Below are positions 1 through 64,000 of a DNA stretch of 64,000 nt, piece after piece. Below the pieces are notes generated by a model. The model worked only from the letters and a program-made list of their open reading frames with translations, was not told the DNA's origin and did no database searches. The DNA comes from Siniperca chuatsi. Lineage: Eukaryota; Chordata; Actinopteri; Centrarchiformes; Sinipercidae. The DNA lies in assembly GCF_020085105.1 (NCBI RefSeq), contig NC_058043.1, positions 12,533,167-12,597,166 of the forward strand. The letters are read 5' to 3'. How positions within the stretch are numbered: the first letter of the stretch is position 1; every line of letters starts with the position of its first letter. The translations under genes were made by a program, and so were the position numbers.

Positions 1-3000
1 CAATCCAATTACTTCCACCACAGCTCACTTAACACAACAACACACATAATGCAGGTAATACAGGCTTTCAAGTATGTACATAATTACACATATGCACATG
101 CACACACGGCTCAGTAGCAGCATGTATTGTGATTGGTAATTGCTTCCCTAGTTCTGACCCAGCTGTCATGATCAATGGGTGTGACCATGTGATTAGACGA
201 GACAAGCACCCAAAGCCATTGATTAGAGACATCCATTCCATAGGATATAGATTTATGAGTGCCTCCACTGCACAATGAGTCATCCCAATGGGATTTCTTG
301 TGTAAAGGTTACAAAAGGGTAGAGAATCTTCTCCTAAAGGATTTTCATTTCTAACCGGATAGAAGTGACCTTTTCAAGAAACTTTGTCAGAATAGTGAGG
401 GATGCAGTAATTGCAGAGCATGCATCTTTAAAATTCAGTGTATGGACTCCATTGTTTGGCAGAAGGGGTAGGGGTCAATCAAGACTTACATACATTTTGT
501 CTTTATTTCTTCTTCTCTGATGACCAATAGTCTTAACGTTGGTCACATGTTTATCAAGGGGAGTCAGGGAAACTAACCGTTACCATCGCTGTCTTTTCAC
601 TGTACTGACCACTGGAACAAAAAGACAAATAAAGTCCAACTAAACATAAATGTTATAGTACAGCAATAACACATTTAAAGCATTATTCTTTAAGTTGAAA
701 GTCATTCAGGGATAAAAAAAAATTAAGAAAATTATTGCATATGTCTTTGTTACATATACACATAAAACTTACCTATTTGGAAAAGGTGAGTTTGAATCAT
801 TTTCAGACCTCAAGAAAATGCATTTCAAATAATGTATAGCTGGATTAGGTGGGATCAATACTCTACAGTTGTTATTGCTGCATGGAGCAAATCAATAGAC
901 TGTAATAGAATTGTTTTTGTTGTGTGTTTAGATGATACTGTAGCTGGAGGTTCATTAAAGTGTGTGCGTCTGTGTGCGTGCGCGTATGTGTACATACAGT
1001 GTGTACAGTAGATAGAACAGGCTCAATACGGCCGAATGGATGCAATTTTATTACTTTGTGCAGCAGCCAGAGGACAGGTTCATAAAATAAATGCAATGTT
1101 GTGTTTTTTAAAGTAAGCCAAGTCTAACAATAGCATGATATTCCAAACTTATTTAAAACATGCATACTTAAAAAACATCAAAAGTATATTATTTTTTCAC
1201 TACCTAATGTTGTTCAGTATGTTACTGCATGTATTAACAACGAAATACAAAAACATAATATGATGAGCAGCAGATTTCATCTTCATCGTGGTTTGACTCC
1301 AATATAAAAATGTAATTTTCTATTCTGAGAATGTTCCAATTATTTCTTTACAATACAGTCTCAGCTGTTTCAGTTTTGTTCACTGCTCTGTGTGGACTGG
1401 ATGTGTCAGGTCGGGATAAATTATCATTAAGAATAAAAGAAGACGTTAAGTTGAACACCTTCAACTTGCACCTAGAAAAAAAAAGTAAAAACTCCCACTG
1501 AGCCACTGTCTCGCTTGTGCACCCTGGAGGATCTCACTTATAAAATAATTTAGATGAGACATGAAGCATTAACCTTATTCCCAAGGAGGATAGGGAAAAT
1601 TAAGAAAATGGAGAGCAAAAAAGGTATTATAATCCATTCTATAGTTCTGGGGGAAGGGGAGGAGGGGATCTCATTTATCTTATCGGAAGATACACATCCC
1701 AACAATATTTCTGTGGATAAAAACTGGCGACAAGCCTGGCCTGTTGTGCCAGTGTAAACAAAAAAAAAAAAAAAAAAACAAGACTTAGCATCTCCCCCCC
1801 CCCCGCTGTTCACGTGGTGATCAGCAAAAGTGTATCTCTAGAAACTTGCTGTCAAGCAGAATGGATTGTACTTAATTTCCAATAAGGTGCTTAAGAGCGA
1901 TCCCTAATCATGCCTTTAATTAGAATCCCTTGGTCATTAAGGGGAGATAATTCAGTGAAAAATAACTCTGCTCTCTGTGGGAGCAGCAAAGCAGCAGACG
2001 GACGAACGGTCTGCTCTGCACACAGGCCAATGCCTCTCCATGGTGCAGAATATGTCACTGAAGGCCTAACTACACAGCTTAAAAAGTAGTCTTCCTGCCT
2101 TTCACAGGACAGTCAGACAATAATACATTTCTATTGCCCAGTATTACTGTTGAGCAAGGAGACAGATTTTACATGTAAACTAGCTTTAACCTTCCTCCTA
2201 TTGAAGGACCCTTTACCCAACGAGAAGGACAGTAAACCAGATGAACATAACCTTGTGTAGACTCAAAAACTATAAGGAAATATTTTAAGGCATGTTAAAG
2301 GCCCTGAACAACTTTTTTCTCAATAAGCTTTTTACTATGAGCAATGGAATCTTACGTTTACACACAATTTGCCAAAGTTGGGAGAGTTGTGCTTATTTCA
2401 CATGACAGATTTCTGTGTATGTTTTGTCTGTGTTTTTCTCACTGGTGTTAAGTGGGCAGGATTCAGTAAGAAAAAGGTGATTTATTTCTGTGCACAAAGA
2501 AGGATTTAGCAATATTTGGATCAAAATGCGATGATGGTGGTGGGTTTGTCAATAAAATCTTATCAAACCACACCCACATAGTCCTAAAGAATAAGATTAA
2601 CTGGGTTTTTAAGTGTTTAACTTTTAATAAATAATATATGGTGTTAAGTTAGGGTGTTTTCTAACTTTGATTGTTGCCTCTTTAGTCATGAGTATTCCAT
2701 GTTATAGACAAATGGTTAAGATTTGTTTTAAATCTTGTTTTGCTGACCTCCAGTGGTTTGACTTCACATCTTGCTGCAGTGATGTAGAAGTGTACTCCAC
2801 GGTGTCTCAGTACACCAGGACATCATTGTTGGGTGTGATTACAGGTGCTACCGTCCACTTCTGACGACAACCAACCACACCCATCAGTGATGCTGGATGT
2901 GGTCAGCGGTGCAACACTTTCAACCTGTTAGAGCAGTGAAACACTGCTTTTCAGCCTGGTATTAAGTTCACTTCATTTTAGAAAATGACCCTGTTTGTCA

Positions 3001-6000
3001 ATTTATCCAAACGTTTCTTTGTGGATAGACTGGTCAACATGCTTATTTTAACCAAGACAGTTCGATCAGGGATATGTATGTATCATTTGGTGGAAATGTC
3101 TGTCTCTTAAGGCCAGTAGCATTGACCAATGTTACTAGAATCAGCTCGTTATTAATGTCTAGGCTATGATCACTCTGCAGTGTGGGTTTTTGTGTGAAAG
3201 AAAATAGACTAGAGGGAAAAAATTAAAGGCTGGCTGGCTGTGGGTTGTTTGGGGTTTACCTAAAAGTTAGCATCAGCTAGTTCAAGCACAGGCCCCACGA
3301 GAGGTCAGCCCAAACAGTACTCTTGTTGTAGTTTTGTTGTTTGTGGTTTGTCCAAAAAGAAAACAAGTCTGGAGGTAGTCTGTCTAACAGCTCTCAACTA
3401 AAGACGAGTAGGAAAAGAGGTGTAGGGTGTTCTCTCTCAGTCCAACAGCAGCTCATCAAAGTCTCTGAGTGAACTGATAAGCCCTGCCCTATACCAGCCA
3501 GAAAATTGATAATGTGAACCTCATAATATGAGCCTACAACTCAACCTAAGACTAGTGACAAGGACTGCAAAGCATACTGAACATGCCATTAGGGAGATAA
3601 CAGGGAATAAAGTTGTAGATAACTTTTTTTTAAACCAGGGTGAATACACCAAATTATTTTCCTTTGTCCAAACCACACTAGATAAGTTTACTTTTGTATG
3701 TTTTTAGGTCCAAACTACCCAATTACATGCTGTCAATCAAAACAAATCCCAACTGCTTCGAGAGGTCATGTAGCACTTAAACATTTTCGTGCATGCTATA
3801 AAAAATGTTTCTTAGTGTACTTACTTTGGAACAGTTCAGTGACGTTCCAGTGTGTGCTCAGTGTTATTTCTGTACGTGTTTGTCTTGTTTGTGTGTGCCT
3901 GAGATTCAATCTGTGCATGTGTGTGTATGTGGACATATAGTGGCGTTTGTTTAATAATCTCCTTTCATTACAGTAATCAGGTCTGGGATCAGCAGTGGTG
4001 GCAGGATGACTTAGAACTCGGGGCCTCGCCTCATTAACTCTCTGTGACCAACGAGCGACACCCTCGCGACAAATTGGAATTGCCTCAGCACTCTGACTCA
4101 GACTCTTCAGGCTCCTCCGCAGTGAGCCCAGAGAAAGTAAAGATTATATCCCTTCCCCTCTAATCTTCTGTCTCACAATCATACCTGAGATCATATCCCA
4201 AATAACCAGACTCCTTTTCCTTAGGAGGCTTTTTGTTCAATATTAACATGGATAACACAAGAGGGAGTTATATGTTTCACTACAAACCCTTTTTTTCTGA
4301 CAGATGTATCATTAAAAATGTTCTTATTTATCAAAAACATCCCAGTACTGGTGCATACAGTACAGTAATGTGTAGTCCTTCCCTACAGCTATACTTTTTA
4401 TTAATGTGTTTAGTAGCCTTGTAAACTGATCCCTTTCCTTTCATCTCCAATCCTATTCCACACTGAGAACCCAAAGTTCACTTTTTCTTTGTCTCTGCCT
4501 CAATTTATTGTTTTCAGGTACTAAATATATTCTCTTCTTTTCAGTGAATGGTCTCCTGTCTCCAATAACCCAGTGAGTTAATTATTTTGAGTAGAAAGGA
4601 TGAAAACAAATACTGTTTAAATCAAAACCACCCCTGGTAAATACACTGTGTAGCTGCTATGGGTTTCCAACTGCCTGGAAATCTGTGTTTTTAAACTCAT
4701 TAAATCACTAACGACTACTTTTGAAGTGAGACACTTTTATGAAGCTTGACCCATTCATAGCAAATTCGGAGAGCTGTGGACAGGAAGGATGTATATGTGT
4801 TTTCCTGCATATGATATATGTGTGGACGTGCTAGTGTATGTGTTAGTGTGATGTCTGTGTGTGTGCCCATGTGGTTTAAAATTCACACATTTTAAGATAT
4901 CTAGAGTGCCCGAAGCTTAAATAATGACCTGCTGTAATTTCCATGCCCTCTGCATCCCCATTCTTAATCAGCCCCCTCCATGTGCAGTTATACAATTTAA
5001 TTAGCTGCCCACCAATGCTATTATTAAAGATAATCACAAACATCCCTACCAGACTTTAAACCGGTAACTTTAGACTGACTATCTTAATTTTCATGTAGGA
5101 AGCAAAATTCAAAAATAAATATTTTGCTGGAAACTGCCCATGTATTGTAAAGCCATATCACTCAGTGCTGGTGTGATGAGAACAGAGGGGGAAAAACCCC
5201 TCAGACGTTACGTAAACTGGCCCCTTTGTAAATGTATATGCAACAATAACAAGTGAACAAGAGTCAAGTCATCATCAAAGCTACATTGCTGGAAGCATCC
5301 AGAGTCAACAGAGCAGGGGGCCTCTTAACCGCGACAGTTCAATGTTAAGATCCTGGCTCTGCGTGTTGGAGCTAAATAACCTCCATATTTCCCTGTGTGG
5401 CTGACACTAATGGGAACCACGCTGTGTCGCACAACTCACGGCCCTGCCTGTGTGCGCTCACTGATGCTCAACCTACTGATTGGGTTGGTGACTGAGGTCA
5501 TCTTTTTCTGTGCTGACCACAAGTTGTGAAGCAAAACTTCAACAACCCGCTGGGCTAATGCAATTAGTAGCCAACAACCATATAACTTACACAAGCAATG
5601 AGTGCTGCCCAGAGGGAATGAATGCCGTTCGGGTCTGTGCGTGATAAACAATGAGGTCTTCACAAAAGGGGATTGGGGGGGGGGGGAGTAATGTTCTGAT
5701 GCAGCCTTGGTGTTATCAAGGCATCAGTGTGAGGTTAGGTTGAGAGAGAAATAAAGGTGAACAGTGTGCTATCAACATAGGATGTTATCGGAGGAATTTT
5801 GTCAGTTTTGCCCTCACTATCAGTGCTCTATATCTGATGAACAGTCTATAGTTATGAAGTGTTCACACTGCCAGAGATATGGCACCAGTAAAAGTGTTTT
5901 TCCTGCCACGCAAGCATAACAGGTAGATAAAGAGCTTATGGTTTTCCTGTTTCAGGAAGAATTATGAAAAAAAAAAATTGTCGCATAGATCATTCGCCAA

Positions 6001-6360
6001 TGGCTGGACTACATATATGTGTTTTTGCATATTTAATTGGGTATGGATTGGCTGTGAAAATTTTCTTTAAATAAAATTGTGTTGCTTGGATCAGGAAATA
6101 TTATACTATACATTGTTGATGATTGTCAGCACCCGAAAGTAAAATTTGGAATATGTTGTTGTAGAACTTTCCAGCAGGTGTCACTATTTGTTTTGCATAT
6201 GTATTTTACAAGTGATAGATATTATTATGTTCTGGGGTATTTGAAGAAATAAGTGTGTATATTTATTCTAAATGCAGGCACATTTATGTTATATTTCATA
6301 TGTTATAATCTTACTAGGTTACAGATATGTTTTATTATCGTTCCTAGTCACCAGATTGTG
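1..6360. other. Gene-free stretch, left end of gene desert
   Basis: I see no coding exon here: open frames are short, lack family resemblance and have no supporting splice context. There is a poly(A) run near 1,759-1,778 followed by a poly(C) run at about 1,794-1,804, and a poly(G) run near 5,677-5,687. Islands at about 1,850-2,060, 3,940-4,150 and 4,890-5,050 are free of simple repeats and carry clustered TAAT/ATTA cores, so they may be conserved non-coding elements. That is inference and needs alignment to other fishes. Confidence 0.5.
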
Positions 6361-6363
6361 TAT

Positions 6364-6690
6364 CTGTATATGCGAAGTTAGTCAGTGCGCAAGCGCCACC
6401 CAGGTTCATTTTCATTCTGTTGTTGATCAGGACTAGTACGCTTACCGGTGAGTGTCTGTAAACTGGCATTGCTAATAATTCAGATTAAGAATTAATATCT
6501 TATGATTGCGTAATTTCATCAGTTAATTCTGATGTTTGTTTTTGTGTTTTCATTGCAGGTTTACAACCTAGCAACCTAATTGATCAGTTAATTGACGAGC
6601 TAAAATGTTACATATAACTAGCTCGTGGATGATTATTGTGTATGTGTACACAATAAAAACTCAAAAAGTGGCTCGAGTTGTGTCCGCCGT
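6364..6690 (+). ncRNA. Candidate two-exon non-coding transcription unit or LTR-like element
   Basis: A good donor (CCG|GTGAGT, intron start 6,448) is followed 111 bp later by a strong acceptor (pyrimidine-rich TTTTCATTGCAG ending at 6,558). About 95 bp further on is a canonical AATAAA at 6,652-6,657 with a GT-rich segment behind it. No useful open frame is present. The arrangement could be a compact non-coding RNA gene, or a solo LTR carrying its own splice sites and poly(A) signal. I found no convincing target-site duplication to settle that. The sequence elements are seen; the function is inferred. Confidence 0.3.
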
Positions 6691-6699
6691 GCTTGTCCT

Positions 6700-8259
6700 G
6701 AAACCCTTCCAGTGGGGAGTTTATTGAGCTATAGCAGGTAGCTTAGTAAAAAACAGTTGTTAAAGGTTATGTCTAATTAAACCATTACATGAGAATACTG
6801 TGTTGTTTATTTTTTGGTGAGTGATACAGGCTGAGTATCCTGAAGCACTTAATAATGGTGACTGTGGTGAGTGCATTACACTCTCTTAACCTATTATACG
6901 GAAAGAAAACACACAAATATCTATAATAATTTAAAGGAAAACGTGACCCAAAAAACTTTGGCAACCGCTGCTTTAACAGCAAAATCCAGAGTGTACATCA
7001 TCTCGTCTCTTGTTGCGGTTTGACCTTCAACCTGATCACAATCAGCACCTGATGTAATTAATGAGGTGATTAATTGCTGGATTGATCCACTGATCAATCA
7101 AAAGGCTCTCGGGTAGAAATTGGAACCCTACGCCCAGTGTAATTACTGGGAATATTAGGAGTTTAATTGGATCCTAGGGCCAATTTTGGTGAAACTTTTT
7201 TAGTACAAGTTGGTGAAATTAAAGTAATAGTAATCATTTAAATAACTGTAGAGTGGGTGAATACATTCTTACAAACATTCAATACATTTTGAATAAAACA
7301 ATGTAATTCTAATTACTAAAAAACATGGGGATATAAACCTCAAGTACCTCAATTATTGGATTTTATCAAAGCTGTCGTGCAACCAAGTGAGAGGAGACAA
7401 AACAATAAACTTAACGATCATAAGAACTACTCTGCATTCATTGCCATAATCTGCTGTTTGTTGAGTTCACGCCAGCTACAAAAACCTTGTCAAATTACTC
7501 CCTAACAGTTTTGAAATTCCTAATTTTACTGATTCTTGCTTGATTCATGCATCTTGATAGTGCTTTAATGTTGCAACAGATATTTTACTGTTCATACCAG
7601 CAAAAAAGAGAGAAGTTTCCGAAACAAGAGGCCACCATTGCCTGGGTTCATTTTGCTTTTCTAGGCTTTCTAAGGATGGGTAATGCCAGCTATGTTGTTG
7701 AACAATCAATGCTTTGATTGTCTGATAACACAGACAGTAAATGTAATGCTGTTTCCACAGTCAATCGTCAAGCCTTAGATGGAAAATCTTACATGGATCC
7801 CTGTCAGAAAGGATAGTCAAAGTGAAAGGAAGAGTATAGGGTGATAAAAGTGTGTGACAGTGAAGACATGACATAAAACACAAGTAGTAAAAACACAGAG
7901 GAAAACAGAGAGAGAGGGAGAGGGAGGTGAAATGAGGTAGTGGTAGTGGAGGCTTGTAGCTTAGGAAGGTGACCCTGAGATACAGGCAGGGCTGTTCATT
8001 TAAGCAGGCAGGGAGCAGAGCAGTGACAACCAGCACCAGAGTAGTCGTGGACCCCTGGAGAGAGGCACTGTAGCAGATGGAATAAGAGAATTTAGATTAA
8101 ACAATCCCATACCGCACAATGTCACCATGTTGATGCTGTTCTTATTAGAGGTGATGTTAGACTCTAGTACCTGAAGGATTTGGTAGGAAATAATTGAATT
8201 CATCTGATATACAGCCTTTTTAAAAGAATGTATTGTATGATGTATGAATGTATGTAAAA
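6700..8259. other. Gene-free stretch with a TAATTA-rich island
   Basis: No gene seen. The segment at about 7,020-7,190 has TAATTA, GATTAATTG and TGATCAATCA motifs packed into roughly 60 bp with no simple repeats, which resembles a developmental conserved non-coding element. A short GA-rich tract lies near 7,900-7,925. Confidence 0.4.
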
Positions 8260-8500
8260 GAAGTATTTTATTATTTTATTGATTTTATTAATCAATTAAT
8301 TGTTTAGTCTAAAACATTTTAGAAAAAAGTAAAAACCACCCTTTACAATTTCCCATAGCACAGAGGTGAAATCTTCAATTTGCTTGTTCATTCCAAACAA
8401 CAGTCCAAACCTCCAAAGATATTCAATTTACAATATGGTTTATACTTATTTTCTGACCACTATCGACTATCAATTAATCGAATAATAATTTCAGCCTTTT
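8260..8500. mobile_element. Fragment of a non-autonomous hAT-like teleost repeat
   Basis: The segment starts with ATCAATTAATTGTTTAGTCT and ends in a TCAATTAATCG/TTTCAGCC boundary. Between them is the AACAGTCCAAACC...CAAAGATATTCAATTTAC core that I recognise from a very common teleost dispersed repeat of the TAGAGCTGMAACRATTAG family. No intact terminal repeat pair or duplication is visible. Confidence 0.5.
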
Positions 8501-11500
8501 TACAGTGCATATAACCTTTAGCTGTGCATTTTATTTTATATGACATTCCTTGCATTCCTATGTTTAAGGAACATGTATCCACCACTGGGCGCAATAAACA
8601 CACCCTGAGCAGCTTATCTGTCAGAAATGAAACAGATGAAGAGCAACTTTTCTATCTGTTTACAGCACATCCAAACAAACTGTGAACTGAGGGATTCATT
8701 GCGTCACACTGTTTTGTTATCACTTCCAGTACGTGCATCTTTTCCTGTGAATCCTTTGAGCGTGGCTATGCAATTTCAAACATGCCCAGGAAAGGACACT
8801 GCCTGTAACAATGAAAACTACAGTACTATATAAAGAGCCAATTACAGAATGTAATTATATTTAAAGCCTATTGCCCAAAATGCTAACAATAAACAGTATA
8901 CAAAATGGGGTTTGATATAATGTAAATCTTAAGGATTGTAACTTTCAGGTAGAATATGCAAGATGTCAGCTATTTCAGATGTTAAGTCATACAAGCCTTA
9001 CAGTAGACAATGACCCCATGTGGAATCCAATCTGACCATGAAAAAGAGGCAGAGTAAGAAAAAAGAGTGCAATCAGAGTGTGGACAGAGTTGGCCAAACT
9101 CATCATTATTGGGTTTTGGACTTCTAATTTTTCCACCTCAGTCGTTTTCCATTTCAAGGGCACATTGGCTGTTGAGAGCGGGATTGCAGTGTGGCTGTAC
9201 CAGTGATGCTCCCTCCATTGTGGTTGGATGGCCAGCTGCCTGATGTATAATATCTTCTGATTACTACCCACCACACACACTGATAAGATCCTAGCTGGAA
9301 CAGGACAGGGGCCAGAGTGCCAGCACTCTGTATGTCTTTTGTAAGCCAGTACTGTCTCAGCATGCAGCCTGTGCATATGAGCATGTTTGTCAGGCAACTC
9401 AAACATCAGCACGCCTGAATGTATTAGTGAAGACTACCCGATGCCAGCACTTCACATCTGAGTGGTGTGAAAAAAGGGGAAATGCAAAGACATCACATAG
9501 TTTTTTACTTATTTCTTGTCAAATGTACCAAAACAAATACATATCTTGTAAATTTAGATTTAGTATATTTTGATGTATATTTGGTCTAGCTTCTTGTTGA
9601 CACTGTCCATAGTATTGACGATAACATCAATGTATGTTCGTGAATGTTAACAGAAAAATATTAAGTGGAGACTTTCTGGTGAAAATGGCTATAATATAAG
9701 GTATATATATATATATATATATATATGGGTGTGAAAATCATTTTTAACACTCTGAAGATTCGACTGGGATCGAAATGTTGTCCATATAAACAGATTTATC
9801 GCTGCAAGAGTTACTCTTCATTGATGCTGATTTCCAGTAGCCTTAAACTTACATGTGATGTGCATATAATTACGCTCCTTCAAATCATACAAATAACTGG
9901 CGTATAGGTGCATTTAATTAGTTAAACCTCTTGGAAAATATTATTTCCATGACTATCCATGATTATCACTACTTTACAGGCATTTTAAAAGTTAACTACT
10001 GTATGTTATTAGATTATAGGGGTTTCCCTTTTAGTGTTCATAATCCGATAATATGAAATAAAATAAGAAATAATCTGAAAGTTTATCTTAATGCTTTGGT
10101 TGTCTCAACTGTCAATACACAGTAAAATGGTAACAATTCCTTAATAACTTAATAATAGACACAAAAGGAAGACTGGCAGCTTCACTAGCGAGTTAGCCGC
10201 ACATTGGAAGTAACCAGATGGTCTCATTGTATCCACACTGTTTGCTGTTGTCGCTTTTGTTGCGACTACCCAGGCTGCTGAGATCATTTTGCTTTATTAT
10301 CGCCATCGTTACGCCTTCTCTTCATGACACAGCCATTTTTCACCAGGACATTCTCTTCTAACTAATTCATTTTCCTGAAACAGAATTTATCTCCCATTAC
10401 TCCGCACATACAGAAACACAATCATATTTTCTCTTCAATGAAAAAGGGGGAAAAGGGCTTTTGTTGCCAGGGAATGTCTAATCTTTTTTTTCCGATGGCG
10501 GGTTCCTGATGCTCACCTCTGTGTGTAAACTGTCTGAATTTGTAATGTGGCACTGACTGATGCATTCATTTTCTTGGCCACTTGTCTGGTTCAATATTAT
10601 GCGTTAATCTGAGAGTGCTGCTTCTTTTTCTCCTCACTAATGTTACAAAACTCCTCTGGGAAAACAATTACTGTGCAAAACTCACCTCTGAAAATTTCAA
10701 ATGATGACTGAAAATAGATGTACAGATGTTTATCTCTCCCTTCAGTCTGATGTTGACACTTGTCTGTCTGTCACTCAAAGGTATTGTGCCTTTTCCCCAA
10801 GGGAACGGGCATATGTGATAGCTGCTCTGCCACTGATGATGTACACAAAGCTTTCTGGAAGAGTAGGAACACACACATACATACATACATATATACATTC
10901 ATGCAAAATACATTCAAACACAACACAAATGCTGTGCAGGTAAAGTTGGATTTTTTATTTTTTACATCAACCACCCGTAGCCATTTTTTCCTCTTCTTTC
11001 CCCTCATCTCACTCCATCTTTTCCTCGTCCTTCTTTCTGTCTTCCTCCTCATCTCCTGAACCTCCAGAGGGTTCCTCCTGATTCATTATTTCCTGTCAAC
11101 ATGTGTCTCCTGAGGCCTCCCATGCACTGGAGCCCCTTCTCTAACTTCACTTGAGCTGTTAAATGGGTACACATCCCTTCTTCCTAAACGCATGTGTGTG
11201 AGCTTTAACGTTTAAACAGGTGATTTTTATTGAATAATATGGAAAGGTTTGCTGGGATTCACAATGGTTAACGGGGCACCAAACTGTGTAGGTGCAATTA
11301 ATTTGATTTGGTTATCAAGATTATCAAGGATAATCATAAATAATAACTTTAATGAATAAAGACCTCGGGGGCACCACTCTTCTTAACGAAGGGAAGTGAC
11401 AGCCAATTAATTGATTAAGTCTCATATAATACACTAAACTATCAATTTGGAACTTAGATTCATAAATAAATTAATAACTATAACCAGAATTACCGTAAGT

Positions 11501-11669
11501 AGCTAGTAGGTTGAAGGATTGAGTTCAACATAGAAGATGTTGGCAAATTCATCACTCTTGTGAAATATAAAAGAAACAAGCATAATTATACACAAGCATT
11601 TATTTAAAAGATAAACAAAGCAAAAACACACAATGTGAAGTCTAACTCTAAATACTACAGAACAAAGGG

Positions 11670-11718
<49 letters not shown>

Positions 11719-11880
11719 TGAGTGCATCCAAGATGGCTGCTTGGATCTAAGATGGTGTCAAACAATGAATATGTGTATATTTCTCTGTATGTGTATAAAG
11801 CATGTGCAGCGAGAACTTTAAAGTTTCTCTCCACCAGGTGTGGCTGTCTTTAAGGGCCAAACTATCAGCATCAGTATGTA
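8501..11880. other. Gene-free stretch
   Basis: No supported exon. A (TA)n tract lies at 9,702-9,726 and a (TG)n tract of about 50 bp at 11,671-11,720. A 141-codon open frame on the minus strand at 8,987-9,412 has no recognisable domain or splice support. An island near 11,290-11,430 contains a TGACAG core (MEIS/TALE-like) beside AATTAATTGATTA, another possible regulatory element. Confidence 0.45.
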
Positions 11881-11889
11881 AGTAAGTTT

Positions 11890-12625
11890 CTCAAAAGTAG
11901 GCTTGTATTTATTTAAATATAAATGTAAAACAAATACATTGTGATAAACTATTCAGAAGTAAACTATATACTTGTACAGAAAAGTTTAGATGGAGATGAA
12001 AATCAGAGCAGAGTCCAGCGTCGTCCAGCAGCAGTAGAATGCAGTGCTGACGGTGGCTTGGAGTCCGGTGATGGTAACAGGACAGGAGAGATGAGGCCAA
12101 GGTGCTGCTGAGAAGACGGAGAGAAAGAAAGGGATGAAAGGGTCGGCGATATTTCGGAGAAAATCCACAAGTCACATCATTCCCATAATCATGTAGCAAA
12201 AACACACCATAGACATCATGTCTTACAAAGCATTTAACTTTTAAATTACTGTCACTAGGATAATGATCATTTTGCATTGATTAGGCCAACTGTCCTACTT
12301 CTGATTCTATCAATTATCAATGGAACCAGAAAGTTTACTGATCACCTAACAGTGGTAAATGTAGGCTATTGAAATGATTGATATTTGAATGAATTGTTTG
12401 AATTGACAATTATTGTTTCCAAGTCTTACACATAGCTAGCTAACGCTAACGTTAGTAACACCAGTGTAAGTAAGCAAGCACAGCACACTCACCTGGAGAA
12501 GACAATGATGAACCCGATGCTGAATCGCTACCGTTGGGTTAATTAAAGATGCTCCACCTTGTCTTTCACCTCTTGGTAGAAGCCAACTTGTTTTCTCCTG
12601 TTGTATGACTGGACTCTTATTTAAC
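11890..12625 (-). ncRNA. Candidate two-exon long non-coding RNA gene
   Basis: Read on the minus strand, a TATA-like TTAAATAAG (12,616-12,624) precedes a candidate first exon ending at 12,493 with the consensus donor CAG|GTGAGT. A 385-bp intron (12,108-12,492) ends in a textbook pyrimidine tract (TTTCTTTCTCTCCGTCTTCTCAG). The second exon runs from 12,107 to a poly(A) signal AATAAA at 11,908-11,913. Joining the exons gives no open frame with an ATG in exon 1, so a non-coding transcript is more likely than a protein. An intron-retained 60-codon frame exists but resembles nothing I know. The elements are seen; that they form one transcript is inference. Confidence 0.35.
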
Positions 12626-15600
12626 CTTCTTCCATTAGCATTACAGACTGTAGTTCTGTCAGCTCATGCGAGGGAATCTCGCCACCTGCTGGCATAGCTA
12701 GTAACTGCACCTCAATTTACAGATTCCTTTTTACAGATCTGCTGTGGTACAAATTGGACAAAATTCCACAAATAAACAGGAGGGAAGTCACAAATTGTCA
12801 CATGGCAAACTGACAGGAAGCAAACCACAAATGTGCGTATATATATACATATATAAAAATTGATCCAAAAATGCGTAAATACCACTTTACATGTATTTGT
12901 TGTGGTGAAACTTTTTACATTTGTAAAGCCTCTATCATTTGTATGTGAAATTAAAATACATATTTACAGAGCAAGTTATGCATATTAGCAAATCGCTCTA
13001 TAATTTTGTGGATATGACTACACATGACAAATAAAAAAATACATATTTGTGGGTAGTGAGATATCCAAAGTCCAGTAAAAACTTCAGTCCATCGTGTCTC
13101 TGCATTTTAGTTGGTGTTCACCTTATTTGGGGACATGAGGGAAAGAGAGAGAGAACAGATCAAATGTGATTTATCTGGCGTTGGACAGCAAGCCAGTAAA
13201 CTATACATGCTGAAGAGGATCAGGAGGTCATAAAGGGGAAGGTCAGAACTGTATAAATACTGACATGGCAGTCTTAGACATGATTAGTGTGTGAAGAATG
13301 GAAGAGGTAACTGTGAGTGTGGGAGATGGTACTTATTTTGTCTATTAAAAGTTGATCCATACTCACCTCCTTTTACAGCTTTTTTTGTATACAGTAATCT
13401 GAAAGAACATTATCATATCATGACCACAGAGGCTTTCTATATGGAGTGTCACATGTCACTTTGCACTAAGGTGTTTTTAATGTGGTTTCTGTGAGTTATG
13501 GGAAGTTGCAAAGCAATGTGGCACCAGGTTGTTGGGGTAAGGCACCTTAATGATCTGACTTGAGACCTTGGACTGTCATGTTGGCAATGGAAAAAAAAAA
13601 AAAAAAACAGTGGCGGTGCCAGTATGAGTAAGGTCAGTGCAGTTTGACATCATCACAGTATATATAAAAGCAGACAAGTGCTCTGTATTGTATGCATCTT
13701 GGAAGTGATACAGTACTGTGACTGCATATAGGGGATTAATGCAATTACTTTGGATATGACATTTCAGTCAATCAATTCTTTCATTATGCTGTCAGATTTG
13801 ATCTGAGTGTATTCATTCATTTATTCATTAAATCAGTGTTCAGTATATGACAATTTTCCTCAGGGTTAACTGGAATGCAGAAAGTCTGGAAAGAGGGCAT
13901 GGTAATAATATATTAGGGCTCTGATCGGGGTTTTGGGTATCAGACACTTCCACTGGGGAAAAAAAACTAACTACTAAAAATGATTGTCACAAAGGTAACA
14001 GTGTTGCATATTTTGGCAGGAAATACACCAGATTTACTAATGGATAAGCAGCCAGATAGTAATTTTTCTCATAGAGCTGCCACCATTTCTTGCCAACCAC
14101 AAACTGGAAACCTGCCAATATACAGTATCTTGTTCTGTTTTTCAGTTTCAGTTTCAGTTTCTGGTGGGGATGATTGCTATGGCTCCAACTTCCCCTTACA
14201 TTTTTTTAAGTACTGTTCAACATGTAACATCTTCATATCCTTTGACATCTGGCATCCAAACTTTTATTTTTATCTCCCCTTTTTCTCCCTCCCTGCCTCC
14301 CACTATGTCCTAGCAGTCCTGTGGCTATGAAGGTCACCCTGGCTGTCCTCACATATGACCCTGACTGACTGACTGAAGTGTGCACATACTGAACACTTAT
14401 GTATGTATGAATGTATGTGTGGGTGCTGATGCATGTGTGTAAAATATCTCTTATATACAAGTAGGTGCTGAATGAATGGGCTGAGCTAATTAACAATAGG
14501 CACATCCTAAACCTGACAAGCTAACAGAATAAAAACTGGATTTTTGAGGCTGATACCAATGTTCAAGAGCCTAACCCTAACCTTTTTGTTTTGTTTAAAT
14601 AGGAAAAATAGGAAAGTTCTTGTATAAATATAAAATTATTCAAAAGCATTTGCATTCTTTGATAAAATGCTTACTATGGGACTTTATTCTTTATTTTTGG
14701 TTCAACACCAGCAATTACAAAGCAGGTTTATTTGTTCACTAATGTTCAACAAATATTTTTTACTTGTGGTAGCACAGGGAGCACCATCCAGAGATGGTGT
14801 AAATAGCCAACATAGCCTGTTTTTAGAGGAAATTGTTGTCCTTGCGCAGGAGGTGTAGAATTGCCACAAGCGACTGAATAGTGTCTTAAATTAAATTAGC
14901 CTGGGAGAAGATAACACATTTGGTTACCATGCTGCTCTTGGTCCCAGGAGATCCAATGCCCAATGAAACAAATAGTGCAGTGATATCAAGTGAAGAGACA
15001 AACAGAGCCAATAGTCTGCAGGGACAGTCTGAGTATAGGAAGAGGACCCACTAGCCCCATCTACATCTATAGTGGTTGTGTCAGAGTACACACGAACAAC
15101 TACATGTTATATGTTATATGACAATCATTCAACCTTCATGTTTGTAAAATTATAATGAAAAGTGAAAAAAAAAGTACTTGCAAACATTTGGATCAGATCT
15201 CGTGGGTATTATTTTTTTTTTAAAGAAATACAAATACAGCACAGTTATAAAACCTTCTACCTGGGTAGGCAGGCTGTGTAAGCACAGATCTGAGTGATCC
15301 TTGTCATAAAAATTGAATTGCACTGCTGGACCATGACTGACACACACCCTTCTGTGCCTTTCCTTCCACTTCATCGCAGTCACATTCATGGAAAGAAACC
15401 AAAATATCAAACAGGTAAGGGGGAAAAGAGAAGAATGTGCAGCATAAAACTCCAAAGTGCAATATGAGAAAGAATGCCTGGCCCACAGAGCACCTGGTGT
15501 TAATAAATTCATACACCTTGTTAGCAACTTTTAGGGTGATGAATGTATTTTGACAGAAAGATTCATTCCATACAACAAAAAAGCACCCACCAGATACAAG

Positions 15601-15860
15601 ACTTGGTTTCTCACTACCGTAGCAAACACTTACAGTACTCAGAAGGGATTACACTTCTCTAAATCTTCCACAATGTTGTGACCGATCACCATATGCTTTC
15701 ATCTATTTCTGGTGTTGTACAACATAGGTTATTAAGAAGAAACGTTTCCCAATGTTAGAGAGATCTCACAGTACTGATTATCAGATATTTAAATTTGTGT
15801 ATACATTGAAAAAGTAATTGCAGTTAGCACTGTTTCAGGGTGGTGCCAGAAGAAGGCCAT
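12626..15860. other. Gene-free stretch
   Basis: No supported gene. A CTCF-like site (GCCAGCAGGTGGCGAG on the minus strand) lies near 12,680-12,695. Poly(A) runs lie at about 13,590-13,606 and short GACT and TATG tandem tracts near 14,360-14,420. Confidence 0.4.
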
Positions 15861-15879
15861 GTTGTCACCTCAATAAAAG

Positions 15880-16110
15880 GGTCAGACTTTGTGTAACATG
15901 CCAACACTTAGTACGTTATCATGCTAACATTAGCGTGTTAGCATTATTGTCAGACTACATCTGAGGCTGACAAGAATTTGGTCCTTAGTTTTAGAGATAT
16001 CCTGTGTTAGAGAAGTGGACAAGTTATAAGTCAGGGGATCACCAAAGTCACCAGGAATTATCCTCAGGACCATGAATGTACCACTGTCAAGATAATTCAC
16101 TCATTACCAA
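15880..16110. repeat. Fragment of an abundant teleost dispersed repeat
   Basis: The segment contains TGCTAACATTAGCGTGTTAGC, 'CTGAGGCTGA', 'AAGTCAGGGGATCACCAAAG' and 'ACCATGAATGTACC' in the order I recognise from a very widespread teleost intergenic repeat. It is diverged and incomplete. The assignment rests on recall of the family, not on a search. Confidence 0.5.
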
Positions 16111-17288
16111 GTGTGAGACGAACAGACCAACAGGCTGACGGGGATTGCTATCCCTTAAGCCCCACCACTAGTGTGGCTAAAAACTGAGCTGCATAATTCT
16201 AATTAAATATATAATAGCCATTGGTGTCTAATAGTCACCAAAGGGAAACACCCTAACTCTTAATATCTGCCCCCTTCCCCAAGTCCCAATATTCATTTGT
16301 AGAATCTGAACTACGAGTAGCTGCAAAACTGCTTCCCTCAGGTTTGATTTGACAGTCCATCTCTCAGAATCTGTCTGTAGAGGCCCAGTATATTCTCTAG
16401 AGGGTATTTGTTGATCACTGGCACCATTCTGTCATTCAACAATACAAGTGATTTACCTGAAGACAAAGACTTGAAACAATATAGCCAATGCCCATCAATC
16501 TTTCGCTCTGCCACTCTTCTCTTTCTTCAAAGAGCTGTACCTTCTGCCAACACTTAAAATATTACAAACAGATATCCAAAGTTTAAAAAAGTAGTCCAAT
16601 GGAAAGGGTTCATGAATACAATGATTTAAATAGAATAGAGGCCTTGTAAAAAAAAAGGTAAGAAAGTAGTCTAGAAACACCTGCAGTAAGGGAAACTGAA
16701 TAAATCTTCTCACTGTAAACACAAAACTGCTTAAAAAACAAAAAACGGACTATGGTCAATGTGTCTTAAATACAAATACAAAATTGCAAATTGCAATTGC
16801 AAAAAATATATGGCGCATTTTCCAACTGGACCAGTAATGTTTACAGATTTTCAGCTACCCCAACTTTTCACTGGTTTAAATGACTCTGAGTTTTGCAGTT
16901 TGTTTGGCATCATGGTAGTTTTCCTGAACTTTTCTCACGAGTGGGAAAACTGCTTACGTTCTATTGATTTCTCTTTTTTTATTTCCCTTTCCCATTCTGC
17001 AGAGTCTTCACTTTTTTCTGCCCATCTGTAAGTCCTGCATTTCCTGCCAGATAACAGTTATCTGCAATTATTTGTAGCGAAGTGATGATCAATATAGCTA
17101 ATACAAAATGGTTAAAGAACAAGCAGTCTGATTACCTAAAAACACATTAGCATAAGTGGGTTTGAATGCAGAAGCCACCAGGATGACTATTAAATGAGAT
17201 GGGGTGTGAGAAACATGGAAATGTATTCTGAGTGTGTGGCTGGTGGCATTACCACCTCCACTGCCACCTGTCAGCAAACACTGTACAT

Positions 17289-17341
<53 letters not shown>
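17289..17341. repeat. (CA)n microsatellite
   Basis: About 26 uninterrupted CA units, followed by a shorter CA tract near 17,401-17,418. All open frames across this region owe their length to the dinucleotide repeat and are not genes. Confidence 0.97.
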
Positions 17342-17344
<3 letters not shown>

Positions 17345-17939
17345 ACATGACACAGAGAGAGGGAAATCGCGAAGAAAAATTGCATGTACCCAACGCACAT
17401 ACATACACACACACACACCAGTCAAACCACACTGCCTCACCACCAGTTACTTTACACACCGAGCCACCAGTGTGTGTCTGGCCCATCTGCTGAGAGAGGA
17501 CAGCAAAATGAGATCATGCAAAAGAGGAGAGGAGAGGAGGATGAGATGAAAGAATGACAGTAATGTGCTTCGCTGGTAACTGTCACTGTTGAGAGAGCAT
17601 AAAGCATTCTAATTGAATATAACAGAAAACTGTTAAACATGCAGAGCAACATGAACATAAATAGCCTTTTGCGTTTATGTCTCACAACTACATGCTTATG
17701 CTCGCTGAACATTACGGTAGTATAAGTACATTCTACATGTATACACAATTTGACATTTGCAGAGAGGCATGCGCAACAAACATCCACACACAAACATAAA
17801 AAAACATAACTGATGTGTGCATTAAAACAACAATTGCACCAGGCAGCTAAACTTATCATTACGACTGAGAAGAAAATTTTAAAAACATCATACAACTACA
17901 ACATGGAGACATTGCTTACAAGTAGAAAAAACAAGACTT

Positions 17940-18060
17940 TAGAGCTGAAACAATTAGTTGATTAAATGATTAGTTGATCGACAAAAAAATTATCTGCAAC
18001 TATTTTAATGATTAAATAATCTTTTTTTTTCACCCCAATACAAAATTGTTGAAAAGCAAT
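17940..18060 (+). mobile_element. Terminal fragment of a hAT-like MITE
   Basis: It begins TAGAGCTGAAACAATTAG followed by GTTGATTAAATGATTAGTTG, the terminal sequence of a common non-autonomous hAT family in teleosts. The opposite terminus is not found nearby, so the copy is truncated. The fragment at 8,260-8,500 appears to belong to the same family. Confidence 0.5.
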
Positions 18061-18479
18061 AAATTAATGCTTTCTAGAGAACTAAATTACGACAGTATGA
18101 TGAACTGGGAAGGGAAAACAGGCATTTTGCTGTATGGGCTGTTATTTTTACAGAGCATGCTCAAATTTTTTTTCTTTTTTTCTTTCCAGTGTTTAAGCTC
18201 GTTTCCACTTAGGAGCATGTGTAGTCCCTCAAATAAATGTTGAAATGGAGTGCCGGGTACAGGGGAAATGTTCATACTGACAGCGTGAGAGGCAGTGAGG
18301 GTGTGCTGATGGGGGCAAAAATAGAGTTGTTTGTGAGTTTATTTTGAGCTCCATTACCCCTATTACAGATGAGTATCTGCTCTCCACCCTCTTCTAAAAG
18401 CTGAGGATGCAGGTGGCCCACTGAGGAAAGCACCTATTAATCTCTCCCTGGCCAATCTACCTATCTGTCTGCCCATTTA

Positions 18480-18665
18480 TTCATCAGCTCATCTGATGAC
18501 AATCCACCCTGTCTATTCCACTATTCTTCTGCCTCTCCTCCATCTTTCAGATAATCAACACATCCATCTGTGCACCCATCCAGCAATTCATCTACCCATC
18601 CATTTATCTCCCCATCATTCATCCATTTGTCTATCATCTACCCATCCATCCATCCTAACACACAC
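18480..18665. repeat. Imperfect ATCC/CATC tandem tract
   Basis: A degenerate four-base repeat of CCAT/ATCC units with interruptions. Open frames crossing it are artefacts of the repeat. Confidence 0.8.
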
Positions 18666-19087
18666 GCTTGCCTCCATCAGTTTCCAGCGGTTCCATCAAG
18701 ACTGCACCTCAGTTGTTTAAAGGGCCTCACATGAATACAACAGGCCATATGCTTCGAAACAAACAAACGGAAAACAGAGGAGCTTTTCGATCAATAGACG
18801 GGGCAAGCTGTAATCACTCCTGTGACTCAATAGTTCTGGGGAAATGCAAAACAACAATAACAGGGGAAAACAATTAAAAACACTGATAGAAAACAATGTA
18901 CAGACACTGTTTGAAGGCGTGGGTGATAGCGTTGATTACCAAGAGTCTCGTCTTTGAAATCAATTACCAGTTCACAGATATATCCTGTAATTGAAATGGA
19001 TTAGTGCTCAAGGATTATTCTCCTGTGCCATGTACAGTAAGGCAGTGATTGTGTAAAACTGTCTAGATGCAGAATCTTTGCAGATTA

Positions 19088-19320
19088 AAGGAATAGTTTG
19101 ACATTTTGGGGAAAATGCTTATTTGCTTCCATACCCAGAGTTAGGTAAGAAAATTGATACCACTCTCATGTCTGTACGCTAAATTTGAAGCAACCGCAAG
19201 CAGCTGGATAGCTTAGCAAAAAGACTGGAAAGAGGAAACAGCTAGCTTGGCTCTGTCCAACAGTAACAAAATCCACATACCAGCACCTCTAAAGTTTAAT
19301 AATTAACACATTTTAATGGG
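19088..19320 (+). repeat. Abundant teleost dispersed repeat
   Basis: The tract contains 'TAAAGGAATAGTTTGACATT', 'GATACCACTCTCATGTCTGT', 'AAACAGCTAGC' and 'ACCAGCACCTCTAAAG' in the order of a repeat that occurs in great numbers in percomorph genomes. No coding capacity is seen. Recognition is from memory of the family. Confidence 0.6.
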
Positions 19321-19460
19321 GGTCTATATAATAATCATAACGCATTATGGTCATAATCCTCCATAAAGCAGCAAATTTTAATTTCTATAACATTTTTTAT
19401 TAAATGCTGTAGAGTTGAACCTTAAACTGTGAACATAAATGGCAAACCACAAGCATAATC

Positions 19461-19790
19461 TAGGGGTGGGCGATAATTAAAAATTATCATTAATCAACTT
19501 ACAATGGAATTGTATCACGACTATATGATCATACTTTATTATTGTTTTACAAAATCCTGTGTTTAAATTAATAATGTTATGCAAACTAAGGTTAAAAACT
19601 ATTTGGTTTGTTAATTTTTTTGTTTTGCATGTGTGAATTGCTCTCTCTCTGATGTAGCGCATAACAGTGGAACACCTTGCATTGAATAATCAATTTATAT
19701 GTCATTTTCCATATTGTGACATATATCAATATCAGAATTTTTTTAAATCAATACTGTGATACTGACTTAAACCCAGATCATCCAGCCCTA
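19461..19790. mobile_element. 330-bp hAT-type MITE with 8-bp target duplication
   Basis: The termini are imperfect inverted repeats: TAGGGGTGGGCGAT at the left and ATCATCCAGCCCTA at the right, matching at 11 of 14 positions. The flanking 8-mers are GCATAATC (19,453-19,460) and GCAAAATC (19,791-19,798), which differ at one base and are consistent with the 8-bp duplication made by hAT transposases. The interior is AT-rich with no open frame. A further fragment of the same terminus lies at about 26,890-26,912. Confidence 0.75.
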
Positions 19791-19799
19791 GCAAAATCT

Positions 19800-22525
19800 T
19801 GTTGTAAAACAAAAATCAAGTATGTAAACAACTTTTTTACATGTAGATGACTCTTTTGACTTCGCTATTAGTTCATAGTTTTTATTCTCAGTTCTAATGT
19901 TCTCCTGTTCTGATGTGGGGGGGTTAGATTTGTGCATATAGGCCACCAATCAAGTGACACTTTTTTAATGTACGCTGCACTGAGCCTAATTTGACACCAT
20001 ATGGGTTGAATGCCATTTACCAGTATTAGCATTTGTCTACTAAAAAAAGAGATCTGGCAGTCAGCACTTTGATATGGTTTCAAAGCAACAGGAGACTAGC
20101 ACATAATGCATGTGCATCGATTAAAATAAATAAATATATATAATTGTATATATCAAGGGGAACAGTCTTGAAAAATGACAATCTAACTATGCCACTTATC
20201 AAATACTTTACAAAGTGCACTGACAAAAGAAACAGGGGGTCAAAAACTGAAAGTAACCAGCAGAGATTTGATAGACACACAAAACAGCAGATCAAGGGTT
20301 GACAAACTGCTAATTAGAATACAAGCTAATATAACACACATTTTTAGCAGTTTTTAGTGATTAAGTTACCTGAGAGTTGAAATGTGCAGTGGATTGTGTT
20401 GAACAAGCCTGGTCAACTTTGCACACATAGTTTCTTTAGATCAGAAAATGACAATGACAAATACAATGAGTCTTGATTTTCTGCATTTTTTCACATGGTG
20501 CACAAATGAGATGTTTTAATGAATAAACTTCAAATTGTAGGAACTGAGCATTTAAAAAAAAAAAAATATGGTGATAAATATGGTGTTTCCCCGAGGTGAC
20601 GTGCAGTGTAGCCGTCTGTGTGGGTCTACCACACTGCCAGCTGCTGTTCAGATCAACTGGATCGCGGTAATGAGCTTGGTTCTTGCGTGCACTTCTTTTT
20701 AATTTTAGTGGTGTATCAAACTGTGCGCCGGGTGAGGGTTACCATAAAGTAGATCCAGTATCCAGAATCATCTTGGTAAATTCTCCCTTAGTTTCAGGGA
20801 ATTAAAGGTGAGAGAATTATCACTGCTGCAATTTGTTTTCATAATTTTGCAAAGAAGTTAAGAAAAAGTTAAAATAAACACATCCGATTTGGTGTGCAAG
20901 ATTTTGGTGGGTAATGATTTTTTCAGATGATTGATTTCTAAGAACGCACACAAGGAATTTAGATTTGGTGAGCAATCTCCTCAGGATTCTTTCTATACTG
21001 GATGTCACATACCTGGAGCTTTCGACTGCTCGAAATAATGGTGCTACTGAACGTACAGTACCATCAATGCCTGGCGTAAAGTTGCTGATTCTGCATCCAG
21101 CCGCTTGTAATAATGTCCCCTGTATAATGATGACCCACTTGCTCGTTAGATACAAAGTAGGCCCCTCCTTTTGTGACTATTACTTTCTTGTTCTCCTCTT
21201 TCCCGTTTGGTTTTAAGTTGATTGCAGAAAAAAACAGCTAAGGTTTTAAAAGAAAATGTATATAAATGAGGATTTCCAGAAAAAGGGATAATGACAATTG
21301 ATGCTGAAAATACCTTTACATGTTCTATTAACCACTGAGGTAAGCGGTGGCTCTGTATGACTTTATTACTTTGAGGGGAATAAAGACATTTGCTGTTTGC
21401 ATGGTTTGCTATTTCAGACAACGAACAAATTACTGAGTTCCTATTGATTCGTCCTCGGTTCTCTCAATGGAACTTCTGCAATTGTCTGCAAAGGTGAACC
21501 TCACTGGTAATATTTGGAAGAGGAGAAACAAATGCAGAGGGAAGAGTTTAGCTGTACATGTCATTCTCTGACACCCCTCCAGGCCAACCATTAGCAAGCA
21601 AGAGGCAATCACCATTTCATCAACATTCACTGCACGACCTCTCCCTCTCTCTCTTTTATTCATGTCTTCTTTCTTTTTTGTTTTTCCTCCACCATTTCTC
21701 ATTTCATTCTATTTTCATCACTCTTCTCCGTCTCTGAGCTCTTCTCTTCTTCCCTTGGTTGACAGTAGTGGTGGATGCATCAATTCATCCGCCTCTGTAT
21801 GTGCTGATGAAAGTTGATTTGAGTGAAGAATACAACCCCATTGTGTAAGATTTTGTATGTACGTGTGACTACCACAGATGTGTGTGTGCGTGTGTGTCTG
21901 CGAGTGTGTGTTGATGTTTGTGTGTTTGTATGTGCAGCCACCACAGGGCGACCTGATGCGCCCTGATGGCAGCGAAGGAGAGCAGGTCATCCAGCAGCGC
22001 TGCTGTTATGGGATAATGGAGGAAGTATGACTCGTTTCTCTCATTATAGGTCTCCATCACTGTCTTTCTCTCTCACATGAACACACACCTCTTAACGGCC
22101 TCTTTCCTCTCACACAAACACACACACATACACCTGTATCCTTTCCCTTCCCTCTTTCCCTTCACTCACCACCTTATCGGCTTAAACCAGCTCTGACAGT
22201 GCTGGCCCCGCTCACACACACCTTGTCTCGGGGGCACACCACATTATGAAACAATTACTCCCTTAATTGACAGTTAATTAACCTAAAGTCAATTTGACCT
22301 TGCCAGCCTAACCTTGAGATTGAGAGCCGTGGTAGTCGTGACACTGAGGCGAAGAACTGGGTTGATGGTGGAATGGAGGGAGCAGAATAAGAAGCAGAGA
22401 GGGGTGGAGGGAAATGATAGACTAATGTCGACTTATCTCTACACCAGCGGAGAAATCACTTGCAGTATCTTCTTGTCTGAGGGAAGATAGACTACATTAG
22501 CGTGGGATATGTTTCTGTGTGGGGC

Positions 22526-22563
<38 letters not shown>

Positions 22564-22970
22564 AACATTACACCTTATCACACAGTTGCCAGCTCATTCT
22601 GCTTACTTGATCATTTAGGTGTTAATTACACCTCTCATTTGAAAACTCTGCAAAGCCTCGGTTTTCATTCTCTCAGGCAACCATCTTGGCTACAGTCTGT
22701 GTTTGTGTGTGTTTCTAAGTGTCTTGACGAGTGAAGGTCCAATTACCTGGAACCTGTCTTATTTCATTTCATTTTCTTCAGAGTTTGTCTTTATCCTCTC
22801 ATGAGTCCCTGGTTGTAGTTTAACAAGTTCTGCAATAAATCCTACATTAAACACAGAGGCAGGTGACGTTCAATGATGAATGTACCCAGTGGATTAAGAA
22901 GAAGGTGTGAGATACAGTAGATAGGCTGATATCTGCTTTGTTACATATACTATACCCGTTTATCAGGTAC
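19800..22970. other. Gene-free stretch
   Basis: No supported gene. Minus- and plus-strand frames of 80-110 codons near 20,820-21,216 resemble nothing I know. A (TG)n tract lies at 22,530-22,562. The segment 22,240-22,340 contains TTAATTGACAGTTAATTAA, a near-palindrome with a central TGACAG core, in otherwise repeat-free sequence and is a possible regulatory element. Confidence 0.4.
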
Positions 22971-22979
22971 ACCTGTAAT

Positions 22980-25030
22980 TAGGGCTGTCACAATTATTCG
23001 CAATTAATTGAGCTAACCGCGATCATTTTGCATAATTGCTAGAATCATTTCCATTCTCGGTATAAAAACAGCAGGATTAAACTAACAGAAATGTTATATT
23101 TCCATCACTATTTCCACATCATTTTCCACTGTATGACGTTTGACTAGTGCTCTTTTAATGACGTCATCTGAGTGGAGAATTAGCGCCACCTACTGTTTAT
23201 CGCGAGGCGCTTAACTTATAATAATACTTAACTGTAATATTCAACTGCCGCATTTTGATGAGCATCTATTGACATTAACATCATGGATTTAGTTACAAAG
23301 CCAAACACCATAGCACCACTGTGGGCACATTTTGGATTTAAGCCAAATGAAAAAGCAGAGCGCAATAACTTGGAGGAGGCCATATGTCAGATTTGCAGCA
23401 AAAAGGTGGTGGTCAAAGGCACTAATACCACAATCTAAAAAGCCATCTATGGATCCACCACCCCACCCAATTCGTAGAATTTGGAAAGACAGCCAGGTGT
23501 ATGGAGGACCGGAACAGCCAAAATAATAAATAAATAAATAACACGATTAATAAATTACGAGGCCATTAAATGCACCAAAAATATTTAAATTAATTTATAA
23601 AATGTGACACAAATTGTTATTATTTTTTTTTACATTTGTATTAATTCCCCTATTTATTTATTTTCCCATTTAATTTTCCATTTAATTTCTTCATTAACTA
23701 ATTTATTCAGTCATTAATTTATTCATTTATTTTTAATCATTTATTTATTTATTTATTATGTATATTTTATATATTTATTTTTGTATGTGTTATTTTCCCT
23801 TTGCATTTTCCCCCCATTTATTTATTTCTGTCTTTTCTCTTTACACTTCTGTATGCATTTCTGCTTCATTTTGCACATGAGGGGGGCTGTGTGTCATGGG
23901 GTTAACTTTTCACCTATTGGTTTTTGAGTGTTTAGAAGATCGACTATACATGCCTTGCTGCCATAAGGGTGGCTTCTGCCCACTGAGGGACAGTCAGCTC
24001 ACAACTATAATACAGAGGATATTTACAGCTGGCTCCGACCAGGACTCTGATCTAGATCATATTTTATGGAGAAAAAATATTCTGGTTTTCCCTCGGATGT
24101 CCTCTGGCTGCTCTGCCTCAACTCTTATCCCCAGACCCCAAGGACACCACACTCACAGCAAACATCAAGAAAATAATGTGCTGTGGTCTTGATGAAAAGT
24201 ACAGCGCAACTCCACTTCAAAAGCTCCTGAGAAAGGCCACCCTCCTCGATCCAAGATATACTAGGGGCAGTAATGGGGATCCAGTGGTCGTGGATGATGC
24301 TAAGGACCAGCTTTTAAGGCAGATGACGGAGATGAAAGAGGAAGAAGGCAACAGTGACAGAGGTGGGGACTGTAACAGCAGAAGATGATGGACCTGCACC
24401 TCCTGCACCCAAGAAGAGGAGGCGGTGCGACCTGTTGCAGAACAGAAGAATCCAAATTGATACCCAGGCTGTGCCGAAAAGAGGGCTAATACTGAACTGA
24501 CACGGTACCTGCAGGAGGAGGCACAGGAATCCGCAGATGTGATGGCGTAAGAACCAAGCAAGGTTCCCTTTGATGGCCAAGTTAGCAAGAAAGTACATGT
24601 GCATTTGTGCAACAAGTACTGCCTCTGAGAGAAGCATGATTGGCTGTGGTTGTGGATGAGAAGGATATGGCCTGTTTTGGCCATAGTACATTTTGATTAT
24701 TGGTACCTGTCATTGTCAGTAATTTATTTGTATATTTCAGTAATAGGCTTTGTATATTTAAATGATTATTTATGCCATATCTGCCCTTTGCAATGTTTGT
24801 TTACAAAGCCTAAAAGGCAAACAGAAATTAAATGTTTATTTATGTGTTCCAATGTTCAAAGCCAATTAATGGCTTTTCTTCTTCATAAGGTGTACGTATT
24901 ATTAAACTATTATTAGGCTTATACTATAATAGTGGCATAAAATGAACGGAAAAAGACAATTAAACCTTAATCGCGATTATTTGTATGACAATTAATCATC
25001 AACTAAAATTTCATGATTGTGACAGCCCTA
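22980..25030 (+). mobile_element. Decayed 2.05-kb hAT transposon with BED-finger and transposase remnants
   Basis: Inverted termini TAGGGCTGTCACAAT (left) and ATTGTGACAGCCCTA (right) are exact reverse complements. The flanking 8-mers CCTGTAAT (22,972-22,979) and TCTGTAAT (25,031-25,038) differ at one base and fit the hAT 8-bp target duplication. Inside, an ATG at 23,283 opens a frame with the start of a BED-type zinc finger (LWAHFGF, then CQICSK followed by GTNTTI) before an in-frame stop. Further right, about 24,160-24,260 encodes a transposase piece with the ALLDPRY-like motif TLLDPRYTRG. AT-rich ATTT tracts (about 23,520-23,870) interrupt it. Frameshifts and stops make it non-functional as transposase. 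Confidence 0.88.
23283..24388 (+). pseudogene. Broken hAT (ZBED-like) transposase gene
   Basis: Two recognisable fragments of one former reading frame survive within the hAT element. The first, from ATG 23,283, encodes about 50 residues with the start of a BED finger (Cys-x2-Cys then GTNTT) and ends at a stop at the position where the histidine pair would follow. The second, around 24,173-24,388, resembles the hAT C-terminal half, including LLDPRY before an acidic stretch. The catalytic core between them is not recognisable. BED-finger hAT transposases bind element ends through the finger and dimerise through the C-terminal part; this copy could not do so. Confidence 0.7.
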
Positions 25031-25639
25031 TCTGTAATGCAGTCCAATCCAATCAAGCAGCCCTGCAATATGTCCTTTATTCTGTTTTTATTCACATTGT
25101 GTCAGAAAGGTGTTGATTCAACTGTATGGTTATTTCTAATGCTGTAATTGGTGGTGGTGTATTGGACTGCATAATATTAAAATGTGCTTCTAAAGTTCTC
25201 TACCCCTATTTACATACATGAGGGGGATGAATATTAGAAACTTTTCTCAACATAAAGCAAAATTGGTAAAATTACCATAGAGATGAATCAGTATCAGCAG
25301 TGTCAGCAATTACTGAACATTATTATAATAATAATCTCTATTTTTAGAGCACTTTTCAAAATCCATGTTACAAAGTGCTTCACAAAGGCAGCAAAATAAA
25401 ACACACAAGTCATAAAACCATCTGGTTTTAAAAGAAAACAGATAAAAAACAAGAAAAACATTCTAAGCTTCACAAAGATTGGATTTTTTGCAAAACTACT
25501 AAACTCCTTAGATTTTACAAGTATACTCATACTATCACTTAAATTTACCCAGTTCATTTAAATTTGTTAAATGCAAAATTAAGTTTTGTAAAGAAGCATG
25601 TCATGTACTCAACATGAGGAAGTTATTCATTTTCTATGT

Positions 25640-25915
25640 GAGTCGGCGGCGATCAGGGGCGTGGCGCGTCTTAGACGGTGTGGACGTCGAGGGAAGCTGA
25701 AGTCCGGGCAACTTTATGGTATTGAGCTATGATGCGGTTCGGCAGCAACGAATTAGAATTTAGAAGTTCAGTGCTTGTATTTTGTTACCAAGCATTTGAA
25801 CGAACTCCGCCTCCTATTTCATCTACGTCCATAAATCTTTCAATAAGCGTTGTTGGCAGGGCAACCAGAGCGAATTTTGAAGCTCTCGCCGGCGGAGGTC
25901 TGAACACACGGTAAG
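25640..25915 (+). promoter_or_regulatory. CpG-rich islet with downstream splice donor
   Basis: A segment unusually dense in CpG for this AT-rich desert (for example GGCGGCGATCAGGGGCGTGG and CGCGTC within 40 bp). It ends 25,910 with ACACACG|GTAAGG, a fair donor site. It could be a CpG-island promoter with a first exon on the plus strand. It could equally be a GC-rich internal part of an unrecognised repeat. No downstream exon was identified. Confidence 0.25.
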
Positions 25916-26427
25916 GGAACAAATGCTGGTAAATCAAATGTAATCACATGTGTAGTTGCACCAGCTTGCGTGTTTCCTTACCAAACATATATTAGCATAA
26001 TACTGCATTTGTATTACAAATGCACTCATATAATCAAGCAATTACAGAATCACAATGACAAGGGCACTTGTTTATCCTGCTTCACCCAACTTTACATCTA
26101 CATAGCTGTCAACTTCTTGACATGCAACCAAACAACAGCCAACAGCCATTGAAACAATATCAGAGTTGACCTTAACACGAACACCCCCATTTACGTTTCG
26201 CCCATTTTCTTCTCAAATGCCTACACATTGTCTGCATCAAAACCTATGGCGTGCTGGATAAATTTGTCTCCACTTTGTGTTGCTTTGACAAGACAGAGCT
26301 CTGGCTTCATGGCCGACTGAATTTGTGTGATTAAAGACGACAAGCAAAACCATCTGCTTGTCACATCCATCTGTCATCGCCCAGCGTTCGCCATCAGCCG
26401 CACATCACTCAAAAACAACAGCAAGTC

Positions 26428-26487
<60 letters not shown>

Positions 26488-26490
26488 AGG
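26428..26490. repeat. (GA)n microsatellite
   Basis: A nearly perfect GA tract of about 60 bp with one AAAG interruption. The 137-codon minus-strand frame over it consists largely of repeat-encoded Leu/Ser and is not a gene. Confidence 0.95.
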
Positions 26491-27644
26491 GTACATGCCG
26501 CAATGCCTCAGAGGGAGGGAGGTGAGGAGAGACCAGGAGGTGCAAAAATGAGAGTCGGGGGGTGTGAGTGGAAGTAAATGAGGGAACGAGGGTGAAAAGA
26601 CACAGCGCAGGGGTGATGGAGAGAGGGGAAAACAGCAAGAAAAAGGAAGAGACAGATGGAGACTTTCTGCTGTTTTCTGCTGCCCATCTCTGAGCCAACC
26701 TGTTGATGTTGCCCTGTTGTGCCCACAGATTGGTTACAGAAAGTGTCCCGTCAGCTCCCAACGGCCAACGATCGAATCTCACCAGAGCTTTATTCCCTCT
26801 GCTTCCCCTACTTGTCATCCTCTGTTCTTTACTACTCTGTTTTTACAAAAAACCCCAAAAGCAAGTAGACTGCTCACACACAATATTATTTTAGGGCCAT
26901 ATCGCCCACCCCTAACACATTGTTGGTTTTTTTGTTTTTATGGGTTTTGTTGTTAATACGAGAAAGATATAGTCATAATGCACTTGACTGGAAAATGAAT
27001 GGCTGGAAAATCAATGATATGGTAAAACAAATGTGAACTTACAATGCCGTTGTTCTCTCTTCTAAAATCGATAATAACTAAAGCCACAGGATCAGCTGTA
27101 AAATGAATCTGCATTTCTTAGCAAGCTGAGTCAAGACTGTATGAAATAAGGTTAACCAAAATCTCCAAATGAGGTGTTTTTTGTGCAGGTGACATCTTGC
27201 TCTCCATGTCTTTCCCCATAATTCCTCAGTTTCAGTCATTCTCTCCTTCCTCCTCTCTCATTTTCTCTCCTTTCACCTCAACAATGTCCTATCATCCTCA
27301 GATAAAAACACAGTCAGCAAAGTGGCCTTTGGGAGTATGTGGGAAAACCAGCCCTCATCTTTCATGTTCCCATCCTGGCCCTGTTCTTCCCCTCTCCCGT
27401 CCCTCTTCCCCTCCTCCTCTGGAGTTTCTGTCTCCCTCTCTCTCCCACAGCCACTTTCTCGCCATCTTTCTCTCTCTCCCTCCCACCGACTATCTCCAGG
27501 ACTATCGATTTAGCGTAGGCTGTGATTGAGTCTCACTGGGTGTAATGCAGGCCCTAAGGTGTCTTCTGAATGGAGAGCATCATGAGTTATGGACTAACTA
27601 TAGTCACTCTTCCACAACACCTGAATCACCAGCAGACACGGTAT

Positions 27645-27698
<54 letters not shown>
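27645..27698. repeat. (AC)n microsatellite
   Basis: About 25 AC units, with a further short AC tract at about 27,796-27,812. Overlapping frames are low complexity only. Confidence 0.95.
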
Positions 27699-27701
<3 letters not shown>

Positions 27702-28062
27702 CTGCTTTGCCCAATGCAAACCAACCTTTGTGTTCAAACAAAAGGACACACACATTGATCATACTTCATACACACATTGATCATACAATCGCTGACACAC
27801 ACACACACACACGATCTGATGCTCATTGTCGACATAACTTAATTTCAACGGACATGTAACTTAAAGGTGTCATTTTATAACCTCTAGTGCTTTTGCTCAT
27901 TTGCATTCAGATAGACTGTGACCTCTGACATCATTGTTCATTGCAATAAAGGTATATCACACATTCTTGTCTAATATAACATCCATGATTCAACACCACG
28001 AACAGCCACAGATGTGTGTGGTGTACAAATTAACCTAAAAGACAACAGACTCACAATAATGC

Positions 28063-29110
28063 CAGTGGTAGAAAAAAATTACTCACCATTAAAATAGGAG
28101 TAGACGGCAAGTGTCTGTGCTGAACCATAGGATAATATCCTTTCAGTCATTAGTGCACTTTGTTGCAGGTGTTCAGTGAAAATAATCTACAATGTGAAAA
28201 ACACAGCGGTCGTAAGTAATTTACAGTACTGCAAGTACATTTATTCAAGGACCGTACAGCTGTACAATTTTAAGGTACTTGCATTTTACGCTACTTTATA
28301 AAGAACTTCTACTCCACTGCATTTCAGAGGGAAATATTGTACTTTTTACTCCGCTACAGTACATACAGTACAAATGTAAGTAGTACTTATTTACCATCTA
28401 CTTCTGATACTTTTATATTTCACTATTGATTAATCGTGTAAGCCATTTGTAAATTAAAGATGCCAAAACTTCACTGGTTTGCTTCTCAAATGTGAATATT
28501 TGCTGGTTTTCTTAGTTTTCTATGATATTAAACTGAATATCTTTGGGTGTTGAACTGTTGAAATGAATCAATAATATAATTAATAATATAATATTCTAAT
28601 ATTTTGCTAATAATATAACATTGGAAAATGATGGTCGATACATCCATTTTTTGTCTATTTAATCGAACAAATAATTATGTATGAGAGTGCGTGTATCTGA
28701 ATCACAAATTAACAATTGTCCACTGTACAGCAGGTTACCTCTTTGAAAATGAAATGTCAAACAGCTTTTCTATTTTCATTTTAATATAGTCATAGAACGC
28801 CTATACAAGTATGTGAAAATGAAAATTGTATTATTGCATTTTCATTTATGCTCAAATAACACATACACATTCAGCTGGAGGTAATATTAATCTGTTCCTT
28901 TAAGTGTGTGTATGTTTATCCTTTTGACCTTGTGTGGCCTGATAATTAAAAATAAATAAATATTTTGCTAATAATACTTCTGTAACTTTACTGAGTAAAA
29001 ATTTTTAAATCATAACTTTAACTAACAAAGAGGTAACTTATAATTTTTATTGTTGTATTGGGCGTTTTACATAACTAAGGTAAAGGATCTAAATACTTCC
29101 TCCTTCTCTG
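28063..29110. mobile_element. Diverged copy of the CAGTGGTGGAAGAAGTA-family repeat
   Basis: The left end CAGTGGTAGAAAAAAATTAC and right end ATACTTCCTCCTTCTCTG are degenerate inverted repeats. Internal segments 'CTACTTTATAAAGAACTTCT', 'ACTCCACTGCATTTCAGAGG' and 'ATACTTCTGTAACTTTACT' are hallmarks of this very abundant non-autonomous teleost DNA element. A second copy lies at 44,765-45,292. This one is about 1.05 kb and appears enlarged by an internal AT-rich insertion. No clear target duplication is seen. Confidence 0.6.
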
Positions 29111-31170
29111 GGAAAACACATTTTCACATGTGGCAGTGAATGCACCGAAAGTTGGTGAATGCGGTGACGGCTAGCTAACGTTTGATCCAAGGCAGACAGT
29201 GGCAGGAAAAACTATTTTGTGCATCTGCCTTGACACTTGGCTATGTTCCTAACAGTCTGAATCCTTGTTACATGAAGTCACAAATGACAACCGTTTACCC
29301 TGTATTATATTAACGGACTGGGAAACGCGGCTCATGTCAGTCCCAACATCACCCGGGCAACAACAGAGGCAGGCTGTCGGAATGGAGAGTGTGGGCTCGT
29401 GCACCTAACCAACGTAGTTAGCCGTTACCGTTAGCCGTTGAAGTGCCCTTTTAGCTTGGCAGTGACTGATATTTTACCAACGAACCTGGCTGATTTTCCT
29501 CACTTGTTGCACTCGCCTCGACCCAGACTGTCTCATCTGATGCTGCATTATCTAGCCTCCCTACTAGTGGTGTAGAAATTGGTTCATGAGTAAAATAAAT
29601 AAATAACTAATAATGTCAAGTTTTGAAGTTAACTATCTTCTAGTTAACTCCATTTACGCAGACACACACTTCCTGTTACGTTAATAACACCTTATGGGAA
29701 AGAAATCGCACAATCGGAAGTTTCGCTCCCCTGTATAGCCTATGAGACCTTTTTTAAAAATAGATGTGATTATTTTGTATCTTACGTGCGCAGTAATACA
29801 TTTAAATGTGTATAAGATGCTAAGTTGCACATTTTCACTTTGCATTGCTGTTGTTTTCTTGTTTGTTTAGACGATGTAGCTAGATTGCTATTTGTTACCT
29901 ATTTTGCTGGGCAAATTTTATTGTAACTAAGCATAAATGTGGGCAATCTACATCAAAAACATTACTGACTATACATAGGCTATGAAACCACAAGCACTTC
30001 TGGGAACACTCAGCCTGAGAAATGATGGTACGTCCCACTAAAGTAGAAGTAAAACACGTGAGTACAGTGCTAGAGCTAATGTGTCATTCTAACTATAACC
30101 ATTTCAATTTGTCTAGCACTACCAACCAATCCCTCCCTAAAGCACAGATGTTCTCTGCAAATTGGTGGACAGATTTCCTTAACATAAATGCTCTCTCACA
30201 TATTGCATTATAACTGAAGAGTTTTAAAGGAAAATTTAATTGGATTTCCTCTTGAATGGGTACAATTTTGTCAGAGATTTAAGTAGAATCAAGAAATGTT
30301 ATGTGAAAAAGTTACTCAAGTAGTCAAGTCATGTTTATTTAAATATCAATGTCTCAATGCATGGGCAAAAATCTCTCTTAAGAAGACAGGGACCCCCCAA
30401 AAAAGTTGAAAAAATAGAGTAAATGTCAGGAGGGCAATTGAAGGATAGTTTTCTCTCTACAGACGGCACAGGGTGCAGGAGATACTGTCGGAAAGAAAAG
30501 GCAATTAAAAGATGAAAAGAAAGCTAAAAGTTAATAGAAATACAAAATAAAACAGCGACAGTAACAAACAATGAACAATATGAACAAATCAGTTCCACAG
30601 AGAAGTGTTGGGGTGCAAAATTTCAATACAATACACAAAAAGAATATCACTAAAGTGTTATGGATATCAGTAATAGCATGAAATACCTGGTCTTGCTATG
30701 AATTCAGTAGGATGCACCTGAATTAGAAAAATTTATTTCAGGGGGTCAGTTTGACCTGACTTCTTCACACAACATACCAAACTACCAGGGACACCACATA
30801 AATTATTGATGATAGTTTGGGAGCCTGTAAATGGTCTGCATAATTGATTTAAAGGCATATATTTTAGCATAGGGTTGTATTTCTAAGTGTATGCTTGCTT
30901 TTATCCATGCATTAACCCTCCCCTCCTCCTTGAACATCCTCTGTGCGTGCCCCCCCCCAAACAAGATGCTCATTGTAATTCGTAAATCCTATTAGGATTG
31001 GCCCCAGAGTCGGCCTCTGCTTAGCAAATAAATAATAGTAATGATGATGATCCCTCATCTTGTCACTGGGGCTCTCCCCCGGGGGCCTCGCAGTGCAGGT
31101 GGAAGGGAGCCTCTCCTGGCCTAATTGGTTCCAACCCTGCAGTCTTCTCTCCAGCCTTCCTTCCCTCCCT

Positions 31171-31209
<39 letters not shown>

Positions 31210-33000
31210 GTCCTCGGGACTCGCTCGGTAAACTTGTCTTTCTCTTGATGTGAGTGTGTGTGTGTGTGTCATCACCATGTTTAATTTATTCTCGCACAAC
31301 CATGAAATCACACCTACACACCAGCACTTTCTGTCTCTCTGTCCTGGTCTCCCACTGCACACACAGATGGACGGAGAGACGAGCTGAAAACACACACACA
31401 GACATCTATGTACTGTACTGTGGTAACAGGCTGCCAGTATCTCGCCACTGTCTTCCCCTGCGGTGTCTTTTTGGCAGCCGGTGCATATAAACACCTTGAA
31501 TTGTTTAATGGTGCCAGACAGGAAACAGTTTCCATCTCTTTTTACCTGTCTGTCTAGTCCATAACTCTGACCCCTACTCTGAACTGAGCCTATCGCCACC
31601 ATACCTCATTACATTTCCACTTAAAAAAGACAGTTTCATAACACACAGGATTGCAAAGTCATTTTGAATGTATGAGTAATGGAGATTAATAATCGTACAA
31701 ATCAGATTAGATAATTGAATTTTGGCGCCTCAATGAAAAACGGTTGGAAATAAAAGGGGTGTTATTCTGCAACAGTTATTAAAAGAATCATGTCAGGGCT
31801 TTAATCTAACGCTTCAGAGGTTCTATCAGGAAATATGGGATTTGATACACATTCAGCTATTGCACGCACACACATGTCGCAAAAACAGAGAGAGTAAAAA
31901 AACTTTCTAAAAATAAATCTGGTCCCTAAGCTTTGTGAAAGGTCTAAAATGTTGTGTTTTTTGCTTTGATGACTGGGAGAAGAAGCAGCTTTAGCACTGG
32001 CCCTCGGAAGAGACTTTCTGAAACATTTCTCTGAAAATCAATACCTTCTCTGCTAGGCAAAGAGGATCTCTAATATAGTTTTATGTTATTATTTTTTCTC
32101 AGACATTGCTACATTTTTCAGCGGCTGGCGGAGGGAAGATGGATTTTCTCTTCGACTGGATGCTAAATGTGATTCTGAATGTGGTGGGTCAATGAGATGA
32201 TGCAGAGCCTGCACTTTCTTGAAAAATGGGATGCGACAGAAAATCACACTATGGGAATATGGGATCTATTATGATTTTAAAGACCAAATGAATTTCACCA
32301 GCAGCACTGCACAGCACAAAATAACAAATTTCTTCCCTCTTGCAGGCTGTGATCCTTTGGCCTGGAAAGACTGCACATCAGCTTCACAACTGTTATACAC
32401 AATAAACACACACTGGGTCCCTGTGGTGTGTGAAATTGGTTCAGTGAGAATTTCAGCGTGATCGGCTCTATATCAGGTGCAACAGGGACCTCTGTTGGGT
32501 AAAATCATCATTACATTTTAACAGTGTCTCAGTACAACACATTGTAATTCAGTGTGTATATTTGCTGCAATATGTGTTGGTTGTACACATGAAATGTCAG
32601 CTTTTTACCTACAATTTAAATTCAGAAAAATCTGTTTACTCTTTTTGCTATTACTACTTTTTATTGCAAACCCTGCTGGTTTTAAAAGTACCAGAAATAC
32701 ACACTGTATACCTGTTGCATTTGGCAATGTAACATTTTTGAAAATATTAATGCTTTTTCTGATGTCCTGAATGTTTTAAAATATTACTGATTGTTGTGAA
32801 AATATGTTGCTGATAGCTTTTCTTTTTAATCTTAAGTCTTTATCGCCCAAACATCTTTCTAACAGAGGTCCTAACTTATGGAGCTCTTTGTCTCAGTGGC
32901 TAAAAAAGGACGTCGGTCTTGCTTTTCTTGTTACATAATCTACATACAGCTTAACAGGTCAGATTTGTGAGACTGGAAACAGCAATTGACAAAGTAATCT
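29111..33000. other. Gene-free stretch
   Basis: No supported gene. A (CCCT)n/(CT)n tract lies at about 31,160-31,204 and a short (TG)n at 31,253-31,268. Repeat-free islands at about 30,950-31,130 and 31,640-31,850 contain TTAGGATTGG, GATTAATAATC and similar AT-core motifs and may be conserved non-coding elements. Confidence 0.4.
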
Positions 33001-33023
33001 CACCTGAAGCTCCAGTTGTGGCA

Positions 33024-33151
33024 GTTGCCATGGAAACGTTCATGTATAAACATGTTTCCATGGTTGACTTTCAAGTCAACATGGATGAGAAGACATAGAG
33101 GTTCAGAATCGTGTAAAAGTTTGAACATCTGCAGTATGTTTCCATGGCAAC
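33024..33151. promoter_or_regulatory. Cluster of RFX-type X-box palindromes
   Basis: GTTGCCATGGAAAC at 33,024-33,037 and GTTTCCATGGCAAC at 33,138-33,151 are exact reverse complements. Each fits the RFX X-box (GTNRCC-N(0-3)-RGYAAC). A third degenerate copy, GTTTCCATGGTTGAC, starts at 33,054. The third copy overlaps a second palindrome, GTTGACTTTCAAGTCAAC (33,063-33,080). RFX proteins bind such sites in ciliary, immune and neuronal genes; the target here is unknown. The whole could alternatively be part of a hairpin-forming repeat. Confidence 0.45.
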
Positions 33152-33485
33152 GGAGCAAACTCAATTTGCACTTGGGGACCATGTGATATGGTCAAAAGTT
33201 CCAGAATGAGCGAGAATGTGGACCTTGAGTTGAGATTGTTAACTGTAAATATAACTGTTTCCTTCCTTTTTTTTTTTTAACTTTCCAATGTTATTTTTGT
33301 GTCCTTTGTGTAATTTTAACCTGAGCAAATAAATAAAACTCAAAGTTTACCTGCAGTTACACTCTAAGTTTGGCTCTTGATGTGGTGTCTCCAATAAAAA
33401 TGAAATTCTCTTGAATTGAACAGATTCATTGCCATAGCATCATCCCGTCGCCCCCTCCATGCCCTTGCCCTCTCACCAGTGCACT

Positions 33486-33488
<3 letters not shown>

Positions 33489-33526
<38 letters not shown>
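33489..33526. repeat. (AT)n microsatellite
   Basis: About 19 AT units with a short CA-rich tail. Confidence 0.95.
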
Positions 33527-33529
<3 letters not shown>

Positions 33530-35666
33530 CACACACATATAAAATCATCGACCCACAGAAATCTACAAAAAATTTGGCCTGCCTATCTGGAGTGGCACGG
33601 TCAGGGGGTCAGGGATGACAACATGGCAGCTGTGATATCTTCCACGCTGTCCTTCAGTCTAGAGCGGCATGAAGCAGAGGCTCTTTCCCAGGAGGAAGTG
33701 ACCCATGTCTGAAGGGGTGCTCTGTTGTCCAATCAGAGGACTGCTGAAGCCTGGCAGCGCTACCTGCTCGGGCCACGCTGCTCCTTTTCTTCTTGTCTCT
33801 GACAGACAACAGGGGAGGAAGGAGGCGTGACCAGGAAACTCATCATCTGCATCCGAACGTGGCCGTTGAGTGTATGAGGGAGAGGAAACCAGGGAGAGAG
33901 AGACAGAAACAAATAGGTAATAAATGAAAAAATCAATCTAATCTAGAAAAACAAATAGTGAAAAATCAAAAGTAGAAGAATTAAAGGAAGGATTTATTGA
34001 AATAACCCCAATCAGAAGGCAAGATGAAAAGGTAAAAAGGAGATGTATGGAAAAAGAAACCAAAGTGAACCTGTGTCTGTCTGTCTAGGTGTCGTGTTAT
34101 TCAGGCCTGTAGCCGCTAATGGAATGACTCTTCAGACCTGCGGATGCCATTCCCTGCATTCCTGATCTCTGAGCCGTCTCTTTACATAGCAAACCATCCC
34201 AGTGGCTCCTGTGGCTAATTACACTGCACTCAGGGTAGCTACAGAAAATAGCTCTGCGTCCTTTTGAAGTTCTGGAAATACCTCTGTCTCATTTGAATCT
34301 CTCATTTATTCCCCAACAGGAAATGAAAGCATTCTTCCCTTCACTATGTGATAACAAATTCAGCACCTCTTCACATATTCACCTCTTTTCTTTCTGTTTC
34401 TATAAAACTTCTTTTACACACTCACACATTATATGTCTGTATAATGAAACATACTCAGCTAATTTTCATCTCTGATTCCCACTGCTGTCATGAGGATAAG
34501 TGATGGAAAGTTTGATCATATCTAACCTGGGAATATGTAGAGGAGCTACAGTATAAGCGAATGAGTCCGCATTCCCTTGTGTAGATGGGACAATGGGAAA
34601 ATAAATGCTGTCTGTTTTTTTCTCTGAAGTCCATATTTACAGAAGAGTCTAGATGTCAAATGAGCTAACAAGTACTTTCCTTCTTCAAACAACTCTGTGA
34701 CTCCAGTTTGCAGAATACTTATAAAACAGGCAATAAGAGATGTAGTAATCAAGTTGAAAAGATAAACAGAAATGTGTCTCTTTAAGGCAAAACAAATAAC
34801 ATATGCTGTGTGTGCAGTTAACTCAAAGTTTCAGGGGAGTAATGAATTCTCATTTTATATTTACAGTAGTATAGTAAATGTAATAGTATAGCATAGTATG
34901 CCAAGTATTGTTGGTAGAAATAACTGTTAAAAGGAAACAGCGACCCATACATTTTACAAAAAATTAATCAAACTACTAAAATACCTTCATATTTTTCTCA
35001 ATGACGGCACAAAATAGTAAGATGCACAAAACATTTTTACAGAACATCAAGGCAAGTTTTACAGGAAGAGGTGACATCATTTCCAACCCTCCCTTTAACT
35101 GTAATCACAAATGCATGCTTAATACACAGTGTACTGTATATTGTAGTTTAACACAGTTGCAATGCCATTAAAAATATGTGAGATTAAGAACAAGAGCACC
35201 TAAAAGTAAGTCCTGCAATGTTAAAAGTAAATTTCAGTGATATAGTCAGACCAAATCAGATACAAAGTGTGCCTAAAAACAAAATCGTTGATCGTGACCT
35301 GCTTAGTGTACAGTCTTGTTGACGATGCATGAAGTTGTATGAACAGAGATAAATGTCTATATCTTTGCATTTTACATAAACTACAAGTTTTTGTAGACCA
35401 AACCTTTATATTTTCATTCTGTTATTTATCCACCCATTTATCCCATGCCTTTGCACACTGAGTAAATTCATCACAATATATTCTGCACACAGGCTTTGAA
35501 GTTTATAAACAAACAAAGGAAAACATGTGTTGAAATTAAAATTCAAGTATAACGTATAAAGTGTCATTGCTGCTTTGGGCCAAGAACAAGCGTGTCAGCT
35601 ACAGCAGGTGATGAAACTATAATGGGAGCTGGCCAGTAGGTTTGATGCGACGCCCGCTGGTCCCCC
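33530..35666. other. Gene-free stretch downstream of stac3
   Basis: No gene seen. The last few hundred bases next to 35,667 should be stac3 3' UTR (minus strand), but I found no unambiguous AATAAA for it. The segment 34,080-34,270 is repeat-free, GC-balanced and rich in short conserved-looking motifs (for example GCCGCTAATGG and GGCTAATTACAC), a possible regulatory element. Confidence 0.4.
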
Positions 35667-38600
35667 TCAGATCTCCTGCAGCAGGTTGGCGGGGAAGAAG
35701 CCGAGCTTCCGTCCTGTACTGACCTTCAGGTAGGCGTTTACCTCCTCACCCTTCTTCACCACAATCTGAGGACACACACAACAAACACACTTCGACTGGG
35801 ACAAGTGTGTTTTTGTGTATGTGTTATATGATGGTTTAACAACAGCTACATTGAAGCGTGTCAAGTCAATGTTTTTGCTATAAAAACAGTTTGAGAAAAA
35901 GAGGGAACAGATTTTGGGTGTGCACAAAATCAGGATTTAGCACTTTAAAATTGTGGACCTGTCCCTGAACACTCTTTGTTAAGCCACTATGTGTAGAACT
36001 GGAAAATTTCCAACTTTGGCACCACGTGGCGGTAACATAATTAAGACACTGTAGCGGATAGCAATGCATGCTGCTGAATAGTTTTCACGTTTTCACAAGA
36101 GGAACAAGAATTTAAAGTTAGGGTTCAGGTTAATTTACAGCGAGGGTTAAATTTAAACAGCTGTGAGGTTTAACAACAAGGTTAGATGTTAGTGACTGTA
36201 AACCAGTGATACTGCAACATTTGTCTCTTTATGTCAACATGACGCATGCTTGTGTGTGTATTAGTGTGTATGTTTGTGTGTTGTAGTTGTGTCTATTCAT
36301 GTTTTTTATAGCTGTCATGTTAACACACATGATGACTGTATTTACATGAATAACTACACAGTGTTTAAGTTATTGAACTGGAAGGCACCTAGTGTATAGA
36401 ACTGCATAATTATTATGTTTGTTATTTTTGCCTTCCTCTTCTGGATCAGTGTTTAACAGTGTATTTGTGTGTGTGTGTGTTAACCTGGTCTTTCTTCAGA
36501 GTGATTTGGCCCATCTCTCTATTGCCAACAAAGGAGCGTGTCACCTTGTAGGCCGTCTCTCCTGCTCGAACTCGGATGATGTAGTTGGCTGGTATGAAGC
36601 CCGTTCTCTCTCTGATCTTCCCCTGGTGGAGCAAAAGCTTGAACAGTGAGTTGTTGCAGCCCCAGTTTCTAATGTGGATTTCTTAAACATGAACATATTG
36701 TCCGGTGTGGCTTTGAAACCTGAGTGACTGACCAAAATAGCTGGATGGATGATGAAGAGGAGACAGTACAGAACCACAGTTGACTTTAGCTAAAAGAATT
36801 TACTTGTTTAAGAACCACAATGTTTTTCTAGTTTGAAAATTGAAAGCATAGACCAATGACAGCACAGCAAGTGCAATCTCCATCCAATCAGGTGCGGGAA
36901 GGGTTTGTGTTATCTGAGAACTGCCAGTCATCTGTTGTATTGTACAGTGTACGTTAAATGATGTTCATTTAAAGAAAAAGCCCATTTACCCTAACCAGAC
37001 CACAATGAGGGAAATTAAATTGTGGGCTGGCGTTCAGAGGCTGCAAATGATTATTTTATGTTCTTGACCTGGAACGCAGATCTCCACTGTGAACTGGAAG
37101 CTCAACACTGAAGGACAGCTCTCTGACTGAAGCTGCAGTTTACATTTTTAAATGATTTGTCCTTTGATTGTCGATTGACTTAAATACATACTACATAAAT
37201 ATTCAACACAATGCTCTAAAGTAACCCACTTGGACGTTACAGGAGTTGGATCTTCCCTCCAGCACATGAATGCAGCATAATTGTTAAAAAAAACAAATAA
37301 ATAGATAATCAACTAATGGCAAAAATCCCAAACCTAGACTGTGATCTAAATCTACTTAATTGATCCTCAAGCCAACTGGATGTCTGTAGGAAAAATTTCA
37401 TAGCTTTTGGAGAGAAGATAGAATTGAAAACATCAAATTGATCGTCATCGCTGTGAGTAATATGAGAAAACAAATCTTGGACTCACCCTCCACCATTCCT
37501 CATTGGAGTCATCTATCACTGTGATGCGGTCACCAGCACTTGGGGACAGAGTATTTTAAGGGGAGATTTAAATATTAAATAATGACAAAAACAAGTATTT
37601 TTGGTGCGAGTGAGACAGTCAGGAATAAAGAGAGCACAAAAAACTGAAAGAGAGATTAGACAAGGAGAGGGGCTTACTGAACATCCAGATCATCTTTCTC
37701 TATGGCTTTGAAGCGGTACAGAGCCAGATAGTAGTGAGACTGACTGAACACGCCGATCTTCCCTGGCTGAAGCTTTTTACTCTGATAAACACAAACATTC
37801 AAAGCACACTGACTTAACATCACCAGTCATTAAGAAAGTATCATCATCATAGTTGGTACTTCACATTATTCAAAGTTGCCTTGTTTTCATTTTGTTTGTC
37901 ATTTTCATCGCTGTTACCACTACTGTCATTAATACTGTGAATATTATATTTTTCATTGACATCATCATTATCATCATCATCATCATCTCTGACCTTGTCA
38001 TCAGCAGGAGCCTTGTCACCTCTCTTTTCTCCTTCTGTGTTTGCTGGTACACAACACAAATAAAAATGAGACAAACAAAAAAAAAACAAAGAGAAAATGA
38101 TTCACCTTCACATATTGTATCTCCATTATTGGAAAGAATCTTTGAAAGTATTTCTGCTGCTGTGCACATCCAAAAAACTTCTACAGGTGCTGGATCAAAA
38201 AACATGCAAATTGGTGATGATGGATCTCAGGAAGGCAACATTTCGATCTAACAGGGATCTTCATCAACGAACATGGAGACAGAGAGAGCGAGATACAAGG
38301 AAGTTGACACATAACAAAGGTCCCTAGCTGGACTCGAACCTGGAACATGCAGTTAAACCACTTGTCAAACAGGATGCCCTATTATCATGTTTCTACCCTG
38401 TTCAGCACGCACTTACTTCCTTCACCTCCTTCATCCTCCTGTTTGGGCTGGGATTCATCATCCTCCATCATCATCATCATCTGAAAAATTTTGGATAAAC
38501 AGTAGAAATACATTTATATAGAACTAACTGTGACAGAATCAGATTAAAGAAACACAAAAATACATTTGAAGAAGACAAAAGAAAAAAAAAGGTTAGTAAA

Positions 38601-40562
38601 AACAATGTATTGTAACAGTAAATAAAGCAAACATTCAAAGTAACATCATTTAAAAAAGAAGATTCTACTAATCTACCTGATGAGCTAAAGTCTACAGAGA
38701 GCTGTATGTCATATGAAGTGTTTTTAGTGCATTCACACTCACATTCTTCTTGTCCTCTGACCCTTTTTTACGCTCCTTGTTGGCCATGATCACACCAATA
38801 CGCAGTGTCTCAAACACAGGGTCAGTGCGGTTCGACTGTGCTGTCAATCAAACGTCATCAGTCAATAAACAGAGAAAACATGAATGCATCTCTTATAAAG
38901 ATCTAACAATAGGTATTTAAATCTAATCAACTTTACTGTAACTACAGTGACGGACTCAAAAACAGGACTGATTAATGTTATTCCTACAAACTTGGATAGT
39001 TACATTTGATTTTATGAACCACTTTTTCTTAAGACTAAACAGCCAATCTTTTCATCTGCGATGGTATCTGGTGATAATTAATTAGATACCTGATCTATTA
39101 CTAATGAACTCTACTATAAAGTCTCTTTCAGTTTAGAGCTTTTGCACATACTGCATTTGACAAAGGAAACAAAAGCTGAGTTGAAGTGACAGAAGTGTTC
39201 AGACCAACATTTAAACAATTATACATTAAGCTGATAAAAATGAACTTCTCATCATGTTCACTGCTGATCTATGTATATGTAACATATATGCTTCTTTCAT
39301 GACAAGATTATAAACTGAAAGTCAACATCTGGCTGGGAAAGAATTGAAGCATATATACAAAAACGAACTGTCCAAGATTAAGACAATGAATGATTCATTT
39401 GGTTTTAAGGTAGAATTTCTCTTTATGTAGAAAAATGTACATAAGCTGGACTCACAAAAGGGCAGCAGCTGTGAGACTGTGGCATTCTGCTGACTGCTGT
39501 AGAGAGGAGAACTGTAGGCTCTTCTGAATCCTGGAGGCTAAAAGAGAGAGAGAGAGGAGCATGTACACTAAGTATCTGGAAATGAAAAATTCTCTGAAGT
39601 GCATTCTTTAATTAAAGCCAGTAGTAGTCTGCAACTTGAAGCTCACAATTTTGCCAAAACACCTCTGGAACTCGACGTAGGACTGACACTGGTGGTGGAT
39701 GCTGGTTTTGCAGTTCTTACATCGCAATGCAAACTTGTTGTTTACTGAAGAGAAAAACCAAAATAAAGCAAAATTACTAAACTCATTTTTAAAGATGCAC
39801 TGAAGTCCACTTATTTTGTCATGCAGATAAACAAAGAGACAAGATGGACGTACAAACTATCATGCGTGCACAGACATCACAAAACTTTGGTTTCTTGCAG
39901 TAGTGGTCTTTGAACTTGTGAGGTCTGTCGTTGACTTGTTTGACTGGTTCTGCAGGAGGTTGTTCCTCTTTCTCTTCTTCTTCCACCTCCTCATCATAGA
40001 TGAAATATACCTGGGGAATGGTGAGGAAGGGAGGTTCAAAATCACAACAGAGCAGAATAAAAATGGGTCATAAATGTACAATAATCAACTGCTGAAAGAC
40101 AAAATGCAAGAAGGAACTTAGGTTGGATGTGAGAGTAGAGAATGGCCAACAATGGTGTATATCATAAAGCCATTTGACCATTTTATCTGGCAGTATGTTT
40201 TCAATCAAGAACTGTCTAAACAAACTGAATAAATCCTCCGTTATTGATTCCAGGGGATTCAACTGAATCTTCTGTTTGCCTCTTTATTTAACCCAAACAG
40301 TCCCAGTATCCTGCACCACCCACAGCCTGACAGATTTATATGAGAATGTTTCTATTAATACTGAACCACCCTGCAGTCTGAGTCATATGGAGTCTCTCTG
40401 GTGTTCACACAAACTGTATCATATCAGCCACAGCCAGATCCATGAAAAATGGCATCGAACACGTCAAGACTACTGTTTGTCTTTTTTCATTTTTATTTTG
40501 CCAAAATTCATAAATTGAGTTTAGAAAGTAATTGTGCCTGTTAACTGGGAATTTTTCACTCA

Positions 40563-40618
<56 letters not shown>

Positions 40619-41809
40619 GGGATAGACTGAAATGGCTTAGATATCAAAATAACTTTCAACAGAGACCGACAGTATTCCCAACTGAATGTAACAAAGCTTG
40701 ACATTGCTACTCCTAAATATACTAGTCTAGTCAAACAGAGCCATAAGGATGTCACACACACACACACACACTCAGAGGGACGCCTGACAGACGCTTGGCT
40801 CCAACTTTCCGACTCTCTATCACTGGCAGGATTAGAGGTGTCCTGTGGCCGTCAGGCTGTGGATTTACACAACTATAACTGATTCAGTTCACACATTACA
40901 GCACAATCACTCTGCAACTCTATTTAGCCATCAGGATTCCTAAACAAACCCACCACAATGCCTCAGTATATTATTCACCTTAGAGTTGACTTATTCAAAC
41001 CAATTTTGGCAGTTGTTCACAAATCAAGAGAGCAGAAAACAGGTGATGTGATATCCATGAATACATTCTGTATCAATTATTAGACTGAATGAATACAAAT
41101 CAATATATGTTAAAAGGTCAAGAGAAGGTATAAGAGAAAATATGTTTTTTTTTTTATTTGGGTGAACAGACCCTTTAATTGTATATATAACCAGTGATTC
41201 CTATAAAACACGAGCTCCAATGTTGATCACAATCAGACATGAATAATTCCTAATGCCATGTCACACTTTTTGTTCAGAGCTACTTGGCACCAGTGAATCA
41301 GTTTTCTGGATATTTGGCTTGTAAACAGCCCCTTGATGTGTGTGCCACATAGTAAGTGGATATTGGATGTCTCACCGTGTTGTCCTCCTCTTTCACCACA
41401 TTATCAGGGAGAGGTGGGTTGTTATGAATATCCACAGAGTCCTTGTCATCCAACCTGTCATCATCGGGTAGCAAATGTCATAGTGAGAAGCAAATGTTGG
41501 AATGCAAAAGACAACTTGTGACTAAGATTTCTCATGCTCATCAGATGTCACATTCTAGGTTTTTAAGTATTTTTTTCTGTCGTTCTCTGGTATTCGATAT
41601 TAAAAGATGACTTTCATTATGTATTTCTTTTGTTCTTGGTAGCAATTTGATTATTTACAACTGTGCACTTTCATTCCTTTGGTGTTTAAGATTATTTTCT
41701 GATATTAAGAGATTCTTCAATTTGTGCATCAATTATCTACATAAGGCAACTTGTTCATTCCTTTCCTGGTCCCGTCTGCAGACTGAACTTACGAGTCATA
41801 ATGAGCCAT
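35667..41809 (-). CDS. stac3: SH3 and cysteine-rich domain protein 3 (Stac3)
   Basis: Adaptor for skeletal-muscle excitation-contraction coupling; it binds the Cav1.1 II-III loop at triads. Twelve coding exons join in frame, all GT-AG: 41793-41809, 41376-41454, 39854-40010, 39647-39744, 39456-39537, 38743-38840, 38417-38480, 37994-38043, 37678-37781, 37487-37538, 36485-36622, 35667-35765; total 1,038 nt, 345 residues. The start ATG has a strong Kozak (ACACCATGG). Residues about 40-50 are acidic. The C1 domain (63-113) has the full zinc pattern H-x12-C-x2-C-x13-C-x2-C-x4-H-x2-C-x7-C. SH3-1 spans about 231-285 with the EEWWRG motif intact (its tryptophan is mutated in Native American myopathy). 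SH3-2 spans about 291-345. [23 protein letters not shown] and RSFVGNRE separate it from STAC1/2. The linker carries a five-methionine run. All boundaries were set by consensus sites and phase. Confidence 0.97.
37940..37993. repeat. (CAT)n trinucleotide tract in a stac3 intron
   Basis: A CAT/ATC run that ends directly at the splice donor of the stac3 exon 37,994-38,043 (minus strand reads GTCAGAGATGATGATG). Length variation here would change spacing next to the 5' splice site. Confidence 0.85.
38240..38380 (-). mobile_element. tRNA-derived SINE in a stac3 intron
   Basis: On the minus strand a perfect polymerase III B box GGTTCGAGTCC (38,330-38,340) follows a degenerate A box. Downstream is the CT-rich body (CTCGCTCTCTCTGTCTCC) typical of fish tRNA SINEs. 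It lies between the stac3 exons 37,994-38,043 and 38,417-38,480, in the same orientation as the gene. The 3' limit is approximate. Confidence 0.6.
40565..40617. repeat. (CA)n microsatellite in a stac3 intron
   Basis: About 26 CA units, with a second shorter tract at about 40,755-40,771. Both lie in the large stac3 intron between 40,010 and 41,376. Confidence 0.95.
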
Positions 41810-42650
41810 GGTGTTGTGTGGCCAGTCGATGTTTAGTTCCTTCAAATATTCAGTCTGGACCAGCAGATGGCACTGTAGACAGAAAACATGTGAGCATCAA
41901 TGGGATTCCCCAGAAGTGTCGTCTGAAATCTCTGTAGGTGTCTCATTATAAAGCAACTCCTTTCTGCTTGGCTTACAACTAATGATCAAACAGTAACCTT
42001 AGATCTGTCAGAATTTCACATGTTTTCTCACCATGTTTGGCATTACTTTAAATATCAGTGAACAAAGTAGAGTTAACACTGAGGTCTGTTGTGGGGAGGC
42101 AACTTGATCATAGCTAAGTTAAAACAGGACTCTAACCTGGTACAAGATATACGGCAAATGCATCTACAGAGGGTTTCCCCTTCTCAGGTTGCTCTACATG
42201 TTAAGGACATGACCAAGAAAACATTCAGCAATCCAACACTTAACAAGTGCCCAGCAAGTATTAATAAGAGGTTAGAAATGAGTAAGGGAGAGTAGATCAT
42301 TATTCTGGATGCACATTCATGCAAAAACTGTCAACTGACCGTGAAACTTGAATTCCACTTCTTCTCAAAGTGACGTGGCTCGTATATACTTAGTGCTGTC
42401 AGGAAGGCTCCCTGCAGCTTGAAAATTCTTGGGACTCTTTCTAGCTTTTTCTACCAGCCCTGTTTTTCAGTCCTTTACATGCTCAACTTACCAAATGAGG
42501 CTCCAACAGGTGGGAGATTGGGATGAGAAATGCCAGCAGGCCAACCCGGCCCAGCCCTGAGTCTGTTTGGGGGGGGGGGGGGGGGGTAATGACAGTTTGG
42601 GACAGCTGAGCACTTTAAAAGTTGAGACGCTCTCCCAGCTGAGTGGTAAA
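41810..42650 (-). promoter_or_regulatory. stac3 5' UTR, putative non-coding first exon and promoter
   Basis: Upstream of the start codon an acceptor (TGTTTTCTGTCTACAG) places the 5' end of the ATG exon at 41,872, giving a 63-nt UTR segment. A consensus donor (minus TTTG|GTAAGT) at 42,491/42,492 suggests a non-coding first exon of about 100 bp. Behind it on the minus strand lie a TATA-like TTTTAAAG (42,614-42,621) and two CAGCTG E-boxes (42,603-42,608 and 42,636-42,641), the preferred site of MyoD-type factors. This fits a muscle gene. A poly(G) run (42,569-42,586) sits near the expected start site. The promoter call is inference from motif placement. Confidence 0.45.
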
Positions 42651-43130
42651 CAAAACCAGAGTGGTCTGCTTCTGGTTCCGCATTCAGTAAAGTAAAGCAT
42701 AATGTTAGAATATTATGACACTTGCAAACAATTTGTGGACTTCAGACGTCAGTTGTCTTGTTTTGGGATTTTACTGAATCAACCACCAAGACAAATATCT
42801 TATCTGGATGCAGTGGTGGAACTGAAATCTCACACGAAGATGAAAATTATTTTCAGTGACGCAATATGAATAACATGTTTAGATACATCAACCTCAGTGT
42901 TTTATAACCAATAACCAATAAAATTATCACCCTTAACTGGCTTAAACATAATCCACCAACTCTGGAGCAATGGAAACAAAGGTTAAAAGTGGTAAATTGA
43001 CTGGAGTACAGCTAGCTTGCAAATAAGATGGATACTTATTTAAAAATCTAGGCCCCTGGAATGATGTACTTAATATACACACATTTTAATGTATCATAGA
43101 TCTGGATACAAAATAGGTGGGTTTAATATA

Positions 43131-43684
43131 CAGATGGGTGACAAATTAAAGGAAAAACCAAAATAAAGTGTCTTAGTATGGATTAAGGCCACCACGAGCC
43201 TCCAGAACAGCTACAGTGCTCCTTACCAAGTCTGTTGAATTCTATTGGAGGGATGAACAGCATTTCTCCACAAGATATTCCCCCATTTATATATACAACC
43301 TTTATTTGATCAGGTAATCTCTTTTGCAAGAGAGACCTGAGTACAGCAGATAGAAAGAAAAACAAACACAGCCAGACATAACAAAAGGACATATAGGATC
43401 AGAAACACTCACAGACATCACTAGATAGATTTGAAAATGAAAGTTTATATTATATCATTTGGTTTTATGGAGATGGTGGTGGAGAGCATTGTCTTACTCG
43501 TTGGTCCCAAATCTTCCATAGGTGTGAAACTGGGTTGAGATCTGGTGACTATAAAGGCTGTAGCATTTTATTCACATCATTTTCAAACTCACCAAACCAT
43601 TCAGTGAGCCCTGGTGCACAGAAGCATCTGCATTTTATATGTTTCTCTACTCTTTTATTCAGGTATTAATTTGTCCCCCGTCTG
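43131..43684 (-). mobile_element. Deleted Tc1/mariner element with TA duplication
   Basis: Inverted termini CAGATGGGTGACAAATTAA (left) and TTAATTTGTCCCCCGTCTG (right) match with few differences and are flanked by TA on both sides. The interior matches pieces of a Tc1/mariner transposase gene read on the minus strand ('GGCCACCACGAGCCTCCAGA', 'GGGTTGAGATCTGGTGACTA'). Most of the transposase is missing, so the copy is non-autonomous. A short dispersed repeat (about 43,293-43,375, containing TCTTTTGCAAGAGAGACCTG) is nested inside. Confidence 0.8.
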
Positions 43685-44425
43685 TATGTTTATGTCTAAT
43701 CTTGAAGTAAACAATATATATGAGCACAACCTTAGCAAATATTTTACGTAAGTCTCCAACTGAGATTGTGACTGGGCTCCTTATGCCCATTGACTGTTTT
43801 TATGTATGTATATACAGCACAAGTGTTTATATTTGTATGTGCAGACGACAGCAGAGTGTTAAGTTATTTGTGGGACTTGAGACAAGAACAATATCTGTTC
43901 TTTCAATAAAAGTTTTAAAGGAAAGGGTGTGTCCCCTTGGCCTAGATGTGTACTGTGTAATCGCAAACTTGTCCAGTTTGATTCCAGCTGTGGATCTTTA
44001 TTGCATGTCATTCCTTTTGTTCTGTACCCCTGTTTTCTGTCTAAAAAGAGGGATTATTGTCAAATCACAGTCCATGTTTTGATCAAGTCTCACTTCTTAA
44101 AAACAAAACATTAATTTATGTTGTAGTTGTAAGCAGATCTTTTTAATTGTTTATTGAGGTAGTTATTTACAACTTTGTGACTCCTCCATTGAAGCATCCA
44201 TAACTGGATGCTAATATATAAATATATAACATATATATAGTATAACACAGTTGTAATTATATGAAATATGTCTTAATAGGAGTTATACTGTAATGGTTGG
44301 GTTGAAAATACTGTGAATTAATAAACTTCATTATATATTTGTTATAAACTATTTATGATGTTTACTGATATTTATAGATGATACATGGGGGTTAAGGTAA
44401 AGTGTTAAAAACAAGTAAACTCTTT

Positions 44426-44428
<3 letters not shown>

Positions 44429-44517
<89 letters not shown>
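44429..44517. repeat. Long (TG)n microsatellite upstream of the repeat-protein gene
   Basis: About 44 uninterrupted TG units, the longest simple repeat in the window, ending roughly 190 bp before the putative start codon at 44,706. Alternating purine-pyrimidine tracts of this length can adopt Z-DNA; whether it affects the gene is unknown. Confidence 0.97.
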
Positions 44518-44519
<2 letters not shown>

Positions 44520-44705
44520 AGAACAGAACTATCAAAGTCTTTGAATGATGGAACAAAGCTGATGTCGCACATGTGACATCATCATTTAGAATGCAGACAG
44601 ATGAACTTCACAGATCTTCACATAGAACCTCATTGGAGTCCTGGACTTTGAACTGAGAACATTTCAACCACAAGAAGCAAACTTATCACTTCAACTGAAG
44701 ACAGG

Positions 44706-47700
44706 ATGCTTGATACAAAAACAGACATGAAGTCTCAACACAAAGAGGTATCTATTAGCAAACAAAATTAAGTAATGTACTAAAGTACTATTTTGAGAAA
44801 CTTGTACTTACCTCTAGTATTTTTCCAGGCTACTTTATATTTCTACTCCACTTTGACTACATTTCAGAGAGAAACTGTACTTTTTATTGCACTACATTCA
44901 TTTTACAGTTTTCTACAATTATTAGTTACTTTTCAGTTTAAGAGTTTACATACAAAACACATGACCAGTACATAAAATATGATTCATTGTTTTAGATAAA
45001 ACCACCCAACAGTATATGAAGCAGTTAAAATGAGCTCTACCTCAATCAATTACAACATTTAAATACAGATTACAATGTTAGTGCATCAGTAATAATGATC
45101 CTATAATATAATAACATAACACTGACAAGGGCCATTCTGTGACTAATAGTAGTTTTACTTTAAGTACATTTTGTTGCTAATACTTCTGTACTTTTACTTA
45201 AGTTCAATTTTGAATGGAGTTTAACTTAATTTTATAGTGTGGCATTGCTACTTTAACTTAAGTAAATAATCTAAGTACTCCTTCCACCACTGGAGTGTAT
45301 GAAAAAGTTTTACAACTGATTGTTTTGGATTAAGGGGCCTCAAAAAAGGGGACCAAAAGGAAAGGTTTGACACTGTGCAAGCAAGAGATGGGAGTTGTTG
45401 CACTGAATGGACTCTTCTTTAACAGTTTAAACAGGTTTTGCCACAAAATGCATGTCATGAATGCATGCAAAATAATTTATTTTCTTTAATCTACATCTTC
45501 CGGTCTTCATCAGTGAATGGAGATGGCTCAGTGTGGGACTTCAGTCACATGATAACAAGTGATAAAGAGTACACAATGTGTAATAAATAGACTTTACAGC
45601 AGTTTAGAGATAAATTGTTAAAAACACACAAAAGGGGCATATGCAGGAAAATCAGTTGGTAGGATTTGTGAGTGAAGCACAAGCCAGTTGGTGTTGACAG
45701 CTGTAGTGATTGAAACTGAAGTGTATCTGTTAAGCACAGATACAGACACAGATGACTGGAAAACCAATAGGGCTGAACTATCTGTTGCTTCTGCCTAAAA
45801 AGTAAAAAAAACAATATTCATGAAATATCATATCAATTGTGAAAAGTAATAGAAGAAAGAAATGAAGTGGAAAACAAAATAAGAAAGATAATGTTTTTTT
45901 ACATCTTGTGTAAGATTTTAGGTGTAGGAGATGGATGAACAGAAATTGATCTGAAAAAGTGATTCCAAACAACCAAATTAACAATTGTAAAGTTCTCCAG
46001 TCATTTATAGTCATCGTTATACAACGCTCCACAGGTGCTTGGTGGCAAGAGTAGTACTAGTAGTAGCTGAATCGTGACATTTTTTCACTGTATGTTTTTT
46101 TCCAACAGAAAGAAAATGTCAAAGAAAGCCCTCTGGATACAGATCAAATGGAGAATGAGATAGCCAGTATGGTCTCAGAGATACAGGATCGGGCAGCCAC
46201 GAATATTCATGAGCTCTTTGAGGCTATCTCCAGATGGGAGGCTGAAGATAAATCTTCAGCATCTTGTTGCACCCACCAAAAGGTGGAACGGCAGCTGAGT
46301 AGATTTTTTGGCCTTCGGCGAGTGTTTGCCGAGTATCGAGGAGAGACAGCAGGACCCTCAGGACAGGATGAACATCTTGAACCAGATGCTGCCTCAAAAC
46401 CATCTATCAGCAGCTCATCATCACCAGCAGAGCATCGCAAGGAGAAGTCTTCAGACATAGAGGCAGACTTATACACGGACTCAACCCCAGGAACTGTGTC
46501 AAATCAGAATGTCACATCAGAGGATGTCTTAAAGTTATTCATAGAAGACAACCTGGTCTCAGACATGGACGCAAAATCTAAAGAAATTAATCTGACAAAA
46601 CCAGGATCTCCTAGAGAGATGTCCTTCATGTCGTTATCGAAGCACCACTTCCAATCAAAACAAAAGAAAAGGGTCCAGCTGTCAACAGAACAAGAATTGG
46701 ATGAGGCTGGTGGGTCAGACCGCAGTGAAGCCGGCTCTCCCCCAGTGACGACATTTCTTAAAGATGCAAGGAAAGCGGAGCCAAGCCCTGTTCCTCTGGA
46801 ACTGGTGGATGTGGAGGATGAGGAAGTCACAGCAGAAGAGAAACCACCAAAACTCTCCACAAAACAATCCACCACCAGCTCATCACCACCAGCAGAGCAT
46901 CGCAAGGAGAGGTCTTCAGACACAGAGACAGACTTATACAGGGACTCAACCCCAGGAACTGTGTTAGATGAGAATGTCACATCAGAGGGTGTCATAAAGT
47001 TATTCATGGAGGACAACCAGGACACAGACATGGACGCAAAATCTAAAGAAATTAATTTGACAAAACCAGGATCTCCTAGAGAGATGTCCTTCACCAAGAT
47101 GGACCCACCTTCCAAGGAGGACGACAAAGATGTCTGCAAGACCTCTCTGGGTGATGAGGATGTCACAAGAGTAGAGTATGGCGAAGAGAGGTCTTCAGAC
47201 AAAATACCATCCACCACTAGTTCGGACACAGAGACAGACTTATACAGGGACTCAACCCCAGGAACTGTGGCAGATAAAAATGTCACACGAAAGAAAGCTG
47301 CAGCCAGAAATAGCACAATATATAAATCGATAAAGTCGTTATGGAAGCAGTGCTTTCAATCAAAACAAAAGAAAAGGGTCCAGCTGTCAACAGAACAAAA
47401 ATTGGAGGAGGCTGGCAGGTCAGACCGCAGTAAAGCCGGCTCTCCCCCAGTGACGACATTTCTTAAAGATGCAAGGAAAGTGGAGCCAAGCCCTGTTCCT
47501 ATGGAACTGCTGGGTGTGGAGGATGAGGACGTCACAGGAGAAGAGAAACCACCAAAACTCTCCTCAAAACAATCCACCACCAGCTCATCACCACCAGCAG
47601 AGCATCGCAAGGAGAAGTCTTCAGACACAGAGACAGACTTATACACGGACTCAACCCCAGGAACTGTGGCAGATAAGAATGTCACATCAGAGGGTGTCAT

Positions 47701-50700
47701 AAAGTTATTCATGGAGGACAACCTGGAAACAGACATGGATGCAAAATCTAAAGAAAGGAATGTGACAAAACAAGGATCTCCTAGAGAGATGTCCTTCACC
47801 AAGATGGACCCACCTTCCAAGGAGGACGACAAAGATGTCTGCGAGACCTCTCTGGGTGATGAGGATGTCACAAGAGTAGAGTATGGCGAAGAGAGGTCTT
47901 CAGACAAAATACCATCCACCACCAGTTCTGACACAGAGACATACTTATACAGGGACTCAACCCCAGGAACTGTGGCAGATAAAAATGTCACACGAAAGAA
48001 AGCTGCAGCCAGAAATAGCACAATATATAAATCGATAAAGTCGTTATGGAAGCAGTGCTTTCAATCAAAACAAAAGAAAAGGGTCCAGCTGTCAACAGAA
48101 CAAAAATTGGAGGAGGCTGGCGGGTCACACCGCAGTAAAGCCGGCTCTCCCCCAGTGACGACATTTCTTAAAGATGCAAGGAAAGTGGAGCCAAGCCCTG
48201 TTCCTATGGAACTGCTGGGTGTGGAGGATGAGGACGTCACAGGAGAAGAGAAACCACCAAAACCCTCCTCAAAACAATCCACCACCAGCTCATCACCACC
48301 AGCAGAGCATCGCAAGGAGAAGTCTTCAGACACAGAGACAGACTTATACACGGACTCAACCCCAGGAACTGTGGCAGATAAGAATGTCACATCAGAGGGT
48401 GTCATAAAGTTATTCATGGAGGACAACCTGGAAACAGACATGGATGCAAAATCTAAAGAAAGGAATGTGACAAAACAAGGATCTCCTAGAGAGATGTCCT
48501 TCACCAAGATGGACCCACCTTCCAAGGAGGACGACAAAGATGTTCTGAGACCTCTCTGGGTGATGAGGATGTCACAAGAGTAGAGTATGGCGAAGAGAGG
48601 TCTTCAGACAAAATACCATCCACCACCAGTTCTGACACAGAGACGTACTTATACAGGGACTCAACCCCAGGAACTGTGGCAGATAAAAATGTCACACGAA
48701 AGAAAGCTGCAGCCAGAAATAGCACAATATATAAATCGATAAAGTCGTTATGGAAGCAGTGCTTTCAATCAAAACAAAAGAAAAGGGTCCAGCTGTCAAC
48801 AGAACAAAAATTGGATGAGGCTGGCGGGTCAGACCACAGTGAAGCCGGCTCTCCCCCAGTGACGACATTTCTTAAAGATGCAAGGAAAGCGGAGCCAAGC
48901 CCTGTTCCTCTGGAACTGGCGGATTGGGAGGATGAGGACGTCACAGGAGAAGAGAAACCACCAAAACCCTCCTCAAAACAATCCACCACCAGCTCATCAC
49001 CACCAGCAGAGCATCGCAAGGAGAAGTCTTCAGACACAGAGACAGACTTATACACGGACTCAACCCCAGGAACTGTGGCAGATAAGAATGTCACATCAGA
49101 GGGTGTCATAAAGTTATTCATGGAGGACAACCAGGACACAGACATGGATGCAAAATCTAAAGAAATTAATTTGACAAAACCAGGATCTTCTAGAGAGATG
49201 TCCTTCAAGTTGTTATCGAAGCACCACTTCCAATCAAAACAAAAGAAAAGGGTCCAGCTGTCAACAGAACAAGAATTGGATGAGGCTGGTGGGTCAGACC
49301 ACAGTGAAGCTGGCTCTCCCCCAGTGAGGACATTTCTTAAAGATGCAAGGAAAGCGATGTCAAGCCCTGTTCCTCTGGAACTGGTGGATGTGGAGGATGA
49401 GGACGTCACAGCAGAAGAGAAACCACCAAAACAATCCACCACCAGCGCATCACCACCAGCAGAGCATCGCAAGGAGAGGTCTTCAGACACAGAGACAGAC
49501 TTATACAGGGACTCAACCCCAGGAAATGTGTCAGATAAGAATGTCACATCAGAGGGTGTCATAAAGTTATTCATGGAGGACAACCTGGACACAGACATGG
49601 ATGCAAAATCTAAAGAAAGGAATGTGACAAAACAAGGATCTCCTAGAGAGATGTCCTTCACCAAGATGGACCCACCTTCCAAGGAGGACGACAAAGATGT
49701 CTGCAAGACCTCTCTGGGTGATGAGGATGTCACAAGAGTAGAGTATAGCGAAGAGAGGTCTTCAGACAAAATACCATCCACCACTAGTTCGGACACAGAG
49801 ACGTACTTATACAGGGACTCAACCCCAGGAACTGTGGCAGATAAAAATGTCACACGAAAGAAAGCTGTAACCAGAAATAGCACAATATATAAATCGATGA
49901 AGTCGTTATGGAAGCAGTGCTTCCAATCAAAACAAAAGAAAAGGGTCCAGCTGTCAACAGAACAAGAATTGGATGAGGCTGGCAGGTCACACCGCAGTAA
50001 AGCCGGCTCTCCCCCAGTAACAACATTTCTTAAAGATGCAAGGAAAGTGGAGCCAAGCCCTGTTCCTATGGAACTGGTGGGTGTGGAGGATGAGGACGTC
50101 ACAGGAGAAGAGAAACCACCAAAACTCTCCTCAAAACAATCCACCACCAGCTCATCACCACCAGCAGAGCATCGCAAGGAGAGGTCTTCAGACACAGAGA
50201 CAGACTTATACAGGGACTCAACCCCAGGAACTGTGTCAGATAAGAATGTCACATCAGAGGGTGTCATAAAGTTATTCATGGAGGACAACCTGGTCACAGA
50301 CATGGACGCAAAATCTAAAGAAATTAATTTGACAAAACCAGGATCTCCTAGAGAGATGTCCTTCACCAAGATGGACCCACCTTCCAAGGAGGACGACAAA
50401 GATGTCTGCAAGACCTCTCTGGGTGATGAGGATGTCACAAGAGTAGAGTATGGCGAAGAGAGGTCTTCAGACAAAATACCATCCACCACTAGTTCGGACA
50501 CAGAGACAGACTTATACAGGGACTCAACCCCAGGAACTGTGGCAGATAAAAATGTCACACCAAAGACAGCTGCAACCAGAAATAGCACAATATATAAATC
50601 GATAAAGTCGTTATGGAGGCAGTGCTTTCAATCAAAACAAAAGAAAAGGGTCCAGCTGTCAACAGAACAAGAATTGGATGAGGCTGGCGGGTCAGACCGC

Positions 50701-52369
50701 AGTAAAGCCGGCTCTCCCCCAGTGACGACATTTCTTAAAGATGCAAGGAAAGTGGAGCCAAGCCCTGTTCCTCTGGAACTGGTGGGTGTAGAGGATGAGG
50801 AAGTCACAGCAGAAGAGAAACCACCAAAACTCTCCTCAAAACAATCCACCACCAGCACATCAGCATCAGCAGAGCATCGCAAGGAGAGGTCTTCAGACAC
50901 AGAGACGTACTTATACAGGGACTCAACCCCAGGAACTGTGGCAGATAAACATGTCACACCAAAGAAAGCTGCAACCAGAAATAGCATAATATATAAATCG
51001 ATAAAGTCGTTATGGAAGCAGTGCTTCCAATCAAAACAAAAGAAAAGGGTACAGCTGTCAACAGAACAAGAATTGGATGAAGCTGGTGGGTCAGACCACA
51101 GTGAAGCTGGCTCTCCCCCAGTGAGGACATTTCTTAAAGATGCAAGGAAAGCGGAGTCAAGCCCTGTTCCTCTGGAACTGGTGGATGTGGAGGATGAGGA
51201 CGTCACAGCAGAAGAGAAACCACCAAAACAATCCACCACCAGCGCATCACCACCAGCAGAGCATTACAAGGAGAGGTCTTCAGACACAGAGACAGACTTA
51301 TACAGGGACTCAACCTCTCTGGACTCAATCCCAGGAGCTTTAGGACAGGACAGACATTTTAAAGGTCTGAAAGAAACCTTCGACACCATAATAAATGGAT
51401 TCTTCAACAGTCTCAATGAAGAGTAGGTTATCTAATTTTGTCACAGAAACTCACTTGAATAATATTGTAACAATTGTTGTGTACATTTTTGTTGTGTTTT
51501 AACTTTGTTTCACTGTTTTTTTCTTTTTAAGGCAGCAGAGCGAAATAAGCAAAGGTGTTAAGAACATGGACGTGAAGTACAAGCTGACTGACATGGGTAT
51601 GGAGGTGATTAGGGTCGTCATAGACACGATCAATGACATCCTATCAAAAGAAACGAGAAAACCCACCTTTTCCCATGTATGTGGGATGGAGGCTGTTGGC
51701 CAGAAGTTGCCCTTAGAGCTTCTCAGGGAGAATTTTCATTTTGCTGAGGATAAAATCCAGCAGAGTTTGAAAGGCTCCTTTGGCGAGGCTTTGTGTGATG
51801 TGATTGGTTCAGACACATCTGTTAGCATAACACCCAAAATCACACAAGCCATTGTGAAATGGATCACAGATAATCTAAACTCTGCTCTGTCAGAGGCCAT
51901 ACAAGCCTTACTGGCTGGAGGATCCAATGTCCATGCTGCTTCCTGCTGCCAGTTCTCAAGTTGCAGAGCATGTAACGAGATGTTGGCAGGAGTTATTCAG
52001 GCAATGAAATCCCTCCTCACAGGTCCAGGTACTGCAAGGAAGAAGACAATTCAGACTGAAAGGACACAGAAACATTCCGATGGTGAGAGCAAAGATGACA
52101 GATTGGTCAACAATAAGAAGTCGCAGCGGTGGAGCATTGGCAAATGGTGGAAAAATAAAGTCCAGCCCGTTTCTGACAAAGAAATGGAGGAGGTTGTCAG
52201 GTTGTCAAAGTGTAAGAAGGAAGAGGACAAGAAGAAAGAGGACAAGAAGGCTTCAGCACATGATCTGGCTGTCAAGACCAAAAAGCCTTCTTTGTTGTTC
52301 TTCGGCCGTCTGAGCTGCTCTGGCCATGATGATGGTGAAGATCGAGTGACACCCTTCCACCCCACTTAA
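44706..52369 (+). CDS. Unrecognised large tandem-repeat protein gene
   Basis: I do not recognise this family. Proposed exons: 44706-44747 (ATG to donor GAG|GTATCT, phase 0, tentative), 46109-51422 (acceptor TTTTTTCCAACAG; donor AGA|GTAGGT) and 51532-52369 (acceptor TTTTTAAG; stop TAA). They join in frame to about 2,064 residues if one missing base near 48,543 is allowed for. The N-terminal about 90 residues are unique (helix-like ENEIASMVSEIQDRAATN, then CC). Eight copies of a charged Ser/Thr/Glu/Lys-rich module follow, with acidic SSDTETDLYRDSTPGTV, hydrophobic VIKLFMEDN and basic WKQCFQSKQKKRVQ segments. The last exon is unique and partly helical. No signal peptide or membrane segment is visible. 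A cytoplasmic or nuclear disordered scaffold with many phospho-sites is a guess. It lies opposite in strand to stac3 and r3hdm2. Confidence 0.7.
44748..46108 (+). other. First intron of the repeat-protein gene
   Basis: This is the putative intron between the short first exon and the giant exon. It contains the dispersed repeat at 44,765-45,292 and otherwise AT-rich sequence with no supported exon. If the first exon is wrong, part of this could be promoter. Confidence 0.4.
44765..45292. mobile_element. Copy of the CAGTGGTGGAAGAAGTA-family repeat
   Basis: It ends with AGTACTCCTTCCACCACTG, the classical terminus of this teleost element, and contains 'CTACTTTATATTTCTACTCC', 'CATTTCAGAGAG' and 'AATACTTCTGTACTTTTACT'. 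The left terminus is degenerate. It is the same family as 28,063-29,110 and better preserved. Confidence 0.7.
46671..51300 (+). repeat. 705-bp (235-codon) coding tandem repeat array
   Basis: The landmark GGGTCCAGCTGTCAACAGAA (one base changed in the last copy) starts at 46671, 47376, 48081, 48785, 49250, 49943, 50648 and 51047. Spacings are 705, 705, 704, 465, 693, 705 and 399 bp. Copies are close to identical at nucleotide level. All spacing differences are multiples of three except the 704. A nested shorter repeat, SSDTET(D/Y)LY(R/T)DSTPGTV, occurs twice per full unit and 13 times in total plus one degenerate copy. The 465-bp unit lacks the second half-module (TKMDPPSKEDDKDV to IKSLWKQC). 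The 693-bp unit lacks a four-residue LSSK stretch. Confidence 0.95.
48536..48560 (+). other. Single-base frameshift in the repeat-protein gene
   Basis: In other copies the codons read GAT GTC TGC (G/A)AG ACC. Here the segment is GATGTTCTGAGACC, one base shorter. The upstream frame then terminates at 48,583, while the downstream frame stays open for about 2.9 kb to 51,426. No slippery heptamer or stem typical of programmed frameshifting is evident. It is either a sequencing or assembly error or a very recent inactivating change. Confidence 0.9.
51532..52369 (+). CDS. Unique C-terminal exon of the repeat-protein gene
   Basis: The 279-codon last exon is joined in phase after a 109-bp intron (51,423-51,531); the other possible AG acceptors nearby lead to early stops. 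With the end of the giant exon (FKGLKETFDTIINGFFNSLN) it forms a probably helical region of about 150 residues. Two similar-looking helices (IRVVIDTINDILSKE and IVKWITDNLNSALSEA) suggest an internal duplication. A CCQFSSCRAC cysteine cluster follows, then a strongly basic stretch (WSIGKWWKNK), an EDKKKEDKK tract and an ending VTPFHPT. No known fold was recognised. This non-repetitive part is the best query for homology searches. Confidence 0.75.
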
Positions 52370-53280
52370 ACAACCTCAAACCCTACTCTATTCCCTCTCT
52401 CTATCATCTTACCTTCTTTCTACTCCCCTTTCCATCCTCTTTTGGGTTTTCTCCGGGTGCTCCGGTTTCTCCCACTGTAAAAACATAATTATCATTAATA
52501 AGCCTTAATTTAAAGATTGTGACACCCTTCCACCCCACTCTATTCTCTATTCCCTCTCTCTATCATCTTACCTTCTTTCTACTCCCCTTTCCATCCACTT
52601 TTGGGTTTTCTCCGGGTGCTCCGGTTTCTCCCACTGTAAAAACATAATTATCATTAATAATCCTTAATTTAAAGATTGTGACACCCTTCCACCCCACTCT
52701 ATTCTCTATTCCCTCTCTCTATCATCTTACCTTCTTTCTACTCCCCTTTCCATCCTCTTTTGGGTTTTCTCCGGGTGCTCCGGTTTCTCCCACTGTAAAA
52801 ACATAATTATCATTAATAATCCTTAATTTAAAGATTGTGACACCCTTCCACCCCACTCTATTCTCTCTCTCTATCATCTTACCTTCTTTCTACTCCCCTT
52901 TCCATCCTCTTTTGGGTTTTCTCCGGGTGCTCCGGTTTCTCCCACTGTAAAAACATAATTATCATTAATAATCCTTAATTTAAAGATTGTGACACCCTTC
53001 CACCCCACTCTATTCTCTATTCCCTCTCTCTATCATCTTACCTTCTTTCTACTCCCCTTTCCATCCTCTTTTGGGTTTTCTCCGGGTGCTCCGGTTTCTC
53101 CCACTGTAAAAACATAATTATCATTAATAATCCTTAAATTTAAAGATTGTGACACCCTTCCACCCCACTCTATTCTCTATTCCCTCTCTCTATCATCTTA
53201 CCTTCTTTCTACTCCCCTTTCCATCCTCTTTTGGGTTTTCTCCGGGTGCTCCGGTTTCTCCCACTGTAAAAACATAATTC
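52346..53280 (+). repeat. 159-bp minisatellite in the 3' UTR, six copies
   Basis: GTGACACCCTTCCACCCCAC recurs at 52346, 52519, 52678, 52837, 52989 and 53149, so units are 173, 159, 159, 152 and 160 bp plus a final copy of about 132 bp. The first unit starts inside the coding sequence and supplies its last seven codons and stop. Later units lack the 21-bp segment with the TAA. Each unit ends in GGGTGCTCCGGTTTCTCCCA and an AT-rich tail. Copies are nearly identical, indicating recent expansion. Confidence 0.97.
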
Positions 53281-53282
53281 TA

Positions 53283-53288
53283 AATAAA
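53283..53288 (+). terminator. Poly(A) signal of the repeat-protein gene
   Basis: A canonical AATAAA directly behind the minisatellite, followed by a T/G-rich stretch (TGATGTGCTGTTTCTGGTGG) suited to cleavage-factor binding. This implies a 3' UTR of about 0.93 kb that contains the whole array. Confidence 0.6.
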
Positions 53289-53350
53289 AATGTATGGTAA
53301 ATGATGTGCTGTTTCTGGTGGTATGTTGGAAAGAAGTGGAACATTACAAG

Positions 53351-53535
53351 GAGCGGCTGTGGCTTGGTGGTAGAGCGGGTCGTCCACCAATCGAAAGATC
53401 AGCGGTTCAATCCTGGCTTCCCCCAACCCACATGTTGATTGACCCACGTGTGTGATTGAGTTAGTTTCTTTGAACTGATGAACAGTGTGTGAATGTGATA
53501 TCTAGAAAGGTGCTATAGAAGTATAGTCCATTTAC
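53351..53535 (+). mobile_element. tRNA-derived SINE
   Basis: Polymerase III A box TGGCTTGGTGG (53,360-53,370) and B box GGTTCAATCC (53,404-53,413) have tRNA-like spacing. They are followed by a body ending in GGTGCTATAGAAGTATAGTC, the typical 3' end of a widespread teleost tRNA SINE (AAAGCGCTATATAAGTACAG consensus). It is a SINE, not a tRNA gene: the acceptor stem does not pair. Confidence 0.85.
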
Positions 53536-55914
53536 AAGGTTAGACAACCTAAAAATTACAATTTAACAGAACTGTATTTGTCTCAAGGACTGATATTAAA
53601 AAAGTAATGAATGAAATCACAATAATGGGAATTTGAACATATACATTTCCATGACAAAAAAAAAAGTCTGATTTAAAGCTACAGAAAAGTTATTTAAGGG
53701 ACTTGAGACTGTTTTCTCAACTGCTCTTTCCAAAATCAAGTCACAAACCTTAGCATACTGATCATTTAGTTATTCTTAGAGCCTTAAGATTTAAGTTTGT
53801 CCCGAGGGTGGCGCTAGAGAAAAGTTTCTTATCATTAAGAGTACTCCTCAACATTGTGGGACAGTTTAAAAAAAAAAAAAAAAAAAAAAGAAAAACATAA
53901 AAATTGATGCAGCAGAACCAGAGATGCCATCCTTTTTTTATTCCATGCATTCTTCTTCCTGGTCAAAACCTGGCGCATACATTACCCATAATGCAACTCA
54001 ACTTGACTCACTTGAGTGTACAGATTCAGGTGTTTTGCCAGTATTTGCTAATGTAGCCTGGAGTAGACCACCAGCTTCAAGTAGACAAGAGAAGCAAGCT
54101 AGAGAGATCATTTTCAAACTTGCAGTCTTCAGCTCCAAACGAGTTTCATCAGATTTCACGCTGCTCCCTGTAGAGCCACAAAAGGCTTTATACAATTTTT
54201 GGACATATGCAGTAGTAAGGATTCTTTATATGGGGAGCATGAATGTGAAAGTACAGCCAGGTGATGAGTTAAAGGAAAACCTGAATAAATGAGTGCAAAC
54301 AATGATTGCAGATGCTCCCTTACAGGTCACAGGGAGCAAAATTTTGTTGTGAAAAGTATGAAAATGTTGTGAATTATAGGCTATGGTCTTTGTCACCCAA
54401 TCTCAACCCAACTGAACACCTGCGAGATGGGATGGGCGATTTTGGACTGAAATTTCAGACAGCGTTCTCAACGATCATCATACCACCACCAAATGACGGA
54501 ATATATTTAGAAAGAATGGTGTTCATCCCTCTATTAAAAGTTAGAGACTTGAAGAACCTATGCCAATGATCGCTGAAGCTGTTGCGGCAAGTCTTGGCGG
54601 CCCAGCACCTTACCTTGCCATCTGCATATGTACATATGCTGTATACTATACAAACAAGGTGGATTATGGCTCTGTGTAGCTCATACTTTAGTCAGCTTCA
54701 GTAAAGTCAAACAATGAACCACATGACAGATGTTTTGATAGATTTTTCTCAACTTTTATATTTTTAAAAACAAACAAAAAATAACAGATTAAATAAAATT
54801 TACAGTAGACATATGCAATCATTGTGCACTTTAACTACTTCTTCTGATACGTTCTGCACAGCTGTCAACGAAAAACGCAAACACAATGGGGTGTCGGGTG
54901 AAGGGAGGGGGGGTGGAGAACTGTTGTGGGAGAGAGGAGAGGACTGAAGAAGTGAGGTAGAGGGCAGTAAGGAGGAAACAAATGTGGGGAAGAGTAGAGG
55001 GGGATGAAGAGGGAAGGAGTAAAGGATAAAGGAAGGCCTAAACTTTTTCACTCAGAGGAAAGAAAGAAAAATCACTGAATATATAGATTTCTTTTAATCC
55101 TTACATCACTTATATAAATATATTGAATCCCAAAAAACAAAAAAACTAAACAAAAAAATGTTTTGAGAAAAAAAAATAAAAACAGCGCAATACAGAAACC
55201 CACAACAGCAGTAAGGCAAACAGAAAGCGAGAGGAGAGAGCAGTGAGTGTGTACATGAGAGGGACAGAGGAGTACAAGAAGATCCGAGGCAGTATGAGAC
55301 ATGAAAAGAAAAGAGGGAGCAGCGGTGGGGGAAAGCTGAGAGAGTGCGCAACTGTGCGTATGAAAATTTATAAATATGTGAGATTAAGAGACGACTGGGT
55401 GACAGAGTTGAGGAAGGAGAGAAAGCAGAAAAGGGAGGAAAAAGAGGAAGGGTTGGAGAGCGGAGGGAGGAGGAAAAGGTGTGACTGAGGTCGACTGTCC
55501 AGTGTATTTTTTTATGTGCTACGTGACCCTGTTGCCTGCGTTTGTGTGTCTGTTTGTGTCTCCTGGTATGTGTGTGGCATTGCATGTGTTTTTGTATAAT
55601 GGCAGCACACATTCCACGGCAACAGTGAAACACATGCTCGCGTGTCTTGTGTGCTCTTCTGCTATATAAATACAAAACAAAAACAATGAATAAAAACAAA
55701 CAAAATCATATTTGCAACCAAACACCTGCCACCTCATGATTCACACCTTCTTCCCTTTTATACATTTGACACGTCATTTAATGTTTTTTGTTTTTAAATT
55801 GTACACTAAGAGCAGTCCCCCTCAGCCCTCCTTCCTTTTCCACCACTCCACCAAGAGTCTTTCTTTCTGTCTCTGACTTTCTTTCTTTTTCTTTCCTCCC
55901 CCTCTGTTTTCCTT
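53536..55914. other. Intergenic stretch between the repeat-protein gene and r3hdm2
   Basis: No gene seen. A poly(A) run lies at about 53,867-53,890 and a common repeat motif (GGTGGCGCTAGAG) at 53,806-53,820. A Tc1 transposase remnant is at 54,393-54,630. The right part (about 55,070-55,914) should be r3hdm2 3' UTR on the minus strand, with an ATTAAA signal variant near 55,094-55,100. The purine-rich 55,200-55,490 yields open frames without family resemblance. Confidence 0.5.
54393..54630 (+). pseudogene. 3' remnant of a Tc1/mariner transposase gene
   Basis: It encodes SPNLNPTEHLRDGMGDF, the degenerate form of the Tc1 SPDLNPIEHLWDEL signature that carries the catalytic glutamate of the DDE triad. 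A little further on, after a stop, comes a region matching the family C-terminus (IEAV-type, then GGPAPY-like nucleotides 'GGCGGCCCAGCACCTTACC'). The 5' part of the transposase is absent. It is probably the same family as the element at 43,131-43,684. Confidence 0.7.
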
Positions 55915-58007
55915 TCACTGAGAACTGGCTCTCTCCAGCACACGCAGGTCATAGTTCTTTTTGGCAGCCCTCAGTTTGAAGAGGCTGGCTCCGCTGTTGT
56001 TAAGTTTGAAGGAAGCACTCTGGGCAGCGATGGTGCTGGGGAACACTGCCACTACTGTGTAGAGGTGAGCTGGGTCGTTGCCGTCGCCCTTCGCTCCCCC
56101 AGCTCCCATGCTGGCCCCGGGCCCCGCGGTGGCTCCTGACCCAGAAGGCCCCGCACCAGGACAGGGGCCACAGCCTCCTGCTCCTCCTCGGCCTCCCTGC
56201 GGCTCCTTCAGCCACTGGATCTTGGCACCGCACATCGACAATTGGTTGAAGAGCTTTTCAGCCTCTGGACGTGAAATCCCTTCTGGCAGGTCCGTTACCT
56301 CGAGTACTCGACTCACCACTAGAGAAAGAAGAAACAAAGAGAGTCAAAGAGAGAGACCTAAGATATTACAGGCTTGATTGCTCAAGCTGTGTCTTTAGAG
56401 ACTTGAAGCACTTGTTCCAGAGACATGCTGTGCTGTTGTCTGTTTCAGATAGTCTGTGGTGGTCAGTGCTATCCTGTGTGCTGTTGCATGCTGGGGCAGC
56501 AGGTAAATGCACCACAGAGTGCCACAGGAAGTCATTCCTGCCTGTGGCCATCAAACTCTTTAACTCCTCCCTCTAAGTGTCAGTCTATATGACCCTAAGT
56601 CATTACACTGGACAATGGATCATTAACATCACTGCAGTACTTGAAATAATTGTGCAATATTCTCTGTTTTCAGTTTAATTTATTGATATTTATTCATACT
56701 TTTATTACTGTTGTGTAATATCCGCCGTCTCATAATCATCTTAATAAGCTACACTTGACAGTTCATGCACTATTACTTATTACTTATATTATTACAGTGT
56801 ATTATTATACTGTACATACTTATCAACCTGTAAATCCACTTTGTACTTAATTTATCTTACCTGTATTATAGTGTATTATATTTTGATTTGCTTAGAACTT
56901 CTATTCACGTGTGCATTGACGTGATAGTGAGCAGCTGTAACAAAAGAGTTTCCCCTCGGGGATCAATAAAGTATTTCTGATTCTGATTCTAAAGACATTT
57001 TTTTCGTAAGGCGCAGAGCTCGGGGGAATTATGGTGCACAGCGCTGAGGCCAGCAGGATACTCCAAAGGAAACCCAATTTGGCCTATCTGCAGTGGCTGT
57101 AAAACTGTACTTGAATGCAGTGCTGCAAGGACCTCAGTATACTCTCAGCACCTAAAAGGTTTATTTAATAGCATCCAAACCAGATGGAGGAGTTTGTGAG
57201 GAAAACTCCCCAATATAGGCTAACGAAGACTGAGTAAACTGATATAATCGAGGAACACGCTCTGCTGCCCTCTAGTATCTACCTTTCACACATATACCTG
57301 AACAACACATTTGTGAGGCCAAGGTGCTGAGAAGAGAACAGAGAGTACCACTAATCTTTTAAGTGTAATTCTCAACAAGGATTAAATCTCAGGTAGAGTT
57401 CTTTGAAAATACAAGACCACATAGCAGTGTGTATAACAATACCTGTGGAAAAAGGTAATGATAACACAGTAGATGTTATGCTGGTCTGTGATGCATCTCT
57501 AACTTACCAACATCAGTGGTGCCGAGGTCTGTGGATGCAGATTTGAGTGTTTGTTTTTTCCCACGTGCCCCATGTTTCATTACTCCTTGACCCTGAAGAC
57601 ATAGCAACACAGGATATTATAAGGCTTGTTATTACAATGCTGTTCCACGACAAGACACTAGATGGGGTATAAGCAGTCAGTGGGAGCCTTAAAGTTGTAA
57701 CATAAGGTACACTAGTGGGCACAACAAAGGTGTTGAGGCCTGCAGCAGAGAGAGAAAATGATGGTCAGCTCACAGAGTATTATGGCTTCCATTTGAATGT
57801 AAATTCATTCTGCAAAGAAAGGTTTCAAACAATCTCCACATAGCCCACATTTTATGAATGTGACTTAAGACAGTTGTGACTGATCCCCAACTTCACAACA
57901 ATATCTTCATTCACAGATCCAAGATATTCTGTGGTGACTAGTTGGTCAGTAAAATATTAAAACTTACATTTTCACCTATTTTACCACCCCTTTTAGCCTT
58001 AACATGC

Positions 58008-58038
<31 letters not shown>

Positions 58039-61000
58039 TCAAGACTAGTCAATATCACAATCTTAACATGTAGAAGGGCTGAGTTACCTTAGGTTTCAGA
58101 CAATGCTGTGTACTGACCTGATGGGAGCTGTAGGAGGACTGGCCATGCATGAGCGGAGGGGGACACAGGCTGTACTGAAGAGGCTGTCCCAACAGAGAGT
58201 AGCGCCCGTCACCTAAATAACATAAATCCCAAGTTAAAATTAAAATGATCAATCCTGAAAACAAGTCAATTTAGAGTTTTATTGCCCCAGTAGAGACCAG
58301 GTGAACCTCATCACCACACTTTGTTTTTTTACTTTATCTAACCAGGTCTCATTGACATTAAAACATCTTTTTCATAAGGGACCTGGCCAAGAGGGCAGCA
58401 TAAAAACAGGGTTATACCAATGGATACACTAAGATACAGTAGTCAAAAAGGAGATGGATGATGGCTTTAATGAGGGTTTGTGGAATTGGCAATGATTTCG
58501 CATTCAATATTTTCTTTTAAAACAACTTGGAGTCAGAAGAAAAACCTGCAAAGCATCCAAAGCGATTAGAAATGGGTCAAAGGGTTTAATGTAGCTTTTT
58601 ACAGTATTTTTGCATTTTGGTGTTTTGAAGACAATTCAAACAAGACCTGCGTCCTGGTGATACTACATGGATCGTAGACTGATGCAAGATCGTATTTGTA
58701 TGTGTAATCATGCATTCCAAATAGTGGGTCTATTTGTCAGTAAAGGTATTGTGGCTCTGTGTGTAAATATCGGTCAGAGGACAGGGACGAAGTTAAAGCC
58801 ATGTGTGTGTACAGGAGTTTTTTGTTGTTAAAGATTATCTTTTGGGCTTTTTGCCTTTATTGGATACGAACAGCTGAAAAGAGACAGCAAAGGAGGGAGA
58901 GAGAGAGTGGATGACATGCAGCAAAGGGCCCCAAGCTGGAATCGAAACCGGGCCGCTGCGGTAAGGACTCCGCCTTAGTACATGGTACGCACGCTCTACC
59001 AAATGAGCTACAGGAGACCCCAGTACAGGAGATTTGACTGGTCGGCACAGTGCCAGTCATGTGAACCTGGTGAGGTGAAATGATGGCCTACTGGCTCAGA
59101 GCCAAAAGCCAGCTGACAAGGTTTAGAGGGTCGCTGTGGAAATAGATGAAAGAGCACAGTCTGAGCAGGGGTTTAAGCACACATCTGTAACAGCGGTTCA
59201 GGTTTATTTGCCTGTGAACTAAAGGCAAAATAAATTTTTAACAACCTGGTTCTTATTTTTTTAGTTTGGGCCATCATTTCTAATGGTCATGTCAACATAT
59301 TTCTTAAGTTAATTGCTCATATTTGGGGATGCAGCATCATCGCTACAACAGGGCATGGAAGAACACAAACTGTCACAGTCACACAGGTTGTATAAACCTC
59401 CAACTTATCCATATTATGTAATCCACTTATCTGGTGGTAAAACCAAAAGCAGACACACCTGAAATGTTGGTTACAATCCCCAATTACAAGGAAAAACTGA
59501 CCTACTGTAATTGGTTGCACACTAGGGTTGTACCTTATTTTTTTTAATTGATTAATCTAACGATTATTTCTTTATTCTTTTTTTATTATTGGCTATTATT
59601 GTCTATTGAAAATATTCTAATATTTGAAAGAATAAATTACCGTATTTCTAGTAGGTTATTTCTTATGTTACCAATTAAATTTACCACCTCATCGGTTTAC
59701 TCACAAGCTACTTTAATCTGCTTGCCTTGCTTTTTTGAGATTTGAATGCTGCAGCTTGTCCTCTGGGGGAATCCGTGCTTTGACCGGGTGCAGCCATACA
59801 TCATCGCAACGTGTCGACGCACGATATGCAAACAGACATATTTCCGTAATCGATGACGTTGATTACATTGATGAATCGTCTCAGCCTTATCGTACACACA
59901 AAATAATCCAATGGATGCTTACAACAGATAGACTAATAATAACTGAATGTGTGCTTTCATGTTCTCATCCAACATACAGTTGGTATGGTAAAACTATCTA
60001 TCTGATCGACTGACTGCTCATGTTCCAGATCCAATAGATGCACAAAGTTGGTGAGAAATAAGGATAAGCTAGAGGAATGATGGTCAAAATTATAAAGTAA
60101 GAAACGGGTTGTAAACGCCTACCTTTCTTTTAACAGCATATCAGGGCAGGTGTGATATCTGACTGCATATGTACCATTGTTTCCATTAGTTACATTTAAG
60201 CATTTAAATGCATTTTCCTCATTCTCCTCCTCTGGTGAATATTTGTAAACATGTTTATTGCAGGTTCTTTGCTCAAGTACTGTGTGTAAGATATCTGTGT
60301 ATGTATTTGAACCTTCACCCTTGATGTTCATTTGTACCTTGAGCTGGTCCTCCTGGTCGGGGAAACTGGGAAATGAGGGGTAATGGTCCCAGGCCTGGAC
60401 AGACGCTGCTGACGCTGCCGGAGGGAGACGGGGTGGGAGACTGAGTGGGGGAGGCCAGGGGACTTGTCAGCTGGGTGCTGGCCTGGACACAAAAAAAGAG
60501 GAAAAATATAAAATAGTGTGACACATGAGTACTATGCTCCTGATCACATAACATTTTCAGCCCTACATCACTTTATATAAAAACAGAGACTGTCCATTTA
60601 ACAAGGCGACATCGTGTCAGCTGAAAACAATCCCATTCCTCCTATTGACTACTTGTGGACTGACAGGCTAATGAATGAATAATACATGCACATGAAAGAC
60701 TAAGTGCAATTCATGAGATCCTTTACATTTACAAATAACTTCACTCACTGATCTAAAAGAGCTTCATGTGTATTTGTGTGTACCTGTGGAGTGTTGTCAG
60801 GTTTGTAGAGCTCTCCCGGCTTGCTGGGCCTCTGCTCTATGCTGTAGTACTTGCATGGGTTCCACTGGACCAGAGGAGGGTTCTGGGAAGGCTGTGGTCC
60901 ATTGGGGACACTGAGCTGCATGACCATCACCCCAGGCCCAGGAGGCGGTACTCCTGAGAGAGCATACAGAGAGACAGGCACACATATAGATAAACAGGTG

Positions 61001-63959
61001 ATACATGACATTTATAAGTGACTATAGACTTAAAACACTGAAAGGTCTCTATAGCAGGGTGAAAGCTTCTGGTTGACTAAGTCCTGACCCCTTTCCCTTT
61101 CATTTGTTGTCGAAGACAAAATATGTATTTCTACTTACATACACAAATACAAGTATTGCAGTTAAGTGTAAAAGTAAAAAGTTATTTGATTCATCACAAA
61201 GGAAAAGTATGAAGAAAATGGTAATTTCAAACTACATGATCCCACTAACAGGTACTTTTAGGAATAATTCAGAAGATTTTGCTATAAATAGTTTTTTGTA
61301 ATAGGATCTGCTTGGACTTTTCTCTGTGGCTCAAGTATGACATGTAACGTCATACTTGAATGCAAGTGTAAAAGTCGTTTTATCTAGAAAAACAGGTAAG
61401 AGTAGCAGATAAGTTAGGGTAGGCATTGAATAGGTTATCAACAATTCCGATTTTGCAGGTGAAACAACTGACTAATTTAAAAAAAAAAAAAAAAGACAGT
61501 TCTTTATAAAGTGATGACTTTATGGTCTGATATTTGAGAAATTGACCCTTTTTAATGACCTGCAGACAACCTGTAATACACACTACCATGATGCCGTGTT
61601 TCCTGGGTCAAGATTACCATCTTGTCTACTTGCCAGTATAACAGCTTAAGCTATCAAATGTGAGAACATGAAATACATTCATTATTCCAAACATGTAAAA
61701 TAAGCTGCTGACAACATCTTGTAAAATTTTTTACATAACCGTTAGAACAAATTACTAACATAAATGGGTGTCATCCATTTATGGGGCGAGAAACTGACCA
61801 ATCAAATTACTTTTCAACAAATAAACAAACATCTGCGTAAATGGCACAAACAGAGCAGAGGTTGAAAGGATGAAGTGACCATCATTACAATAAACATTTA
61901 CTTAAGGCCAAATGGGAGCACAGGGCTTTGTGAAATTTAGGTTTTCTGCGATTTCTTTTTAAAGGACATCGATTTACAGGTTCAACGTGTGAACCCTGTG
62001 TACTTCTTGCTGAACTTTTCCCTGAATACCTTTCACCTGATTTTGTAAAGGAGAGTCACAAGTTGCAACTCCACTATTAGTCAAGGCAGGGTTTGTAGGT
62101 ATAAAGCGCGCTATGACTTTACAGCTAAGTATTGGTATATACTCGGACATGCAATCTACCCAGTCTGATCACAATGTTCAGCAGTAATTCTTTACAAATA
62201 AAACTGAGACAAACACAGTAAAGAAGGTGATGTCATTGGTCCCAGAAGGACATCTTTTTATCAATTGTAGAAAAGGTTTTGGGAGCAACACCAACATTGC
62301 AGTGGACTTTACTTGTTCTTGAGGATCTACACTTTTTAAGAACAATATAAGACATTTGTTTTGGATATCACTAAATTATTCATTTTGAGAGAATAATGCT
62401 CATAAATTAGATAAAACTGAATTAAAGCAAATATATCTTAACAAGCTAAAAAAAACATTCATCCAGTGGTCACAAAATGTTTTACTAATGGTCACTTTAC
62501 AACCTCTTGACACTAAGTCTCACCTGAATATTGCTGCTGCAACTGTTGAGGGTTGCAAGGGGACGGCGACTGTGTGATTTGATACTGCTCAGAGCTGGGG
62601 GGCTGCAGGTAACCTACTGATGGGCTGCAGGATAGACAGATACAAAGGGGGAGAAAATAAATATGTGGTTAAAAGTAATTCACACACATACAGGAGGATA
62701 CCCACACAATGCTGCCAGAAGATTAAGAAAAAAAATTTCATGTATGTATACCAAGATGTTGAGTTTCAATGTTTAGCAGTCATTTGCAAGTATATCACAT
62801 CTGTACACAACTCTGGTTAAATTACAATTTTAATAGTTTTCTTAGCAGACATGTTGTTGTGAGTAAAAATAAATACACTAAGATTAAAAACACGTCATTG
62901 GTTCCACTCACAAACTTCTATATTTCTGACTGCTATGATTATCACTGTGCCTAAAGTTTATGTTTATTGCCCTGCACATTGTTTTTACAGTTACAATGAT
63001 CATTTGAAAATTTTGGACAGTACTGCTAACTCATTTGTATGAATGTGATGTATTCATACATACCTTGTGCTATTCTGCTGTGTGGGTGTGATAACACTGT
63101 AGTAGACAGGCATGGGCCCCTGGACAGACTGACTGACTGGTACCATCACCTGCTGCTGGTACTGCTGCTGCACCACCTGCTGATTTTCATTTCCCACTGG
63201 TACCTGGACAAGGGTCAAGAGAAAAGACACCATGTAGAAAAATGACAATGGAGAAAAGAAGACGAGACTAACAGAGAAGGATTAACTCAAGACCTGTCAT
63301 GATGTAATTTTTACATGTGGTCAAATGCTTGTTGCTGTATCTGTATGTCCATTTTTATCTTGTTCAGTTCATGAGCATTTGGAATAGTATCTGGTAAAGT
63401 TATTAAGGTCTGAACTATCTGCTGCTTAAACCTACTTCTGCATTAAAAGTATCAGAAAAAGTGCATATTTGTGCACTTTCACACTATTTATGTTTAGTAA
63501 TTTTATGACTCTGATGTAAGGATTTACAAGATAGACAATAATGTATTCATCATTCACATTGATGTTGATCAAGATTAATGATCAAACTAATACATTTCTT
63601 AGGGGTCAGATAACTTTGACTCGTCACCATTAAGTGTGCACCAGATGGAGCTGTTTAACCTGGTAAAGATTAGCCACAGGTATATAGACACTGGTGGGGC
63701 TAAAGTTTTCAGCTCACCAGGCAAGGCTCATTTACTCAATGAAACTTATTTTTGTATCCCGTATCACCTATATCCTACAGCTGACTTAAAACTGTCCATA
63801 CCTGATATGATGGCATCTGTGGGTACTGAACCATTATGCTTTGCATTTGTCCTCCCATGCCTGCCCTCTGGGAATTGAGCAGACCAGGGTTTTGGGGCTG
63901 CTGCACACCCATCATGCCCTGGTAGCTCGGCTGCTGGCTGGGCATCATGGTCTGGAGAC
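55915..63959 (-). CDS. r3hdm2: R3H domain-containing protein 2, C-terminal part (partial)
   Basis: Cytoplasmic RNA-binding-type protein of poorly known role. Only the last eight coding exons lie in the window: 63802-63959, 63064-63203, 62524-62624, 60784-60953, 60338-60482, 58118-58212, 57508-57592, 55915-56318 (431 residues to TGA). All introns are GT-AG and phases agree. The R3H and SUZ domains would lie beyond the right edge. The visible part is the Gln/Pro-rich tail (QQQYQQQVMVP, SVGYLQPPSSEQYQ, QFPRPGGPAQGDGRYSLLGQ) and the conserved C-terminal RRM-like segment VLEVTDLPEGI ... AKIQWLKEPQ ... YTVVAVFPS ... KKNYDLRVLERASSQ. This segment is shared with R3HDM1; adjacency to stac3 decides for R3HDM2. 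A Gly/Ala/Pro-rich insertion (about 56,060-56,190) interrupts the last domain. Confidence 0.94.
56370..56996 (+). mobile_element. 5'-truncated LINE 3' end in the last r3hdm2 intron
   Basis: Antisense to r3hdm2. The 5' portion encodes the end of a non-LTR retrotransposon reverse-transcriptase protein (..KSFLPVAIKLFNSSL then stop at 56,574). A 3' UTR follows, ending in CCCTCGGGGATCAATAAAGT and a short (TGATTC)n tail, the signature of Rex1/L2-type teleost LINEs. It is too short to be active. Confidence 0.75.
58013..58038. repeat. Poly(A) tract in an r3hdm2 intron
   Basis: About 24 uninterrupted A residues, possibly the tail of a degenerate retroelement. Nothing recognisable precedes it. Confidence 0.85.
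58318..58402 (+). repeat. Fragment of a teleost dispersed repeat
   Basis: 'TAACCAGGTCTCATTGACAT' followed by GGGACCTGGCCAAGAGGGCAGCA matches a frequent teleost repeat. Its counterpart (TTTGCAAGAGAGACCTG) is nested in the Tc1 element near 43,293-43,375. Confidence 0.6.
58843..59020 (-). mobile_element. tRNA-derived SINE in an r3hdm2 intron
   Basis: On the minus strand there is an A box TAGCTCATTTGGTAGAGC (58,994-59,010) and a B box GGTTTCGATTCC (58,938-58,949), then the CT-rich body (CACTCTCTCTCTCCCTCC) and a tail reading CAATAAAGGC. This is a common teleost tRNA SINE, in the same orientation as r3hdm2. Confidence 0.85.
59525..59890. mobile_element. Degenerate hAT-like MITE in an r3hdm2 intron
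   Basis: The left end TAGGGTTGTACC with AATTGATTAATCTAACGATT and the right part CGATGACGTTGATTACATTG / ATGAATCGTCTCAGCC are typical of the hAT MITEs whose termini resemble TAGGGCTGYAAC...GTTGCAGCCCTA. The terminal repeats are decayed and no duplication is visible. Confidence 0.45.
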
Positions 63960-64000
63960 CTGATGACAACAGACAACAATTGGAGGAAAGATATTAGAGT

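Follow-up and report, generated by a model that had tools for sequence, protein, structure and literature searches.

Gene structure and genomic setting

The window analyzed here, a 64,000-nt stretch of the Siniperca chuatsi genome, contains a three-exon, protein-coding gene on the + strand (Table 1). The gene is flanked by stac3, as stated in a preliminary description of this DNA, and by a second neighbor, putatively r3hdm2. The exon borders proposed earlier were recovered (44747/gtatct; acag/46109; 51422/gtaggt; taag/51532), although calling all of the splice sites good was generous because the intron 1 donor, gtatct, is by our reading weak at positions +5 and +6. The product of exons 1 and 2, MKSQHKE/KENVKESPLDTDQMENE, looks by eye like the start of related proteins, MSQHRKNKDVKQSPLDPDMENEA, with exon 1 lying outside that alignment, and MKSQHKE/KENVKESPLD is by eye akin to MSQHRKNKDVKQSPLD in the relatives. 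The junction that links exons 2 and 3 in frame (phase 2) held up and is backed by relatives as well as by two paralogs in the same genome that share the position and phase of the intron. The 5.3-kb exon, however, contains a frame break that the preliminary description missed. An AATAAA is present downstream of the stop codon, as reported. The 3′ UTR, together with the end of the coding sequence, belongs to a second tandem array, one GTGACACCCTTCCACCCCACT copy of which lies inside the coding end.

Table 1. Coordinates of features at the locus (positions within the window).
Feature	Position	Strand	Description	Basis
Exon 1	44706..44747	+	Coding MLDTKTDMKSQHKE; start may be second ATG at 44727	Read from sequence
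Intron 1	44748..46108	+	gtatct ... acag	Sequence
Exon 2	46109..51422	+	N-terminal helical region (predicted), then repeat array; two open frames	
N-terminal conserved region	46109..46432	+	EIASMVSEIQDRAATNIHELFEAISRWEAED...THQKVERQLSRFFGLRRVFAEY; like region predicted helical in tuna relative	
Eight core copies	46652..51314	+	Anchors at 46652, 47357, 48062, 48766, 49231, 49924, 50629, 51028	
Net one-base loss relative to neighboring modules	48540..48553	+	Third module; frame shifts to stop at 48581-48583	
Intron 2	51423..51531	+	Phase 2, 109 bp; position shared with C5 and C13 paralogs	
Exon 3	51532..52369	+	C-terminal domain (predicted helical) to about 52022, divergent repeat unit QRWSIGKWWKNKVQPVSDKEMEEVVRLS, tail, stop	
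3′ tandem array	52346..53280	+	~159-bp unit; GTGACACCCTTCCACCCCACT copies at 52346, 52519, 52678, 52837, 52989, 53149	
AATAAA	53283..53288	+	Sole copy within 52370-54000	

Relatives in other fishes

Judged by alignment, the window gene belongs to a family of fish genes whose ends are conserved and whose repeated middle varies. At least 11 distinct relatives were found, nine of them from named species, and the three that were looked up are all Percomorphaceae. All three protein searches depended on shared 5-residue words, the third scoring the 7999 candidates that shared the most words. Composite queries of the two terminal parts matched relatives well beyond chance, with E-values down to 2.2e-52 and 1.2e-63; the N-terminal region was found in 10 of the 11 distinct relatives and the C-terminal domain in seven. 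In keeping with the family pattern, the N-terminal region of the window protein ends in RFFGLRRVFAE or similar, and its C-terminal domain, which carries CCxFSSCRxCxEML, is continuous across the exon 2/3 join. That join aligned with five relatives, and exon 3 was 43% identical to relative P0001. Both ends are unique, as described earlier.

The annotated percomorph relatives include LOC116051614 of Sander lucioperca, LOC114554581 of Perca flavescens, LOC117940004 of Etheostoma cragini, LOC122986698 of Thunnus albacares and LOC121904915 of Scomber scombrus, together with two misnamed entries, "serine-rich adhesin for platelets-like" of Thunnus thynnus and "mucin-6-like" of Cottoperca gobio. Like the window gene, they possess the N-terminal region and a repeated unit with a basic helix and a PLELVDV-type motif; all but the Cottoperca model also share the C-terminal domain and match across the exon 2/3 join. 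They differ from the window gene in the content and number of their arrays and in tails that are mostly richer in cysteine. Inspected by eye, five of the seven relatives reaching the C-terminus have a Cys-rich end beside basic residues (CCRLSCCCRC, CCCCMCCCCC), and the tails of P0001, P0008, P0009, P0010, P0011 and P0014 contain two to nine cysteines (two in P0014), compared with one in the window protein. P0012, like the window protein, is without a Cys-rich end (also by eye), so this is not a strict family feature.

In a tree whose root was placed for drawing only, the two paralogs split off at 100/100, and the window gene grouped with Percidae at 86/89, below the 95/80 mark of the tool. The gene had been called undescribed, and indeed no title on it was found in the part of the literature covered by our search; in databases, however, its relatives are already listed under LOC numbers. 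These anonymous numbers can now be grouped as one family with a common exon-intron layout, and database names in three species (adhesin, mucin and cysteine ligase) prove to be misleading.

Repeat array and its paralogous counterparts

Of the eight near-identical 235-codon modules claimed previously, eight core copies are indeed present, but not at equal length: anchor-to-anchor spacings are 705, 705, 704, 465, 693, 705 and 399 bp, with 705 bp in three of the seven. An older unit of ~85-95 residues, which occurs across the family, has locally been built into a higher-order repeat, the 235-codon module; the module itself was not seen in the annotated relatives (by eye), and the unit was found in all 10 proteins searched, the window protein included. 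In this unit, a basic aromatic helix is followed by an acidic PLELVDV motif. Of 63 aligned units, the fullest 34 all share the P of PLEL and keep the K, F, S and VDV.D.D positions well. Window units average 86% identity to one another and 23-43% to the units of other proteins. In two of the eight window copies the helix is replaced by SLSKHH or LLSKHH.

Two paralogs were identified in the same genome, with matched stretches at C5:22843634-22844359, beside htr1a, and C13:16272773-16273510. Their C-terminal domains are 37 and 35% identical, respectively, to that of the window protein. Intron 2, of 105 bp on C5 and 103 bp on C13, is common to all three genes in position and phase; a unit-like stretch in exon 3 is also shared (on C5, QWKRCFSGWWRRK and LELVDYLEDEDE), and by eye the N-termini are alike. 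The N-terminal region in this genome matched itself and one other place at E 1.6. Where the window gene has its 705-bp array, a 27-bp repeat in 43.7 copies fills exon 2 of C5, and exon 2 of C13 has 5.6 repeat copies and two frame breaks. The same exon thus carries unrelated arrays in paralogous genes.

Between C5 and C13, dN/dS was 0.66 for exon 3 (469 of 500 bootstraps below 1) and 0.62 for the C-terminal domain alone (424 of 500 below 1); the former value is weak evidence of constraint. Among the window's array copies, pN/pS was 1.42 over 97 codons, with variable sites numbering 15, 12 and 10 by codon position, and there was no sign of purifying selection.

Frame break in exon 2

Exon 2 consists of an ORF at 46067-48583 followed by an ORF at 48490-51426 in another frame, and the window gene as assembled has no uninterrupted reading frame. 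Either the near-identical repeats were misassembled here or the protein is truly cut to 838 residues and loses its C-terminal domain. Assembly errors are to be expected at this point because the surrounding third module is 98-99% alike to its neighbor in protein. Where both exon 2 frames were analyzed together, X or G letters stood at the break, which was left unrepaired.

If the break is real, the gene may be decaying in this species after loss of selection on the array, and its long open stretches would survive only because the module length is a multiple of three and remains open when copied. The net one-base loss, the pN/pS value among array copies, the breaks in C13 (as assembled, two of the three genomic copies, the window gene and C13, are not open) and a once Cys-rich end that retains a single Cys and is extended by a tail derived from the 3′ array are all consistent with this reading. 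We nevertheless consider decay unlikely, if far from negligible: module lengths otherwise differ by whole codons (240, 12 and 306 bp, from anchor spacings), no break occurs in exon 3 or in the N-terminal region, identity to relatives is 36-59% for exon 3 (six relatives) and 44-60% for the two terminal parts together (five relatives), and the break falls just where assembly errors are to be expected.

Predicted structure and possible role

No credible Pfam domain was found on three window pieces or on 13 alignment rows (11 relatives and two window pieces), in agreement with the earlier statement that no domain was recognizable. A Gly_radical match on the second half of exon 2 (1.1e-5, 26.4 bits, cut-off 22.2) and single-member matches to Collectrin (3.7e-15), CAP_N-CM, SCP2_2, SOAR, ScpA_C and DALR_2 were discounted because they either lie within repeats or vary among family members. 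A sequence-profile search of PDB gave no match, a fold search no significant match, and an Rfam scan of the whole window no hit; at 0.01, Pfam matched neither of the transposon-like ORFs (24056-24385 and 54306-54566).

The AlphaFold2 model of the tuna relative P0011 (mean pLDDT 44.3, pTM 0.36) consisted of helices at 18-62 and 68-97, coil at 98-558 and helices at 560-770; ten-residue blocks over 561-770 had pLDDT values of 54-82, except for 35-47 at 631-670 and 40 at 731-740. Exon 3 modeled alone gave a poor structure (pLDDT 41.9), too poor for a fold search. The predicted layout of the protein is a helical N-terminal region, a long unstructured stretch, a C-terminal domain that is again helical, and finally a basic tail. 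The disordered middle suggested earlier agrees with the coil of P0011 and with the richness of the window protein's array in S/T/P and charge.

Basic amphipathic helices numbered eight in the window protein, compared with a shuffle mean of 1.9 (maximum 5). For 10 of the 11 proteins the count lay above the largest shuffle value, P0013 being the exception (1, maximum 2). These counts rest on 30 shuffles per protein, thresholds of our own, and a hydrophobicity scale and D formula. Such helices fit calmodulin binding as well.

We tentatively favor, at somewhat below even likelihood, a protein of this layout that would act as a cytoplasmic multivalent scaffold at membranes, its valency given by the number of units. 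The unit's basic amphipathic helix (IYKSIKSLWKQCFQSKQKK in the window) would dock on acidic membrane, the S/P-rich acidic stretch after it, with its short PLELVDVxDxDV motif, would recruit partners, and the end domains would assemble chains. Unit number, changing fast via tandem duplication and homogenization, would set valency. The Cys-rich ends of the relatives suggest lipid attachment, and the window tail keeps one such Cys. MARCKS-type basic membrane scaffolds combine an unfolded chain, a basic aromatic segment and a lipid anchor; the window protein is similar in its chain, its segment and a possible anchor, but here the segment is repeated. The MARCKS-type family was absent from the Pfam scans.

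The helix might instead bind calmodulin, making the gene product a calmodulin-loading array. Its IYKKIKSAWKSCFRxK-type motif, in which hydrophobic residues recur at intervals of about three to four positions and the net charge is mostly +5 to +9, would suit that role, but the Cys-rich basic end seen by eye in most relatives reaching the C-terminus points to membrane, and we regard calmodulin as an improbable partner. Still more doubtful is a multi-SUMO or clathrin scaffold in which the repeated LVDVEDED is a SUMO-interacting (or clathrin-box) motif. The window protein has seven strict hits of the SUMO-type pattern against a shuffle mean of 0.20 (maximum 2), but a single motif copied along with its module gives such an excess without selection on the motif; with isoforms counted apart, a strict hit occurs once in each of 3 of the 14 relatives and in none of the other 11, and the motif was rejected as a family trait. 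That the locus is a retroelement or a processed copy of a known gene, a case raised and left to be checked by the preliminary description, is extremely improbable, as introns are kept here and in the paralogs, array DNA is present at its own locus only, exon 3 matches just two other places in the genome at E below 1.9, and 91 pattern matches in viral contigs included no sequence coding for a relative. An AKAP reading of the N-terminal helix was not kept; by eye, notothenioid forms fit the strict hydrophobic spacing of an RII-binding helix and the window form is one residue short.

Because paralogs within a single genome carry unrelated arrays in this exon, the family is well suited to asking how tandem repeats in coding sequence originate, are homogenized and come to be used, and whether unit number tunes binding strength. 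It is possible, though we think it rather unlikely, that this one exon is a site of recurrent new tandem arrays between conserved helical ends, built around a basic helix that binds membrane or calmodulin, with array length serving as a valency dial for a membrane scaffold under lineage-specific or antagonistic selection. In involucrin and other lineage-specific internal-repeat proteins, conserved ends flank fast-changing repeats in one large exon; the window gene resembles these in layout, with no sequence relation or epidermal role claimed. Beyond the 705-bp modules of the window and the 27-bp repeats of C5, other repeats occupy this exon in Cottoperca and mackerel (by eye).

Gene structure and relatives in other fish

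The splice sites and in-frame join of the 5.3-kb and last exons claimed in the preliminary description are present in the sequence, with exons 2 and 3 joining in phase 2. Matches to solved STAC3 domains likewise bore out stac3 as a neighbor, flanking the gene on the minus strand; the neighbor on the other side is putatively R3HDM2. A perfect TG repeat (44429-44517; 44.5 copies) ends 188 bp upstream of the first ATG.

Features of the repeat-array gene, its surroundings and the C13 paralogue
Feature	Position	Strand	Remark
STAC3 piece	36449-36682	minus	matches solved STAC3 SH3 domain, E 1.6e-18
STAC3 piece	39822-40067	minus	matches solved STAC3 C1 domain, E 4.6e-15
Exon 1	44706-44747	plus	splice site usable
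Exon 2	46109-51422	plus	splice sites usable
Exon 3	51532-52369	plus	splice site usable
Second tandem array	52346-53280		about 159-bp unit
C13 paralogue, exons 2 and 3	C13:16271580-16273987		exon 2 two frame breaks, exon 3 open

Three protein searches returned 14 protein ids, four being isoforms of one pikeperch gene, and yielded 11 distinct related proteins, nine of them from named species (Sander lucioperca, Perca flavescens, Etheostoma cragini, Thunnus albacares, Thunnus thynnus, Scomber scombrus, Cottoperca gobio, Chaenocephalus aceratus and Dissostichus eleginoides). Lineage look-ups for Thunnus albacares, Sander and Cottoperca placed all three in Percomorphaceae. The N-terminal region was found in 10 of the 11 distinct relatives and the C-terminal domain, encoded by exon 3, in seven. 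In all five relatives aligned over the exon 2/3 join the sequence continues across it, as it does, by eye, in tuna P0011 and in P0014. Relative P0002 ends (SLTEE) at the same place as window exon 2 (SLNEE), which fits an ORF running into the intron. The relatives showed no credible Pfam domain, weak and odd matches being discounted; a literature search on six of their identifiers found no publication, and literature naming both flanking genes was unrelated to the window gene. We regard the gene and its family as well supported, with high confidence.

Compared with X1, isoforms X2, X3 and X4 of Sander lucioperca LOC116051614 (P0005-P0008) carry in-frame internal gaps of 114, 169 and 214 residues within the repeats, and splicing or gene-model choices may thus vary the number of units. 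The database names of P0004 (a mycothiol-pathway cysteine ligase), P0009 ("serine-rich adhesin for platelets-like") and P0013 ("mucin-6-like") appear to be annotation errors arising from repetitive sequence.

The repeat array of exon 2

Eight near-identical 235-codon modules had been described; the core (FQSKQKKRVQLSTEQ) does occur in eight copies, but their uneven spacings (705, 705, 704, 465, 693, 705 and 399 bp) do not sustain a uniform module length. Frame break apart, the modules differ in length by multiples of three. Among array copies, pN/pS was 1.42 over 97 codons, variable sites fell 15, 12 and 10 by codon position, and there was no signal of purifying selection since their origin. 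Because a copied module of multiple-of-three length stays open, the openness of the array argues only weakly for coding, and the case for the gene rests on its N- and C-terminal ends.

Exon 2 proved not to be open throughout: the ORF starting at 46067 ends at a stop at 48583 and its continuation, at 48490-51426, is in a different frame, with a net one-base loss within 48540-48553 relative to the neighboring module. As assembled, the predicted product (by arithmetic from coordinates) has 838 residues and lacks the C-terminal domain. Since the affected module is 98-99% alike to its neighbor at the protein level, assembly errors are to be expected here, and the break may be real or may be such an error.

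A profile seeded with window units recovered an older, shorter unit in all 10 proteins searched, window included. Its consensus runs from a basic aromatic helix (KIYKKMKSAWKSCFRSKPKKKVQ) through an acidic S/P stretch to SVPLELVDVEDKDVTPEE. Divergent copies were found in window exon 3 (score 24.4) and, among the relatives, in six C-terminal tails. The 34 fullest of 63 aligned units all share the P of PLEL, followed in conservation among these by K, F, S and VDV.D.D; the first alignment column, resting on very few units, was ignored. Mean identity was 86% among window units and 23-43% between these and units of other proteins, which makes the 235-codon module a local higher-order repeat that spread and was homogenized recently.

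Paralogues in the same genome

Searches covered 719 Mb in 65 contigs. Window DNA 46000-47000 matched solely its own locus, and the N-terminal region found, apart from itself, only one match (E 1.6). Exon 3, searched as protein, identified paralogues on contigs C5 (37%, E 1.1e-36) and C13 (35%, E 1.9e-34); four other matches all had E of at least 1.96. The position and phase of intron 2 are common to all three genes, its length being 109 bp in the window gene, 105 bp in C5 and 103 bp in C13, with donors AGAGTAGGTTATC (C2 and C5) and AGAGTAAGTTATC (C13). The C5 paralogue adjoins htr1a, which matches the solved receptor at E 1.3e-197. In exon 2 of C5, open for 660 residues, a 27-bp repeat (VKTLQSTEP type) is present in 43.7 copies; C13 has 5.6. 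The interest lies in one exon holding unrelated arrays in sister genes, rather than in one strange repeat.

Pieces spread over about 5-7 kb are 81-90% identical between the C5 and C13 loci, a pattern resembling a recent segmental duplication. Between their third exons dS was 0.095 and dN 0.063 (ratio 0.66; 469 of 500 bootstraps gave a ratio below 1), and for the C-terminal domain alone dN/dS was 0.62 (below 1 in 424 of 500). A tree of ten such domains separated C5 and C13 together at 100/100 and grouped the window gene with Percidae at 86/89, below the tool's mark of 95/80.

Predicted form and proposed role

The AlphaFold2 model of P0011 (mean pLDDT 44.3, pTM 0.36), whose confidence is middling to low, comprises two N-terminal helices, coil at 98-558, a helical C-terminal domain at 560-770 and more helices in the tail. 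A fold search of the helical-domain models against solved folds gave no significant match. Ten of 11 proteins contained more basic amphipathic segments than any of their shuffles, the exception being P0013 from Cottoperca gobio. From this excess and the predicted form we infer, tentatively, that the protein would act as a multivalent scaffold docking on the membrane, a mechanism we hold possible if somewhat improbable; in its nearest rival, the same segments would bind calmodulin instead. In seven window copies the LVDVEDED element resembles a SUMO-interacting motif; such a motif is absent from 11 of the 14 relatives (isoforms included), and for this reason the case for a scaffold is not rested on it.

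Sequences downstream and nearby

The 159-bp array begins within the last coding bases of the window gene, so the C-terminal VTPFHPT and the 3′ untranslated part derive from array copies. Short ORFs at 24056-24385 and 54306-54566, without a Pfam match at 0.01, resemble hAT and Tc1/mariner transposase fragments. A tRNA-like stretch at 53340-53400 (tggcttggtggtagagcgg...aatcgaaagatc) resembles a SINE head.
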